From an uncultured Bacteroidales bacterium (lineage in GTDB: Bacteria; Bacteroidota; Bacteroidia; Bacteroidales; UBA932): a stretch of 63,059 nucleotides of DNA. This document shows, in pieces, positions 1 through 63,059 of this stretch. The stretch spans positions 1 to 63,059 of the forward strand of contig CAJODQ010000005.1 of assembly GCA_905233345.1 (NCBI GenBank), given 5' to 3'. Under the pieces are notes generated by a model, which worked only from the letters and a program-made list of their open reading frames with translations, made no database searches and was not told the DNA's origin. The translations under genes and the position numbers were made by a program. Position 1 is the stretch's first letter, and the number at the start of each line of letters is the position of its first letter.

Positions 1-125
1 AGTGCGCGGATGTATTCAGCCTTGGCGTACCGCATGTCTTGGATACCAAGCGGCTCCACCTGCTCAATACAGGAAGTGAAAAGACTGCCGGCAGGAATCA
101 ATCGGACGTGCTCGAAGGCGAGCAG
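1..125 (-). other. Open reading frame cut by the window edge, possibly frameshifted
   Basis: Read on the minus strand, 125 down to 1 is open and has coding-like composition (it contains EPLGIQDMRYAKAEYIRA). It runs off the window. No ATG is seen; a TTG at 103-101 is possible. A second minus-strand frame (start 270, stop at 64) encodes a 68-residue peptide with one strong membrane segment and ends where this frame begins to look coding. The two could be one gene broken by a frameshift. No family is recognised. The rest of 126-330 shows nothing else I can support. Confidence 0.25.
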
Positions 126-330
126 TCATAACCGCCCAACCATGAAAAATGATGAAAAACTTGCCCCAAACCAGCAGTACTGCTGCGCTGATTGCCGCCC
201 CAAGGGCTAAAGGCGCGTGGGATTTGGCTGTGGACCAGAGGCTGAAAGAGAGACTGCAACAGGCAATCATTTTGCGCAAAGCCGAAAAATAGTGGCTAAC
301 TTGCAATGTCAACCAACTAAATTTAACAGT

Positions 331-1266
331 ATGAAACTGAACCATTTGTTTCAACGGACCAGCAAGATCGACCTCTTTTCGCTCGGCGAAAAACGGCTGG
401 CACAACTCAAGGCCGAAGGCCGATACTCCTGTTATCGTAACACGCGCGCGACGTTGCAGAAACTCGCCGCTTTCGTGGGCGGAAAGCCGCTCCCGCTGGG
501 GAAGGTAACCCCCGAACTCATGGAAAACTTCCGGGATTACCTGATCAACACCGTGGGCAATAGCCACAACACTGTGGCAGAAAACATCAAGATCCTCTCC
601 CGCTTTTTCGACGAGGCGGGCGTACGCAACAATCCCTGCAAAGGCGCCGGCCTGACCCGGATCCAGCGGCCTCGCAGCTATCTGCAGGAGGAAGAACTGG
701 CGCGTATGATGGCATTGCGGCTGCCGAAGGGCAGCGAGATGGACGTGGCGCGCGACATCTTCTTCACGGAATGCCGCACAGGGCTGCGAATCAGCGACTT
801 GCTACAGCTTCGCTGGTGCGATTTCGACGGCCAGTACATTCGGTTGAAGATGCAGAAGACGCGGCGGCCGGTGGAAATACCCGTGTCGGCCAGTGTCCAG
901 AAGACCCTGGAAAAGTATCACGACCTGTTTTCCCGGCCCAACAGCCGGATTTTCCCCATCCTCGACCGTGTCAAGGACCGGACCGACGAATTCTCGCCGC
1001 TGCGCCGGCTTATCTACGGTACGTCCCATGTCAACATGCTGATCAAGCGGGTTGCTTCCCGCGCGGGCATTACGAAGCGGGTGTCCACACATGTGGCGCG
1101 GCACACGTTCGCCACGATGCTCATCAGCAAAGGGGCGTCGATCTACGATGTGAAAGAGTTGCTGGGGCACCAGGACGTGAAGGTGACGCAGGTGTATGCG
1201 CATCTGCTGGATGGCAGGAAGCGGGAACTTGTTGAGTTGTTGGAGGGAGGGGTGAGGGTTATTTAA
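331..1266 (+). CDS. Tyrosine recombinase / phage-type integrase
   Basis: A 311-residue site-specific recombinase that breaks and rejoins DNA through a phosphotyrosine intermediate. An N-terminal SAM-like core-binding domain (about residues 15-95) is followed by the catalytic domain (about 115-300). The full catalytic set is visible: R153 in TGLRISD, H254 and R257 in THVARHTF, H280 in LLGHQ and the nucleophile Y289. The ATG at 331 is preferred over an in-frame GTG at 217 because the fold begins there. Length and lack of an arm-binding domain fit a XerC/D-like or small integron/phage-type enzyme. No attachment site or cargo is visible. Its last 8 bp overlap the convergent PD40 gene. Confidence 0.88.
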   Translation: MKLNHLFQRTSKIDLFSLGEKRLAQLKAEGRYSCYRNTRATLQKLAAFVGGKPLPLGKVTPELMENFRDYLINTVGNSHNTVAENIKILSRFFDEAGVRNNPCKGAGLTRIQRPRSYLQEEELARMMALRLPKGSEMDVARDIFFTECRTGLRISDLLQLRWCDFDGQYIRLKMQKTRRPVEIPVSASVQKTLEKYHDLFSRPNSRIFPILDRVKDRTDEFSPLRRLIYGTSHVNMLIKRVASRAGITKRVSTHVARHTFATMLISKGASIYDVKELLGHQDVKVTQVYAHLLDGRKRELVELLEGGVRVI

Positions 1267-2191
1267 CAATGTGGACTTCCTCGGTGATGACTTTCACCGA
1301 GGATTTCTTTTTGTCGTTTTTGGTGTTTTTGCTGTTTTTGGCGGGGGTGGCCTTCTTGGATTTGGCGGCTTTGGATTTGGCTTTGGGATCGGGTTCGGGC
1401 TCGGCCGGGGCTTCGGGTTGCTCGAAGGCGATCTCGGGGACCGGGGCGATGCGGCCTTTTTCAAAAGGATAACCACTGTCAGGCGCCGTGATGGCCAGAC
1501 GCTCGCGTGCCGCCACTTCATCGGGCTTAATCGCATGGAAAACAGGTGTTTCCTGACGCAGCACATAGATAATCACCTCGTCGCGCCCGCAGTCGCGGTT
1601 CGACACCAGGAGGCTGTAGCGCCCGTCGGGCGTGTCGCAGAAGAGCAGGTCGTCGCCCTTCGAATTGAAGGGGAAGCCGAGGTTCTGCACCGCGCCCCAG
1701 GCTTGCTTCTTCGAGTCCCAGTGCGCCACGTACAGGTCGTAGCCACCCATGCCCGAGAGACCGTCCGAGGCGAAGTAGAGGCGCTTGCCGTCGGGCGAAC
1801 GCATGGGAAAGATCTCGCTGCCCGGCGAAGCGGCGTCGGCACAGATCACTTCCGGACGGCTCCAGCAGGTGTCGCGGGGTTCGCTCCAGACAACGCTCAG
1901 ACTGCTGTCGACGCCGGGGAGCGAGAGGTAGAGCCGCTCGGTTTCCTGCGGATACCAGTTGCCGTCGGCACCCCAGCTACCCTCGCGCAAATGCCCGAGC
2001 CACAGGAAGAAATCGCTGCGCGGCACTTTTTTCGTCGCCACGACCGTCGGGTCGGCGGCATAACGGGTCAGCACCGTGTAGTTCTCCTTTTCAACGGCCC
2101 GCAGTAGCGCCAGGCTGTCTTCATTCTCCTGTGCGGAGAGGGACAGGGTGGCCAGGCAGGCGAGCGCCAGGGTCAGGAAGGATCGTTTCAT
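1259..2191 (-). CDS. Secreted PD40 (WD40-like beta-propeller) protein
   Basis: A 310-residue exported protein with an N-terminal signal peptide (MKRSFLTLALACLATLSLSA). PD40 repeats are visible in the middle: SPDGKRLYFASD followed by GGYDLYVAHWD, then a second SKGDDLLF block. The family usually forms periplasmic or outer-membrane-associated propellers, often near OmpA-like or gliding/T9SS proteins. No such partner is seen here. The last 60 residues are Pro/Glu then Lys/Ser/Ala-rich and probably disordered and cationic. Function unknown. Confidence 0.75.
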   Translation of the reverse strand: MKRSFLTLALACLATLSLSAQENEDSLALLRAVEKENYTVLTRYAADPTVVATKKVPRSDFFLWLGHLREGSWGADGNWYPQETERLYLSLPGVDSSLSVVWSEPRDTCWSRPEVICADAASPGSEIFPMRSPDGKRLYFASDGLSGMGGYDLYVAHWDSKKQAWGAVQNLGFPFNSKGDDLLFCDTPDGRYSLLVSNRDCGRDEVIIYVLRQETPVFHAIKPDEVAARERLAITAPDSGYPFEKGRIAPVPEIAFEQPEAPAEPEPDPKAKSKAAKSKKATPAKNSKNTKNDKKKSSVKVITEEVHIVK

Positions 2192-2227
2192 GCCTTGATT
2201 TTTGTTTTTTCAACCTTTTTTCAACAA

Positions 2228-2235
2228 CAAATTTA
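2228..2235 (-). promoter_or_regulatory. Bacteroidota -7 box (TAAATTTG) for the PD40 gene
   Basis: Minus-strand TAAATTTG matches the TAnnTTTG consensus. It lies 36 nt upstream of the start at 2191. Confidence 0.5.
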
Positions 2236-2266
2236 GTCAAAACCTTCTTATGTTCAGAAAAAAGTG

Positions 2267-2274
2267 TAATTTTG
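2267..2274 (+). promoter_or_regulatory. Bacteroidota -7 box (TAATTTTG) for secDF
   Basis: TAATTTTG matches TAnnTTTG. It gives secDF a leader of about 105 nt that contains a palindromic repeat (2313-2337). Confidence 0.5.
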
Positions 2275-2312
2275 CAGGCTATTTGTCCGCCGTCCGTTGT
2301 GACGGGGAAGGG

Positions 2313-2337
2313 GATTCCGGGTCAAGCCCGGGATGAG
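2313..2337. repeat. Palindromic repeat (GATTCCGGG...CCCGGGATGAG)
   Basis: Inverted repeat with arms ATTCCGGG and CCCGGGAT around TCAAG. It belongs to the dispersed family also seen at 5407, 5491, 5521, 36971, 40800, 40825, 44828, 50821, 61591 and 61632. This copy lies in the secDF leader. Confidence 0.85.
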
Positions 2338-2383
2338 GGACAAAGGAAAGAAACAATATTAGTATTTTTAAATAATAACGTTT

Positions 2384-5300
2384 ATGCAAAGCAAAGGTGC
2401 CATTACATTTGTGGCCATTCTCATCGGCCTTGCCTGTGTGTTCCAGCTGTCGTTTACGGCTGCGACCGCCATTCAGGAAAGAAAGGCCGCCAAAGCTGCC
2501 GCACAGGTAGTCGAAGAGGTCCAGAAGACCCCTGCGTTTGCAGAAGTATCCGAGCTGAACCGGGCGTTCTATCTCGACTCCATCAGCACGGTCGCAAACA
2601 AGCAGTATCTCGACTCCATCGCGAACAAAAAGGTCTATTTCAACTACACGTACAAACAAGTCAAGGAGAAAGAGCTCAACCTCGGTCTTGACCTGAAGGG
2701 CGGTATGAACATCGTCCTTCAGCTCGACCTCGCCGAACTCGTCCGCTCCTGCGCCCGCGAAAAGACGTCGGAAGAATTCAACAAGGCCATGGCCCTCGCC
2801 CAGGAGCGTGCCGATCAGACCCACGAAGACTTCATCACCCTTTTCGGACAGGCCTGGGACGAAGTGGCTCCCGGCAAGCGCCTCTCCTTCGACATCGACC
2901 TCGACAAGCTCAGCGGCGATGTGAAAAACAAATCGAAGGCAACCAACGAAGAGATCATCTCGCTCCTCAAGGATGAGGCCAAGAGCGCCATCGACAACTC
3001 CTACCAGGTGGTCGAGCGCCGTGTCAACCAGTTCGGTGTGGCACAGCCCAACATCCAGAAAGTCGCCGGTACCGGCCGTATCCTGGTCGAGCTTCCGGGC
3101 GTCAAGGAGCCGGAGCGTGTCCGCAAACTCCTGCAGGGTACCGCTTCCCTCGAATTCTGGGAGACCTACAACAGCCAGGAGCTCCAGCCCTACCTCCAGG
3201 AGCTGAACGAAACCATCCGCCTGCAGAACGAGGCCCTCGAGTCGGAGAAAGAGATGGAGGAAGCCCAGCCGAAGGCTGAGGAGAACTCGCTCGAAGCCCA
3301 GCTCGCCTCCCAGGACGACCAGACGAACGATGCGCAGGATGCCCTCCGCAAGGCCAACCCGCTGTTCTCCCGTCTGCAGATGTTCGGCAACAGTGGCGCC
3401 CTTCTGGGTATCGCCCACTACCGCGACACCGCCCAGATCAACACCTGGCTCGCCGAGAACCGCTCCCTCTTCCCGGGCGACTTCGTCCCGGCCTGGAGCT
3501 TCAAGGCCTACAATGAAGGCGGCATCCAGCCCGACACCTATTACGAACTCGTCGCCCTGAAGAGCCACGTCGGCAAGGGCCCCGCGCTCGACGGTAAATA
3601 CATCACCTCTGCCAGTGTCAACTACAACCAGATGACCGGTGCGCCGGAAGTCAGCATGTCGATGAACAGCAAAGGTGCCATCGAATGGGAAAACATCACC
3701 GGTGAGAACGTCGGTCGTCAGATTGCCATCGTCATGGACGGCCAGGTGTATTCCTATCCGAACGTGAACGGCAAGATCTCGGGTGGTAACTCCTCGATCT
3801 CCGGTCACTTCACCCAGCAGGACGCCGACGACTTGGCCAACGTGCTGAAGTCCGGTAAGCTCTCCACGCCCGCCCGCATCGTGCAGGAGCAGGTGGTGGG
3901 CCCGTCCCTGGGTAGCGCATCCATCAAGGCCGGTATGATCTCGTTCATCATCGCCTTCCTGCTGGTGCTCGTCTACATGATTATCTTCTACCGCAAGGCC
4001 GGTGTGGCCGCCGACATCGCACTGCTCTGCAACGTGCTCTTCCTGTTCGGTGCCCTCGCTTCCTTCGGTACCGTGTTTACCCTCTCCGGTATCGCCGGTC
4101 TCGTGTTGACCATGGGTATGGCGGTCGACGCCAACGTGATCATCTACGAGCGTATCAAAGAGGAACTCAACGCCGGCAAGGCCCTGCGCCTGGCCATCAG
4201 CGACGGTTACAAGAATGCATACTCGGCCATCCTCGACGGCCAGATCACCACGATCCTGACCGGTATCATTCTCTACTTGTTCGGTAGCGGTTCGATCAAA
4301 GGTTTCGCCGCCGTGCTCGTCATCGGTATCGTCACTTCGGTGCTGACGTCCATCTTCATCACCCGCCTGATCTTCGAGGCCCAGCTGAAGCGCAACAAGA
4401 ACATCACCTTCGCTTCCAGTTGGTCGGCCCGCTTCCTGAAGAACACGAAGATCAACTTCCTCGGCATGCGCAAGACCACCTACCTGATCTCGGGTGTCGT
4501 CTGTGTCCTCTGCCTCGTATTCATCTTCACGAAGGGCTTCACCCTCGGTGTCGACTTCAGCGGCGGTCGTACCTACACGGTGCGTTTCGACCAGCAGGTC
4601 ACGCCGGAGCAGGTGCGTGCAGCCCTCTTCGAGGAATTCGGTGAATCTTCTGAGGTCAAGCAGTTCGGTGGCGCCTCCCAGATGCGTATCACCACCAAAT
4701 ATATGGTGAACGACAAGAGCGACGAGACCGACCGTCTGATTGAAAGCAAGATTTACAATGCCCTGAAGGGATTCTATGCAACGGATCCGGGCCTGGTGGG
4801 CTTCACCTCCACCCTGGAAAATCCGAATGGTATCATCTCCAGTGACCGTGTGGATGCCTCCATCGCCAGCGAGATGAAACGCGACGCTGTGATCGCCGTG
4901 ATCCTGGCCCTGATCGTGATCTTCGGTTACATCGCCATCCGGTTCAAGAACTGGACCTGGGGTATCGGCGGTGTGAGTTCGCTGATCCACAACTCGATCA
5001 TCGTCATCGGTTTCTACTCCATCTTCAGCGGTATCCTGCCGTTCACCCTCGATGTCGACCAGACCTTCATCGCAGCGGTGCTGACCATCATCGGTTATTC
5101 CATCAACGATAACGTGGTGATCTTCGACCGTATCCGTGAATACAGGACCCTGTATCCGAAACGTCCGCTCGACCAGAACATCAACGAGGCTTTGAACTCG
5201 ACGCTGTCGCGTACGGTCAATACGTCGGTGTCTACGCTGCTCGTGTTGATCGCCATCGCTATCTTTGGCGGTGAGGCCATCCGCGGCTTCTCGGTCTCCC

Positions 5301-5404
5301 TGGCGCTCGGTGTGATTGTCGGTACCTATGCTTCCATCTTCATTGGTACGCCGATCATGTACGATCTGAACCGGAAGAAACTCGAGAAAGAGGCTACGAA
5401 GTAA
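2384..5404 (+). CDS. secDF: SecDF protein translocase subunit (fused SecD-SecF)
   Basis: A 1006-residue inner-membrane protein that uses the proton gradient to pull secreted proteins through SecYEG from the outside. The SecD half has the hallmark GLDLKGG at residues 101-107, a periplasmic P1 domain and six membrane segments. The SecF half begins around residue 690, with GVDFSGGRTY near residue 723 and its own six segments. The fusion is usual for Bacteroidota. An acidic, Gln/Glu-rich insertion (about residues 280-325) lies in the periplasmic part. Monocistronic, with a terminator at 5441-5470. Confidence 0.97.
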   Translation: MQSKGAITFVAILIGLACVFQLSFTAATAIQERKAAKAAAQVVEEVQKTPAFAEVSELNRAFYLDSISTVANKQYLDSIANKKVYFNYTYKQVKEKELNLGLDLKGGMNIVLQLDLAELVRSCAREKTSEEFNKAMALAQERADQTHEDFITLFGQAWDEVAPGKRLSFDIDLDKLSGDVKNKSKATNEEIISLLKDEAKSAIDNSYQVVERRVNQFGVAQPNIQKVAGTGRILVELPGVKEPERVRKLLQGTASLEFWETYNSQELQPYLQELNETIRLQNEALESEKEMEEAQPKAEENSLEAQLASQDDQTNDAQDALRKANPLFSRLQMFGNSGALLGIAHYRDTAQINTWLAENRSLFPGDFVPAWSFKAYNEGGIQPDTYYELVALKSHVGKGPALDGKYITSASVNYNQMTGAPEVSMSMNSKGAIEWENITGENVGRQIAIVMDGQVYSYPNVNGKISGGNSSISGHFTQQDADDLANVLKSGKLSTPARIVQEQVVGPSLGSASIKAGMISFIIAFLLVLVYMIIFYRKAGVAADIALLCNVLFLFGALASFGTVFTLSGIAGLVLTMGMAVDANVIIYERIKEELNAGKALRLAISDGYKNAYSAILDGQITTILTGIILYLFGSGSIKGFAAVLVIGIVTSVLTSIFITRLIFEAQLKRNKNITFASSWSARFLKNTKINFLGMRKTTYLISGVVCVLCLVFIFTKGFTLGVDFSGGRTYTVRFDQQVTPEQVRAALFEEFGESSEVKQFGGASQMRITTKYMVNDKSDETDRLIESKIYNALKGFYATDPGLVGFTSTLENPNGIISSDRVDASIASEMKRDAVIAVILALIVIFGYIAIRFKNWTWGIGGVSSLIHNSIIVIGFYSIFSGILPFTLDVDQTFIAAVLTIIGYSINDNVVIFDRIREYRTLYPKRPLDQNINEALNSTLSRTVNTSVSTLLVLIAIAIFGGEAIRGFSVSLALGVIVGTYASIFIGTPIMYDLNRKKLEKEATK

Positions 5405-5406
5405 AA

Positions 5407-5432
5407 GATTCCGGGTCAAAGCCCGGAATGAG
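5407..5432. repeat. Palindromic repeat after secDF
   Basis: Arms ATTCCGGG and CCCGGAAT around TCAAAG, starting 2 nt after the secDF stop codon. Same family as the copy at 2313. Confidence 0.88.
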
Positions 5433-5440
5433 GAAAAGAA

Positions 5441-5470
5441 GAAGGCGACCTGTAAAGGCCGCCTTTCTTT
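5441..5470 (+). terminator. Rho-independent terminator of secDF
   Basis: Stem AAGGCGACC / GGCCGCCTT with one mismatch, a TGTAAA loop, then a T-rich tail (TTTCTTT). Confidence 0.7.
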
Positions 5471-5490
5471 GTGCATCACAATCAGCATCC

Positions 5491-5520
5491 TGTCATTCCG
5501 AGCGAAGTCGAGGAATCTGA
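5491..5520. repeat. Palindromic repeat, GTCATTCCGAG...CGAGGAATCT variant
   Basis: The outer arms ATTCC and GGAAT are shared with the other copies, but the core is GAGCGAAGTCGAGG. It lies directly beside the copy at 5521. Confidence 0.75.
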
Positions 5521-5552
5521 GGGGACCCCGGGTCAAAGCCCGGGGTGAGGGG
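5521..5552. repeat. Palindromic repeat, ACCCCGGG...CCCGGGGT variant
   Basis: Perfect 8-bp arms ACCCCGGG and CCCGGGGT around TCAAAG. It ends 7 nt from the stop codon of the convergent DUF2723 gene. Together with 5407 and 5491 it makes a three-element cluster in this 154-bp gap. Confidence 0.8.
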
Positions 5553-5558
5553 ACGCGG

Positions 5559-8500
5559 TTATTTGAGCCAGGATTCCAGGCGGTAGGCGTCTTCGTCGCG
5601 GCCGAAGTTGCGATAGGTACGGACGAGATAGTAGAACAGCGTGGCAGCATCATCGGCGAGCCGTTTGTCCATGATATCATCGTCGCTCTTGCCGACAGGC
5701 GTGGAGTAGAAGAGGAGCGTCTGGACCGTTTCCTTGCCCAGCTGGTTGCCGACGGCAATGGCCTTTTCAGGACGGCCGATCCGGAAGTAATCCTCCACCA
5801 TGTTCAGCACCGACCATTCGTTGAGGCTGCGGAACATCGAGACATTGTACGGGAAGTTCTGGGCCGGCATCACCGCGACGGCTTTGTCGAGCACCTGCTC
5901 AGCCTTGGCATATTCTCCCTTGTCGATCAGGGCCGAAGCCGTGGTGGAGAAGAGGTCGCGCAGCGGCACGACAGCCGAGAAGGTAAAGATGTTCTGGTAG
6001 TCCCAGTGCACCGTGGTGTCGGCCATCGACTCGAAGCGATAGGTGTTCATGATGCGGTTGTACAGCGCCTCGACATCCATCGTCGCTTCCCGGTCCGTAT
6101 AGTCGTTGAGATACGGCACCAGCTTGTAGACGATGCCGTCGTACTGCAGCCAGGGATCCAGGCCGAGCTTGGTCTCGTTGCGCGAGACGAAATAGATGGG
6201 CCGTGACCAGTCGTAGTTGGCCAGCAGGTCGAGAATGATCAGGTCGAATTTGGTGAGGTTGTCGCCGCTGATGCTCAGGGTGATGTTCTCGACCACCTTG
6301 TCGGCCATATCCGGCCGGACAATGCCGCTCAGCAGGGCGTTTTCCTTGTTGACGGGAACCACCAGCTGGTGACCCGGGATGAAGTCGTCGCCATTGCGTT
6401 TGAAACGGTCGTCCTTGAAAACGCCGATGGCTTCGGAGGCCAGGATGGGATGGTCCACCACGTCGACCACGGGCGTGTAGTCGTTGGTGCCGTAGAGGTA
6501 TTGCCGCCGCTGAATGCTGATATTGAGCGGATTGGATTCGTAGAAGCGGTGCTTCATCTGGTCGATATACCAGTCGGTGCCCAGCAGCGAGGAGTTGACG
6601 ATGCGCACGTCGGTGCGGATGCCTTCCACTTCCTGGGCGTACCAGAGCGGGAAGGTATCGTTGTCGCCGTGGGTGACCAGCAGTGCCTGCGGGTCAAGGC
6701 CGGCCAGATGGTTCCAGGCCAGGTCGCGGGCCGTGTAGCGGCCGCTGCGGTCGTGGTCGTCCCAGTTCTGGGCGCCCATGAGCGCCGGCACGAAGAGACC
6801 CAGCACCACGGCCAGACCGGCGGCGAACAGGCTGTTTTCCTTCTTGCTGAGGCGTTCGAACCAGTGCTGCAGGGCCATGACGCCCAGGCCGATCCAAAGC
6901 GCAAAGACATAGAAGGAACCCGCGTACGCGTAGTCACGCTCGCGCACCTGATAAGGCGGCTGGTTGAGGTAGACCACGATGGCCAGGCCGGTGAGCAGGA
7001 AGAGCAGGCCGGTGACCCAGCAGTTGCGCGGATCGTGCCGCAGCTGGAAGAAGAGGCCAATGAGGCCCAGGATCAGCGGGAGGAAGAAGTAGTGGTTCTT
7101 GCCGCGGTTGTGGGCCAGGTAGTCGGGCGCGAGGCTCTGGTCGCCCAGGCGCGCCTCGTCGAGGAATTTAATGCCGCTCTCCCAATTTCCCTTCACCCGG
7201 TCGCCGGGCACTTCGCCGTGCAGGTCGTTCTGCCGGCCCACGAAGTTCCACATGAAGTAGCGGACATACATATAGTTCACCTGGTAGTCGAAGAAGAAGT
7301 CCAGGTTGTCCTTCATCGACGGCATCTGGAAGTTGAAATTCTTGCCGTAGAGATGGGCGCGCCGGGTGACGGGATGCTTGGTGTAGCCCTTGTAGAACTC
7401 TTTGTAGCGCTCGTCGAAGCCGTTCCACATGCGCGGGAAGAGCATCTTCGTGGAAGGCGGATAGAGCGCATCGATGTTGTTGGCGTGGAAGTATTTGCCG
7501 TCGAGCGGGGTCCAGTAGGGCTTGTCCTGCACCTCATAGGGCGAGGTGTAGACCTGTCCGTAGAGGATCGGGCTGGAACCGTATTGCTCGCGACCCAGGT
7601 AGCGGATCAGTGTATACGGGTTGTCGGGCTGGTATTCGTTGGTAGGAGTGCCGGCGCTGGAGCGGATCACCGTGACGGTGAAGAGCGAGTAGCCGAGGAC
7701 GATGGCGGTGACCATCAGCGTGGCGGTGTGGGCCATGCTGCGGTCTTTCTTGCGGAAGAACCAGAGCAGCCCGAAGCAGAGCAGCAGGAAGAGCACCATA
7801 AATATCGTGGCACCCACATTGAAATTGGCGCCGAAACCGTTGACGAAGAGGCGGTCGAACCCGGCGGCCAGGCGCGGCAGATACGGGATGATACCGAACA
7901 GGATGATGGCCAGGACCACGCCCGAGAGTGCCAGCACGCCGAAAGCGCGCCAGAACGTGACGGGTTTCTTGTGCTTCTTGTAGTAGATCAGGTAGACAAT
8001 GGCCGGGATGGTCAGCAGGTTGAGCAGGTGCACGCCGATGCTCAGGCCCATGAGGAAGCAGATGAGCACCAGCCAGCGGTTGGCATACGGCTGGTCGGCC
8101 TGTTCCTCCCATTTGAGGGCCGCCCAGAACACGATGGCGGTAAAGAGCGACGACATGGCGTAGACTTCACCCTCCACGGCCGAGAACCAGAAGGTGTCGG
8201 AGAAGCAGTAGGCAAAGGCGCCCACCAGGCCGGCTCCGAAGAGGCCGACGGCGCTGGCGGTCGTGAGGGTTTTGCCCCGCTTCTCGTTGATCCGCCGTCC
8301 GAAGTGGACGATGGTCAGGTAGAGGAAGAAGATGGTGAACCCGGAGCAGAGGGCGCTCATGGCATTGACGGCCACGGCGGCATGCTCGGCGTCGGTAAAG
8401 AGCGTGAAGACGCGGGCGAACAGGTTGAACACAGGGTTGCCCGGCGCGTGACCGACTTCCAGCTTGTAGGAGGAGGCGATGAATTCACCGCAATCCCAGA

Positions 8501-8603
8501 AGCTCGTGGTGGGTTCTATGGTTGCAAGATAAACCAGCGATGCGAGGACGGCCACGCAGGCCGCGATGATGCGATTGATCTTGTTGAACTGTTTTGTATC
8601 CAT
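5559..8603 (-). CDS. DUF2723 family multi-pass membrane protein (GT-C-like) with C-terminal TPR-like region
   Basis: A 1014-residue membrane protein. The N-terminal half carries about a dozen hydrophobic segments and the DUF2723 signature around residues 26-50 (PTTSFWDCGEFIASSYKL, then GHAPGNP). DUF2723 proteins resemble GT-C/PMT-type glycosyltransferases and the eukaryotic TMEM260 family of protein O-mannosyltransferases. The soluble C-terminal third includes TPR-like helices. A role in extracytoplasmic protein glycosylation is plausible but is inference. The ATG at 8603 is chosen because the -7 box lies 26 nt upstream and the hydrophobic N-terminus starts there. Confidence 0.88.
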   Translation of the reverse strand: MDTKQFNKINRIIAACVAVLASLVYLATIEPTTSFWDCGEFIASSYKLEVGHAPGNPVFNLFARVFTLFTDAEHAAVAVNAMSALCSGFTIFFLYLTIVHFGRRINEKRGKTLTTASAVGLFGAGLVGAFAYCFSDTFWFSAVEGEVYAMSSLFTAIVFWAALKWEEQADQPYANRWLVLICFLMGLSIGVHLLNLLTIPAIVYLIYYKKHKKPVTFWRAFGVLALSGVVLAIILFGIIPYLPRLAAGFDRLFVNGFGANFNVGATIFMVLFLLLCFGLLWFFRKKDRSMAHTATLMVTAIVLGYSLFTVTVIRSSAGTPTNEYQPDNPYTLIRYLGREQYGSSPILYGQVYTSPYEVQDKPYWTPLDGKYFHANNIDALYPPSTKMLFPRMWNGFDERYKEFYKGYTKHPVTRRAHLYGKNFNFQMPSMKDNLDFFFDYQVNYMYVRYFMWNFVGRQNDLHGEVPGDRVKGNWESGIKFLDEARLGDQSLAPDYLAHNRGKNHYFFLPLILGLIGLFFQLRHDPRNCWVTGLLFLLTGLAIVVYLNQPPYQVRERDYAYAGSFYVFALWIGLGVMALQHWFERLSKKENSLFAAGLAVVLGLFVPALMGAQNWDDHDRSGRYTARDLAWNHLAGLDPQALLVTHGDNDTFPLWYAQEVEGIRTDVRIVNSSLLGTDWYIDQMKHRFYESNPLNISIQRRQYLYGTNDYTPVVDVVDHPILASEAIGVFKDDRFKRNGDDFIPGHQLVVPVNKENALLSGIVRPDMADKVVENITLSISGDNLTKFDLIILDLLANYDWSRPIYFVSRNETKLGLDPWLQYDGIVYKLVPYLNDYTDREATMDVEALYNRIMNTYRFESMADTTVHWDYQNIFTFSAVVPLRDLFSTTASALIDKGEYAKAEQVLDKAVAVMPAQNFPYNVSMFRSLNEWSVLNMVEDYFRIGRPEKAIAVGNQLGKETVQTLLFYSTPVGKSDDDIMDKRLADDAATLFYYLVRTYRNFGRDEDAYRLESWLK

Positions 8604-8629
8604 GTTTGATTCGATTTTTCCGTAAACTA

Positions 8630-8637
8630 CAAAGATA
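8630..8637 (-). promoter_or_regulatory. -7 box (TATCTTTG) for the DUF2723 gene
   Basis: Minus-strand TATCTTTG, 26 nt before the start codon. Divergent from the box at 8651. Confidence 0.6.
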
Positions 8638-8650
8638 TAGGTTTTATCAC

Positions 8651-8658
8651 TAACTTTG
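8651..8658 (+). promoter_or_regulatory. -7 box (TAACTTTG) for the SUI1 gene
   Basis: TAACTTTG, 19 nt before the ATG at 8678. Confidence 0.6.
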
Positions 8659-8677
8659 CGAAAAATTTGCAAGCAGC

Positions 8678-9028
8678 ATGCCACAGGACTGGAAAGATCT
8701 GTTGAAAGGCGCCTTCGCCGAAGAACTGGCGACACTGCCCGCCGAACCCGATCCGGAACCCGCAACAGGGCCTGCGAAGCCCGCTTTCCGGAAGCAGCGC
8801 TTCATCGTGACCATCGACCGGCGGCGCCGGGCTGGCAAGCAGGTGACGCTGGTGACAGGCTTTGATGGCGACGAAGAAGACCTGGCGGCGCTGGGCAAGC
8901 AGCTCAAGACGAAACTCGGCGTGGGTGGCTCGACGGGCGAGGGGGAGATCCTCCTCCAGGGCGATGTTCGCGACAAAGTGGTGGCACTCTTGACGGAACT
9001 GGGCCACAGTGCCAAGCGGGGGAATTGA
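8678..9028 (+). CDS. SUI1/eIF1-like translation factor (YciH family)
   Basis: A 116-residue protein whose residues 35-110 match the SUI1 fold: KQVTLVTGFDG, then LGKQLKTKLGVGGST and GEILLQGD. SUI1 proteins in bacteria (YciH) can bind the 30S subunit and affect start-site fidelity; the exact role here is unknown. The N-terminal 35 residues are acidic/Pro-rich. It opens a run with the DUF4271 gene 7 nt downstream. Confidence 0.88.
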   Translation: MPQDWKDLLKGAFAEELATLPAEPDPEPATGPAKPAFRKQRFIVTIDRRRRAGKQVTLVTGFDGDEEDLAALGKQLKTKLGVGGSTGEGEILLQGDVRDKVVALLTELGHSAKRGN

Positions 9029-9035
9029 CGCGTCG

Positions 9036-9653
9036 ATGAGAGCCTTGCCCGAACCCTATGTGCTGGTGATCCTGCTGTTGGATGCCGTGCTGCTGCTCTT
9101 TCTTTTCGAGCGGCTGCTCTCGGCGCTGCGAGCCGGTATGGAATGCTGCCGGAGTTTCTACAGCACGCGGGAGTTTCTGGGCAACAACTATCTCTGTGCT
9201 TCTGCGCGACAGATTTTTGTGCTGCTGCTTCCCTTCTATGCCATCACGCTGGTGGTGACGGACGTGAGCCGGATCGGTTTTGGCTGGACCTTGCTGGCGC
9301 TGGTCGCACTGGCGCTGTTTCGGATGCTGGCCGGCCGCCTGACGGGCTGGCTGTCCGGGAAAAATGGGACTTTTCGGTCTTTGGAACGGATAAACGAGGC
9401 GCTTTGTGTGCTCGCTATCTTCGCTTCGCTTCCGGTCTTTGTTTTGGGCTGGCTGGCGCCCGAAATCCCGCACTGGCTGCTCTGGGGGGCACTTTCCCTC
9501 ATCGCATTGGGAGCAGCCGTGATGTATGTGCTGCGGGGAACCCAAATAATTTTATCAGCACAATTTCCTATTTATTATTGGGTTTTGTATCTTTGCGCCC
9601 TGGAATTTTTACCGATCTGTGTGGTAGTTAATATTTTGATGCATGGAAATTAA
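9036..9653 (+). CDS. DUF4271 membrane protein
   Basis: A 205-residue integral membrane protein with about six hydrophobic segments. The motif near residues 45-65 (FYSTREFLGNNYLC) and the C-terminal part (SAQFPIYYWVLYLCALE, ending in NIL) are typical of DUF4271, a Bacteroidota family of unknown function. The ATG at 9036 is favoured over the in-frame codon at 9009 because membrane-like sequence begins there. It overlaps the start of hemD by 11 nt, an arrangement common in Bacteroidota. Confidence 0.8.
   Translation: MRALPEPYVLVILLLDAVLLLFLFERLLSALRAGMECCRSFYSTREFLGNNYLCASARQIFVLLLPFYAITLVVTDVSRIGFGWTLLALVALALFRMLAGRLTGWLSGKNGTFRSLERINEALCVLAIFASLPVFVLGWLAPEIPHWLLWGALSLIALGAAVMYVLRGTQIILSAQFPIYYWVLYLCALEFLPICVVVNILMHGN
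9588..9595 (+). promoter_or_regulatory. Internal -7 box (TATCTTTG) for hemD-rnpA-yidD
   Basis: A perfect TATCTTTG inside the 3' end of the DUF4271 gene, 47 nt before hemD. It could drive hemD, rnpA and yidD separately. Confidence 0.45.
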
Positions 9654-10392
9654 ACGTGTGCTTATTTCGCAGCCCGAACCTTCGGGTGCATCTCCCTATA
9701 CCGACCTGATTTCCAAGTGGGGCTTGACCATCGATTTCCGCCCGTTCTTCCGGGTGGAGGGCGTCTCAACCAGAGACTTTGTGGCACAGCGTGTTACGAT
9801 TCTCGATTATACGGCCATCGTGTTCACTTCGCGCCTGGCCATCGATTCTTTCTTCCACATCTGCGAGCAGACGCGCGTCAATGTGCCGGAGACCATGAAG
9901 TACTTCTGCCAGAGCGAGGCCATCGCCGTGTACCTGCAGAAATACATCGTCTACCGCAAGCGCAAGATCTTCTTCGGCGCCGGCACCGTGGCTTCGATGG
10001 TGGAATCGATCGGCACGAAGCACCGCAACGAAAATTTCCTGATCGCCTGCACCGACAGCCTCAAGCCCGAGGTGCACAAGCTCTTCACCAAAGAGAAACT
10101 CAAGCACGGCAGTGCCGTGTTCGTGCGTACTGTGAGCAACGACCTGCGCGACCTCGACCTGCACAGCTACCAGCTGCTGGCCTTCTACAGCCCTTCCGAC
10201 GTGCGCTCGCTGCAGGAGAGTTTCCCTGAATTCCAGCAGGGCGAGCTCCGCTTCGCCACCTACGGCCCGTCGACGGCCCGCGCCATGGAAGAAGCCGGTC
10301 TCCAGGTGGAGATCAAGGCCCCCTCGCCGCAGGCCCCCTCGATCGCCGAGGCCCTGAGCAACTATTTGGAAGCCAACAAAGGAAAAGAATGA
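9643..10392 (+). CDS. hemD: Uroporphyrinogen-III synthase
   Basis: A 249-residue HemD-family protein, which cyclises hydroxymethylbilane to uroporphyrinogen III in heme/siroheme synthesis. Visible features: an N-terminal ISQPEP segment, YTAIVFTSRLAIDSFF near residue 50, and the C-terminal LLAFYSPSDVRSLQE and FATYGPSTARAMEEAGL blocks. Sequence conservation in this family is low, but the order of genes with rnpA and yidD is the usual Bacteroidota one. Its stop overlaps the rnpA start (ATGA). Confidence 0.88.
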   Translation: MEIKRVLISQPEPSGASPYTDLISKWGLTIDFRPFFRVEGVSTRDFVAQRVTILDYTAIVFTSRLAIDSFFHICEQTRVNVPETMKYFCQSEAIAVYLQKYIVYRKRKIFFGAGTVASMVESIGTKHRNENFLIACTDSLKPEVHKLFTKEKLKHGSAVFVRTVSNDLRDLDLHSYQLLAFYSPSDVRSLQESFPEFQQGELRFATYGPSTARAMEEAGLQVEIKAPSPQAPSIAEALSNYLEANKGKE

Positions 10393-10694
10393 ATGAACGC
10401 CAGATCCTCGCGCTGCTGAAAACCGGGCAGGTGGCCTTCCGCCATCCGCTCAAGTTGCACTATCAGCCCGGCACGGGGGAATTCGGTGTATCGGTGCCCA
10501 AAAGGCACTTCAAGCGCGCGGTCAAGCGCAACCTGCTGAAACGGCGGGTCCGCGAAGCGTACCGGCTCAACCGCAGCCGCCTGGGAGAACTAGACTACGA
10601 CATTTTCATCTACTATATCGGCAAGGAAGTGGAGGACTATGAACGCATCGAAAAAAGCCTTGTGGCGCTCCTGGACGATCTGGCTGCCCGTTAA
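10389..10694 (+). CDS. rnpA: Ribonuclease P protein component
   Basis: A 101-residue basic protein that binds the RNase P RNA for tRNA 5' maturation. The RNR signature is intact ([18 protein letters not shown], about residues 37-54). Slightly shorter than the usual 110-130 residues. It overlaps hemD by 4 nt and yidD by 56 nt, so the three genes are probably translationally coupled. Confidence 0.93.
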
Positions 10695-10884
10695 ACTCAT
10701 CCGGCTCTACCAGATCCTGCTGTCGCCCTACATGGGCCGGCAGTGCCGCTACACGCCCACATGCTCGAACTACGCCCTCGAAGCCCTGCAGAAACACGGC
10801 CTGCTGCGCGGCAGCTGGCTGGCCGTCAAGCGCATCCTCCGCTGCGCGCCCTGGGGTGGCAGCGGCTACGATCCGGTGCCTTGA
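10639..10884 (+). CDS. yidD: Membrane protein insertion efficiency factor YidD
   Basis: An 81-residue YidD protein with the family core [19 protein letters not shown] and the C-terminal [14 protein letters not shown]. It assists YidC-dependent membrane insertion. The gene starts inside rnpA in another frame, a conserved overlap. Its 3' end overlaps the convergent acyltransferase gene by 19 bp. Confidence 0.93.
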
Positions 10885-12722
10885 TCTTTCAGGGTATAGC
10901 CGAAGCGGTTCATGATGGCTTCGCGCTCGGGGAAGGTGGTGATGTCTTTGGTCATCGAGACGATTTCCTCGCGGGGGTAATCGGTCAGGCGGAGGAGAAT
11001 CAGGCCGTCGAGGCTGTAGTTGAAGAGCGGATCCACGTTGAAGCAGAGGATGCGGGCGTGGACCTTCATGTATTTCTTCACCAGCGTCGGCATCCGGTAC
11101 TGGTTGTCCGACAGCCGCATCAGGAAGCGGTCGAACTTCTCGAAACCATCCATCTTCTTCCGGAGCAGGCTGCGCGGATTGATGCGCAGATAGTCGGGAT
11201 CGAACGGCGTGGACGGGACGGCCGTCCGCTCCGGCAGCATCGAAGAATGCTTGTTTTCCAGATAGTAGACCATCAGGCTCTGGTAGAACTTCGGATAGCT
11301 GTTGCTGATGCTCACGGGCCCCAGGAAATATTGGACGTCCGGGAAGCGCATGACGCTATGCATCAAGCCTTTGAGTAGCAGCATCAACGGCAGCGCCTCC
11401 TTCTGGTACTCCAGGCTCACAAAGCTGCGGCCCAGTTCGCAGACCTCGCGCATCGTCGGCTCGAAATCCTTGGAATAGGAAAAGAGCGAACTTGTGTAGA
11501 AGCCTTCCAGGCCTCCGTGTTTTTCAAAGATTTCGCTGCCGATGCCGAGCCGGTAGGCACCGGCGATCCGCTTGCGCTTGGCATCCCAGAGAATCAGATG
11601 CTTGTAGTATTTGTCGTAGTCGTCGATGTCGAGGGCCTGGTTGCTGCCTTCGCCCGTGGCGCGGAACGCCTCTTCCCGGCGGCGACCCAGCTCCATGATC
11701 GCAACGGGAATGTCTTTGGCCTCGGCCAGGTAGCACTGGTAGTTGGCCACGTCGAAAAGCTTGTTGCCGGCGGCCCGGAGCCGGTCGAACTCCTTGACGA
11801 CGGCTTTCTTGTCGCGCGGGAGCGCGATGGGTGTCACGACCGCCGGTGTCGGCAGCGGCGTCTTGTTGCTGTCGTTGAATTCCGCTTCCATGCAGTAGAC
11901 GCGGCTGCGCAGATAGCCGCCGAGCTGGTCCAGGTCGGCATATTCGGCCAGTTCATTGGGCATGATGGGCTTGCCGATGCGCATCGGGATGGTCTTTCCC
12001 TTCTTGTTGAAGAGCTCGTTGGCCAGGTTGATGGTCCGCAACATCGGGTGGAAGCGGCCCAGGAAATGGAATTTCCGCGAGTTCTGGGCTTCGAAATAGA
12101 TGGGAATCACCGGCACGTTCGCATTGCGGATGAGCTTGATCATCGACTCGGGCCAGGGGACGTCCTCGATCACATGCTGCTTCAGCGCGGTGCGGCGGGA
12201 AGGACGCTGGTAGGTCGATACTTCGCCGGCGGGGAAAAGGCCGAGGCTGCCGCCGGCGGCCAGATGCTCCTTGGCCAGGCGGATGCCCGACAGGCTGCTG
12301 CGCGAGGTCACGCTGTCCGTGAAAGGATTCACCGCGAAGAATGATTCCTTGAGGGAGGGAATCATCGTCAGGATGAAGTTGGTCAGGATTTTATAGTCGG
12401 TGCGCATCGTGCCGATCACGGCGCTCAGGATCAGGCCGTCGACCGATCCGACAGGATGGTTCGAGATAGTGATGAAAGGCCCGTCCTGCGGAATGTTGTT
12501 GAACTGGGCCGGGTTGAGGTCGTAGTTGATGCCGATGTCCCCGAGGATGTGTGCCGAGAATTCGGGACCCTGGTACTGCTTGCACCGGTCGTTCGACTTG
12601 TTGACCTTGTTGAATCCGAACAGCCACATCGCCAGCGAGGCCAGGATCCAGCCGATGGGACCGCGCATGCGCAGCAGCCCCATAATGTCGGATTTATTGA
12701 TTATCTTTGTTTTCTTCTTCAT
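10866..12722 (-). CDS. Bifunctional acyltransferase for amino-acid lipids (OlsF/GlsF-like: PlsC domain plus GNAT/hemolysin domain)
   Basis: A 618-residue two-domain protein. The N-terminal half (about residues 60-310) is a PlsC-type O-acyltransferase with the NHPVGSVDG motif and a FPAGEVS block. The C-terminal half (about 340-560) is an OlsB/hemolysin-type N-acyltransferase ([20 protein letters not shown], then [12 protein letters not shown]). In family knowledge the GNAT half N-acylates an amino acid (ornithine or glycine) and the PlsC half adds the second acyl chain. This makes OlsF-type ornithine lipids or Bacteroides glycine lipids; the substrate cannot be read from sequence. Start at 12722, 17 nt from its -7 box. 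Confidence 0.85.
12702..12709 (+). promoter_or_regulatory. -7 box (TATCTTTG) for uvrC
   Basis: TATCTTTG lies inside the first codons of the divergent acyltransferase gene, 49 nt before the uvrC GTG. The 5' ends of the two divergent transcripts would overlap. Confidence 0.5.
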
Positions 12723-12739
12723 AAGAAGCGAACAGAAAA

Positions 12740-12747
12740 CAAAGGTA
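12740..12747 (-). promoter_or_regulatory. -7 box (TACCTTTG) for the acyltransferase gene
   Basis: Minus-strand TACCTTTG, 17 nt before the ATG at 12722. Confidence 0.5.
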
Positions 12748-12758
12748 ACAATTATTCC

Positions 12759-14246
12759 GTGAATCTCCGAGAGAAGATCGACAACCTGCCCCACGATCCC
12801 GGGGTGTACCGCTACCTCGATGCGAGCGGCACGGTGATCTATGTGGGCAAGGCCAAGGACCTGAAGCGGCGCGTGTCGCAGTATTTCCGGCCGCCGGAGC
12901 AGTTGGACCGCAAGACCCAGGCGCTGGTGGAACACATCGCCGACCTCCACTACACCGTGGTGGAGACCGAAGAAGACGCACTGCTGCTCGAAAACAACCT
13001 CATCAAGCAGTTGCAGCCCCACTATAACATCCTGCTCAAGGACGACAAAACCTACCCCTGGATCTGCATCCGCAAGGAGCCTTTTCCGCGCGTGATGCTG
13101 ACGCGGCGCTATGTGCAGGACGGCTCGCTGTACTACGGGCCTTACGCGTCCGTGTTCCATGCGCGCCGGCTCCTCGATCTGATGGGGAACCTCTATAAGC
13201 TGCGCATCTGCGCCCATGCGCTCACGCCCGAGCAGATTGCCGGCGGAAAGCTGCGCTGCTGCTTGAACTACCACCTCGACAAGTGTGCCGGTCCCTGCGA
13301 GGGTCTCTTCTCCGAAGCGGAATACGACGCCCAGATCGAGGAGATCAAAAAGCTGCTCAGCGGGCGCACGCGCCAGCTTATGAGCGCCTGCCGCGCCGAG
13401 ATGCTGCAGGCTGCCGCCGAGCTCCGCTTCGAGGACGCGCAGGAGTGGAAAGACCGTCTCGCACTGCTGGAAGCCCACCACGAGCGGGAGAAAGCCGTGG
13501 GTCATGGCATCCTCGACATGGAGACCTACAAGCTTCTCAAGGAGAAAAACCTGCCGCAGCGCATCGAAAAGTCGGAGAAAGTGGTGGCGCAGCTGCAGAA
13601 AGACCTCGGCATGAAAGTGCCGCCGCGGCACATCGAGTGCTTCGACAACTCCAACATTCAGGGCACGAACCCCGTGGCTTCGTGCGTGGTGTTCAAGGAC
13701 GGCCTGCCGAGCAAGCGCGACTACCGGCATTTCAACATCAAGACCGTGGTGGGCGCCAACGACTACGCCTCCATGAAAGAGGTGGTGAACCGGCGCTACT
13801 CGCGCATGATGGCCGAGGGCGAAGAGCTGCCGCAACTCATTGTGATCGACGGCGGAAAAGGGCAGCTCGGCTTCGCGCTGGAAGCCCTCATGGAGCTTGG
13901 TATCGCCGACCAGGTATTCATCGTGGGCCTGGCCAAACGCCTGGAAGAGGTCATCGTGCCGGGCGATCCGCTTCCGCTCTTCCTCGACCGCAACTCTTCC
14001 TCGTTGCGCGTGCTCATGCAAATCCGCGACGAGGCGCACCGCTTCGGCATCACGCACCACCGCAACCTCCGCAGCAAGGCCCAGACGGTCAGTCAGCTGC
14101 GCGCGATCCCGGGCATCGGGCCCCGGATCGAGGAAAAGCTTATTAAACAGTTCAAGAGTTACAAGCGGATCAAGGAAGCCTCGCTTGAGGAACTTACGGC
14201 CGTGGTTGGGCCGAAGCTTGCTTCGCTAATCCATTCCACTGAATGA
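12759..14246 (+). CDS. uvrC: Excinuclease ABC subunit C, internally shortened
   Basis: A 495-residue UvrC, the nuclease that makes both incisions in nucleotide excision repair. In order: GIY-YIG nuclease (about 10-95; YVGKAKDLKRR), UVR motif (about 215-235), RNase H-like nuclease with D296 (ECFDNSN), D364 (VIDGGKGQ) and H427 (DEAHRFG), then helix-hairpin-helix (IPGIGPRIEEKL). Most UvrCs are 550-620 residues. The missing length falls between the UVR motif and the second nuclease, and all catalytic residues remain. No ATG lies at the fold start, so the GTG at 12759 is the likely start. It overlaps the convergent pnuC by 53 bp. Confidence 0.92.
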   Translation: MNLREKIDNLPHDPGVYRYLDASGTVIYVGKAKDLKRRVSQYFRPPEQLDRKTQALVEHIADLHYTVVETEEDALLLENNLIKQLQPHYNILLKDDKTYPWICIRKEPFPRVMLTRRYVQDGSLYYGPYASVFHARRLLDLMGNLYKLRICAHALTPEQIAGGKLRCCLNYHLDKCAGPCEGLFSEAEYDAQIEEIKKLLSGRTRQLMSACRAEMLQAAAELRFEDAQEWKDRLALLEAHHEREKAVGHGILDMETYKLLKEKNLPQRIEKSEKVVAQLQKDLGMKVPPRHIECFDNSNIQGTNPVASCVVFKDGLPSKRDYRHFNIKTVVGANDYASMKEVVNRRYSRMMAEGEELPQLIVIDGGKGQLGFALEALMELGIADQVFIVGLAKRLEEVIVPGDPLPLFLDRNSSSLRVLMQIRDEAHRFGITHHRNLRSKAQTVSQLRAIPGIGPRIEEKLIKQFKSYKRIKEASLEELTAVVGPKLASLIHSTE

Positions 14247-14892
14247 GGCCATAGATGGCGTTCGCCAGGAAGAAGGCGAACATCACCAGCATCAGCGCGG
14301 CGTGCTCCTCGCCCCGGACAGTGGCGATGGTCCATTTCACCACCTGCACGCCATCGATCAGGATCCAGAGGATCCATTGCTCGGCAAAGGCCTTGACCAT
14401 CATGTACATCGCGACGATCGACACCACGGTGGTGGTGGCATCGAGCCAGGGCTGCGAGTCGCCGATGAAGGGTTGGGAGAGCAGCCAGGCGAAAGCCGGA
14501 ATCAGCACCGCCGAGACGGCCAGCAGGATGAGCGCGGCTTTGCGGGTCAAATGGACCACGTTCACGACACCGCTCTCCTGGTTCTGGTTTTTGGCCCAGT
14601 TGATCCAGCCGATGAACTGCATGGGCAGGTAGTAAAGCAAGTAGAGGGCGGAATCGGCGTAAAGTCTTGATTTCCAAGAGATATAGACGTATATTGCGTT
14701 ATAGATGATGCCGAAGAAGTAGTTCCAGATATAGCCTTTGGCACAAAGCACCAGGTTGAGGATACCGGTGACGGCCGTGATGAAGCCGAGGGTGTCCCAT
14801 TCGCCGCCCAGCAACGAGGGGAGGATGCTGACAACCGTGGTGCCGATGATCAGGAACCAGTCGAACCAATTGAGGGAGTGGGTGTTGTTCAT
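14194..14892 (-). CDS. pnuC: PnuC-family nicotinamide riboside transporter
   Basis: A 232-residue membrane protein with about seven membrane helices. PnuC proteins take up nicotinamide riboside by facilitated diffusion for NAD salvage. Family features: GYIWNYFFGIIYNAIYVYISW, YYLPMQFIGWINW and, near the end, EQWILWILIDG, a WxxW element expected near the substrate site. Specificity within the family (nicotinamide riboside, thiamine, riboflavin) cannot be settled by eye. It lies 15 nt downstream of the zincin-barrel gene. A second family member is at 27759. Confidence 0.9.
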   Translation of the reverse strand: MNNTHSLNWFDWFLIIGTTVVSILPSLLGGEWDTLGFITAVTGILNLVLCAKGYIWNYFFGIIYNAIYVYISWKSRLYADSALYLLYYLPMQFIGWINWAKNQNQESGVVNVVHLTRKAALILLAVSAVLIPAFAWLLSQPFIGDSQPWLDATTTVVSIVAMYMMVKAFAEQWILWILIDGVQVVKWTIATVRGEEHAALMLVMFAFFLANAIYGLIQWNGLAKQASAQPRP

Positions 14893-14907
14893 GGTTTGCG
14901 GGGCGGG

Positions 14908-17871
14908 TTACAGGCCGGTGGAAAAGACGAAGCGGATGGATCCCCATTTGCCGGAATCGTGGGCGCGCGCGTATTGGATGCCGAACTTCAGTTCCGTGCC
15001 AATGCGGAAGAGGTAGGTGTTGAACAGGAGCTTGGTGCCGTACGCCAGGTAGTTCTTCGGCGCGAAACCGGTGATCTGGCTGCCGTCCATCACAGGGGCG
15101 CGAAGGTCGCGGGCACCGTCGACGAAGGGGATGAGGATGATGCGCTTCAGGTAGAAGAAAAAGCCGCCGTTGAGGTCGCCCGTATAGATGGGCAGGGCGT
15201 ATTCCACCAGCAGGCGGTGGTAATCCATCAGGATCATGTTGTCGTAGCCGTAAGGGCGTCGCACCAGGTTGTAGGCAGGGGTGAAGAACAGGCCATCCTG
15301 GGGCTGGTGCTGGTAGGCGTAGGTAAGTTTGAAGCCATCCTCTGCGCGGAAACCGGGCAGGTAGGCGTAGGCGCGCAGGGCGCCGACGGGGTTGCGGATC
15401 TCCCGGGGACCGATGCGGGTCTCACCGCTGAGCTGGACGCCGAAGCCCAGGCGCGGCGTCAGGCGCGAAGTGGGCCGGGCGAGCCGCGTGTCGACCAGCA
15501 GGTCGGCATTCAGCACGCTGGAGAAGGTGCTGCCGATGAAATGGTCGTCCGGAGCCCGGTACAAATACCCGTCGTTGGTCAGCGTGAAGCCCAGGTGCGG
15601 CTCTACGGTGGTATACCAGCCGCCGCTGGTAAACTGCAGCGGGATGGAGAGGCGCAGGTTGAAGTTGATGGACGGCTTGTTGAGGGTGTCGAGCATGGCG
15701 GCGGGCCTGCCCTCGGGACGGCCGGGGTGCATGTCGGTCATCTGGAAGGTGCGGCTGCGCTCGTTGAAGTCGAAGGCCGCTTCGATCACCGGATACAGGC
15801 CGGTATATTTTACGTACGCGTGGGCGCCGTGGTGCCGCTTGAAGTAGGAGTAGCCCAGGGTGGCAGCCAGCGTGCCCAGCTCGTTCTGCGACATGACGGT
15901 TATGCCGGGGGCCACATATTCGTACAGCCGGTCGATCTGGTTGAGGTTAAATCCGCTCAGGTCGTTCATGATGCGGTCGATGTTGACGTAAAGCGGGGCC
16001 CAGGAGTGGATGTGGAAGCCGTGGAAGAGCTTGTTGTAACGTTTGGCCGGAAGAGAGTCGATGTGGCTGCGCAGCTGCGGGTTTTCGGTTTCCTCAAGGG
16101 TTTTCACATACTGGGTCGCCTGCTGGGCGTTTTCTTCGGCCACACGGTTGAGGATATAGGGCTTTTCGAAAGATGCGGGCTTTCGGTCCGTCCGGGTGAG
16201 GGGGATCTGCGCGGGCAGGTAGCCCAGGTGGCTGTAGTCGGCGTAGTAGAGGGTGCCGCTGGCCTCGTCAAGCCAGGGCTGGGCGGTCCCGTAGGGCGAA
16301 TTGACCCAGCGCTGCAGGCGGCCCGAGGCCGGGTCGAGCATGTAGATGTTGCTCAGGCCATCGAGGTCGGTGACGAAATAAAGCAGGCTGTCGCCGGCAC
16401 TGCGCAGGTCGCGGATCATGCGGCTCTGGGGCGGAACGACACAGGTCCATTCGCCGTCGTGCCGGTAGATGCCTTCGCCTTCGTTGGTGATGACCGTGGC
16501 GTAGCGGGCATCACGCAGCTGCACCAGGTTGACGAGCTGGCCGTTTTCGGGCGCAGGGAAGCGCTCGAGCAACTGGCCGTCGTGGTCGAGCACCACAGCG
16601 TCAGAGCCGCCCTGGACTTTGTATTCCACGGCCAGGATCTTGCCGTCGGGGGCCACGCTGGGGTTGACATAGCGTGTGTGGCGGGTGAGGGTCTGCATGC
16701 GGCCGTTGCGCGTGTCATAGCGGCGGATCACCGACCAGGAGCGCATCTCCCAGCGGGGGTCGCGCACGATCTCCGAAAAGATGAAACTGTGGTCGCCGTC
16801 CTTGACCAGGGTGCTGGTGTTGGCCGAGAAAGGCCGCACGTAGTGGTATCTGCCCAGCGAGTCGATGCGGGCCAGGCGCTTCTCGAAGGGCAGGCCGGTC
16901 ATCGTGACATAGATGTTGCCCTCCACGGGCAGCGGGTTGTTGAGGTCGATGTAATATTTTCCTTTGTTGCTGACGAGATGCTCGGTCTGGGTGTACGGCA
17001 TCCGCAGGTAATAGTCCCAGGTCCAGAGGGAATTGTAGCGGGCCACGGCCTCGCGCCAGTTCTTGCGGGTGGTCAGGCCCGAGCCCTTGATGGTGCTTCG
17101 GTGCGAGACGCTGAAGAAGCGCCACCAGCTGCGCGCCTTCTCTTCCAGGATGTCGCCCATGACGTAGTAGTTGCCGGAATGGTTGCGCATCGTGCTGTTG
17201 AGCATGTAGCCCAGGGCGTATTTGTTGGGGGTGTAATGGCGGTAGGAGCCGTAGCGCCAGTTGTCGTATTTGCGGATGTCGCCCGCCAGGAAGGCGGCGC
17301 GGTAGTAGCGCAGGAATTCGGGATCGCGGCCCCGGCCGGCATGGGTCATGTCGGTTTCGTGCGACACGGCGTCACCTTCGTTCTGGGTCGTGGAGGGGAA
17401 GCCCATGACGAAAGCCTGTTCGCCGAAAAACCATTGGAGCGGGCGCAGGTTCCCCTGGGTGTAATGGGTGAACTGGCCTACGTGGCGGCCTTCGTGGAGG
17501 GCCAGCTGATCAATCCAGTCAAGAGCGTAGAGGGGGTCGCCGGGGGGCGTGGTGTAGAGCTCGATGCGCCGCGGGGCCCACGACACGTTGCCGTTGCTGT
17601 TCATGTTGTAGGGCTGCAGGATCAGCGGCATGCGCGGCGGGTTGATGTGGAGCCCCGTCAGGGTGGATTCGCGCGTGCGCTCAAAGGCGTAGAGGTATTC
17701 GCGGGCCAGGGAGTCGATGTCGCGGGGATAGATCAGGGTGAAGTGGTCACCCTTGAGTTGGTTCCAGCGGACGGGGGTGGGAGCACTGCCCGGGAAGTAG
17801 TACTGGCCGGCCGCCTGCGGTGCGATGAGCAGCAGGCAGAGGGCGAGAAGGACGGTGCTTTTTTTCCACAT
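14908..17871 (-). CDS. Outer-membrane protein with zincin-like, propeller-like and beta-barrel regions
   Basis: A 987-residue exported protein (signal peptide, residues 1-22). Residues 30-330 contain an HExxH-type motif, H126-E127-G128-R129-H130 (ALHEGRHVGQF), as in gluzincin metallopeptidases. Residues about 370-620 carry TolB/WD40-like repeats (APDGKILAVEYK, LYFVTDLDGLSNIYMLD). From about 640 to the end, alternating aromatic strands look like an outer-membrane beta-barrel (YLAYGTKLLFNTYLFRIG near the terminus). The architecture suggests a surface or periplasmic protease anchored by its own barrel; the peptidase activity is inference. Its -7 box ends 7 nt before the ATG. Confidence 0.7.
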   Translation of the reverse strand: MWKKSTVLLALCLLLIAPQAAGQYYFPGSAPTPVRWNQLKGDHFTLIYPRDIDSLAREYLYAFERTRESTLTGLHINPPRMPLILQPYNMNSNGNVSWAPRRIELYTTPPGDPLYALDWIDQLALHEGRHVGQFTHYTQGNLRPLQWFFGEQAFVMGFPSTTQNEGDAVSHETDMTHAGRGRDPEFLRYYRAAFLAGDIRKYDNWRYGSYRHYTPNKYALGYMLNSTMRNHSGNYYVMGDILEEKARSWWRFFSVSHRSTIKGSGLTTRKNWREAVARYNSLWTWDYYLRMPYTQTEHLVSNKGKYYIDLNNPLPVEGNIYVTMTGLPFEKRLARIDSLGRYHYVRPFSANTSTLVKDGDHSFIFSEIVRDPRWEMRSWSVIRRYDTRNGRMQTLTRHTRYVNPSVAPDGKILAVEYKVQGGSDAVVLDHDGQLLERFPAPENGQLVNLVQLRDARYATVITNEGEGIYRHDGEWTCVVPPQSRMIRDLRSAGDSLLYFVTDLDGLSNIYMLDPASGRLQRWVNSPYGTAQPWLDEASGTLYYADYSHLGYLPAQIPLTRTDRKPASFEKPYILNRVAEENAQQATQYVKTLEETENPQLRSHIDSLPAKRYNKLFHGFHIHSWAPLYVNIDRIMNDLSGFNLNQIDRLYEYVAPGITVMSQNELGTLAATLGYSYFKRHHGAHAYVKYTGLYPVIEAAFDFNERSRTFQMTDMHPGRPEGRPAAMLDTLNKPSINFNLRLSIPLQFTSGGWYTTVEPHLGFTLTNDGYLYRAPDDHFIGSTFSSVLNADLLVDTRLARPTSRLTPRLGFGVQLSGETRIGPREIRNPVGALRAYAYLPGFRAEDGFKLTYAYQHQPQDGLFFTPAYNLVRRPYGYDNMILMDYHRLLVEYALPIYTGDLNGGFFFYLKRIILIPFVDGARDLRAPVMDGSQITGFAPKNYLAYGTKLLFNTYLFRIGTELKFGIQYARAHDSGKWGSIRFVFSTGL

Positions 17872-17878
17872 AGAATTG

Positions 17879-17886
17879 CAAAGATA
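17879..17886 (-). promoter_or_regulatory. -7 box (TATCTTTG), near-leaderless, for the zincin-barrel gene
   Basis: Minus-strand TATCTTTG; only 7 nt separate it from the ATG at 17871. Confidence 0.6.
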
Positions 17887-17918
17887 GGCAAAAAGTGTTC
17901 CCCAACGTGTTTTTTGGC

Positions 17919-17926
17919 TATCTTTG
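17919..17926 (+). promoter_or_regulatory. -7 box (TATCTTTG), near-leaderless, for tadA
   Basis: TATCTTTG followed by 5 nt and then the tadA ATG. Confidence 0.6.
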
Positions 17927-17931
17927 TTGGT

Positions 17932-18363
17932 ATGAACGACGAACAGTACATGCAGGAGGCGCTGCGCGAGGCGCGGCTGGCGCTGGCCGACCGGGAGGTT
18001 CCCATCGGGGGTGTGGTGGTCTGCGGCGGGCGCGTCATTGCCCGGGCGCACAATCTCACGGAGACGCTGACCGACGTGACGGCGCACGCTGAAATGCAGC
18101 TCATTGGAATGGCTGCGGAGTTTCTGGGGGGCAAGTATCTGAATGATTGTACGCTGTATGTGACGGTTGAGCCGTGTCCGATGTGTGCCGCCGCCCTGGC
18201 CTGGGCGCAGCTCGGCCGGTTGGTCTACGGTGCCGCCGATCCCAAGCGCGGCTACTCGCTTTTCACGCCGTCGCTCCTCCATCCCCGTACGGAAGTCGTC
18301 TCCGGAGTCCTTTCTGCTGACGCCGCCCGCCTCATGACGGATTTCTTCAAAGAACAACGCTAG
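17932..18363 (+). CDS. tadA: tRNA adenosine(34) deaminase
   Basis: A 143-residue deaminase that converts adenosine 34 to inosine in tRNA-Arg(ACG). The zinc site is complete: H52 and the catalytic E54 in AHAEM, with C82 and C85 in PCPMC. The ATG at 17932 matches the fold start and lies 5 nt after a perfect -7 box, so the transcript may be leaderless. Divergent from the zincin-barrel gene. Confidence 0.95.
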   Translation: MNDEQYMQEALREARLALADREVPIGGVVVCGGRVIARAHNLTETLTDVTAHAEMQLIGMAAEFLGGKYLNDCTLYVTVEPCPMCAAALAWAQLGRLVYGAADPKRGYSLFTPSLLHPRTEVVSGVLSADAARLMTDFFKEQR

Positions 18364-18382
18364 TATATATCTAAAAAAGTAT

Positions 18383-18390
18383 TAACTTTG
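18383..18390 (+). promoter_or_regulatory. -7 box (TAACTTTG) before the tRNA-Gln region
   Basis: TAACTTTG, about 128 nt upstream of tRNA-Gln. The expected transcript would carry a GTCACC/GGTGAC hairpin (18413-18427) and the structured repeat at 18432 before the tRNA. Confidence 0.5.
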
Positions 18391-18431
18391 CGTTTTAGTC
18401 CCACGATCCTACGTCACCTGTGGTGACTCAC

Positions 18432-18517
18432 GCGCCATCAGGCGCTAGCGGAAGCCGGGCAGGGTCGGCCTTGTGTGATAGCAAGGCTGGAGCGGGGGGT
18501 CTGGGGCAGTGCCCCAG
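18432..18517 (+). repeat. Structured 86-nt repeat, copy 1
   Basis: It starts with the hairpin GCGCC-ATCA-GGCGC, has a central GCCTTG/CAAGGC stem and ends with the hairpin CTGGGGC-AGT-GCCCCAG. A second copy lies at 29851-29937 with the same ends and about two thirds or more of the interior identical. Copy 1 abuts the first base of tRNA-Gln. It has no open frame. Confidence 0.8.
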
Positions 18518-18588
18518 TGAGATATGGTGTAATGGTAGCACTACAGATTTTGGTTCTGTCTGTTCAGGTTCGAATCCTGATATCTCAA
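18518..18588 (+). tRNA. tRNA-Gln (anticodon TTG)
   Basis: Complete cloverleaf: acceptor TGAGATA/TATCTCA, anticodon stem ACAGA/TCTGT with anticodon TTG at 18550-18552, and T arm CAGG-TTCGAAT-CCTG. Discriminator A at 18588; CCA is not encoded. Confidence 0.97.
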
Positions 18589-18607
18589 CAAGAATAACCA
18601 ATCGAAC

Positions 18608-18699
18608 GCACCACTGTGGAACCTCCGAGTAGTCTGCCTGGCAACGACGGGAGCTCATCTTCTGAGCCCCTGCCTAAGTGGTGCTTTCCCAACCACTTA
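18608..18699 (+). promoter_or_regulatory. Candidate structured leader with mutually exclusive stems before the phosphopantetheinyl transferase
   Basis: Seen in sequence: an 8-bp stem P1 (GCACCACT 18608-18615 with AGTGGTGC 18677-18684) closes a domain. Inside it GGCA (640-643) can pair with TGCC (671-674), and a hairpin lies at 18649-18670 (GGG-A-GCTCA / TGAGC-CCC). The 3' strand of P1 can instead form TAAGTGGT (18675-18682) with ACCACTTA (18692-18699), which takes in the first base of the ATG. This is the geometry of a translational switch. It matches no riboswitch class I recognise; function is inference. The rest of 18589-18698 shows no promoter box. Confidence 0.45.
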
Positions 18700-19337
18700 T
18701 GCCACTATTCCTAAAAAAAGAACTTGAAGACGACGCCCGGATCTACGTCTGGGAGATTACTGAAACCGAAGAAGAACTGCTGGCCTCCACCGCTGTCCCC
18801 GACAACGAGCTGGAAGAGCTTTCCTATACGCGGAGCGAAGCGCGCCGCCGGGAAAAGCTGGCCGAACGCGCCCTCCTCAACGAGATCTTCCCCGAAAAGC
18901 TCTACCTGGGCCACCACGACAACGGCAAGCCGTACCTGCAGAACACGGCCATGGAGATCAGCATCTCCCACACCAACCGTTTCGTGGCCATCCTGCTCAG
19001 CCCCGACGAGAATCTGGGTATCGACATCGAGTGCCTCGACCGCGATTTCTCGGCCGTTGAGAAAAAGGCTCTCAGCGAGGACGAGCTCGAGGACCTCGAA
19101 GACGACAAGCGGAAGACGCTGCAGCTGGCCATCTACTGGTGCGCCAAGGAAGCCATCTACAAGCGCATGTCGATCTCCGGCGTCGATTTCGCCGAGCAGA
19201 TCGAGGTGGAGCGCTTCACCCCGCGCGATGAGGGCGAAATCACGGCGACCTTCTACCACAAGGATGGCACGGAGATGGAATTCGAGCTCAGCTACGAGGT
19301 GTTCGAGAACCACGTGATGGTGTGGGTGGTCGATTAA
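18699..19337 (+). CDS. 4'-phosphopantetheinyl transferase superfamily protein
   Basis: A 212-residue Sfp-type transferase that loads phosphopantetheine onto acyl or peptidyl carrier proteins. The magnesium-binding motif LGIDIE and the WCAKEAIYK motif (W/KEA signature) are present, with ISISHTNRFVAILLS between them. The ATG at 18699 is preferred to an upstream in-frame GTG at 18678. It sits at the end of a stem that could hide it (18675-18699), and no Shine-Dalgarno is seen. No carrier protein or synthase gene is nearby. tyrS follows after 25 nt. Confidence 0.88.
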   Translation: MPLFLKKELEDDARIYVWEITETEEELLASTAVPDNELEELSYTRSEARRREKLAERALLNEIFPEKLYLGHHDNGKPYLQNTAMEISISHTNRFVAILLSPDENLGIDIECLDRDFSAVEKKALSEDELEDLEDDKRKTLQLAIYWCAKEAIYKRMSISGVDFAEQIEVERFTPRDEGEITATFYHKDGTEMEFELSYEVFENHVMVWVVD

Positions 19338-19362
19338 TTGTTGAACGTGTAAAAGAAGAACG

Positions 19363-20652
19363 ATGAAGAATTTTGTGAAAGAACTCCAGTGGCGTGGAAT
19401 GATCCACGACATCATGCCCGGAACCGAAGAAGAGCTGATGAAAGGACCTGCGGCGGCATATGTCGGCATCGACCCCACGGGAGATTCCCTGCATATCGGC
19501 CACCTGGTCAGCATCATGATCCTCAAGCATTTCCAGGCTTGCGGGCACAAGCCCTACGCCCTTGTGGGCGGCGCCACCGGCATGATCGGCGACCCTTCCA
19601 TGAAGTCGCAGGAGCGCAACCTGCTCGACGAGGAGACCCTCGCCCACAACGTGGCCTGCATCAAGGCACAGCTGGGCAAGTTCCTGGATTTCGAATCGGA
19701 CGCCCCCAACAAGGCCGAACTGGTGAACAATTATGACTGGATGAAGGACTACACCTTCATCAACTTCACCCGTGACATCGGCAAGCTCATCACCGTCAAC
19801 TACATGATGGCCAAGGACTCCGTGCGGAAACGTCTCTCGCGCGAATCGACCGAGGGCATGTCTTTCACAGAATTCACCTACCAGCTTCTCCAGGGATATG
19901 ACTTCCTCTATCTCTACGAGCACAACGGGGTCAAGCTGCAGTTGGGCGGTGCCGACCAGTGGGGCAACATCACCACCGGCACGGAGCTCATCCGCCGCAA
20001 GCTGGGCGGCGAGACCTACGCCCTCACCTGCCCGCTCATCACCAAGGCCGATGGCGGCAAGTTCGGCAAGACCGAGAAAGGCAACGTGTGGCTCGATCCG
20101 GAGCGCACCTCACCTTATCAGTTCTACCAGTTCTGGCTCAACGTATCGGATGCTGACGCCGAGCGCTACATCAAGATCTTCACGATGCTCGACCGCGAGA
20201 CCATCGAAGCGGCCATCGCCGCCCACCGCGAAGCGCCTGAGCGCCGCGAGCTGCAGAAGCTCCTGGCCCGCGAAGTCACCATCATGGTCCACAGCGAGCG
20301 CGAATACGAGAACGCCGTGGCCGCCTCGCAGATGCTCTTTGGCAAAGGCACCGTCGACGCTCTCAAGGCCCTCGACGAGCGCACCTTCCTCTCCGTGTTC
20401 GAAGATGTGCCGCAGTACGTCCTGCCGAAAGACGCCCTGCCGTGCGACATCCTCGAGATGCTCGCCGTGCGCACCGACATCTTCCCCAGCAAAGGTGAGT
20501 GCCGCAAGACCATCCAGGGCAACGGCCTGAGCATCAACAAGGAGAAAGTGTCCGACACGGCCCTGCAGTTGAGCGCCGAGCACCTGCTCGACGGCAAGTA
20601 CATCCTTGTCCAGAAAGGCAAGAAGAACTATTATATCCTTAAATTTGAGTGA
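19363..20652 (+). CDS. tyrS: Tyrosyl-tRNA synthetase
   Basis: A 429-residue class I synthetase. The HIGH motif is at residues 44-47 ([10 protein letters not shown]), the KMSKS equivalent KFGKT is near residue 234, and an S4-like RNA-binding domain is at the C-terminus (about 355-425). Its stop codon shares one base with the rbfA start (TGATG). Confidence 0.97.
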
Positions 20653-20996
20653 TGGAAAGCGAAAGCACGAGACAGCAGAAAGTGGCGCGGCAGATCCAGA
20701 AAGACCTGGCCGAAATCATCCGTGCCCGCGGCATGGCCGCCTACGATGGTGCCCTGGTCACTGTCAGCGGCGTGAAGATCACGCCCGACCTGGCGCTGGC
20801 CAAAGTCTATGTGAGCATCTTCCCCTCGTCGAAAGCCGACGCGGTGATGCAGCAGCTCGAAGACGAGACCTCCTACCTGCGCGGTGAACTGGGCCGCCGG
20901 GTCGCCAAGCAGCTCCGCATCGTGCCGGAACTGAACTTCTACCTCGACGATTCGCTCGATTATGTCGAGCACATCGACGAACTCCTGAAGAAATAA
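20652..20996 (+). CDS. rbfA: Ribosome-binding factor A
   Basis: A 114-residue KH-like 30S maturation factor (TRQQKVARQIQKDLAEII at the start, LALAKVYVSIFP in the middle, and the LDDSLDYVEHIDELL C-terminal segment). A GTG at 20649 is an alternative start; the ATG overlapping the tyrS stop is the simpler choice. Confidence 0.92.
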   Translation: MESESTRQQKVARQIQKDLAEIIRARGMAAYDGALVTVSGVKITPDLALAKVYVSIFPSSKADAVMQQLEDETSYLRGELGRRVAKQLRIVPELNFYLDDSLDYVEHIDELLKK

Positions 20997-21011
20997 AGCC
21001 GCTCCGGACCG

Positions 21012-22229
21012 ATGAGGCTCTCCCGGTTCATCGCGTGGCGCTACCTCTTTGCGAAGAAGTCGCACAATGTGATCAATATCATCTCGATCATATCGGCGGC
21101 GGGCATCGCCATCGGTTGCGCGGCGCTGGTGATCATCCTGAGCATCTACAACGGTTTCGATTCGATCGTCCGCGACCTCAACGACAGCTATACGGCCGAC
21201 GTGCTGGTCAGCCCGGCTGTGGGAAAGGTGTTCGCGTATGACGCACGCTTCGACTTCCTGGATGCCGACCCGCGGGTGCGGGCCCGTTGCGGCGTGCTGG
21301 AAGAGAATGTCTTCGCCCAGTACGGTGAGCGCAACAAGGTGGTGACGGCGCGGGGCGTGGATTCGCTCTACGAGTCGGTTACGGACCTCCGCGACCATAT
21401 CGTGGACGGGGATTTCGAACTCGCATACGGTGATTTGAACCAAGTGGTGCTGGGACGCACCGTAGCCCTGGAGCTCGGCGTGCGCACCTCCTTCCTGCAG
21501 CCACTCACCGTATGGTTCCCCAGCCGCACACAGCAGGTGGACCTGCTCAATCCGCTCGCCTCGCTCCGGCAGGAGAAACTGCATCCGGCGGGCATTGTGG
21601 CACTGGAGCAGAATTTCGACCAGAAATACATGTTCATGCCGCTGGGCGCACTGCGGGAGCTGCTGGAGTATGACAACGAGGTGTCGGGCGTGGAACTCTA
21701 TCTGACGCCGGCAGGGTTGGGGCGCAACGGGATGGCAACGAAGGCCTTCCTGGCAGAACTGCAGGAGAAGCTCGGTGACGATTTCGTAGTACGTGATCGC
21801 CAGCAGCAGAATACGATGCTCTATAAGCTGCTGAAATACGAGAAGATCGCCATCTACCTCATCCTGCTCTTCATCATGCTGATCATCTCGTTCAACATCT
21901 ACGGCTCGCTGTCGATGCTCATCATCGAAAAGCGCGACGACATCGCGACGCTGCGGGCCATGGGGGCCGACGACACGCTGGTCGAGCAGATCTTTGTCCG
22001 CGAGGGCTGGTTGATCTCGCTGCTGGGCATCGCCATCGGCGTGCTGGTCGGCCTGGCTGTCTGCTGGGTGCAGCAGCGCTTCGGCATCGTGAAGATGCCC
22101 GGCAATTTCGTGGTCGATGCCTATCCGGTCGTTGTCCGGGCCGCCGACGTGTTGATCATCATCGCCGGCGTCGCCCTCATTGGCTGGCTTATTTCTTTCC
22201 TTACCCGCCGGCTGACTGCAACGGCTTGA
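21012..22229 (+). CDS. LolC/LolE-type ABC transporter permease (FtsX family)
   Basis: A 405-residue permease with the MacB/FtsX topology: one N-terminal membrane helix (about 20-45), a large periplasmic domain (about 50-270), then three helices. The N-terminal ARRY-like segment (FIAWRYLFAKKSHNVINIIS) and the EKRDDIATLRAMGAD loop are typical of LolC/LolE, which extract lipoproteins from the inner membrane. No ATPase gene is adjacent. It lies 15 nt after rbfA. Confidence 0.85.
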   Translation: MRLSRFIAWRYLFAKKSHNVINIISIISAAGIAIGCAALVIILSIYNGFDSIVRDLNDSYTADVLVSPAVGKVFAYDARFDFLDADPRVRARCGVLEENVFAQYGERNKVVTARGVDSLYESVTDLRDHIVDGDFELAYGDLNQVVLGRTVALELGVRTSFLQPLTVWFPSRTQQVDLLNPLASLRQEKLHPAGIVALEQNFDQKYMFMPLGALRELLEYDNEVSGVELYLTPAGLGRNGMATKAFLAELQEKLGDDFVVRDRQQQNTMLYKLLKYEKIAIYLILLFIMLIISFNIYGSLSMLIIEKRDDIATLRAMGADDTLVEQIFVREGWLISLLGIAIGVLVGLAVCWVQQRFGIVKMPGNFVVDAYPVVVRAADVLIIIAGVALIGWLISFLTRRLTATA

Positions 22230-22277
22230 TTTTTTAGGATTTTTACATCGGAAATTAGGACTTTTCCAACTTTTTGC

Positions 22278-22285
22278 TATCTTTG
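22278..22285 (+). promoter_or_regulatory. -7 box (TATCTTTG) before the small membrane ORF
   Basis: TATCTTTG; 5 nt separate it from a GTG at 22291. Confidence 0.5.
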
Positions 22286-22290
22286 CAAAA

Positions 22291-22521
22291 GTGAGCTGGT
22301 GTTCGATGCCACTGTCGCGGGAAACAAGCACGGTGCTGTGGCTGCTCTTCCTCCTGGGCCTGTTCTACTATGGCTGTGTCACGTATTCTTCCCCCATCGT
22401 CCTCCGCTACTGGTTGCCCTTCCACGCCATCAAGCTTTGCTTCGCCTGGATAGTGCTGTGGCACGGCGTTTTTTTTATATCTTTGTCAAATGAAGCAACT
22501 TCTGACCGGGAAGGTTCATAA
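22291..22521 (+). CDS. Small predicted membrane protein
   Basis: A 76-residue frame starting with GTG, 5 nt after a perfect -7 box. Two hydrophobic segments are visible (TVLWLLFLLGLFYYG and LCFAWIVLWHGVFFISL), then a polar tail. No family is recognised. It overlaps the gtrA start by 32 nt, and the gtrA -7 box lies within it. The promoter spacing and hydrophobic pattern support a real gene, but it could also be leader sequence. Confidence 0.4.
   Translation: MSWCSMPLSRETSTVLWLLFLLGLFYYGCVTYSSPIVLRYWLPFHAIKLCFAWIVLWHGVFFISLSNEATSDREGS
22478..22485 (+). promoter_or_regulatory. -7 box (TATCTTTG), near-leaderless, for the GtrA gene
   Basis: TATCTTTG then TCAA then ATG at 22490; a run of T precedes the box. 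Confidence 0.6.
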
Positions 22522-22921
22522 TACATGGGTCCAGTTGTTCCGCTACGCGATTGTGGGGGGCTGTGCGTTTGTGGTGGATTATGGCAGCCTGTGGCTGCTG
22601 ACGGAAGTCTGCCACCTGCACTATCTGGTATCGGCGGTCATCGCCTTCCTTCTCGGACTGACCTGCAACTATATCCTGAGTACGTCCTGGGTCTTCGGTG
22701 ACCGGCGGATGAAGAACCGCTGGGCCGAATTCTCGGTTTTTGCCATCATCGGCGTCATCGGCCTGGGCCTCAACGAACTGATCATGTACGTAGGCTGCGA
22801 AAAACTGCACCTGCATTACATGGTTGCCAAACTGGTCTCCACGGCCATCGTCTTTTTCTGGAATTTCTTCGCCCGTAAATTCATCCTGTTCAACCAAACG
22901 AACCCAACCCAAGCAGAATGA
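22490..22921 (+). CDS. GtrA-family membrane protein
   Basis: A 143-residue protein with four membrane helices. The GtrA signature is clear ([19 protein letters not shown] near residue 20, then [10 protein letters not shown] and a C-terminal [11 protein letters not shown]). GtrA proteins are thought to flip or present polyprenyl-linked sugars. It overlaps the downstream oxidoreductase by 4 nt (ATGA), suggesting coupled expression. Confidence 0.9.
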
Positions 22922-24489
22922 AGCAGAAAGCCATCATCATCGGCGCGGGGCCCGCAGGCCTTACTGCGGCCAGCGAACTGCTGGACAATACCGATGTCAT
23001 CCCCACCGTCCTGGAAGCCACCGACGCCATCGGCGGCATCTCCCAGACCATCCGCTACAAGGGAAACCGCATGGACCTGGGCGGCCACCGCTTCTTCTCG
23101 AAAAACCAGGAGGTGATGGACTGGTGGGCGAAGCAGATGCCGCTGCAAGGCGCCCGCTCCAAGGATGACATCCTGCTCAGGCTGGACGACAAACCGCTGG
23201 CGCCGGGTGGGCCCGATCCGGAAAAAGAGGACCGCGTGACCCTGATCCGCCACCGCGTCAGCCGCATCTTCTTCCTGCGGCGCTTCTTTGATTATCCGAT
23301 CTCGCTCTCGACCAACACCTTCGTCAACATGGGCCTGCGCCGTACTGTCCAGGCGGGCTTCGGCTACCTGGCCTCGGTGGTCCACAAGCACCCGGAGACC
23401 TCGCTGGAGAACTTCTACATCAACCGCTTCGGCAAGCCGCTCTACCAGATGTTCTTTGAAGACTACACCGAAAAAGTGTGGGGCGTGCATCCCTCCCGGC
23501 TCGGTGCGGACTGGGGCAGCCAGCGCGTGAAGGGCATATCCGTGGCCGCCGTGCTCAAAGACATGTTCAACAAGGCCACCAAGCGGAAAGAGAAGCAGGG
23601 TGACAAAGTCGAAACATCCCTTATCGAACAATTCATCTATCCGAAATATGGCCCCGGACAGCTCTGGGAGCGCGTGGCCGACGCCGTCGTGCAAGCCGGC
23701 GGCACCCTGCACAAACAGGCCGAAGTGGTGGATGTCCACGTGGAAAACAGCCGCGTGACCGATGTGGGTTATCGCATGCCCGACGGCAGCGTGGTGCACG
23801 AGCCTTGCGACTGGCTCTTCTCCACCATGCCCATCAAAGACCTGGTCGCCGCTCTCTCGGGCATCGACGTGCCGGAAGACGTGGCCCGCATCGCCCGCGC
23901 GCTGCCCTACCGCGATTTTATGACGGTTGGCCTCTGCGTCAAGAAGCTGAAAATCAAGAATAAAACCAAGATCAAAACTTACGCCGAGCGCGTGCCCGAC
24001 ACCTGGATTTACGTGCAGGACCGCGACGTGAAGGTGGGCCGCCTGCAGATCTTCAACAACTGGTCGCCCTACCTGGTGAAGGACTACGAAAACACGATGT
24101 GGATCGGGCTGGAGTATTTCTGCACAGAAGGAGACCGGCTCTGGCAGATGTCCGACAAAGATTTCATTGCCATGGCCATCGACGAGCTGGTGAAAATCGG
24201 CGTGGTGGAGCGCGAAGATGTGCTGGACGCCTGCCGGGTGAAGATAAGGAAGGCGTATCCCGCGTATTTCGGGAGTTATTACGAACTGGACAAGGTTAAG
24301 GCTTTCCTCGACGGCATCGAAAACCTCTACTGCCTGGGACGCAACGGCCAGCACCGCTACAACAATATGGACCATTCCATGCTGACCGCCATGGAGGCCG
24401 TCCGTAATATCCGCGACCATGTGGCGGGCAAGGAAAACGTCTGGAATGTCAATACGGAAAAGGAGTACCATGAAAGTAAAAGTGAATGA
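22918..24489 (+). CDS. FAD-dependent oxidoreductase (UDP-galactopyranose mutase / amine-oxidase-like fold)
   Basis: A 523-residue flavoprotein with the dinucleotide motif GAGPAG at residues 9-14. The second FAD segment [15 protein letters not shown] is shared by mutase-like and protoporphyrinogen-oxidase-like enzymes, and a C-terminal FAD segment ends the protein ([16 protein letters not shown]). Substrate unknown. Its neighbours, GtrA and a GT-C transferase, suggest work on a polyprenyl- or nucleotide-linked sugar. It overlaps the next gene by 20 nt. Confidence 0.8.
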
Positions 24490-26143
24490 GCGGACACTCC
24501 ATTGGTTGATGCTGGCCGCGATAGTAGTTTGTTTCGCCATCAACTATTCCACCATCTTCGACAAGAAGATGGACCAGAACGGGGATAATTACAATTATTA
24601 CCAGCTGGCGCGGAGCCTGGCCCTGGGCCACGGCTACGTCTCGGAAATCGGGCCGGTGGCTGAGCCGCACATGCATTTCCCGCCGGGCTATCCCGCTTTC
24701 CTCTCGCTCTTTTACCGGATTTTCCCCGATAATGTCGTGCCTTTGAAATTCCTCAATGGCCTGCTGCTGCTGGCTTCCCTGCTGCTGTTGTTCCGCATCG
24801 TCCGGAAGACGACCGGCCGCCAGGGCCATTGGATCGCGCTGGCCACCTGCCTCCTGGCCATCTGGCATCCCGACCTGCTTCGCTGGTCGACCATCCTGAT
24901 GAGCGAAATGCTCTATATTACCATCTCCCTGGGCATCATCGCGCTCTTCCTCGACCTGGACCTGGAGAAACTCCGGCAGAAAGACATCCGGCAGATCCTG
25001 ATGCTGGTCGGCCTGTGCCTGCTGATCGTCGCCCTTTATTTCGTCCGCACCATGGGCATTACGCTTGTCCTGGCGGTCTCACTGACCTTCCTCGTCCTGG
25101 GCGCGCGGGCGCTGATCCGAAACCGGAAAGACTCGAAGACCTGGGTGATGCCGCTGCTGGTCGCGGCGCTGGTCCTCCTGTCGTTTGGCGTTGCCAAAGG
25201 GTGCTGGGACCACCGCAACGAACGCGTCCAGCCCGGCTACAAAGGGGATTATCTGGCGACCTTCTCCACGCCGGTCAATGATGAGAGTACCGACAACATG
25301 CTGTTGTTCCGGCTGAACCGTGTCAAGAACAACCTGAAGGCCTTTGTGCCGTATTATATTCCGAATTCGCTGGTTGATCCCGAAAACGCCAACTTCAAGC
25401 TTGTTTTTCCGGAGCAAGACCGGCGCTGGGGCTTGGGCATTGTGGTCATTGTTTTCATGCTGGTCGGCCTGCTGTCGATGAAAGGCCTGTCGCTGCTGCT
25501 GATCCTGTATTTCCTGTTTACGTTCGGGGCGCTGATGCTGTATCCGCCCTATTATGCGGATGTCCGCTATTTCATTCCGCTGCTGCCCCTGATGCTGGCG
25601 GCGCTGCTGGCGGGGGTCTGCTGGACTTTGCACTTCCTGGTGCGCTGCATTTTCCGGAAAAAACCCGCCCAGAAGGTGGAGAAATGGTCCCTTGTGCTGA
25701 CGCCTGCAGTGTGTGTGCTGCTGTTCGTGTGGCTTATGCCGATTTACAATACCTCGCTGAACTACTACCGCGTGCTGGCCAAACTTCCCTCGATAGGGAA
25801 GATGCCGAATCTGGAGCGGTATCAGCTCTATCTGGATACATCCACGACTTGCGATCAATTCCCGGAAGACTGGTTGTTCCTCTGCCGGAAGCCGGAGATA
25901 TTCTATTTCCACTCGCATTACCGGCATTCCCTTCCCATGCCGCGCGAAGGGAGCCCGGAGGAGGTCCTGCAATTCCTGATGGACAAAAAGATCCAGGTCA
26001 TCATGATGGATGACGTCTACCGGACGTCCACCGTGGTGATGGTCCCGGTTATCCAGGCGTATCCCGAATTGTTCACTGTCTTCTGGAAATGGGAGAAAGG
26101 AAATTCTGCCATCGTCGGCTTCATCCCGAACCTCCCCAAATAA
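24470..26143 (+). CDS. GT-C type membrane glycosyltransferase (family 39-like)
   Basis: A 557-residue protein with about eleven membrane helices. The first periplasmic loop carries [18 protein letters not shown] and, further on, [11 protein letters not shown], the acidic and proline pattern of GT-C enzymes that use polyprenyl-phosphate sugars. The C-terminal soluble part (about 440-557) is not recognised. The ATG at 24470 is fixed by AAGGAG at 24460-24465, one of the few clear Shine-Dalgarno sites here. Last gene of the module; followed by a terminator. Confidence 0.82.
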
Positions 26144-26189
26144 CAGAAAAAAAGGTAGCCCTTCTCACACAAGGAACTACCTTTTTCTG
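26144..26189. terminator. Bidirectional Rho-independent terminator
   Basis: AAAAAGGTAG (26149-26158) pairs with CTACCTTTTT (26177-26186). A T run on each strand lets it end both the GT-C operon and the convergent suf operon. 26190-26300 has no gene that I can support. Confidence 0.8.
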
Positions 26190-26300
26190 ATAATATACTA
26201 AAACCTAAACCACCTGATAGATGCAACTGGGGGTCGAAATGTTGCGTCCCAAATGGTAGTTTTCCCGATTTTTGATAAAAAAAGGCGAATTATTAATAAT

Positions 26301-26996
26301 TTAGGCCATTTTTCGCAAGCGTTCTTCAATCTTCTGCCGAAGGTCTTCCCGCATTTCAGCCGCGGAAATCTTCTCCAGCACCTCATAGCAGAAAGCCAGT
26401 TGCTGCAGCAGGCGGGCTTCTTTCTCCGGGATGCCGCGCGAGCGCAGGTAGAACAGTTCGTCTGGATTGAGGCGGCCGATCGTTGCGCCGTGGCTGCACT
26501 TCACATCGTCGGCATAGATCTCGAGCTGCGGCTTCGTGAAGGCCTTGGCCGTTTCGGTGGTCAGCAGGTTGTGGTTGGCCTGGTAGGCTTCGGTCTGCTG
26601 GGCGTCGGGCACGACTTTGATCAGGCCGTCGAACCGTGTCACGGCCTGCCCGCCCACGATGTTCTTGAACAGCTGCGTGCTGTGGCACTGCGGCACCTCG
26701 TGCATCAACACAATGTCGTAGTCCATCCGCTGGGTGCCGTCGGCCAGGCAGAGGCCGGCCAGATCGCAGGAAGCGTGGCGGCCCTGCAGCGATACGCGCA
26801 GGCAGTTGCGGAGCGTGTCGCCGTCGAGCGAGAGAAAGACCATCTGGAGCCGGGCTCCCTCCGCGAGTTGGATCTCCCAGTCCGTGGCGCTCGTCGCCCC
26901 GGCTGCATCCTGCAGCACGAGATACTCGGCGGCCGTACCGGCCTCCAGGGCGATCCGCTGCGGCCCTTCGGGATGATGGATCAGACGCAGTTCCAT
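26301..26996 (-). CDS. sufD: Fe-S cluster assembly protein SufD, short form
   Basis: A 231-residue SufD, partner of SufB in the SufBCD scaffold. It holds the beta-helix core and the C-terminal signature (EIYADDVKCSHGATIGRLN, then LFYLRSRGI). The usual N-terminal helical domain of 120-200 residues is absent: SufDs are generally 380-450 residues. No lost exon-like stretch is seen upstream, as the ATG at 26996 is only 4 nt after the sufC stop. Last gene of the suf operon. Confidence 0.88.
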   Translation of the reverse strand: MELRLIHHPEGPQRIALEAGTAAEYLVLQDAAGATSATDWEIQLAEGARLQMVFLSLDGDTLRNCLRVSLQGRHASCDLAGLCLADGTQRMDYDIVLMHEVPQCHSTQLFKNIVGGQAVTRFDGLIKVVPDAQQTEAYQANHNLLTTETAKAFTKPQLEIYADDVKCSHGATIGRLNPDELFYLRSRGIPEKEARLLQQLAFCYEVLEKISAAEMREDLRQKIEERLRKMA

Positions 26997-27000
26997 GCTT

Positions 27001-27758
<758 letters not shown>

Positions 27759-27759
<1 letters not shown>

Positions 27760-28342
27760 CAGGCTTTCCTCCTATACATTTTCTCCCAGTTGACCAGGGA
27801 GACGATGCCGTTGACAAGATACAGGGCACTCACGATCGGCATGAAGATATTGCCGACCGACAGGTGCAGGATGAGTTGGGTGATATTGACGATGATCCAG
27901 GCCACCCAGCAGTCCCATTTCTTCTGGGCGCTGAGGAACTGGGCCACGAGGATCAGGACGGTGACGCAGGAATCGAGATACGGGTGCGGGTCGGCGGGGA
28001 AAAGGCGGCCGAGCAGCCAGCCCCACAGGGCGGCCACCACCAGCACGATGACGATGGTCAGGATGCGTTCGGGCCAGGTGAGCATGGTGACTTTCAGCTC
28101 GCCTTCCTTCTCGGAGCTCGCCTCGCCGGCCTTGGGATGGGTCCAGCGGTAGTGTCCGAGGATGTTGATGCCCAGCGAGATGGGCTGGAGCAGCAGGGAG
28201 GCCACCAGGTTCTTCTGCCAGAACAGGAAGAAGAGGGCAATGGTGTAGAGGTAGCCCACCCAGAAATTGTATTTGCTGCCGCGGCCCGCGAGAAAAACGC
28301 AGGCCAGTCCGAGGACCGAAGCGGTGAGATCGAGCCAGTTCA

Positions 28343-28343
<1 letters not shown>
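27759..28343 (-). CDS. PnuC-family vitamin transporter inside the suf operon
   Basis: A 194-residue membrane protein of the PnuC family with about seven helices: GRGSKYNFWVGYLYTIALFF, ISLGINILGHYRW and the C-terminal WDCWVAWIIVN. It shares one base with sufB on one side and one with sufC on the other, so it is expressed as part of the suf operon. It is shorter than the PnuC at 14194 and clearly divergent. The vitamin carried is unknown. Confidence 0.85.
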
Positions 28344-29806
<1,463 letters not shown>

Positions 29807-29813
29807 TGCGTCG

Positions 29814-29821
29814 CAAATATA
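29814..29821 (-). promoter_or_regulatory. -7 box (TATATTTG), near-leaderless, for the suf operon
   Basis: Minus-strand TATATTTG, 7 nt before the sufB ATG. Confidence 0.55.
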
Positions 29822-29830
29822 AGACTTATT

Positions 29831-29850
29831 TCGGGCATTTCAATGCCCGA
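29831..29850. other. Perfect hairpin between repeat copy 2 and the suf promoter
   Basis: TCGGGCATT and AATGCCCGA form a 9-bp stem around TC. It may stop transcripts from thiL-like or be part of the adjacent repeat. Confidence 0.5.
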
Positions 29851-29937
29851 GCGCCATCAGGCGCTAGCGGAAGCCGAGCAGGGAGAGCTTAGCGCAATAG
29901 CAAGGCTGGAGCGGTAGGGTTTGGGGCAGAGCCCCAG
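29851..29937 (+). repeat. Structured 87-nt repeat, copy 2
   Basis: Same end hairpins as copy 1 (GCGCC-ATCA-GGCGC and TGGGGC-AGA-GCCCCA). The middle differs: the central stem becomes AGCTT/AAGGCT with a bulged G. It lies in the opposite orientation to the flanking minus-strand genes. Confidence 0.8.
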
Positions 29938-29941
29938 TAAC

Positions 29942-30928
29942 TCAATACCCCTGGGCGTGAATCGGAAGTTCGGCACCTTCGGGGGTGACGAGGACGGGAC
30001 CGACGTCGGGCCGTGCCGTGTGGCCGATGATCTCGAAATCCTGGAAATCCTTGCGGATGACATCGTGCTTCTCGATGGGGAAGGTGAAGAGGAATTTGTA
30101 GTCGTCGCCACCATTCATCGCCGCCGTTACCACATCCATGTCGATCTCCTCGGCCATGGCAAAAGTCTGCGACGAGATGGGCACCTTCTCCAGGTAAACC
30201 TTGGCGCCCAGGCCCGTGTCGCGCGTCAGGCGGATGACCGCCTCGCCCAGGCCCCGGGTCAGGAAATAGCCGCGCGAAGGAAGCGCATCAGCCTCGAGGA
30301 AGCGCGCCAGGATGCCCGGCTTGATCTCCGGACTCAGGTAACTGGCCAGCACGGCCTTGTATTTCGAGAGGTCGGGCTGCTCGCCCGTGCCGGTAAACGA
30401 CACTTTCTCGCGCTCCAGCACGTGCAGGCCCATGTACGCCGCACCCACATGCCCGGTCAGGCAGATCAGGTCCATGTTCTTCGACGCCGGCACCTTCTCG
30501 ATGACGCCCTTTTTCTGCACGCCGCAGGCCGCCAGGCCGATGGCCAGGCCGTTGACCGACGGGTTGAGCTCGAGCGAAAGCTGCGCGACGCCATGCTCGC
30601 GGCAGGCGGCCAGCACGCCCTCCCACAGCTCCGCCACGTCTTCGTAGCAGAAGCGCTTCGAGAGGCCCAGCGTCACCGACAGAGACACCGGCTGGCGGAG
30701 GTTGGCGTAGAGTTCGCCGAGCACGTTGAGCACAGCCTTGTAGCCCAGGTGTTTGAGCGGCGTGTAGACCAGGTCGAAGTCGCAGCCTTCCAGCATGAGT
30801 TTCTGGGCGCTGCAACATTCTCCTTTCTGGTGGAGCCGGATGGGTTGTTCGTTGGTATATCCGCTCTGTTCAAAGAGCTTTTCGAGGACGGCCTGTTTGC
30901 CGATTTCAGCAATTTCGGTTCGGGTCAT
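29942..30928 (-). CDS. ThiL-like protein lacking most catalytic motifs (AIR-synthase-related fold)
   Basis: A 328-residue homologue of thiamine-monophosphate kinase. Non-catalytic stretches align well: DLVYTPLKHLGYKAVLNV, CLTGHVGAAYMGLHVLERE and the C-terminal NGGDDYKFLF. Most ATP/metal-binding motifs are replaced. The N-terminal GxGDDA block is KGECCSA, the NLSD segment is NVLGELYAN, GGDT is replaced near LSLELNPSV, and the DISDGL motif reads LTRGLGE. It is therefore probably not a kinase. It lies 9 nt after the tandem phosphoesterase gene on the same strand. Confidence 0.75.
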   Translation of the reverse strand: MTRTEIAEIGKQAVLEKLFEQSGYTNEQPIRLHQKGECCSAQKLMLEGCDFDLVYTPLKHLGYKAVLNVLGELYANLRQPVSLSVTLGLSKRFCYEDVAELWEGVLAACREHGVAQLSLELNPSVNGLAIGLAACGVQKKGVIEKVPASKNMDLICLTGHVGAAYMGLHVLEREKVSFTGTGEQPDLSKYKAVLASYLSPEIKPGILARFLEADALPSRGYFLTRGLGEAVIRLTRDTGLGAKVYLEKVPISSQTFAMAEEIDMDVVTAAMNGGDDYKFLFTFPIEKHDVIRKDFQDFEIIGHTARPDVGPVLVTPEGAELPIHAQGY

Positions 30929-30937
30929 AGTGGGGGT

Positions 30938-33364
30938 TTATTTTATTTTTATCGTATAGGTCGGGACCATGGCTTTGCCTGCCTCGTCGTAGACGGTGGC
31001 TTCGATGCGGTCTTTCCAGACCTGCACGTCGAGGCGCGACTCGTTGTCGTTGATCAGGATAGGGAAGGCGTTGTTCATGGTTCCGGCCGGAATGAACAGG
31101 TGTTCATGGAGGTCTGCGCCGATCATCAGGTCGATGCCGCCCTGTTTGAGGAGGGGCATGAAATGGCGGTTCATCCATTGATGCGGCACGAAGTCGTCGG
31201 GATCGCCGAAATCGACCATGGGTGCATGGATGACGCAGATCTTGACCGGCGCGCGGCGGAAGGAAGGTTCTTTCATGGCTTCTTCCGCCCAGGCCAGCTG
31301 CTCACGCAGGTACTCCTCGTAAATGCGATCGCCTGTCAGGGCCAGGGCGTTCTTCACGCCCGTCTCGCCGCAGTCCAGTACAAGGAAGGCCACGGGCCCT
31401 TCGCGGAAAGTATAGTAGTACGGCGCGCCGCTGGCTCGCGGAAAGATCTTTTCTACCAGCGCAACGCCGCTGCCGCGCCCCTCATGGTTGCCGCGCGAGA
31501 AGACCACCGGCAGGTCGGCGCCGCGGTCGCCCAGCGGTGCCACTTCGTATTTGTAGAGGCTGTCGATCGGCCAGTTGCCAGCCGAGATGATGTCGCCATT
31601 GAGGAGCAGGAAGTCGTTGTCCGTCACGTCCACGCCCGCCAGCAACGCGGCGTAGTGGTCGAGCCGCATGTGCACGTCGTTCATCACGGAGAAGTGGCAG
31701 GTTTTGCGGTTGGGATCGAAGGTCGTGACCTGGTGCCGGGCGGAATAGCGGTCGCGTCCGTAGGCCGGCCGGCGCGGATTCGTGGGGTCGACCACCCGGT
31801 TGCCGATGCGGTAGCCATAGGTCGCGCCGCGCGAGAGTCCGGTCACACGGACGCTGTGGTGCGTGCCGAAGAGCTTGCGGCCCGCGTAGTATTCATAAAC
31901 GCGGCGCCCGTTGTCGAGTTCCACCCAGCCCTGGCAGGGTACGTCGGTGGCCCAAAGCACCGTGAATGCGTCTTCGCTCATGTCGGTCACCCACGGGCCG
32001 CAGCTGAGGTGCGAATCCTGCGCCTCCGTGCGGGGCTTGGCCGGAACGACGGTGCTGTCAACCGGGTTGCCGTGGCGGTCGTAGAGGGTCAGGACCATGC
32101 GGTCGGGATCCACGGCCAGGTGGATGGCGCTGACCGTATGGGAACCTTCGGTCCAGCGGAAGGCGATCTTGTCGGCATTCTGCAGGGGCACGTCGTCGAA
32201 GTTCCGGCCCCGGTCGTCGTCGCAGGCCGAGGTCTGGAGATAGACGGTGCCGGTGCTGCCGTCGGTGACCTGGTCATCCAAGAGCGGCAGGCTGCGGACG
32301 TAGATATGGTTGTTGCCGGCCAGGGCCAGGTCGATCCCCAACTCGTCGAAGAGCCGGTGCCAGCGGGTATACTGCACGCTGCGGCCGTTGGTGCCGTTGA
32401 ACCACTCATAGTGTTGGCACACCACCACGAAGGTGGGCGGGTTCTCGCTGCCGCGGGCAAAAGTCACGCAGTCGCGGAGCCAGTCCGCCGCAGCCGCAAA
32501 GGTCTCGGAACTGCCCATGTTTTCGGTATTGAGCATGACGAACAGGGTGTTGCCGTAGCGGAAGTGGTAGCACACGCCGCGCTCGTCCCCGAAGCCGTTC
32601 TGCGGGTAGAACGACGTGCCGACAAAGAAGGGGTTCGGCACGCCGAAATCTTTCGAATTCTGGGATTGGCGGGTCCAGTTGTCGTGGTTGCCGTTGACCC
32701 GGGCCCAGAGCAGCTCGTTGAAGTTCTCTTCTTCGAAGAGCTGGCGCCAGAAAGAGTAGCTGCCGCCCCAGGCCACCACGTCGCCGGGACTCAGCACCCA
32801 GTCCATCGAAGGGTCGATGGACTGCAGGGTGTCGATCATGCCCATGGCGGCTTCCAGCCGCGTGGGGATGGGCGGATAGCTGTGAAAATCAGAGATGATG
32901 CAAGCCGACCAACTGTCAGCGCCGGCGGTGCGGAAGCGGTGTTCGGTGCTGCGGGCGACCGGCTTTCCGTCGGAGGTCTCCACGATCACATATTTGTAAT
33001 CCGTGTCGGGCTGCAGCCCGTTGACCATGACGCCGCATTTGGTGAAGACGGCAGATTCGTGGATATTGGTGCCGTCGGGCGCCTTGGAATAGATGCCGTC
33101 GAAAGCAGCGAAGCGCTCGTGCTGGGCGGGCTTGATGTCGCGGGCTTCCGTCCAGTCCGCATCCGAAACGGACGTGAGCAGGACGCGGGTATGCTGGAGG
33201 CTGGTGTCGCAGGCCCAGCTGATGCACATGGAAACCGAAGCGTCGGTGCCGGGTCCGGAGGAGATGCCATGAATCTTGTCGGTAACAGGAATGCCGGAAA
33301 GGGACTGGGCCTGACTGCCCAGCGCGAGAAACGCAGTCAGCGCAATGACAAGGACTTTTTTCAT
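30938..33364 (-). CDS. Secreted tandem metallophosphoesterase (purple-acid-phosphatase-like)
   Basis: An 808-residue exported protein with signal peptide (residues 1-20) and two successive modules, each a fibronectin-like domain plus a calcineurin-like phosphoesterase. Module 1: ISDFHSYP, SPGDVVAW, GNHDNW, CQHYEWF and LAGNNHIY. Module 2: VMNDVHMR, LNGDI, GNHEGRG, VIHAPM and IGADLHEHLF. Both have the D-x-H, GD and GNH[DE] metal ligands. Likely a periplasmic phosphatase; substrate unknown. It starts 6 nt from its -7 box. Confidence 0.82.
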   Translation of the reverse strand: MKKVLVIALTAFLALGSQAQSLSGIPVTDKIHGISSGPGTDASVSMCISWACDTSLQHTRVLLTSVSDADWTEARDIKPAQHERFAAFDGIYSKAPDGTNIHESAVFTKCGVMVNGLQPDTDYKYVIVETSDGKPVARSTEHRFRTAGADSWSACIISDFHSYPPIPTRLEAAMGMIDTLQSIDPSMDWVLSPGDVVAWGGSYSFWRQLFEEENFNELLWARVNGNHDNWTRQSQNSKDFGVPNPFFVGTSFYPQNGFGDERGVCYHFRYGNTLFVMLNTENMGSSETFAAAADWLRDCVTFARGSENPPTFVVVCQHYEWFNGTNGRSVQYTRWHRLFDELGIDLALAGNNHIYVRSLPLLDDQVTDGSTGTVYLQTSACDDDRGRNFDDVPLQNADKIAFRWTEGSHTVSAIHLAVDPDRMVLTLYDRHGNPVDSTVVPAKPRTEAQDSHLSCGPWVTDMSEDAFTVLWATDVPCQGWVELDNGRRVYEYYAGRKLFGTHHSVRVTGLSRGATYGYRIGNRVVDPTNPRRPAYGRDRYSARHQVTTFDPNRKTCHFSVMNDVHMRLDHYAALLAGVDVTDNDFLLLNGDIISAGNWPIDSLYKYEVAPLGDRGADLPVVFSRGNHEGRGSGVALVEKIFPRASGAPYYYTFREGPVAFLVLDCGETGVKNALALTGDRIYEEYLREQLAWAEEAMKEPSFRRAPVKICVIHAPMVDFGDPDDFVPHQWMNRHFMPLLKQGGIDLMIGADLHEHLFIPAGTMNNAFPILINDNESRLDVQVWKDRIEATVYDEAGKAMVPTYTIKIK

Positions 33365-33370
33365 ATGCTA

Positions 33371-33378
33371 CAAAGTTA
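33371..33378 (-). promoter_or_regulatory. -7 box (TAACTTTG), near-leaderless, for the phosphoesterase gene
   Basis: Minus-strand TAACTTTG, 6 nt before the ATG at 33364. Confidence 0.6.
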
Positions 33379-33399
33379 GGAAAATGCGCTGAAAAAACG

Positions 33400-33407
33400 T
33401 ATTTTTG
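33400..33407 (+). promoter_or_regulatory. -7 box (TATTTTTG), near-leaderless, for ispE
   Basis: TATTTTTG then 4 nt, then the ispE ATG. The whole intergenic region is 47 bp and holds both divergent boxes. Confidence 0.6.
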
Positions 33408-33411
33408 CCTT

Positions 33412-34149
33412 ATGATTCTCTTCCCCAATGCCAAGATCAATCTGGGCCTGCATGTGATCCGCAAGCGCCCGGACGGCTACCACGACATCGAGACCCTTTT
33501 CTATCCCGTGCCGGGACTCTGCGATGTGCTGGAACTGGTGCACGCCGACCGCTTCGAGATGCACTGCCACAACGCCGAGATCGCGGGGGAGAACCTCTGT
33601 GAGAAGGCCTGGCGGCTACTGGCTGCGCGTTTCGACATTCCGCCCGTGGCCATCCATCTCTACAAGAAGATCCCGATGGGTGCGGGTCTGGGCGGGGGTT
33701 CCGCCGATGCGGCCTTCACGCTGACAGGCCTCAACACGCTCTTTGGCTTGAACCTGCCGCAGGACGAATTGGCGGGCCTGGCGGCCCAGTTGGGCAGCGA
33801 CTGCTCCTTTTTCGTCTACAACCGCCCGATGCTGGCCCGCGGCCGTGGCGAGATCCTCTCGCCGATCGATTTCGAATTGAACCGCACCGTGCGCATCTTC
33901 CCGCAGCCGGTGTTCGTGTCCACGCGCGACGCCTATGCCGGCATCACGCCGCGGGAGCCGGAGCGGGACATCCTGTCTGTGCTGAAGCATCCCGTCGAGG
34001 AATGGAAAGACTTGTTGGTCAATGATTTCGAAGAGACGGTCTTTGCGAAGTACCCGTCGCTGGCGCATGCCAAGAAGGCGCTCTACTACGACGGGGCCGT
34101 ATATGCGGCTATGTCGGGTAGCGGGTCGGCGTTGTTTGCCATTTATTAG
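33412..34149 (+). CDS. ispE: 4-diphosphocytidyl-2-C-methyl-D-erythritol kinase
   Basis: A 245-residue GHMP kinase of the non-mevalonate isoprenoid pathway. N-terminal NAKINLGLHVIRKRPDGYH, the ATP-binding GAGLGGGSADAAF (about residues 90-102) and the C-terminal AAMSGSGSALFAIY are intact. It is short (most are 265-290) and stops right after the GSGS motif. Its last 4 bp overlap the convergent lipoprotein gene. Confidence 0.95.
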   Translation: MILFPNAKINLGLHVIRKRPDGYHDIETLFYPVPGLCDVLELVHADRFEMHCHNAEIAGENLCEKAWRLLAARFDIPPVAIHLYKKIPMGAGLGGGSADAAFTLTGLNTLFGLNLPQDELAGLAAQLGSDCSFFVYNRPMLARGRGEILSPIDFELNRTVRIFPQPVFVSTRDAYAGITPREPERDILSVLKHPVEEWKDLLVNDFEETVFAKYPSLAHAKKALYYDGAVYAAMSGSGSALFAIY

Positions 34150-34964
34150 AAAGACAGAAGCGGAAGAAGGCTTTCGAGCGGGGCGTCCTTCACGACGACC
34201 CGTTTTTCTTCATCCAGCAGATAGAGCGAAGGGATGGCCCGAAGCCAGTAGAGCGTATCGTTGAAGAGGAGCTGGTCAGCATCGTGGCCGCAGATCCAGG
34301 TTTTCGGGTAGTTGGGCAGGTAGTCGAGCCAGGCCTGAAGGTCTTCGTCGGGATAGACATTGACCACCAGCAGTTCGCCCGAGGCGATGCGGGCGGCGAT
34401 GGCCGGGTCGGCGGCCAGCGCTTCGGTGATCTGCTTGCAGTTGGCACAACCCGGATTGCTGAAGAACAGCAGGGTCTGGTGCGGGTGCCGGCTGTCGATG
34501 ACGGCGTGGAGGCGTGTGCTGCGTCCGTTGGGCAGGGTGAAAGGGAAATCGTTGGCCACGGTGCCGGGGCGGTTGAGCTTCAGGCGCGGCTCCAGCCAGC
34601 GGGCCCGGTCGCGCTGGTCCTGCGTGGCATGGGGCGAAGACAGCAGGTGGGCCACCACGGGCAGGTAGAATTCCTCGTTGCGGTAGGGACTGTTGGGGTC
34701 CAGGAAGAATTTCTCCTGCAATTGCATCTGCAGCTGCCACTGGGCACTGTCCTGCTCCGCGTCCGCCAGCATGGCTTCCTGCCGGACCATCGCCTCCGCG
34801 GGCGAGAGGGAGGCCAGCAGTTGGGCATACTGCTCAAAGCGCGCTGCCTGGCCGGCCAACGAGCGTTCGCCGTATTCCGACAGGGAGGGTCCCTGGCTGG
34901 CATGTTTGCAGCCGCCCAGCAGCAGAAGCGCTGCACATAGGAGCATCAGGTGACATTTTGTCAT
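34146..34964 (-). CDS. Thioredoxin-fold lipoprotein (DUF5106-like)
   Basis: A 272-residue lipoprotein with the lipobox LLLLGGC. An N-terminal alpha-helical region (about 30-140) of DUF5106 type is followed by a thioredoxin-like domain (about 145-272) with the CxxC motif in NPGCANCKQI and a cis-proline loop AIPSLYLLD. Likely a periplasmic or outer-membrane thiol-disulfide protein; direction of the redox reaction unknown. Confidence 0.8.
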   Translation of the reverse strand: MTKCHLMLLCAALLLLGGCKHASQGPSLSEYGERSLAGQAARFEQYAQLLASLSPAEAMVRQEAMLADAEQDSAQWQLQMQLQEKFFLDPNSPYRNEEFYLPVVAHLLSSPHATQDQRDRARWLEPRLKLNRPGTVANDFPFTLPNGRSTRLHAVIDSRHPHQTLLFFSNPGCANCKQITEALAADPAIAARIASGELLVVNVYPDEDLQAWLDYLPNYPKTWICGHDADQLLFNDTLYWLRAIPSLYLLDEEKRVVVKDAPLESLLPLLSF

Positions 34965-34974
34965 AAAACGACTG

Positions 34975-35003
34975 TTGGCACTTAATTTGTCTTAGTGTGC
35001 CAG
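34975..35003 (+). promoter_or_regulatory. Inverted repeat / sigma-54-like element upstream of groES
   Basis: TTGGCAC (34975-34981) and GTGCCA (34997-35002) are an imperfect inverted repeat. The left arm with TTGT at 34987 also fits the sigma-54 GG-N10-GC pattern except for GT in place of GC. A further palindrome TGACA-TTT-TGTCA lies at 34951-34963. Any of these may control heat-shock expression; the choice is open. Confidence 0.35.
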
Positions 35004-35005
35004 TG

Positions 35006-35013
35006 CAAAATTA
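35006..35013 (-). promoter_or_regulatory. -7 box (TAATTTTG) for the lipoprotein gene
   Basis: Minus-strand TAATTTTG, 41 nt before the ATG at 34964. Confidence 0.45.
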
Positions 35014-35042
35014 AACAATAAACGTTAAAAAATATAATCATC

Positions 35043-36958
<1,916 letters not shown>

Positions 36959-36970
36959 GCCCTGATCCCT

Positions 36971-36994
36971 CATGCCGGACTTGATCCGGCATCT
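36971..36994. repeat. Palindromic repeat, GCCGGA class, after groEL
   Basis: Arms ATGCCGGA and TCCGGCAT around CTTGA. Same class as the copies at 40800 and 61591. Confidence 0.85.
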
Positions 36995-36995
36995 C

Positions 36996-37024
36996 AAAAC
37001 CTCCGCTTCGGCGGAGGTTTTTTT
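36996..37024 (+). terminator. Rho-independent terminator of groESL
   Basis: AAACCTCCGC - TTCG - GCGGAGGTTT stem-loop followed by a run of T. Confidence 0.92.
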
Positions 37025-37079
37025 GTGTCTTCGGGTAATTTTTGGTATCTTGCTTTGTTTTTCAACCCTTGCTTGATCT

Positions 37080-40000
37080 ATGTCCTTCGTACACCTGCAC
37101 GTCCATACGCAATACTCGATTCTCGACGGTTTTTCCGACATCGAGAAGTTGTTTGCCCGCGCCCGCGAGCTCAACATGCCGGCCCTGGCCATCACCGACC
37201 ACGGCAATATGTATGGCGTGAAGGAGTTTTTCAAGTTTGCGTACGACAAGAGCAACCTGGACGCCGACAAGCAGCCCATCGTCAAGCCCATCATCGGCTG
37301 CGAGGTCTATGTGACGCGGCACTACGACCACCATCTCAAGGACAACGACCACCGCAAGTACTACCACCTGACCCTGCTGGCCAAAAATTATGAGGGCTAT
37401 AAAAACCTCATGAAGATCTGCACGGAAGGGCATATCCACGGCATGTACTACAAGCCGCGCGTGTCGCACGAGATCATCGAGCGGTACCACGAAAACCTGA
37501 TCTGCTGCTCCGCCTGCCTGGCCGGCGAGATTCCCCGCGACATCATGGACGGCAACATCGAGGCGGCGCGGGAAGCCATCCGCTGGCACCAGCGCGTCTT
37601 CGGTGAGGACTACTACCTCGAGGTGATGAAGCACAAGACCGAAGTGCCGGGCCTCGACGACGATGTGTACCGGGCGCAGATGGAGGTGAACCCCGTGATT
37701 TTCTCGCTGGCCGAGGAACTGGGCGTGAAGGTGGTGGCGACCAACGACGTCCACTTCATCCGCAAGGAAGACGGACCGGCGCATGACCGCCTGATCTGCC
37801 TGACCACCAACTCCGACATCGACGACCCGAAGCGCCTCCGCTACACCCAGCAGGAATACCTCAAGAGCGAAGAAGAAATGTCGGTGCTCTTCCCGGAGCA
37901 TCCGGAAGTGCTGGCCAACACGCTGGAAGTGGCCGGCAAGGTGGAAGCCTACAAGATCGACCACGACTACATCCTGCCCAAATTCAAGATTGACGCGGAC
38001 TTCCTCCGCGACATCGACCAGTATCTGGAGCAATACAAGCCCTATATCGACGCGGGCAAGAACGACCCGAAAGGCAATTACCGCGGCGATGATTTCTGCA
38101 AGTCGGTGGCCTATCTGTGTCATCTCACCTTCCAGGGTGCGCACATCCGCTACGGCGAGACCCTGTCTCCTGAGCAGGAAGAGCGCATCGACTTCGAGTT
38201 GAAGACCATCGCTTCGATGGGCTTCCCCGATTACTTCCTGATCGTGCAGGATTACATCCGCGCCATGCGCAAGGAGGGCTGGCTGGTGGGTCCGGGCCGT
38301 GGTTCCGCCGCCGGCAGTGTGGTGGCGTACTGCCTCTGGATCACCAACCTCGACCCGATCAAATACCAGCTCCTGTTCGAGCGCTTTCTCAACCCGGAGC
38401 GAATCTCCATGCCCGATATCGACGTGGACTTCGAAAACCTCGAAGCCGCACACCGCTATGTGGAGGAGACCTATGGCGCGGACCACGTGTCACGCGTCAT
38501 CACCTTCGGCACCATGCTCGCGAAGGGTGCCATCAAAGACGTGGCGCGCATCAGCCACGTGACCATCGACGAGAGCAACCGCCTCTCGAAGATGGTGCCG
38601 CCGCGCCTGTTTGAGCGCAAGAAGAACGACAAGGGCGAGATGGAGGAGAAGAGCGTCAAGATCACGCTGGCGAACTGCTTCCGCCTGGTGCCAGAATTCA
38701 AGGACGAACTAGCCAAAGAGGACAACGAACTCAACAAGGAGGTGCTGGAATACGCTGAACAGTTGGAAGGGAGCATCCGGCAGGTGGGCATGCATGCCTG
38801 CGCCACCATCATCGGACCGGGCAACCTGAGCGACTATATCCCCATCTGCCTGTCGAAAGACAAGGATACAGGCGAAGAGGTCTGGACCTCGCAGTACGAC
38901 GGCCACTACATCGAAGAATGCGGCCTGCTGAAAATGGACTTCCTGGGCCTCAACACCCTGTCGATCATCCACAAGACCCTCGACTTGATCAAAGAGAGCC
39001 ACGGTATCGACATCGACATCGAAGCCATCCCCATCGACGACAAGGCGACCTATGAACTTTACGGGCGCGGCGACACCACCTCGATCTTCCAGTTCGAGTC
39101 GCCCGGTATGAAGGAGTGGCTGCAGAAGCTCCAGCCCGAGCGCTTCGAAGACCTGATCGCTATGAACGCGCTCTACCGGCCGGGGCCGATGGACTATATC
39201 CCCGACTTCGTCGACCGCAAGCAGGGCATCAAGCCCATCTCCTACGACACGCCGGAGATGGAGGAATTCCTGAAGGACACCTATGGCATCACGGTGTATC
39301 AGGAGCAGGTGATGCTGCTGTCGCAGAAGCTGGCCGGCTTCACCAAGGGCCAGGCTGACAAGCTGCGCAAGGCCATGGGCAAGAAGAAGATCAAGGACAT
39401 GGAGGAACTCTATGTCAAGTTCATGGAGGGCGGCAAGGAGCACGGGCATTCCGAAGATCTGCTCAACAAGATATGGCAGGACTGGCGGGCCTTTGCGGAA
39501 TACGCATTCAACAAGTCACACGCTACCTGCTACGCCTGGGTCAGCTACCAGACGGCCTATCTGAAAGCCCATTATCCGGCCGAATTCTTCGCCGCCAACA
39601 TGAGTTGCAACCTCAACGACATGGAGGAGATCACCAAGATCATGGACGACTGCCGCCGCTGGCAGATCCAGGTTCTGGGACCCGACATCAACGAGAGTGC
39701 TACGGAGTTCACGGTCAACAAAAAAGGCAATATCCGCTTCGGCATGGGCGGCATCAAGGGTGTGGGCGCCAACGTCATCAATGCCGTGATCGCAGAGCGG
39801 CAGAAAGGCGGCCCTTTCGCCAACATCTTCGATTTCGTGGAACGCATGCCGCTGGGCGTCATCAACCGGAAGGTCATCGAATGCCTGGTCTATGCCGGCG
39901 CTTTCGACGGCTTCAGCGAAATGAGCCGGGCGCAGTATTTCTTCGAAACGGGAAAAGATACCAACTACCTGGATGCCCTGCTGGGCTATGCCTCCAAGTT

Positions 40001-40799
40001 CCACAACGACACGATGTCTTCCGGCGGCCTGTTCGGCGACATGGCCGAGCTCAAGCCGGTGCGGCCCGCCATCCCGCCCAAGGTGGAGGTCAATGAGATG
40101 GAACTTCTCAAGAAGGAAAAGGAGTGCGTGGGCATGTATCTGTCGGCCCATCCGCTCGACCGCTTCCAGTTCGAGATCGAGCAGTTCGCCACGGTCGACA
40201 TCGCCCGCCTCGACGAGATCGACCGCACGCTCCAGACCGATAAGTCGGTGCAGAACAAAGAATACTACGTGGCCGGCCTGGTGTCGGAGTGCGACGTGCG
40301 CTATACCAAGAGCGGCAACAAGCCCTGGTGCCGCTTCACGCTGGAAGACTTCAAGGGCAGCCATACCTTCTCGCTCTTCAGCAAAGACTACGAGACCTTC
40401 ATGAAATACATGCAGGTCCACACGGCCCTGCTGATCAAGTGCGCCACGAAGCAGCGCTTCCGCAAGAAAGACGACACGTCGAGCGAAGACAGCTACGAGC
40501 TCCGCATCCAGAACATGATGCTGCTTTCCAACGCAAAAGACGAATTCTTCAAGGAACTGCACGTCGAGATTCCGCTGGAAGCTTCCACGCCGGAACTTCG
40601 AAGCGCCCTGCTCAAGGAACTCAAGCACCACAAGGGCAAAGCGCGGCTCTTTTTCGACATTCTCTTCCAGCACGACGGCCAGGACGACCGCCTGAGCCTC
40701 ATCTCCAAAAAGTACAACGTGGCCCCCGGCTACGAGCTTTACAACTTCCTGGAAAAGAAAAACCTCCGTCACCATGCGGTGAAAGAGGTTAAACTGTAA
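37080..40799 (+). CDS. dnaE: DNA polymerase III subunit alpha
   Basis: A 1239-residue replicative polymerase. N-terminal PHP domain (HVHTQYSILDGFSDIEKLF, then ITDHGNMYG), palm with the catalytic MPDIDVDFE, tau/beta-binding region and a C-terminal OB-fold (about 1050-1130). The PHP metal ligands appear intact, so proofreading or pyrophosphatase activity is possible. No obvious TAnnTTTG box is seen upstream. The stop codon touches a palindromic repeat pair. Confidence 0.97.
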   Translation: MSFVHLHVHTQYSILDGFSDIEKLFARARELNMPALAITDHGNMYGVKEFFKFAYDKSNLDADKQPIVKPIIGCEVYVTRHYDHHLKDNDHRKYYHLTLLAKNYEGYKNLMKICTEGHIHGMYYKPRVSHEIIERYHENLICCSACLAGEIPRDIMDGNIEAAREAIRWHQRVFGEDYYLEVMKHKTEVPGLDDDVYRAQMEVNPVIFSLAEELGVKVVATNDVHFIRKEDGPAHDRLICLTTNSDIDDPKRLRYTQQEYLKSEEEMSVLFPEHPEVLANTLEVAGKVEAYKIDHDYILPKFKIDADFLRDIDQYLEQYKPYIDAGKNDPKGNYRGDDFCKSVAYLCHLTFQGAHIRYGETLSPEQEERIDFELKTIASMGFPDYFLIVQDYIRAMRKEGWLVGPGRGSAAGSVVAYCLWITNLDPIKYQLLFERFLNPERISMPDIDVDFENLEAAHRYVEETYGADHVSRVITFGTMLAKGAIKDVARISHVTIDESNRLSKMVPPRLFERKKNDKGEMEEKSVKITLANCFRLVPEFKDELAKEDNELNKEVLEYAEQLEGSIRQVGMHACATIIGPGNLSDYIPICLSKDKDTGEEVWTSQYDGHYIEECGLLKMDFLGLNTLSIIHKTLDLIKESHGIDIDIEAIPIDDKATYELYGRGDTTSIFQFESPGMKEWLQKLQPERFEDLIAMNALYRPGPMDYIPDFVDRKQGIKPISYDTPEMEEFLKDTYGITVYQEQVMLLSQKLAGFTKGQADKLRKAMGKKKIKDMEELYVKFMEGGKEHGHSEDLLNKIWQDWRAFAEYAFNKSHATCYAWVSYQTAYLKAHYPAEFFAANMSCNLNDMEEITKIMDDCRRWQIQVLGPDINESATEFTVNKKGNIRFGMGGIKGVGANVINAVIAERQKGGPFANIFDFVERMPLGVINRKVIECLVYAGAFDGFSEMSRAQYFFETGKDTNYLDALLGYASKFHNDTMSSGGLFGDMAELKPVRPAIPPKVEVNEMELLKKEKECVGMYLSAHPLDRFQFEIEQFATVDIARLDEIDRTLQTDKSVQNKEYYVAGLVSECDVRYTKSGNKPWCRFTLEDFKGSHTFSLFSKDYETFMKYMQVHTALLIKCATKQRFRKKDDTSSEDSYELRIQNMMLLSNAKDEFFKELHVEIPLEASTPELRSALLKELKHHKGKARLFFDILFQHDGQDDRLSLISKKYNVAPGYELYNFLEKKNLRHHAVKEVKL

Positions 40800-40824
40800 G
40801 ATGCCGGATCAGGTCCGGCATGAC
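40800..40824. repeat. Palindromic repeat, GCCGGA class
   Basis: Arms ATGCCGGA and TCCGGCAT, starting at the base after the dnaE stop codon and ending with GAC. Directly joined to the copy at 40825. Confidence 0.88.
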
Positions 40825-40850
40825 GTCATTCCGGGCTTGACCCGGAATCT
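40825..40850. repeat. Palindromic repeat, ATTCCGGG class
   Basis: GTCATTCCGGG and CCCGGAATCT around CTTGA. With the copy at 40800 it forms the same A+B pair that occurs inside the coding sequence at 61591-61658. Confidence 0.9.
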
Positions 40851-41124
40851 ACTTTTTCAGGCTGTCGATCTTGTCTTTGGCCTTGTCCATCAGACCGGCG
40901 GCGTCGTCCATCAGCTTGCCGGCGTTTTCTTTTACTTCGCCGATGATTTCCTTGGCTTTCGGAGAGGCCTTGTCGTAGAGGTCTTTGGCGTTGTCGACCA
41001 TTTCGTCGGCCACTTCATTGAATTTCTTGCTGGCCTTGGCGGCGGCGCATTTGAGTTTCTCGTCCAGAGACACTTTGCCGTCGGAATTCAGGTCGCGGGG
41101 ATCTTTCAGGGTTTCTTCGCTCAT
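40849..41124 (-). CDS. Small EF-hand-like helical protein
   Basis: A 91-residue soluble protein. DLNSDGKVSLDE (residues 12-23) is a good EF-hand or dockerin-type calcium loop (D-x-N-x-D-G...E). The remainder is a long amphipathic, Lys/Ala/Asp-rich helix resembling late-embryogenesis or apolipoprotein-like repeats. No signal peptide is seen. It follows gpmI after 19 nt. Function unknown. The last codons run into a palindromic repeat. Confidence 0.7.
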   Translation of the reverse strand: MSEETLKDPRDLNSDGKVSLDEKLKCAAAKASKKFNEVADEMVDNAKDLYDKASPKAKEIIGEVKENAGKLMDDAAGLMDKAKDKIDSLKK

Positions 41125-41143
41125 GATTGTATGTTTTTCAGGT

Positions 41144-42667
41144 TTAAATCAGGGATTTGCCGGTCATGGCCGCAGGCTGCGGGATGCCCATCAACTTGAG
41201 GATGGTGGGCGCCACGTCGCAGAGGGCGCCGTCGTTCACCTTCTTGACTTCCGCACCGGCGCCGATCACGACAAACTGCACGGTGTTGAGGGAGTGGGCG
41301 GTGTTCGGAGTGCCGTCGGGGTTGACGGCGAAGTCGGCGTTGCCGTGGTCGGCGGTCAGCAGGACCACATAACCTTTGGCCAGTGCTTCTTTCACCACGC
41401 GGTCCACCAGGCGGTCGATGCACGCCACGGCCCGGGTGATGGAATTGTAGACACCGGTATGCCCCACCATGTCGCCGTTGGCGAAGTTCAGGATGATGAG
41501 GTCTTCCTTTTCACTGCGGATGGCGTCGATCAGTTTTTCGGCTACCTCGGGGGCGCTCATCTGCGGCAGGATGTCGTAGGTGGGCACTTTCGGCGAAGCC
41601 ACAAGGATGCGGTCCTCGTTTTCGAACTGTGTTTCGCGGCCGCCGTTGAAGAAGAAGGTCACATGGGCGTATTTCTCGGTCTCGGCGATGCGCAGCTGGC
41701 GTTTGCCGGCCTTGGCGACGGTCTCGCCGAGGGTGTCCTGCACCAGCTCCTTGTCGAAGAGGATGTGGACACCGGTGAACGAAGCGTCGTACGGCGTCAG
41801 GCAGCAGTAGTACAGGGGAATGGTGTGCATGCCTTCTTCCGGCATGTCCTGCTGCGTCAGCACGGTGGTCAGCTCGCGGGCGCGGTCGTTGCGGAAGTTG
41901 TAGAAGATGATGGCGTCGCCTTCTTCGATCTTCGCGAGCGGAGCGCCGGCCGCGTCAGTCACGACGATCGGCTTGATGAATTCGTCGGTCACGCCGAGGT
42001 CGTAGGAGGCCTGGATGCCTTCGGTGGCGGAAGGGACGGGCAGGCCCTTGCCTTCGACCAGCAGGTCGTAGGCTTCCTTGATGCGGTTCCAGCGTTTGTC
42101 ACGGTCCATGGCGTAGAAGCGGCCGCAGACCGTGGCGACCTTGCCGGTCGTCTCCGCCATCTTCTGCTCGAGTTCGGCCACGAAGCCCTTGCCGCTGTGC
42201 GGGTCGGTGTCGCGACCGTCCATGAAAGCGTGGACAAAGACCTTGTCAAGCTTGTACTCCTTGGCTACGCGCAGGAATTCATAGACATGGTCGAGGGAGG
42301 AGTGGACACCGCCGTGGGAGGTCAGGCCCATCAGGTGGAGTTTCTTCCCGGATTTGGCCACATAATCAAAGACCGCTTTGATCTCTTTGTTTTCCAATAA
42401 TTTGTGCTCGCGGCAGGCGATATTGATCTTGACCAGGTCCTGGTAGACGACGCGGCCGGCGCCGAGGTTCATGTGTCCGACCTCGGAGTTGCCCATCTGT
42501 CCGTCGGGCAGGCCGACGTACTCGCCGCAGGCCTGCAGGTGGCCGGCGGGATATTGGGCCCGGAGGGCGTCGATATTCGGCGTACCTTGGGTCCAGATGG
42601 CGTTGGAATAGTCGTGGCGACCTTCGCCCCACCCGTCAAGAATCATCAACAATACTTTCTTCTGCAT
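41144..42667 (-). CDS. gpmI: 2,3-bisphosphoglycerate-independent phosphoglycerate mutase
   Basis: A 507-residue metal-dependent mutase of glycolysis. The phosphoserine segment [16 protein letters not shown] (serine near residue 61), the metal-binding DGWGEGRH start (MILDGWGEG) and the C-terminal TADHGNAD are intact. Usual length. Confidence 0.97.
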
Positions 42668-42676
42668 AATATTTCG

Positions 42677-42684
42677 TATATTTG
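42677..42684 (+). promoter_or_regulatory. -7 box (TATATTTG) for rnr
   Basis: TATATTTG, 36 nt before the rnr ATG. Confidence 0.55.
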
Positions 42685-42704
42685 TTATTTACTAGTGACT
42701 CGCG

Positions 42705-42712
42705 CAAAATTA
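42705..42712 (-). promoter_or_regulatory. -7 box (TAATTTTG) for gpmI
   Basis: Minus-strand TAATTTTG, 37 nt before the gpmI ATG. It lies downstream of the rnr box, so the two 5' leaders overlap. Confidence 0.5.
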
Positions 42713-42720
42713 CGGAATAT

Positions 42721-44802
42721 ATGGCAACTTCGCATCGCAAAAACGCCAAAAACAGGAAAAATACCAACAAATCAGGAGAGGGCGCGCTGAAACGGGCCAA
42801 GCGCCTGGCCCGGGGCGAACAGGAGCCGGTACGGATCACGGAACGCCGCTCCAAGAGCCTGGAGGAATTCGAAGGAACGGTCTCGCTTTCGCGCGACGGT
42901 TTCGGCTTCGTAAAGGCGGAGGGACTGAAAGACGACGTGTTCATTCCGATGCGGAAGTTACACTTTGCGCTCAACGGCGATTTCGTGAAGATTGCCGTGT
43001 CGAAGCGCCGCCTCCAGGCCGGCCTGAAAGGGCGCAGCCTTGAGGGGGAGGTGACCAAGATCATCCACCGCAGCCCCAAGCCGCACATCGGCGTACTGGT
43101 GGTCCGCGGACGGCAGGTCTGGGCCATCGTCGAAAGCAAGAACATGCCCTATGATATCCGGATCGACGTCAAAGATCCCGAGGATCTGCCTGAGATCGGC
43201 GGCCTGAAAGCCGCCCATGGCATGAAGGTCGCCGTGCTGGTGACCGACTGGCCGAAGCGCAGTCCCGAGCCGATCGGCCGCATTGTCGACGTGTTGGGCG
43301 TCCCCGGCGAGAATGACACGGAAATGCACGCCATCCTGGCGGAATACCAGCTGCCCTACCGCTTCGAGCCGGACGTGGAGACTGCCGCTGAAAAGATATC
43401 AGAGGCTATTACCCAGAAAGACCTGGCGGGCCGCCGCGATTTCCGTGGCGTGATGACCTTCACCATCGACCCGACCGATGCCAAGGACTTCGACGACGCG
43501 CTCTCGTACCGCAAGCTCGACAACGGCAACGTCGAGGTGGGCATCCACATCGCCGATGTCACGCACTATGTGACACCGGGCTCCGTGCTCGACAAGGAGG
43601 CGTTTGCCCGCGGCACGTCGGTCTACCTGGTGGACCGCACCATCCCCATGCTGCCCGAGAAGCTTTCCAACCGGCTCTGTTCGCTGCGTCCGCACGAGGA
43701 CAAGCTCACTTTCAGCGCGGTGTTCGAGATGAATGCCAAGGCGAAGGTCATCGGCCAGTGGTTCGGGCGCACGGTCATCAATTCGGACTACCGCTTCGAC
43801 TACGAGCAGGCACAGCAGATCATCGAGACGAAGGAAGGCCCGATCGCCGAAGAGATCCAGGCGCTGCACGAACTGGCCACGATCCTGCGGAAGCAGCGTT
43901 TCGAGAAGGGCGCCATCTCGTTCGAGCGGCCCGAGATGAAGGTCATCGTGGACGAGACGGGCAAGCCGCTGGATGTGGTGCAGAAGGTCAGCCGCGAGAG
44001 CAACTGGCTCATTGAGGAGTTCATGTTGCTGGCCAACCGTTGCGTGGCGGAATACGCCACCAAGAAATGCAAGGCGAAGAATCCGACCTTCGTCTACCGT
44101 ATCCATGAGGATCCGGATCCGGAGAAGCTGGACAGTCTGCGCAGTTTCGCCAAGAACTTCGGACACAAGCTGGGCGACACGTCGAATCCGAAGGAGGCGG
44201 CGGGGGCGCTGAATGCGCTGATGAAGGAGGCCAAGGGCAAGCCGGAGGAGAATGCGTTGCAGCTGCTGGCGCTCCGTAGCATGGCACGGGCGCGCTATTC
44301 GACCGACAACGTGGGGCACTACGGCCTGGCCTTCCAGTACTATACGCATTTCACTTCGCCGATCCGCCGCTACCCCGACATGATGGTACACCGGCTGCTG
44401 GCGATGTACATGGACGGCGCCACGTCGCAGGACAAGCTCTTCTACGAAGACTGTTGTGAGCACAGTTCGGTGCGGGAGCAGATCGCGACGGACGCGGAGC
44501 GGGCTTCCATCAAGTACAAGATGGTGGAGTTCATGCAGGACAAGATCGGCCGGGTGTTCGACGGGCACATCAGCGGGCTCACGGAATGGGGCATCTATGT
44601 GGAGGTCGAGCCGACGAAGGTCGAGGGCATGGTGTCGCTCCGGGACGTGCGTTTTGACTGGCTGCAGTTCGATGAAGAGAAATACGAGACGCGGGGGAAA
44701 GCTTCGGGCAAGGTCTACCGTCTGGGCGATCCGGTCAAAGTCCGTGTCCTCCGCGCCAATCTGGAACAAAAAATCATTGATTATGAATTGGTTGAAGAAT
44801 AA
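42721..44802 (+). CDS. rnr: Ribonuclease R
   Basis: A 693-residue 3'-5' exoribonuclease. A basic N-terminus is followed by two cold-shock domains (about 45-215), the RNB catalytic domain with DPTDAKDFDDALSY (about residues 258-271), and a C-terminal S1 domain (about 605-690). The ATG at 42721 is preferred over an in-frame TTG at 42682. Its 3' end overlaps the next gene by 20 nt. Confidence 0.95.
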   Translation: MATSHRKNAKNRKNTNKSGEGALKRAKRLARGEQEPVRITERRSKSLEEFEGTVSLSRDGFGFVKAEGLKDDVFIPMRKLHFALNGDFVKIAVSKRRLQAGLKGRSLEGEVTKIIHRSPKPHIGVLVVRGRQVWAIVESKNMPYDIRIDVKDPEDLPEIGGLKAAHGMKVAVLVTDWPKRSPEPIGRIVDVLGVPGENDTEMHAILAEYQLPYRFEPDVETAAEKISEAITQKDLAGRRDFRGVMTFTIDPTDAKDFDDALSYRKLDNGNVEVGIHIADVTHYVTPGSVLDKEAFARGTSVYLVDRTIPMLPEKLSNRLCSLRPHEDKLTFSAVFEMNAKAKVIGQWFGRTVINSDYRFDYEQAQQIIETKEGPIAEEIQALHELATILRKQRFEKGAISFERPEMKVIVDETGKPLDVVQKVSRESNWLIEEFMLLANRCVAEYATKKCKAKNPTFVYRIHEDPDPEKLDSLRSFAKNFGHKLGDTSNPKEAAGALNALMKEAKGKPEENALQLLALRSMARARYSTDNVGHYGLAFQYYTHFTSPIRRYPDMMVHRLLAMYMDGATSQDKLFYEDCCEHSSVREQIATDAERASIKYKMVEFMQDKIGRVFDGHISGLTEWGIYVEVEPTKVEGMVSLRDVRFDWLQFDEEKYETRGKASGKVYRLGDPVKVRVLRANLEQKIIDYELVEE

Positions 44803-45694
44803 CGGTCGATCAGGCCATACGAATCCCCTCATCCCGGGCTTGACCCGGGATCTCCTCGTCCTCATAGCTGTTCTCCTTTTATCCTCCCCTTTACGCGCGC
44901 AGGAGCCGGAATTGCTCTGGCTGGGGGAATGGCAGCATGAGTCTGTGGCCGAAGGCATTACTCTGCACAGGGCGTCTTTTGCAGGCAGTCTGTTTGGGTC
45001 CAATCAATATCTCTGTGTGCTGGAGGTGGCGCCGGGGGCGCGTTTCGATATCGTGCCGGCGGAAGAAAAAACGCTGGAGAAGACGACGGCGCTGGCGGAG
45101 CGTTCCGGGGCGATTGCAGCCGTTAACGGATCGTTCTTCAACATGCGGGCGCCGTACGGCTCGGTCAATTACCTGCGGGTCGACGGGCAGGAGCTGGCGC
45201 CCAATGCCTATGATTCGTATGAAAACGGCCGTCCGAAAGGCCGCAGCACGCGGCAAACCGGAGCGGTGGCTACCTTTCAAGGGGCGCTGTATGTGCTCAA
45301 AGGCGATGCGATCGAGCGTTGGGAGCGGGATATCGAGGCGGAAGATGTCGTGACGACCGGGCCTGTTCTGCTGGTCGGCGGCGAAGCCGAACCGGTGGTG
45401 AAAGATAAATTCAACACCAACCGACATCCGCGGACAGCAGTGGGCCGGCGGGCCGACGGGACGGTGTTGCTCGTGGTGGCTGACGGCCGCAATCAAGAGG
45501 CCGCAGGCTTGTCGATGATCGAATTGCAACAGGTGATGGCCGCCCTGGGCTGCTGCGACGCCATTAACCTCGACGGTGGCGGCTCCACGGCCATGGTGGT
45601 CCGCGGCGCCATTGTCAATCATCCTTCCGACAACCGCAAGTTCGACGCCGCCGGCGAACGCTCCGTCGCCAACGCGATCATTGTCACACGTTAA
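44783..45694 (+). CDS. Secreted phosphodiester glycosidase family protein (NAGPA / DUF2233 fold)
   Basis: A 303-residue exported protein. The core (about 70-303) matches the phosphodiester alpha-GlcNAcase fold: GAIAAVNGSFFNM, HPRTAVGRRADG and INLDGGGSTAMVV. Such enzymes remove N-acetylglucosamine from a phosphodiester; the true substrate here is unknown. The hydrophobic segment LVLIAVLLLSS ends at LRAQ. The n-region upstream (LIPGLTRDL) is encoded by a palindromic repeat at 44828-44854. Start is either the ATG at 44783 (inside rnr) or a TTG at 44840 inside the repeat. Confidence 0.82.
   Translation: MNWLKNNGRSGHTNPLIPGLTRDLLVLIAVLLLSSPLRAQEPELLWLGEWQHESVAEGITLHRASFAGSLFGSNQYLCVLEVAPGARFDIVPAEEKTLEKTTALAERSGAIAAVNGSFFNMRAPYGSVNYLRVDGQELAPNAYDSYENGRPKGRSTRQTGAVATFQGALYVLKGDAIERWERDIEAEDVVTTGPVLLVGGEAEPVVKDKFNTNRHPRTAVGRRADGTVLLVVADGRNQEAAGLSMIELQQVMAALGCCDAINLDGGGSTAMVVRGAIVNHPSDNRKFDAAGERSVANAIIVTR
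44828..44854. repeat. Palindromic repeat within the start of the glycosidase gene
   Basis: Arms ATCCCGGG and CCCGGGAT around CTTGA. It is read in frame as part of the signal-peptide n-region. Confidence 0.85.
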
Positions 45695-45706
45695 GTTGTC
45701 AGGCTT

Positions 45707-47290
45707 TTACTGCTGCGACATCCACTTCTCCACCGCTTCGCGGAGCTGTTTGTCGTAGCGCAGGGCCACGGGAACGCTGGCGCGGTTGAAGTAGTAGCAG
45801 GTCACGATTTCTTCCTCAATGATGGGCAGGATCTCGTCTTTCTTGGCGCGCAGCACCGTCTCTTTATCCATGTTGACCTTCTGCTGAAGGGCCTCGATCT
45901 CCTCTTTGTAGTTGTCGTAGAGGCCTTCGCTCTGGGCCGCCTTGATCATCTGGTCGAGCGCGGTCTGGGCAGCCGTGCGGGCGTCGAAGTCCTGCGTGGC
46001 CGCATATTGGACAAAGTCTTCGTATTCCGCGTCGCTCAGGTGGAAGACGCGGTCGATGGTCTTGTGCTTGAGGAAATACTCGATGGCGTAGGAACCGATG
46101 ATGTCGTAGTACACCAGCGAGGCCGTAGGACGGCTCAGCAATTCGCCGGGCACCTCGATGTCGGGGGCGATGCCCCCGTTCGCATCTTTGTCGAGCGAGC
46201 CGTCTTCGTGGCGGTTGCTATAGTCAATGGCCTGCACGCAGCGGCCGCTCGGCGTGTAATATTTGCCGGTGGTGAGTTTCATCTGGGCGTTGTAGGGCAT
46301 GGGGCGCACCGACTGGATGAGGCCCTTGCCGAAAGAGCGCTCGCCCGCGATGGTGGCGCGCTTCAGATCCTGCAGGGCACCCGCGGTGATCTCCGATGCG
46401 GAGGCGGAATGGCCGTTGACCATCACCAGCAGCGGCATCAAGGTGTCGAGCGGCGCATCGGTGGTCAGGTAGTCGCGGTTCATGGATTCCACGCGGCCCT
46501 TCGACGATACCACCAGCGTGCCCTTGGGCACGAAGGTCGCGACGAGGTTGATGGCTTCGTCCATCACGCCGCCGCCATTGTCGCGCAGGTCGATGACCAG
46601 GCGCTTCGCACCGGCGTCCTTGAGCGCTTTCACCGCGTTCCGGAATTCTTCCGCCATGTTGGCCGTGAAGCCGGAAAGCTGGATATAACCGATGTCATCG
46701 CGGTAGATGCCGGCGTAGACAATATCCGAAACATGGATGCGCTCGCGCGTGACCACGATGTCGACCGTATCTTTCGTGCGGCCCTTGACTACCTTGAATT
46801 TCACGTCCGTGCCGGGCTGGCCTTTCATGCGGCTGGAACTCTGCTCGGAGGTTTCGTCGTAGACGGGGATGTCGTCAATCTCGAGGATCATGTCGCCCGG
46901 CTGGAGGCCGGCCTTGGCGGCGGGAGAGTTCTCGTACGGCTCAATGATGCGCACGCCCTCACCGGGCAGCTTGCGGATCAGCGAACCCACTCCCCCGTAG
47001 TTGCCGGTGGTCATCAGTTCGAAATCTTCGCCCTCCTCTTCGGAGATATATACCGTATACGGGTCGAGCGACGCGAGCATCGCACGGACCCCGGCCAGGA
47101 TCATCTTGTCGAACTGGATGGTGTCGACGTAGCCTTGTGCCAGTTCCTGCAACACGGCATACTCGGTCTCCAGGCTCTGTCCCAGTTTGAAATTGTTGCT
47201 CTGGGCCCGGCCCTGCGGCGCGGCGACACCCAGCAACAGCACGACGGCCAGGGCCGTCCCTTTCATCATTCTTTTCATCTGTCTGCTCAT
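45707..47290 (-). CDS. S41 family C-terminal processing protease with PDZ domain
   Basis: A 527-residue exported protease of the CtpA/Prc type. Signal peptide (residues 1-30), PDZ domain (about 85-175; GLQPGDMILEIDD) and the S41 catalytic core with Ser in NGHSASASEIT and Lys in ERSFGKGLIQ. The C-terminal helical region is typical of Bacteroidota members. The ATG at 47290 is chosen: its -7 box ends 8 nt upstream and the signal peptide starts there. Probably degrades or trims periplasmic proteins. Confidence 0.92.
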   Translation of the reverse strand: MSRQMKRMMKGTALAVVLLLGVAAPQGRAQSNNFKLGQSLETEYAVLQELAQGYVDTIQFDKMILAGVRAMLASLDPYTVYISEEEGEDFELMTTGNYGGVGSLIRKLPGEGVRIIEPYENSPAAKAGLQPGDMILEIDDIPVYDETSEQSSSRMKGQPGTDVKFKVVKGRTKDTVDIVVTRERIHVSDIVYAGIYRDDIGYIQLSGFTANMAEEFRNAVKALKDAGAKRLVIDLRDNGGGVMDEAINLVATFVPKGTLVVSSKGRVESMNRDYLTTDAPLDTLMPLLVMVNGHSASASEITAGALQDLKRATIAGERSFGKGLIQSVRPMPYNAQMKLTTGKYYTPSGRCVQAIDYSNRHEDGSLDKDANGGIAPDIEVPGELLSRPTASLVYYDIIGSYAIEYFLKHKTIDRVFHLSDAEYEDFVQYAATQDFDARTAAQTALDQMIKAAQSEGLYDNYKEEIEALQQKVNMDKETVLRAKKDEILPIIEEEIVTCYYFNRASVPVALRYDKQLREAVEKWMSQQ

Positions 47291-47298
47291 ATAACGCA

Positions 47299-47306
47299 CA
47301 AAAATA
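47299..47306 (-). promoter_or_regulatory. -7 box (TATTTTTG) for the S41 protease gene
   Basis: Minus-strand TATTTTTG, 8 nt before the ATG at 47290. Confidence 0.55.
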
Positions 47307-47319
47307 GCAATTTTCTCCG

Positions 47320-47327
47320 TATCTTTG
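47320..47327 (+). promoter_or_regulatory. -7 box (TATCTTTG) for rdgB-recO
   Basis: TATCTTTG, 19 nt before the rdgB ATG. Confidence 0.6.
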
Positions 47328-47346
47328 GTTCTCCAAAGCATCTGCC

Positions 47347-47952
47347 ATGAAGCTCATCTTTGCCACCAACAACCCGCACAAACAGGAAGAGGCCCAGGTG
47401 ATTCTGGGGCCTGCCTTCCAGGTCCGGCCGCCGGCTTCGCTCGGCTTCCCGGGCGACCTTCCCGAAACCCACGAAACCCTCCGCGGAAACTCCATCCAGA
47501 AAGTCTGCGCGGTCTGGAACCTGTTCCAGGAGGACTGCTTCGCCGACGACACCGGACTCGAAGTCGATGCGCTCGGTGGTGCTCCTGGGGTCTATTCGGC
47601 CCGGTATGCCGGCAGTGACAAGGATCCGGCCGCCAATCGGCGCAGATTGCTCAAAGAACTCGAAGGACTGCCTTTCGAACAGCGGACAGCGCGTTTCCGC
47701 TGCGTGGTCTCGCTCATCCAGGATGGTACCCTGCATGTTTTCGAAGGGACCTGTGAGGGCCACATCGCCCTGCAGGAGAGCGAAGGCGTCCAAGGATTCG
47801 GCTATGATTCAATTTTTGTTCCAGAAGGACTCGATGTGACCATCGCCGAGATTTCCATCGAAGAAAAGAACCGGCTTTCCCACCGCGGAAAGGCCATGCG
47901 GCTGCTGCAATGTCATCTGTTGCAAAATCCCGGATCGTCGTCCTCCATCTGA
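47347..47952 (+). CDS. rdgB: dITP/XTP pyrophosphatase
   Basis: A 201-residue Ham1/RdgB house-cleaning enzyme that hydrolyses dITP, dXTP and ITP. N-terminal FATNNPHKQEEA, the ADDTGLEVDALGGAPGVYSARY core and the C-terminal KNRLSHRGKAM are all present. It overlaps recO by 43 nt. Confidence 0.95.
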   Translation: MKLIFATNNPHKQEEAQVILGPAFQVRPPASLGFPGDLPETHETLRGNSIQKVCAVWNLFQEDCFADDTGLEVDALGGAPGVYSARYAGSDKDPAANRRRLLKELEGLPFEQRTARFRCVVSLIQDGTLHVFEGTCEGHIALQESEGVQGFGYDSIFVPEGLDVTIAEISIEEKNRLSHRGKAMRLLQCHLLQNPGSSSSI

Positions 47953-48575
47953 CGAAATACGCCGAGTCGAGCGTTGTGCTGCACGCCATCGACGCGCAGA
48001 GCGGGCGCCGCAGTTTTCTTGTGCGCGGCATCAAGCGCGGGAATGCGGTTGCGGCATTCTATCCGCTCAGCGTGCTCGACGTGGTCAGTGCAGAATCGCC
48101 CAAAAGCTCACTGGCCTGGCTGCGCGAATGGGAACCTGCCGCGCCGCTCCATGAACTCCGCGGCAACCGCATCAAGAGCAGCGTAGCCATGTTCGTCAGC
48201 GAGGTGCTCTATCGTAGTTTTACGACGGAACTCGCTGACCCGCAGTTCTTCGACTGGCTCTGCGGGGCGATCGACGGGCTTGATCAGGAAACGGGCAGTG
48301 TGGCCAATTTCCCGCTCTGGTTTCTGGTGAGTTATGCGGTGCAACTGGGTTTCATGCCGGGCGATCCGGTGGAGCCACAGGGGATCTTCACGCCGACCGA
48401 GAGCGACCTGCTCCTGAAAGTGCTCCGCTCGCCCTACGAGACGGCCCTGGCCATTCCGCTTTCTGCCGACCGCCGGCAGGCCTTCTCCCGCAAGATGTTG
48501 CAATACCTCTCCCACCACCTCGGCACCACCATCGACGCCAAGAGCCTCGATGTGCTGCACGCGGTGTTGGCGTGA
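47910..48575 (+). CDS. recO: DNA repair protein RecO
   Basis: A 221-residue RecO, mediator of RecA loading. The N-terminal OB-fold (LHLTKYAESSVVLHAID, SFLVRGIK) and the helical C-terminal domain are recognisable. No zinc-binding cysteine cluster is visible. It starts inside rdgB in another frame. Confidence 0.88.
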   Translation: MSSVAKSRIVVLHLTKYAESSVVLHAIDAQSGRRSFLVRGIKRGNAVAAFYPLSVLDVVSAESPKSSLAWLREWEPAAPLHELRGNRIKSSVAMFVSEVLYRSFTTELADPQFFDWLCGAIDGLDQETGSVANFPLWFLVSYAVQLGFMPGDPVEPQGIFTPTESDLLLKVLRSPYETALAIPLSADRRQAFSRKMLQYLSHHLGTTIDAKSLDVLHAVLA

Positions 48576-48582
48576 TCCGGAT

Positions 48583-49815
48583 TTATTTGAATAGATAAAC
48601 CTTGTCGCCCCGACGGACTTTGGTGGGGACGGGGATGGCGCAGAGGTCGCCCTTGGCGGCCTCTTGCAGGATGTGCGCGTCGTCGAGCCGGATCTCGGTC
48701 GGCGTGATTTCCAGCACGCCGGTTGTGGTGCCGCAGATGAGCAGCGGATCGCCCACGCGGAAAGAGCCTGTCTCCATCTGGATCTCCGCCACGCCGAGCC
48801 GGGCGTAATAGTCTGTCACACGGCCCAGATAAACTTTCGTGCGCGTAGCCTGGTTGCCGTAGACTTGGCTCCATTCGCCGAGCCGGGCGCCCTGGTAATA
48901 GCCGTCCCAGAAACCGCGGTTGAACACCGTGGTGAGCCGCTCCTTCAGCGACGCGGCGAGCTCCGGCGTGAACGCCCCCGCTTCGACGGCATCCGCCGCC
49001 TCGCGGTACGCGCCCGCCACCGTCTTCACATACTCCCCGCTGCGCGCCCGCCCTTCGATCTTGAAGACCGACACGCCCGCTTCCGCCATCTTGTCGAGAA
49101 ACTCGATGGTACACAGGTCTTTGGGCGACATAATATACTGGTTTTCGATGTGCAGCTGGCGGCCCGAGTCGAGGTCCGTCACTTCGTAGCCGCGGCGGCA
49201 CACCTGGTAGCAGTTGCCGCGGTTGGCCGAGGCTGCGTGCTCGTGGAGCGAGAGATAGCATTTGCCTGAAATGGCCATGCACAGGGCTCCGTGGCAGAAC
49301 ATTTCGATCTGCACCGGATGGCCGGCCGGCCCGCAGATGCCCTCGCGGTCGATGGCCTCCCGGATGGCCCGCACCTGGTGCAGGTTGAGTTCACGCGCCA
49401 GCACGACGACGTCGGCAAACTGGCTGTAGAAGCGCAGGCTTTCGAGGTTGGAGATGCTGAGCTGCGTAGAGATATGCACTTCGAGTCCCCGGGCGCGGGC
49501 AGCGGCAATGGCCGCCATGTCGGAACAGATGACGGCGCTCACGCCAGCCTGGACGGCCGCGTCGAGCACCTCCCGCATGGCTGCCAGGTCCTCGTCGTAG
49601 AGCGTGATGTTGAGCGTGAGGTAGCTGCGCACGCCAGCGGCCCTGCAGATGTCGCAAACCTGCTGCAGGTCTTCCGGCGCAAAATTGTTGGCGGAATGCG
49701 AACGCATGTTGAGGCGACCGATGCCGAAATACACGGAGTCGGCGCCGCCCTGGATGGCTGCCTGCAGGCACTCGAAGTTGCCGGCAGGGGCCATGATCTC
49801 GAGCCTATTTTTCAC
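48583..49815 (-). CDS. Peptidase U32 family protein (tRNA/rRNA hydroxylation type)
   Basis: A 410-residue U32 protein. APAGNFECLQAAIQGGADSVYFG at the N-terminus (split here as APAGNFE and GGADSVYFG) and the cysteine set CHGALCMAISGKC plus NCYQVCRR are diagnostic. Characterised members (RlhA, TrhP) hydroxylate RNA with an Fe-S cluster, so a protease activity is doubtful. The GTG at 49815 overlaps the polyprenyl synthase stop by 11 nt and gives the normal family N-terminus. Confidence 0.9.
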   Translation of the reverse strand: MKNRLEIMAPAGNFECLQAAIQGGADSVYFGIGRLNMRSHSANNFAPEDLQQVCDICRAAGVRSYLTLNITLYDEDLAAMREVLDAAVQAGVSAVICSDMAAIAAARARGLEVHISTQLSISNLESLRFYSQFADVVVLARELNLHQVRAIREAIDREGICGPAGHPVQIEMFCHGALCMAISGKCYLSLHEHAASANRGNCYQVCRRGYEVTDLDSGRQLHIENQYIMSPKDLCTIEFLDKMAEAGVSVFKIEGRARSGEYVKTVAGAYREAADAVEAGAFTPELAASLKERLTTVFNRGFWDGYYQGARLGEWSQVYGNQATRTKVYLGRVTDYYARLGVAEIQMETGSFRVGDPLLICGTTTGVLEITPTEIRLDDAHILQEAAKGDLCAIPVPTKVRRGDKVYLFK

Positions 49816-50782
49816 GATGGATAATGCTTTCGGCAAACTTTTCGAGGTTGCGGGTCTGCCAGGGGGCAAAATCGGCCTGTGAGAGCGCATCCAGCGCTTT
49901 TTGGTGCCAGGCCAGGATTTCGGCTTCCGCCGCTTCCTTCACGCCCAGTTCTTCATAGAACATCCGGACGGCCTCTATCTTGAGATCGCGCTCTTCTTCC
50001 CCCAGTTGCATGAGTTTCTCCAGCTGCAGCTTCTGTTCGCTGCCGCAGCGGCGGAAAGTTTCCACCAGCAGCCAGGTCTTTTTGTTGTTCATGATGTCGC
50101 CGCCGATCTTCTTCCCGAAGACCTTCTCGTTGCCAAAGGTATCGAGGTAGTCGTCGGTGATCTGGAAGGCGATGCCCAGCATGTAGCCGAACTTGTAGAG
50201 CGCATCGCACACGCGGATGGGGGCCCCGCCGATCAGGGCGCCCATCTTGGTGGAGCAGGCCAGCAACACGGCGGTCTTCAGTCCGATCATCGACAGGTAG
50301 TCGTCCATCGTGATAAAGGGAAGGTTCTCGAAATCCATGTCGTACTGCTGCCCTTCGCACACCTGCATGGCGGTCTCGGTGAAGAGGTTGATCACCTTGG
50401 GCAGGATATCCTGCGGTGCATACGACAGGTACTTGTACGCCAGGATCGACATCACGTCGCCCGAGAGAATGGCCACTTCCTCATTCCACTTTTTGTAGAC
50501 GGTGGGGTTGCCGCGCCGCGTGTCGGAGCGGTCCATGATATCGTCGTGGATGAGGGTGAATTCGTGGAAAACCTCCAGCGCCATCGCCGGGAAGATGATG
50601 GAATTGCCCATATCCTCGCTCAGCAGGTTGTAGGAGAGCAGGCAGAGCTTGGGGCGGATGCGTTTGCCGCCGATGTCCATCATGTAGCCGATGGGATCAT
50701 ACAGGTTGGAGGGCTCCCGCTTGACATGCTGCAGTTTCGAGCAGTTTTCTACGATGCGGTCAATTTCTTCGAGGGTGTACAT
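49805..50782 (-). CDS. Polyprenyl diphosphate synthase
   Basis: A 325-residue trans-isoprenyl diphosphate synthase. First aspartate motif DDIMD (HDDIMDRSDTRRG) and second DDYLD (ITDDYLDTFG) are intact, with GGKRIRPKL at the N-terminus. Product length (for menaquinone side chains or similar) cannot be read reliably. First gene of a pair with U32. Confidence 0.93.
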   Translation of the reverse strand: MYTLEEIDRIVENCSKLQHVKREPSNLYDPIGYMMDIGGKRIRPKLCLLSYNLLSEDMGNSIIFPAMALEVFHEFTLIHDDIMDRSDTRRGNPTVYKKWNEEVAILSGDVMSILAYKYLSYAPQDILPKVINLFTETAMQVCEGQQYDMDFENLPFITMDDYLSMIGLKTAVLLACSTKMGALIGGAPIRVCDALYKFGYMLGIAFQITDDYLDTFGNEKVFGKKIGGDIMNNKKTWLLVETFRRCGSEQKLQLEKLMQLGEEERDLKIEAVRMFYEELGVKEAAEAEILAWHQKALDALSQADFAPWQTRNLEKFAESIIHREK

Positions 50783-50802
50783 AAACGCAACGATTTATCC
50801 AA

Positions 50803-50810
50803 CAAAGATA
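50803..50810 (-). promoter_or_regulatory. -7 box (TATCTTTG) for the polyprenyl synthase gene
   Basis: Minus-strand TATCTTTG, 20 nt before the ATG at 50782. Confidence 0.6.
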
Positions 50811-50820
50811 AATAATTCCT

Positions 50821-50850
50821 CGTCATTCCGGGCTTGACCCGGAATCTTTT
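50821..50850. repeat. Palindromic repeat in the rsgA promoter region
   Basis: GTCATTCCGGG and CCCGGAATCT around CTTGA. Its TTGAC (50834-50838) falls about 18 nt before the rsgA -7 box, where a -33 element is expected. Confidence 0.85.
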
Positions 50851-50851
50851 G

Positions 50852-50859
50852 TATCTTTG
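50852..50859 (+). promoter_or_regulatory. -7 box (TATCTTTG), near-leaderless, for rsgA
   Basis: TATCTTTG then 5 nt and the rsgA ATG. Confidence 0.65.
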
Positions 50860-50864
50860 TCCCG

Positions 50865-51782
50865 ATGGAAAAAGGCATCGCAACAGTCGTCAAGCATACG
50901 GGCAGCCACTACCTGCTGTCCGTGCTGCCCGAATGGAACCCCTTCCCGGCGGTCATCCGGGGCAAGTTGCGCCTGTCCGGCACCAAGACCACGAACCCCA
51001 TCGCCGTGGGCGACCGCGTGGAATTCGACGGCGAAACCATCACGAAGATACTGCCCCGCAAGAACTACATCATCCGCCGGTCCACCAACCTGAGCCGCGA
51101 GAGCCACATCATCGCCGCCAATCTCGACCGCGTGCTGCTGCTGGTCACCATCATCCTGCCCGAGACCAAGCTGGCCTTCGTCGACCGTTTCCTCGTGACC
51201 TGTGAGGCCTACGGCATCCGCCCCGTGATCGTGATCAACAAGACCGACCTCTATACGGAGCCGGTGCTGCAGGAGCAACTGGCTGATTTCAAGGCCCTCT
51301 ACCGCAATGCGGGCTACGAAGTGCTGGAAATCTCCGCCCGGACGGGCGCGGGGCTGGCCCAGGTGCGGGCCTTGTGCCGCGAAGGCCTGACCCTCTTCTC
51401 CGGGGCTTCCGGCGTGGGCAAATCCTCCCTGCTGAAGGCCCTCGATCCGACCCTCGATCCGAAGATCGGCGAGATTTCGCTCAGCCACCTGCAGGGCAAA
51501 CATACCACCACTTTCTACGAGATGCATCCGCTGTCGGGCGGAGGTTACGTCATTGACACGCCGGGCATCCGGGGCTTCGGCCTGGTCGACATCGAGGCCG
51601 AAGAGCTGAGCACGTACTTTCCCGAGATGCTGCGTGTGATGGACGACTGCCGCTTCAAGCCCTGCACCCACACGCACGAGCCGGGCTGTGCCGTCAAGGC
51701 CGCGCTGGAAGACGGGACCATCTCGCCCGAACGCTACAGCTCCTATCTGGGGATGCTGGAAGAAGAGCACAAGTACCGCTAA
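50865..51782 (+). CDS. rsgA: Ribosome small subunit-dependent GTPase A
   Basis: A 305-residue circularly permuted GTPase that checks 30S maturation. N-terminal OB-fold (about 5-70), G4 motif NKTD before the P-loop GASGVGKSS (about 180-188), G3 DTPG, and a C-terminal zinc-binding segment (CRFKPCTHTHEPGC). The MATE gene starts at the base after its stop codon. Confidence 0.95.
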   Translation: MEKGIATVVKHTGSHYLLSVLPEWNPFPAVIRGKLRLSGTKTTNPIAVGDRVEFDGETITKILPRKNYIIRRSTNLSRESHIIAANLDRVLLLVTIILPETKLAFVDRFLVTCEAYGIRPVIVINKTDLYTEPVLQEQLADFKALYRNAGYEVLEISARTGAGLAQVRALCREGLTLFSGASGVGKSSLLKALDPTLDPKIGEISLSHLQGKHTTTFYEMHPLSGGGYVIDTPGIRGFGLVDIEAEELSTYFPEMLRVMDDCRFKPCTHTHEPGCAVKAALEDGTISPERYSSYLGMLEEEHKYR

Positions 51783-53102
51783 ATGGCCTTTCGCAATCCG
51801 ATCAACCGCGAAGTGGTCCGCCTCGCCGTGCCGAGCATCCTGGCCAACATCACGGTGCCCCTGGTGGGTATCGTGGACACGGCTATTGCCGGGCACCTGG
51901 GCGATGCGGTGCTGATCGGCGGCATTGCCGTCGGCACCATGCTCTTCGACCTGCTCTACTGGAACATGGGCTTCCTGCGGGTCGGTACGGGCGGCATCAC
52001 GGCGCAGGCGTATGGCCGGGGCGACATGAACGCCTCGATCGGCACTTTTTCGCAGGGGATTGCGACGGCGCTCGTGGCCTCCATGCTGGTGCTGGCCATC
52101 CAGTGGATCTTCGCCGAGGGCATGTTCCTGCTGGTGGACTGCTCGCCCGAGGTGGAGCGCATCGCCCGCAACTATTTCTTCATCCGTGTCTGGGCAGCGC
52201 CCGCCACGCTCTCGCTCTTCGTATTCAAGGGCTGGTTCATCGGCATGCAGAATACGGTGTTCCCGATGATCGTCGACCTGTGGGTGAATATCGTCAATAT
52301 GCTGGCGAGCTGGCTGCTGTCGTTCTATACACCGTTGGGGATCAGTGGTGTGGCCGTTGGTACGCTGGTGGCGCAGTGGACGGGGCTGGTGCTGGCATTC
52401 CTGCTGATGCGCTCCCGTTACCGGCCGCTGATGAAGCAGACCACCATCCTGCACAGCATGAAATGGAAGTATTTCAAAGGCTTCTTCTCGGTCAACAGTT
52501 TCCTGTTCATCCGCTCGCTGCTGATGCTGGTGGTGTACGAGGGTTTCACGATCTTCGCCGCCCGCTTCGGCGACGTGGAACTGGCCGTCAGTTCGGTGAT
52601 GATGCATCTGCTGCTGCTTTACTCCTATTTCGTCGACGGATTCGCTTATGCCGGCGAGGCGCTGACGGGGCGGTTCATCGGGGAGCAGGACCGACCGTCC
52701 CTGAACGAAACGGTCAAATATACTTTCTTCTGGGGCGGGGTCATCGGGGTGATTTCGACGGTCGCGTACGCCGTTTTTCCGCGGGCCATCATCGGCATCC
52801 TGACCGACAATCCGGAGGTTATCGCGGCCAGCGAGCCCTATCTGTTCTGGTTGCTGCTCATGCCCCTGCTCAGCTGTGTCGCTTTCATCTGGGATGGCAT
52901 TTATGTGGGCGCTACGGCCTCGCGTTCGCTGATGATCTGCATGATCTGGTCGGCCGGCCTGTTCATCGCCTCCTTCTACCTCTGTGCTCCGCACTACGGC
53001 CCTCAGGCCCTTTACATCGCCTACTTCGTCCACCTGGTCGTCCGCTCAGTTTACATGACCCTCGCCGCCCGCAGAAGCGTCTGGTCGAAGATTCTGGCTT
53101 AG
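51783..53102 (+). CDS. MATE family efflux transporter (DinF-like)
   Basis: A 439-residue protein with twelve predicted helices in two halves. The start (NREVVRLAVPSILANITVPL) and GGIAVGTMLFDLLYWNMGFL are typical of the DinF branch. It would export cationic drugs or other organic substrates with Na+ or H+. Coupled to rsgA with no gap (TAAATG). Confidence 0.92.
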   Translation: MAFRNPINREVVRLAVPSILANITVPLVGIVDTAIAGHLGDAVLIGGIAVGTMLFDLLYWNMGFLRVGTGGITAQAYGRGDMNASIGTFSQGIATALVASMLVLAIQWIFAEGMFLLVDCSPEVERIARNYFFIRVWAAPATLSLFVFKGWFIGMQNTVFPMIVDLWVNIVNMLASWLLSFYTPLGISGVAVGTLVAQWTGLVLAFLLMRSRYRPLMKQTTILHSMKWKYFKGFFSVNSFLFIRSLLMLVVYEGFTIFAARFGDVELAVSSVMMHLLLLYSYFVDGFAYAGEALTGRFIGEQDRPSLNETVKYTFFWGGVIGVISTVAYAVFPRAIIGILTDNPEVIAASEPYLFWLLLMPLLSCVAFIWDGIYVGATASRSLMICMIWSAGLFIASFYLCAPHYGPQALYIAYFVHLVVRSVYMTLAARRSVWSKILA

Positions 53103-53197
53103 GGGTCGTGAAACTTGCGATTTCGAAGAAAAAGCTTCGCTTTCTTGAAAATTTTTCGCAAATTTGTGGATACGTTTGAAAATTTAAACACAACGCC

Positions 53198-54424
53198 ATG
53201 ACCATCACCCCCAACGCCCAGAAGTACATCGATCAGGAAGATCGCTACGGTGCGCATAACTATCATCCACTGCCCGTTGTCCTCGCCAAAGGCAAAGGTC
53301 CCTTCGTATGGGATGTCGACGGCAAACGCTATTTCGATTTTCTCTCGGCTTATTCGGCCGTGAACCAGGGTCACTGCCACCCGAAGATCGTCAAGGCCCT
53401 CACCGACCAGGCCCAGAATCTGTGCCTGACCTCCCGCGCCTTCTATAACGACTGCCTCGGCCCTTACGAGGAATTCGCCACCAAGTTCTTCGGCTACGAC
53501 AAGCTGCTGCCGATGAACTCCGGCGCCGAAGCGGTGGAGACCGCCCTGAAACTGGCCCGCCGCTGGGGTTACGTGGTCAAAGGCATTCCGGAGAACGAGG
53601 CCCTGATCATTGTGTGTGACGGCAATTTCCACGGCCGCACCATCACCATCGTCACCATGTCGAACGATCCGGACAGCTACTACAACTACGGTCCGTTCAC
53701 CCCGGGCTTCATCAAAATCCCGTACAACGACACGGAATCGCTGAAGAAAGTCCTCGACGAGAAAGGCGACAAGGTCTGCGCCATGATCGTGGAACCCATC
53801 CAGGGCGAGGCCGGCGTCTATGTGCCGGACGATGGCTATATCAAGAAATGCTACGACCTCTGCCACGCGCACAACGTGCTCTTCATCGCCGACGAGGTGC
53901 AGACGGGTATCGCCCGTACCGGCAAGATGTTCGCCTGCGACCATGAAGGCGTGCGTCCCGACATGATTACCATCGGCAAAGCCCTCTCCGGCGGTGTGCT
54001 GCCCGTCTCGGCCGTGCTGGCAGACGACGAGATCATGCTGACCATCAAGCCGGGTGAACACGGTTCGACCTTCGGCGGCTTCCCGCTCGCAGCCAAGGTG
54101 GCCGTGGCGGCCCTCGAGGTGATCCGCGACGAGCACCTCACCGAAAACGCCGCCCGCCTGGGCGTCATCTTCCGCGAGGAGATCGGTAAGATCAAATCGC
54201 CGTACTTCAAGTCGGTCCGCGGCAAGGGTCTGCTCAACGCCGTGATCACCGAGCCGCAGAACGGCATCGAAGCGTGGGACATCTGCCTGAAGATGGCGGA
54301 AAAGGGCCTGCTCGCCAAGCCGACGCACCGCCACATCATCCGCTTCGCTCCGCCGTTGGTCATCACCGAGGCGCAGCTCCGCGAGGCCATCGGCATCATC
54401 AAGGACGTCTTCGAAAATATGTAA
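53198..54424 (+). CDS. rocD: Ornithine aminotransferase
   Basis: A 408-residue class III PLP aminotransferase that turns ornithine and 2-oxoglutarate into glutamate semialdehyde and glutamate. [19 protein letters not shown], the aspartate in ADEVQTG and the PLP lysine in IGKALSGG are present. The N-terminal [16 protein letters not shown] is specific to this enzyme. It faces argF and arcC across a shared terminator. No TAnnTTTG box is found in 53103-53197, which is AT-rich with an AAGAAA/TTTCTT inverted repeat. Confidence 0.95.
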
Positions 54425-54453
54425 AAAAAAAGAGGCCCGCGGGCCTCTTTTTT
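54425..54453. terminator. Bidirectional terminator between rocD and argF
   Basis: Palindrome GAGGCCCG/CGGGCCTC flanked by a run of A on the left and a run of T on the right. Confidence 0.92.
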
Positions 54454-54476
54454 AATGGTCTTCCGAGGAAGGGATT

Positions 54477-55478
54477 CTAGTCGCCCAGCGTAGCGACCAT
54501 CACCGCCTTGATCGTGTGCATGCGGTTTTCGGCTTCGTCGAAGACGATGCTGTTTTCGCTTTCGAAGACGTCTTCCGTCACTTCGATGCCGTCGAGGCCG
54601 AACTTTTTGTGCACGTCGCGGCCGGCCTGGGTCTCCAGGTTGTGGTAGGACGGCAGGCAGTGCATGAACTTGCACTTCGGGTTGCCGGTGCGCTCCATCA
54701 TCTTCTTGTTGACCTGGTAGGGCATCAGCAGATTGATGCGCTCCTTCCAGACCTCGTCGGGCTCGCCCATGGATACCCAGATATCGGTGTAGAGGAAATC
54801 GCAGCCCTTCACGCCAGCGTCCACATCGTCGGTCAGGGTGAGCTTCGCGCCCGTCTCGGCAGCGATCTTGCGGCAGGTCTCCACGAGTTCCGGGTTCGGC
54901 CAGAGCGACTTCGGGGCCACGATGCGCACGTCCATGCCCATCTTGCAGCCGCCCACCATCAGGGAGTTGCCCATGTTGAAGCGGGCGTCACCCAGGTAGG
55001 CATAAGAAACCTGGCTGAGCGGCTTGTCCACATGTTCGCTCATGGTCAGGAAGTCGGCGAGGACCTGCGTGGGATGGAACTCATTGGTCAGGCCGTTCCA
55101 CACCGGGACGCCCGAATATTCGGCGAGCTGCTCCACGGTGGTCTGCGCGAAGCCGCGGTATTCGATGCCGTCGAACATGCGGCCGAGCACGCGGGCGGTG
55201 TCTTTCATGGACTCTTTGATACCGATCTGCGAGCCGGAAGGGCCCAAGTAGGTGACATGGGCGCCCTGGTCGTAGGCCGCCACTTCGAAGGCACAGCGGG
55301 TGCGGGTGGAGGTCTTTTCGAAGATGAGGGCGATGTTCTTGCCCTTCATGCGCGGTTGTTCGGTGCCCGTGTATTTGGCGCGCTTCAGGTCGCGGGCCAG
55401 GTCGAGGAGATACTGTATTTCCCTGGGGGTGAAGTCGAGCAGCTTGAGGAAGCTGCGGTTTCTGAGGTTGTAAGCCAT
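54477..55478 (-). CDS. argF: Ornithine carbamoyltransferase
   Basis: A 333-residue transcarbamoylase linking ornithine plus carbamoyl phosphate with citrulline. The carbamoyl-phosphate motif [19 protein letters not shown] and the ornithine-site HCLP are intact. Adjacent arcC suggests it can run toward ornithine and carbamoyl phosphate (catabolic), which is inference. The ATG at 55478 matches the normal N-terminus ([17 protein letters not shown]). Confidence 0.93.
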
Positions 55479-55501
55479 GTTTTTATTGATAAAGTGTTGT
55501 T

Positions 55502-56443
55502 TTATTTGACGATACGGGTGCCGCAGGCCGGGTTGTCGAGCTGGCCGGCTTCGGTGATGACACATTCTTTGCCGCCGTTCTCCACGAAGAGGATGCCGGC
55601 CCGGACTTTCGGGGCCATGGAGCCTTCCGTGAAATGGCCTTCGGCCAGGAATTGCTTCGCCTCGGCCACGGTAATGACATCGAGGGCGCGCTCGTTGGGT
55701 TTGCGGAAATTGAGGTAGACCTTCGGGACGTCGGTGAGGATATAGAACTCCTGGGCGCCGATCTGCGTGGCGCAGAGCGCCGATGCGAGGTCCTTGTCGA
55801 TGACGGCTTCCACACCGCTGCGCAGGCCATCCTTTTCGATGACGGGAATGCCGCCACCTCCGACCGTAACCACGATGTGCCCGGCGTCTGCCAGCTGCTT
55901 GACAATATCGATATTGTTGATCTTGAGCGGCTTGGGCGATGCGACCACTTTGCGCCAGCCGTTGCCCTTGGGGTCTTCGCGGTAGATGGCGCCGGTTTCG
56001 GCGTGGAGGCGATCCGCCTCTTCCTTGGTGTAATAGGGCCCCACGGGTTTGGTGGGGTTCCGGAACATGGGGTCGTCCTTGTCAACGACCACTTGCGTGA
56101 CGATCGACACGACGTTGCGCTGCAGACCGTGCTGCACCAGCACGCGGTTCATGCCCTGCTCGATCAGGTAGGCGATCGACCCCTGGGTCTCCGCGCCGCA
56201 GAAATCCATGGGCATGGCCGCCACGCCAAAGGCTTTCTTGCCGGCCTCGTGTTGCAGCATCACGTTGCCCACCTGGGGCCCGTTGCCGTGGCCGATGACC
56301 ACGTCGTAGCCGCGTTCCAACAAATGGTATAACTGCCCGCAAGTCTGTTCGACATTGGCGAGCTGTTCCTGATACGTGCCTTTCTGCCCGCTGCGCAAGA
56401 GCGCGTTGCCGCCGAAAGCCACCATAGCCAGATGCTTTTTCAT
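55502..56443 (-). CDS. arcC: Carbamate kinase
   Basis: A 313-residue kinase that makes ATP from carbamoyl phosphate and [21 protein letters not shown], the [12 protein letters not shown] motif and [12 protein letters not shown] are present. First gene of arcC-argF. With rocD opposite, this is a citrulline/ornithine energy branch; arginine deiminase is not in the window. Confidence 0.95.
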
Positions 56444-56473
56444 ATATGAGGGAGGAGTGTTGTATTATTCCTA

Positions 56474-56481
56474 CAAAGTTA
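56474..56481 (-). promoter_or_regulatory. -7 box (TAACTTTG) for arcC-argF
   Basis: Minus-strand TAACTTTG, 30 nt before the arcC ATG. Confidence 0.6.
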
Positions 56482-56482
56482 T

Positions 56483-56490
56483 TACTTTTG
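56483..56490 (+). promoter_or_regulatory. -7 box (TACTTTTG) for the outer-membrane module
   Basis: TACTTTTG, 43 nt before the ATG at 56534. The divergent box lies 1 nt away. Confidence 0.5.
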
Positions 56491-56533
56491 TTCGTTGCAC
56501 GCAACATTTCGTTGCCGCTTGCATCTTATTAAT

Positions 56534-57268
56534 ATGAAAAAGATCGTTGCGCTCATTCTTTGCCTGGCTGTCGGGGAAATGCTCTTCCCGGGCCTGGCAC
56601 GCGCGCAGGACGACTATACCCTCTTCCGGCGCGGAGCCGGTGAGGCGTCCCTCCTGTACCGGGGACACAAGTCTTTCGATTACTACATGCTCTACAACGG
56701 AACGCCCTTCCTGGAAACGCCGGTGTTCCGTCCCGGGACGGTGGTTTACAACAGCAAGTTGTACAGCGGGGTGGAACTCAACATCGACGCGTCGCGCCAG
56801 GAATTGATCGTGCGCATCGGAAAAGGTGTGTCCAACAAGGTATTGGGGCGCGAATTCGTGGAGCAGTGCACCATCGACGGTCGCCGCTTCCTGAACCTGC
56901 AGTACCACATGGGGCCGTCGGCCCCTGACGGCTACTGGGAAGTGCTCTACGACGGGCGTAACAAGGTACTGCGCCGCGTCAAAAAGAAGCTTGAACAGGA
57001 CGTTGACGGCAGCAGGCGCGACCAGACCCACTATGACGGCGCGTACCGCTACGACGTGTATCAGACCTTCACCTATTCGGCGGACTTTTGCTACCTGACG
57101 GAAGATGGCCGTGTCATCCCGTGCCGCCGCCGCAAAGACGTCCTCAAGCTGGTGGACAAATCCCAGCGGAGCGAAGTGCGCCGATACATTCGTCAACTGG
57201 AGCGGACGGATATGCTGCCTTTCAGCAGTTATTTCGTGGCCGTGGCCCATTACCTGGAAACGCGATGA
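56534..57268 (+). CDS. Secreted protein of unknown function, first gene of the TonB module
   Basis: A 244-residue exported protein (signal peptide about residues 1-24, ending at ARAQ). The body looks all-beta at first (YNGTPFLETPVF, GVELNIDASRQELIVRI) and ends in a basic helical tail (RRKDVLKLVDKSQRSEVRRY). No family is recognised. It overlaps the TonB receptor by 4 nt (ATGA), so it is probably made with it and may help its assembly or act as periplasmic partner; this is inference. Confidence 0.7.
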   Translation: MKKIVALILCLAVGEMLFPGLARAQDDYTLFRRGAGEASLLYRGHKSFDYYMLYNGTPFLETPVFRPGTVVYNSKLYSGVELNIDASRQELIVRIGKGVSNKVLGREFVEQCTIDGRRFLNLQYHMGPSAPDGYWEVLYDGRNKVLRRVKKKLEQDVDGSRRDQTHYDGAYRYDVYQTFTYSADFCYLTEDGRVIPCRRRKDVLKLVDKSQRSEVRRYIRQLERTDMLPFSSYFVAVAHYLETR

Positions 57269-59934
57269 AAAAACTGATCCTGCTCCTGTCCCTCATGGCT
57301 GCCCTTTGCTGCAGCTTTCCGCTCCAGGCCCAGCAGCCTATCGGAACGGGCTTCGGCGTGTATAAGGTCGGGATCGACGAGCTGGTCCACTTCATCCGCA
57401 CAGAGATCTCGCCCGACGTATACTGCGTGCGCGACACCTCCGACCACAAGAACTATACGATCCGCGTGCCGCGGGAGGAATTCCTGCAGCGGGCCTTCGA
57501 AGAACTCACGGCCAACGGCTACACGATCACCCGCTACGACGGCAAATACTTTATCGTCCGGGGCAAGGACATCGCCACCCAGCTGCCCCTGGGCTATTTC
57601 GAAGACCGCAAGCCGGCCGTGGACACGGCCTTCCAGAAATATCTGAGTGACCAGACCACGGTCATGACCTTCCAGAACAAGGTCTACGAGATCGGTGACC
57701 CGGACACCCGGCAGAAAGCCAGCAAGGCCACTGTGCGCGGCTATGTGCGCGATGTGTCAAGCGGTGAGCCGCTGGTGGGCGTGTCGGTCTATCTCGATGA
57801 CGGAAAATCCTATACCCAGACCGACGCCTACGGCTTCTACAAGATGACAGTCCCCACGGGCCCCGGCAAGCTGGGTTTCAGCGGCTATTCGCTGGAGGAC
57901 ATGAAGCTTGATCTGGTGGTTTACGGCGATGGTGCGCTCGACGTGGTGATGAAAGAGAAAGTCTTTACGCTCAAAGGCGCCGTGGTGACCTCCGAGAGCA
58001 TGTCGCAGCACCGTACCCCGAAGATGGGTGTGGAAGTGGTGCGCATGAGCACCATCAAGAACGTGCCGGTGGTCTTCGGCGAGGCCGATGCCCTGAAGGT
58101 GGTAATGACGCTGCCGGGCGTCAAGTCGGTGGGCGAGGCGTCGAGCGGATTCAACGTGCGCGGCGGCTCCACCGACCAGAACCTCATCCTCTTCAACGAA
58201 GGGACCGTCTACAACCCGAACCACATGTTCGGTATTCTCTCGTCGTTCAACCCCGACGTGATCAACGACGTGGAACTGTACAAAAGCTCGATTCCCGCGC
58301 AGTACGGCGGGCGCATCTCCTCGGTGCTGGAGGTCCGCAGCCGCGACGGCAACAGCAAGAAAGTGCAGGGTTCCCTGGGCCTGGGTCTGCTGACGAGCCG
58401 ACTCCACCTCGAGGGTCCGCTCGTAAAGGACCGCACGACCTTCATCCTGGGCGGCCGCACCACCTATTCCAACTGGATCTTCAAGCTGCTGCCCGAAAAC
58501 AGCAACTACCACGGCGGCAAAGCTTCCTTCCAGGACGCCAACCTGGGGATCACGCACAAGATCAATGAGCGCAACACGATTCATGCCTACGGCTACTGGT
58601 CCCGCGACAAATTCAGCTTCAGCAACGATACGATCTTCCGCTACCGCAACATCAACGGAGCGCTGAAGTGGCACAGCATTTTCAACGACCGGCACTCCAT
58701 GACCGTCACCGCGGGATATGACAGCTACCACTATGGCATTGAGGATACCTTCAACAAGCATGCGGCCTACACGCTCAACACGGCGGTGGACCAATATTTC
58801 ACCAAGCTCAACTTCAAATATTCGCTCAACAATGCCCATACCTTCACCTATGGATTCAACGCCACGGTATACGACCTGAATCCGGGATCCCTCAAGCCCG
58901 TGGGCGATTCGTCGCTGGTGCTGGGCCGCGACCTGGACCGGGAGCGCGCCGTTGAGGCGGCGCTCTACGTGAGCGACACCTGGATCCTGGGTGAGCATCT
59001 ATCGATCGAGGCGGGCCTGCGCTGGTCGCAGTTCCTGCGCAAGGGCAACCATCGCTTCCATGGCGGCCCTGAATTTCGTATTTCGGGCAAATATTCCTTC
59101 AATGATGTGACGAGCGTCAAGGCGGGCTTCAACACGATGCGGCAGTATATCCACATGATTTCCAACAGCATCAACGTGTCGCCCACCGACAGCTGGCGCC
59201 TGGCCAGCGACCAGCTCCGTCCCCAGACAGGCTGGCAGGCCGCGGCGGGGGTCTACCGCACGTTGCTCGACAATACCCTCGACCTCTCGCTGGAAGCCTA
59301 CTACAAGCGCGTCAAGCACTTCATCGACTACAAGAGCGGCGCCGTGCTGGTGATGAACCCCAACCTGGCCGACGACCTCGTCGAGACGGAAAACCGCTCT
59401 TACGGCGTGGAGTTCATGGCCAAGAAGGCGGTGGGCAAACTCAATGGATGGATATCCTATACGTATTCCCGCTCGCGCCTGCGTGAGATGCAAGACCGCG
59501 GCATCTATACCATCAACAACGGTGAATGGTACAACGCGCCCTACGACAAGCCGCATGACGTGAAGGTGGTGGCGAACTATAAGTTCACCCACCGCTACAG
59601 CATCTCGGCCAACCTCGACTACGCCACGGGCCGTCCGGTCACCATTCCGGTGGGCCGCTATTACTACCAGGACGGCATGCGCCTGGTCTACTCCGAACGC
59701 AACGGCTACCGTATCCCCGACTACTTCCGCCTCGACCTGGCGCTGATCATCGAGCCGAGCCACTATCTGAAGAAACTGACCCACATGTCCTTCACCATCG
59801 GCTGCTACAATGTCACCGGCCGGAAGAACCCGTATTCGGTGTACTACACGTCCGAAGGAGGGAACATCAGCGGACATATGCTGAGCGTGTTCGCCACCCA
59901 GATCCCCTATGTCAACTTCAATCTGAAATTCTGA
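57265..59934 (+). CDS. TonB-dependent receptor with STN and carboxypeptidase-regulatory-like domains
   Basis: An 889-residue outer-membrane receptor. Signal peptide (about 1-22), STN/secretin-like domain (about 25-100), CarboxypepD_reg-like domain (about 150-215; VRGYVRDVSSGEPLVGVSVY), plug (about 250-380; FNVRGGSTDQNLILFNEG) and 22-strand barrel to the C-terminal LKF. It takes up an unknown ligand with energy from TonB. An STN domain often signals to an anti-sigma factor, but none is nearby. The DUF4249 gene overlaps its stop by one base. Confidence 0.92.
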   Translation: MKKLILLLSLMAALCCSFPLQAQQPIGTGFGVYKVGIDELVHFIRTEISPDVYCVRDTSDHKNYTIRVPREEFLQRAFEELTANGYTITRYDGKYFIVRGKDIATQLPLGYFEDRKPAVDTAFQKYLSDQTTVMTFQNKVYEIGDPDTRQKASKATVRGYVRDVSSGEPLVGVSVYLDDGKSYTQTDAYGFYKMTVPTGPGKLGFSGYSLEDMKLDLVVYGDGALDVVMKEKVFTLKGAVVTSESMSQHRTPKMGVEVVRMSTIKNVPVVFGEADALKVVMTLPGVKSVGEASSGFNVRGGSTDQNLILFNEGTVYNPNHMFGILSSFNPDVINDVELYKSSIPAQYGGRISSVLEVRSRDGNSKKVQGSLGLGLLTSRLHLEGPLVKDRTTFILGGRTTYSNWIFKLLPENSNYHGGKASFQDANLGITHKINERNTIHAYGYWSRDKFSFSNDTIFRYRNINGALKWHSIFNDRHSMTVTAGYDSYHYGIEDTFNKHAAYTLNTAVDQYFTKLNFKYSLNNAHTFTYGFNATVYDLNPGSLKPVGDSSLVLGRDLDRERAVEAALYVSDTWILGEHLSIEAGLRWSQFLRKGNHRFHGGPEFRISGKYSFNDVTSVKAGFNTMRQYIHMISNSINVSPTDSWRLASDQLRPQTGWQAAAGVYRTLLDNTLDLSLEAYYKRVKHFIDYKSGAVLVMNPNLADDLVETENRSYGVEFMAKKAVGKLNGWISYTYSRSRLREMQDRGIYTINNGEWYNAPYDKPHDVKVVANYKFTHRYSISANLDYATGRPVTIPVGRYYYQDGMRLVYSERNGYRIPDYFRLDLALIIEPSHYLKKLTHMSFTIGCYNVTGRKNPYSVYYTSEGGNISGHMLSVFATQIPYVNFNLKF

Positions 59935-61130
59935 TGAAAAAGCGTCCTATCCTTCTCCTCTTCCTGGCCGTCGCCGCACTGGTCGCGTCGTGTGTCTACG
60001 ACTACGACCCGCAGATCGACGGAGAGGGCGGCTACATGATCGTGGAGGGCAACATCATCATTGGGGAAGTGAGCGAGATCCGTCTCAGCTATTCCTGGTC
60101 GCTGGTCGACACCCTTGCCACCCAGGACGAAGAACGCATGAAGGTTCTCTATCAGAGCAAGATGCATGTGGAAGACAGCCAGGGCGGACGCTACGAGAAC
60201 ACCATGGGCGCCTCGGCGGGCATTTATTTTGGCTCGCCCTATGCCTATTTCGATATGCGGAACGCCGATCCTGCGCTGGAATACCGCCTGGTGATTGAGA
60301 ACGCCAACGGTACTTATGTCTCGTCCTGGGACAAGGCCATTTCGCCCGGGCAGATCGACAGTCTTTCCTATGTCATCAGCGACGACCGCTCGACGATGAG
60401 CATCTGTGTGTCGACCCATACGGGCGATGCGGGGCCCAGCTATTACCGCTGGCGGGTGGAAGAGACCTGGGAGTACCACGCTGAAACCTCCGCTGCCTAC
60501 AAATACATCTACACCGGTGGCTTAGATGGCGATGTCGTCCCGCTGCCCGACAGCGAGAGTACATATCGTTGCTGGACGGGTGGCATGCGCTCCGAGATCA
60601 TGACGGGAAGTTCGGAGGATCTTTCGGAAGACCGACTGGTGAATCACCAGCTTTACACCCTGAACAACCGGGATGAACGCATCAGTGTGTGCTATCAGCC
60701 CCAGGTCACGCAGATGCGGATTCCGGAAGAGGCTTATCGCTATTGGGAGCAGATGAACCGCAACGGCCAGGATGTGGGTGGCCTGTTCTCGCCCGAGCCT
60801 TCGGAGATGCGCGGCAACGTGGCCAACCTCGACAACCCGGCGGAAATGGTGCTGGGTTATGTGGGCGTGATGACCGTCACCCGTGCGACCATGTATGTGG
60901 AAAATAGCCTGACCCGTTTCTACCGGAATCCCGTCCGGCCGGAACGGGCGCTCGATACCCTGCGAACCCGTGCCGAATACCTGGAAGCCTATACATTGGG
61001 CAAACGGCCCACTTTTGATGTCTGGAACGATATCGGGACCTGGATCGGCTATGAATGGTGGCCCGTCAACTGCCTGGACTGCCGTTTACGGGGTGGTACG
61101 ACGAAACGCCCGCCCAACTGGCCCCTTTAA
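59934..61130 (+). CDS. DUF4249 lipoprotein
   Basis: A 398-residue lipoprotein (lipobox LVASC). The immunoglobulin-like N-terminal part and the C-terminal signature CLDCRLRGGTTKRPPNW identify DUF4249. These proteins occur beside STN-type TonB receptors in Bacteroidota and may be surface or periplasmic ligand binders. Function unproven. Confidence 0.85.
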   Translation: MKKRPILLLFLAVAALVASCVYDYDPQIDGEGGYMIVEGNIIIGEVSEIRLSYSWSLVDTLATQDEERMKVLYQSKMHVEDSQGGRYENTMGASAGIYFGSPYAYFDMRNADPALEYRLVIENANGTYVSSWDKAISPGQIDSLSYVISDDRSTMSICVSTHTGDAGPSYYRWRVEETWEYHAETSAAYKYIYTGGLDGDVVPLPDSESTYRCWTGGMRSEIMTGSSEDLSEDRLVNHQLYTLNNRDERISVCYQPQVTQMRIPEEAYRYWEQMNRNGQDVGGLFSPEPSEMRGNVANLDNPAEMVLGYVGVMTVTRATMYVENSLTRFYRNPVRPERALDTLRTRAEYLEAYTLGKRPTFDVWNDIGTWIGYEWWPVNCLDCRLRGGTTKRPPNWPL

Positions 61131-61142
61131 AATGAGAAGAAG

Positions 61143-62852
61143 ATGAAAAAAATACTCTTGCTGTTGACGGTGCTGCTTGCGGCAGCGGGCCTGGCACAGG
61201 ACCGGGTGGTGGAACGGACCTATCTGACCACCGACCGGGACGTGTACGTGGCCGGCGAGCCCCTCTGGTATTCGGCGTTCTGCCTCGATGCGGCCAGGGG
61301 TACGCTTTCGCCCATCAGCAGCGTGGCCTATGTGGAGTTGCACAACGCTGAGACGATGGTGGCATCAGGCAAGGTGGCGCTTGTGAACGGGCGCGGCGCC
61401 GGACAGTTGTCGCTTCCCGCTTCGCTGCCGACCGGTAACTACCGGCTGGTGGCCTACACGGCCCAGAACCGTGCGGAGCGCGGCTACGACTTCAATGGCC
61501 TGGCCTCGAAGACGATCTCGGTCTTCAACGTCTTCTCCGGTGACCGGGTGAAAGACGGGGTTGAAGTGGTGTCGGAAGAAGACTATGAGAGATGCCGGAT
61601 CGAGTCCGGCATGACGAAGGGAAATCATGGCGTCATTCCGGGCTCCGCCCCGGAACCTGTCGCCCTTTCCTGGAACGGCGAAGGCCTTGTTGTGGAGAAC
61701 CGCGGCGACCAGCCGGCGACACTGAGCCTGTCGGTGACCCATGACGACGTCTTCGTTTCGAACGGCAATCCGACCATCGCCGACTTCACGGCTGCGGCCC
61801 GCCGCGTCGGCCCGCGCAGGTTCGACAATACCATCCTGCCTGAATTTGAAGGAGAGATCATCCACGGGCACATCACGGGCTTCAGTGCGGAGATGCGCCC
61901 GAAACTGCTGGGCAAATACGCCTTCATTTCCACGCCCTCCACGAAATCCGACGTTTACTCCTCGGTCATCGACGACGAAGGCCGGGTGGCTTTCTTTACC
62001 GGCAATATCTACGGAACCCACGAATATATCTGCGAGATCGAAGGCATCGATCCGTCGCTCAACTGCTTCATCGAGCTGGAATCCCCCTTTGTCAACGCGG
62101 TGGTCGCCGCCCCGGAGAAGCTGCGCATGAGCAAATCCCTGCGCGAGGCCTTGCTCTCCCGCAGCGTGGCCATGCAGATTGAGCGCCAGTTTACCAGCGA
62201 TACGCTGCTCGATCCGCTGCTCGTGCACCAGAGCGGCCTCTTTGGCGAATATGAATACGTCTACGTTCTTGACGACTACACCCGCTTTACGACCATGGAG
62301 GAGGTGCTCATCGAATTCGTGACGGAGATGCGGGCCCGCCGCCGCAGCGACGGATCCCATGAGATCCAGATCCGGCTCGACAACGGCAACCAGCCGGTCT
62401 TCTCCTCGCTGCCGACCCTGATGCTGCTCGACGGTGTACCCGTCTTCGACCAGCAGAAGATCATGGACTACGACCCGTTGCTGGTGGAGTCCATCCACAT
62501 CTACCCGCAGACCTATTATATCGGAAGCCGTTCCTACGAGGGCGTCGCCAATTTTGTGACCTACAGGCACAATCTGCCTAGCTTCCAGTTCGGGGGCAAT
62601 GTGCGCGTCGTCGATTTCCAGGGTGTCTCGTGGCCGACAGCCTTCACGGGCGAGGCCCTGCGCGGGGCGGAGGATTATCCCGATTACCGCCAGACCATCT
62701 ACTGGCATCCGCTGCTGGACCTGGCTCCCGGCCAGACCCTGGTGATCCCCTGCAAGCTGCCCGATTATCGGGGCGATTTCAAGGTCTCCCTGGAGGGTCT
62801 CTCGGCCGACGGAAAGCCGCTTCAGGCGGATACTTCCTTCTCCACGAAATAA
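61143..62852 (+). CDS. Secreted MG2-like protein with plug-like C-terminal part and an in-frame repeat insertion
   Basis: A 569-residue exported protein. After the signal peptide (1-18) an MG2-type (macroglobulin-like) domain spans about 20-135 (TTDRDVYVAGEPLWYSAFCL). The C-terminal part (about 400-510) resembles a TonB receptor plug (LMLLDGVPVFD, SRSYEGVANFVTY) but no barrel follows. Residues about 150-172 (RCRIESGMTKG... to PGSAPEP) are encoded by two palindromic repeats and look like an insertion in a linker. It may act with the receptor and DUF4249 protein upstream; 12 nt separate it from the latter. Confidence 0.75.
   Translation: MKKILLLLTVLLAAAGLAQDRVVERTYLTTDRDVYVAGEPLWYSAFCLDAARGTLSPISSVAYVELHNAETMVASGKVALVNGRGAGQLSLPASLPTGNYRLVAYTAQNRAERGYDFNGLASKTISVFNVFSGDRVKDGVEVVSEEDYERCRIESGMTKGNHGVIPGSAPEPVALSWNGEGLVVENRGDQPATLSLSVTHDDVFVSNGNPTIADFTAAARRVGPRRFDNTILPEFEGEIIHGHITGFSAEMRPKLLGKYAFISTPSTKSDVYSSVIDDEGRVAFFTGNIYGTHEYICEIEGIDPSLNCFIELESPFVNAVVAAPEKLRMSKSLREALLSRSVAMQIERQFTSDTLLDPLLVHQSGLFGEYEYVYVLDDYTRFTTMEEVLIEFVTEMRARRRSDGSHEIQIRLDNGNQPVFSSLPTLMLLDGVPVFDQQKIMDYDPLLVESIHIYPQTYYIGSRSYEGVANFVTYRHNLPSFQFGGNVRVVDFQGVSWPTAFTGEALRGAEDYPDYRQTIYWHPLLDLAPGQTLVIPCKLPDYRGDFKVSLEGLSADGKPLQADTSFSTK
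61591..61615. repeat. Palindromic repeat, GCCGGA class, inside a coding sequence
   Basis: Arms ATGCCGGA and TCCGGCAT around TCGAG, read in frame (codons about 150-158 of the MG2-like gene). Confidence 0.9.
61632..61658. repeat. Palindromic repeat, ATTCCGGG class, inside a coding sequence
   Basis: GTCATTCCGGG with a CCCCGGAA arm; the core is GCTCCGC. Read in frame (codons about 164-172). Spaced 16 nt from the copy at 61591. Confidence 0.85.
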
Positions 62853-62892
62853 ATTTTGTGCAAAACTTGTTGGTAGTTAGGAATTTTTGTCC

Positions 62893-62900
62893 TATCTTTG
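62893..62900 (+). promoter_or_regulatory. -7 box (TATCTTTG) for rpsL
   Basis: TATCTTTG with TTG repeats about 22 nt upstream at 62867-62872. The leader to rpsL is about 50 nt. Confidence 0.65.
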
Positions 62901-62904
62901 CAAC

Positions 62905-62919
62905 CCCGCAAAAAGCGGG
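62905..62919 (+). other. Leader hairpin before rpsL
   Basis: CCCGC-AAAAA-GCGGG stem-loop just after the promoter. It could affect mRNA stability or feedback control; no T run follows. Confidence 0.4.
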
Positions 62920-62954
62920 AACATAAAACATAAATCAAAGATTTACAAGTATTT

Positions 62955-63059
62955 ATGCCCACAATTCAACAATTAGTTCGCAAAGGACGCGAGGTTATCG
63001 TCGAAAAGAGCAAATCTCGCGCGCTGGATGCTTGCCCTCAGCGGCGCGGTGTCTGTGTC
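62955..63059 (+). CDS. rpsL: 30S ribosomal protein S12 (5' part)
   Basis: The first 35 codons of S12 ([13 protein letters not shown] at the start, then [13 protein letters not shown]), cut by the window edge. It normally leads the str operon (rpsL-rpsG-fusA). Confidence 0.97.

Follow-up and report, generated by a model that had tools for sequence, protein, structure and literature searches.

Does a stretch of coding sequence in an MG2-like protein gene, read by the first-pass annotation as two palindromic repeats inserted in frame, represent a mobile DNA element that came to be translated, or is it ordinary protein sequence? The window, i.e. the whole stretch of DNA analyzed (63,059 nucleotides from an uncultured Bacteroidales bacterium), carries this gene at positions 61143-62849 of the forward strand as an open frame of 569 aa, with a weak match to the MG2 domain (E 2.7e-7, 31.3 bits versus a Pfam cut-off of 32.8). 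A DUF4249 gene (59934-61127, forward strand, E 5.9e-35) is located directly upstream, and the same cluster contains a gene for a TonB-dependent receptor with CarbopepD_reg_2 and Plug domains (57265-59931, forward strand). The closest named relatives of the MG2-like gene occur in Bacteroidales assemblies, mostly from rumen or other forestomach samples as judged by their titles. The analyses described below support the in-frame insertion of a mobile palindrome: the segment is very probably a pair of CGTC-tagged REPs with facing tags that inserted into a permissive linker of the MG2-like protein, where inserts that keep the frame would survive as nearly neutral peptide.

Palindromic units inside the MG2-like gene

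The intergenic REP pair recovered by pattern matching at 40800-40849 consists of a reverse-strand unit (40800-40825) and a forward-strand unit (40824-40849) with their tags facing each other. As claimed by the annotation, both units recur inside the MG2-like gene, at 61591-61657. Unit A (61591-61616, reverse strand) agrees with the repeat at 21 of 22 scored positions, retains 8/8 stem pairs and is read in frame as (R)CRIESGMT. Unit B (61631-61657, forward strand), detected with a flexible-loop pattern, is a 27-nt form with one extra loop base (17/22 when scored against the 26-nt unit) and is read as VIPGSAPEP. The frame of the gene is open across both units, over about 23 codons, with neither stop nor frameshift. 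Within the window the two units have 3 and 4 matches at up to 3 mismatches, compared with a mean of 0.00 in 100 shuffles, and high scores among the MG2 homologues analyzed below are confined to the linker. These counts refute a chance resemblance of ordinary protein sequence to the repeat, the probability of which is negligible.

Alignment with homologues lacking the insertion indicates how much protein was gained. Between conserved flanks the window protein has 33 residues versus 23-24 in six unit-less homologues, implying a net gain of 9-10 residues; the figure of about 23 added residues given by the annotation thus holds for the span of the element, but is too large for the gain. Eroded and shorter versions of the element, with 29 and 25 residues between the flanks, occur in the two nearest relatives (82% identity). 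In a structure model with a mean pLDDT of 86.9, residues 161-170 have a mean pLDDT of 38 and form a loop that connects a helix with a strand, so that the linker is modelled as a low-confidence loop. The alignment used with the structure model covers 38 of the 43 homologues, L086, L100, L198, L201 and L202 being left out.

Repeat copies in the genome and in other genes

A genome-wide scan (assembly of 2.32 Mb in 68 contigs, 89.4% complete) that allowed up to 3 mismatches gave 94 copies of the palindromic unit CGTCATNCCGGNCTTGANCCGGNATC, and none were recovered with a reversed control pattern. Among the 93 units whose flanks are complete, stems are 8 bp long and start with A-T in 89/93 and T-A in 88/93 units, 726 of 744 stem cells being Watson-Crick pairs. 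The stem is accompanied by an unpaired tag, CGTC or CCTC (C 96%, G 78% or C 19%, T 99%, C 99%), a 5-nt loop (CTTGA) and a conserved unpaired tail, CTC (C 98%, T 91%, C 74%); a minority with a 6-nt loop (the 27-nt form) is also present. Altogether 97 units, 3 of them caught solely by the flexible-loop pattern, are grouped in 88 clusters. Most clusters are single units (79/88), and the nine two-unit clusters have tags facing (6), same-strand (2) or tails facing (1) arrangements. Four single units that are not read through, as judged by pattern match and frame census, are found in the window at 2313-2338 (reverse strand) and at 36968-36993, 44827-44852 and 50821-50846 (forward strand).

All copies were mapped against gene frames by requiring, for each cluster, a stop-free frame and coding-like codons on both sides. 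By this test 17 of the 88 clusters are in frame, within 15 genes. When the test was applied to 26-base positions drawn at random from the window, the training sequence of the codon model, 807 of 1000 passed (Fisher p 1e-31), as did 753 of 975 positions outside the window located 300-900 bases from REPs (Fisher p 2e-27), indicating that REPs strongly avoid genes and that the in-gene copies are survivors. The both-side coding thresholds are strict and a probable case (L024) falls narrowly below them, so that 17/88 may be low. One further locus (L016) gave the initial impression of a gene broken by a REP, a reading that was rejected, the two sides resembling two different proteins by eye; we take these to be PurD-like and FolD-like. 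REPs also encode the final codons (EIPGQARNDE and EIPGQSRNDER) of two long frames, in L026 and L112 (position 1501), where they are located at the 3' end.

According to Pfam, the genes with in-frame units encode a DnaG primase, an RsmE-type RNA methyltransferase, a GH94 phosphorylase, a SufE fusion, a ferredoxin-type protein, a Fe/Mn superoxide dismutase, a DsbD-like protein, a sugar-nucleotide epimerase or dehydratase, a DUF5009 protein, a MutS2-like protein (MutS_V and Smr), a FAD-linked oxidase, a HI0933-like flavoprotein and the MG2-like protein, together with a DNA-alkylation-repair enzyme and an OstA-like protein that contain two clusters each. In several targets besides MG2 the REP is located between domains. 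Comparison with solved homologues places the encoded residues in gaps of the latter in several cases. In the cellobiose phosphorylase an 8-residue gap coincides exactly with IPGQARND, and in the epimerase-like protein the REP is covered by an 18-residue gap. The superoxide dismutase unit lies between two Pfam domains, in an interdomain stretch that is longer than in the solved homologue, and in RsmE a 6-residue gap starts inside the REP-encoded residues. Two cases were counted against the insertion reading: no clear gap was seen for the HI0933-like L009 relative to its solved homologue, and no solved relative was found for L050 at 1e-8.

The 27-nt form, which spans nine codons, was followed separately. 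Among 30 loci (L241-L270) taken from 46 listed matches, it is in frame by thresholds in nine, and all nine use one strand and one frame, V[IM]PGSD[RP][AE]S, with a doubled copy in L262. Two RsmE loci (L247 and L256) fall below the thresholds, yet their segment is in frame, as seen in L223 and L225, which cover them. The idea that the loop variant is a gene-adapted form was dropped, 19 of the 30 loci not being shown to be genic. The single frame of the nine loci, like the recurrence of the IPGQARND-type frame in 8 of the 17 in-frame clusters of the window genome (tallied by eye), would fit selection on the peptide itself, which might serve as a flexible or a binding linker. However, some of the nine loci look mutually orthologous, the host proteins are functionally unrelated, and at the MG2 linker the peptide differs with placement (CRIESGMT, RHPRLDRGS, MPDQVRHD) while the palindrome is kept. 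Taken together, selection on the peptide is a highly improbable explanation.

Linker reuse and stem class across the genus

In order to follow the linker through the genus, homologues of the MG2-like protein, matched in 35 of 40 genomes (window genome included, all comparisons being subject to the incompleteness of the sampled assemblies), were compared. The set of 43 comprises 30 loci from the genus search and 13 further matches, weaker and mostly MG2-domain matches being left out; it includes two incomplete or divergent genes, L198 (471 aa, at a contig end) and L202 (499 aa). A unit scoring at least 17/22 occurs at this linker in 15 of the 43, and the best score outside the linker is at most 16/22 in all of them. 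Adding the 27-nt forms of L076 and L079 and a half unit in L192, 18 linkers contain REP-derived DNA. Within the genus the linkers have either REP DNA or no recognizable REP, and the same segment encoded by unrelated DNA, the finding by which the annotation would have been overturned, was never encountered.

Three placements were distinguished at the MG2 linker: reverse (CRIESGMT), forward (RHPRLDRGS) and a shifted frame (MPDQVRHD, in L088). On a maximum-likelihood tree built with the linker excluded (42 of 43 rows, L202 left out), these require at least 8 placement changes, and presence alone requires 5; an earlier quick tree with stricter labels gave 10 and 7. The forward, opposite-strand placement was rejected as a single clade (AU p 3.5e-5). 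As a separate observation, L195 and L198 have a forward followed by a reverse unit at this linker, with tails facing, whereas in the window gene the tags face.

These patterns bear on the possibility that one ancestral REP pair, acquired by the linker before the split of a 24-gene clade, was later subject only to decay and to conversion by genomic REPs. Consistent with such a history, one clade with full support contains REP-derived DNA in 18 of its 24 genes, compared with 0 of the 18 other rows of the tree, and the position after an EEY motif is common to many. However, placements vary in strand and frame, and the opposite-strand genes do not form a single clade; a strand flip is hard to obtain by conversion alone, although an inversion at the palindrome could produce it. 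A single ancestral insertion is therefore considered unlikely, and repeated arrival of REPs at a tolerant linker is preferred.

Other loops provide similar cases. At one loop of RsmE, genomes G000 and G006 have REPs on opposite strands and three further genomes (G017, G018 and G038) have 27-nt forms. In the superoxide dismutase of a relative (L208) the unit is located at codon 56, and in that of the window genome at codon 91.

Segments of other kinds were also observed at the RsmE loop. In three genomes (L217, L221 and L222) another in-frame segment with a self-complementary stretch, ESPSGDSGD...RRGLGQ, precedes IGPEGDFS, and its core was absent from the rest of the 270 loci compared. In two genomes (L223 and L225) a long palindrome-like in-frame segment around NLPLHQACAQ adjoins the 27-nt form; one core pattern of this segment was found in L225 and L256 only, both of which represent the same gene.

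Exact-pattern counts separate the units into two stem classes, at least one exact copy of either being present in 21 of the 40 genomes. The CCGG class is dominant in G000, G016, G020, G026, G034 and G036 and the CCCG class in the other 15 REP-bearing genomes. Stem class was scored in 21 in-gene units, L075 and the 27-nt units being left out; the class-defining pair is broken in 3, and in all 18 informative units (15 genes, 11 genomes) it corresponds to the majority class of the host. Counted against this pattern is one unit with a broken pair (L082), the intact side of which leans towards the class absent from its host. The two sides of the class pair covary, and the peptide varies along with them; this suggests that DNA elements are being turned over rather than that the peptide is selected. 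Shared ancestry accounts for part of the match, and only 2 class changes are required among the 16 REP-bearing genomes on the RsmE tree.

All eight stem pairs are kept in 15 of the 21 scored units. The hairpin might act in the mRNA, by delaying ribosomes or by determining how stable the transcript is within the operon, and the intact stems would agree with such a role. However, intact stems are equally expected of young copies, and 6 of the 24 clade members have no recognized unit, so that a function of this kind appears very unlikely. In the preferred reading, that of REPs entering tolerant linkers, REPs would keep moving, either by single-strand transposition or by copying between REPs through gene conversion, and frame-breaking insertions would be purged by selection. 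Inserts that lengthen a flexible linker by a multiple of three bases, in a stop-free frame, could persist as nearly neutral peptide, this neutrality being presumed. The site may then be predisposed to receive further REPs or to have its REP replaced, owing either to a REP already present or to the flexible linker. More tentatively, such linkers might be standing landing sites, in which new REPs are drawn to the resident REP or its hairpin, or overwrite it, and the linker sequence is repeatedly reset to the REP type of the host; we regard this as possible but doubtful.

A gene for a Y1 transposase of 305 aa (L071, 1393-2307) was considered as candidate mover. Its close relatives (59-86% identity) occur in 10 other genomes of the genus, and matches at E ≤0.001 in 29 of 40. 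Co-occurrence with REPs is significant by Fisher tests (p 3e-4 for the family, 2e-4 for the close relatives of L071), but is unsupported once ancestry is considered: a tree restricted to 30 genomes, those having an RsmE row, provided only 4 independent pairs, too few to decide either way (median sign-test p 1). Also, no REP unit was found in the fetched flanks of 30 Y1-transposase loci. The candidate was not retained as the mover of the REPs.

Relation to known elements

CGTC-tagged REPs were defined by Di Nocera et al. 2013 (PMC3733652) in five phyla, Bacteroidetes among them, and are characterized by a CGTC (or CCTC, TGTC) tag, an 8-9 bp stem starting with AT and a 4-5 nt loop. The units described here share all three features, with an unpaired CGTC or CCTC tag, an 8-bp stem starting with AT and a 5-nt loop. 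They also resemble those REPs in that dimers have mostly facing tags (mainly head to head in PMC3733652) and in that they occur mostly outside genes, with some in frame inside, replication and repair genes included. Neither group is tied to a transposase: at the 30 Y1-transposase loci, the type looked at here, no unit was seen in the fetched flanks, nor the arrangement of a REPtron, i.e. a RAYT gene flanked by cognate REPs. Differences are the tail, CTC rather than the CCA present in most but not all CGTC REPs, the excess of single units (79/88 clusters) over the dimers that predominate in that paper, and the divergence of stem class between species of one genus. The mechanism of CGTC REP movement is left open in the same source.

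The parallel with Rickettsia palindromic elements drawn by the annotation proved closer than claimed. R. conorii RPE-4 is described as a CGTC-4 REP and RPE-6 as a CGTC-1 REP (PMC3733652), placing both in the same superfamily as the present units, and RPE-1 as a longer palindromic insertion. Like RPE-4 and RPE-6, the units are inserted in frame in genes that probably encode functional proteins (the 17 clusters in 15 genes); unlike these, they are not alphaproteobacterial, and the kinship follows the classification given in that paper. Different REPs near one site of orthologues are reported for Xanthomonas recB genes (PMC3733652), a situation similar to that of the MG2 linker, which differs in involving 15 of 43 homologues, paralogues included, and both strands. 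Frame-preserving REPs are also described inside tnpA(REP) genes of subclass 2.4, abundant in Bacteroidetes and Cyanobacteria (PMC6006769). There the insertions lie in a peripheral region of the transposase gene and have a GT[AG]G-type tag, whereas the present units have a CGTC tag and lie in unrelated genes.

The annotation knew of no such case in Bacteroidota. This claim is weakened by the CGTC REPs of Bacteroidetes and by the intragenic REPs of several species, many in replication and repair genes (PMC3733652), as well as by the in-frame REPs of tnpA(REP) (PMC6006769); a Bacteroidota protein may be among the intragenic cases of PMC3733652. In a literature search by title and start of abstract, with terms naming neither the genus nor MG2, no paper on REPs inside Bacteroidota genes was found beyond these two. 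The kind of event is thus already known, as in Rickettsia, and occurs here in many genes of one bacterial genus. What is added is a count of in-frame copies in one genome, the reuse of single linkers across the genus on both strands and in several frames, and the match between in-gene stem class and host.

In-frame palindromic insertion is thereby extended to many unrelated conserved genes of one Bacteroidales genus. The 40 genomes, 21 of them with exact copies, and the repeated hits at the same loops provide a natural system in which to study the movement of CGTC REPs and the neutrality of their inserts. If linkers do act as landing sites, REPs would continually supply these bacteria with new interdomain linker sequence.
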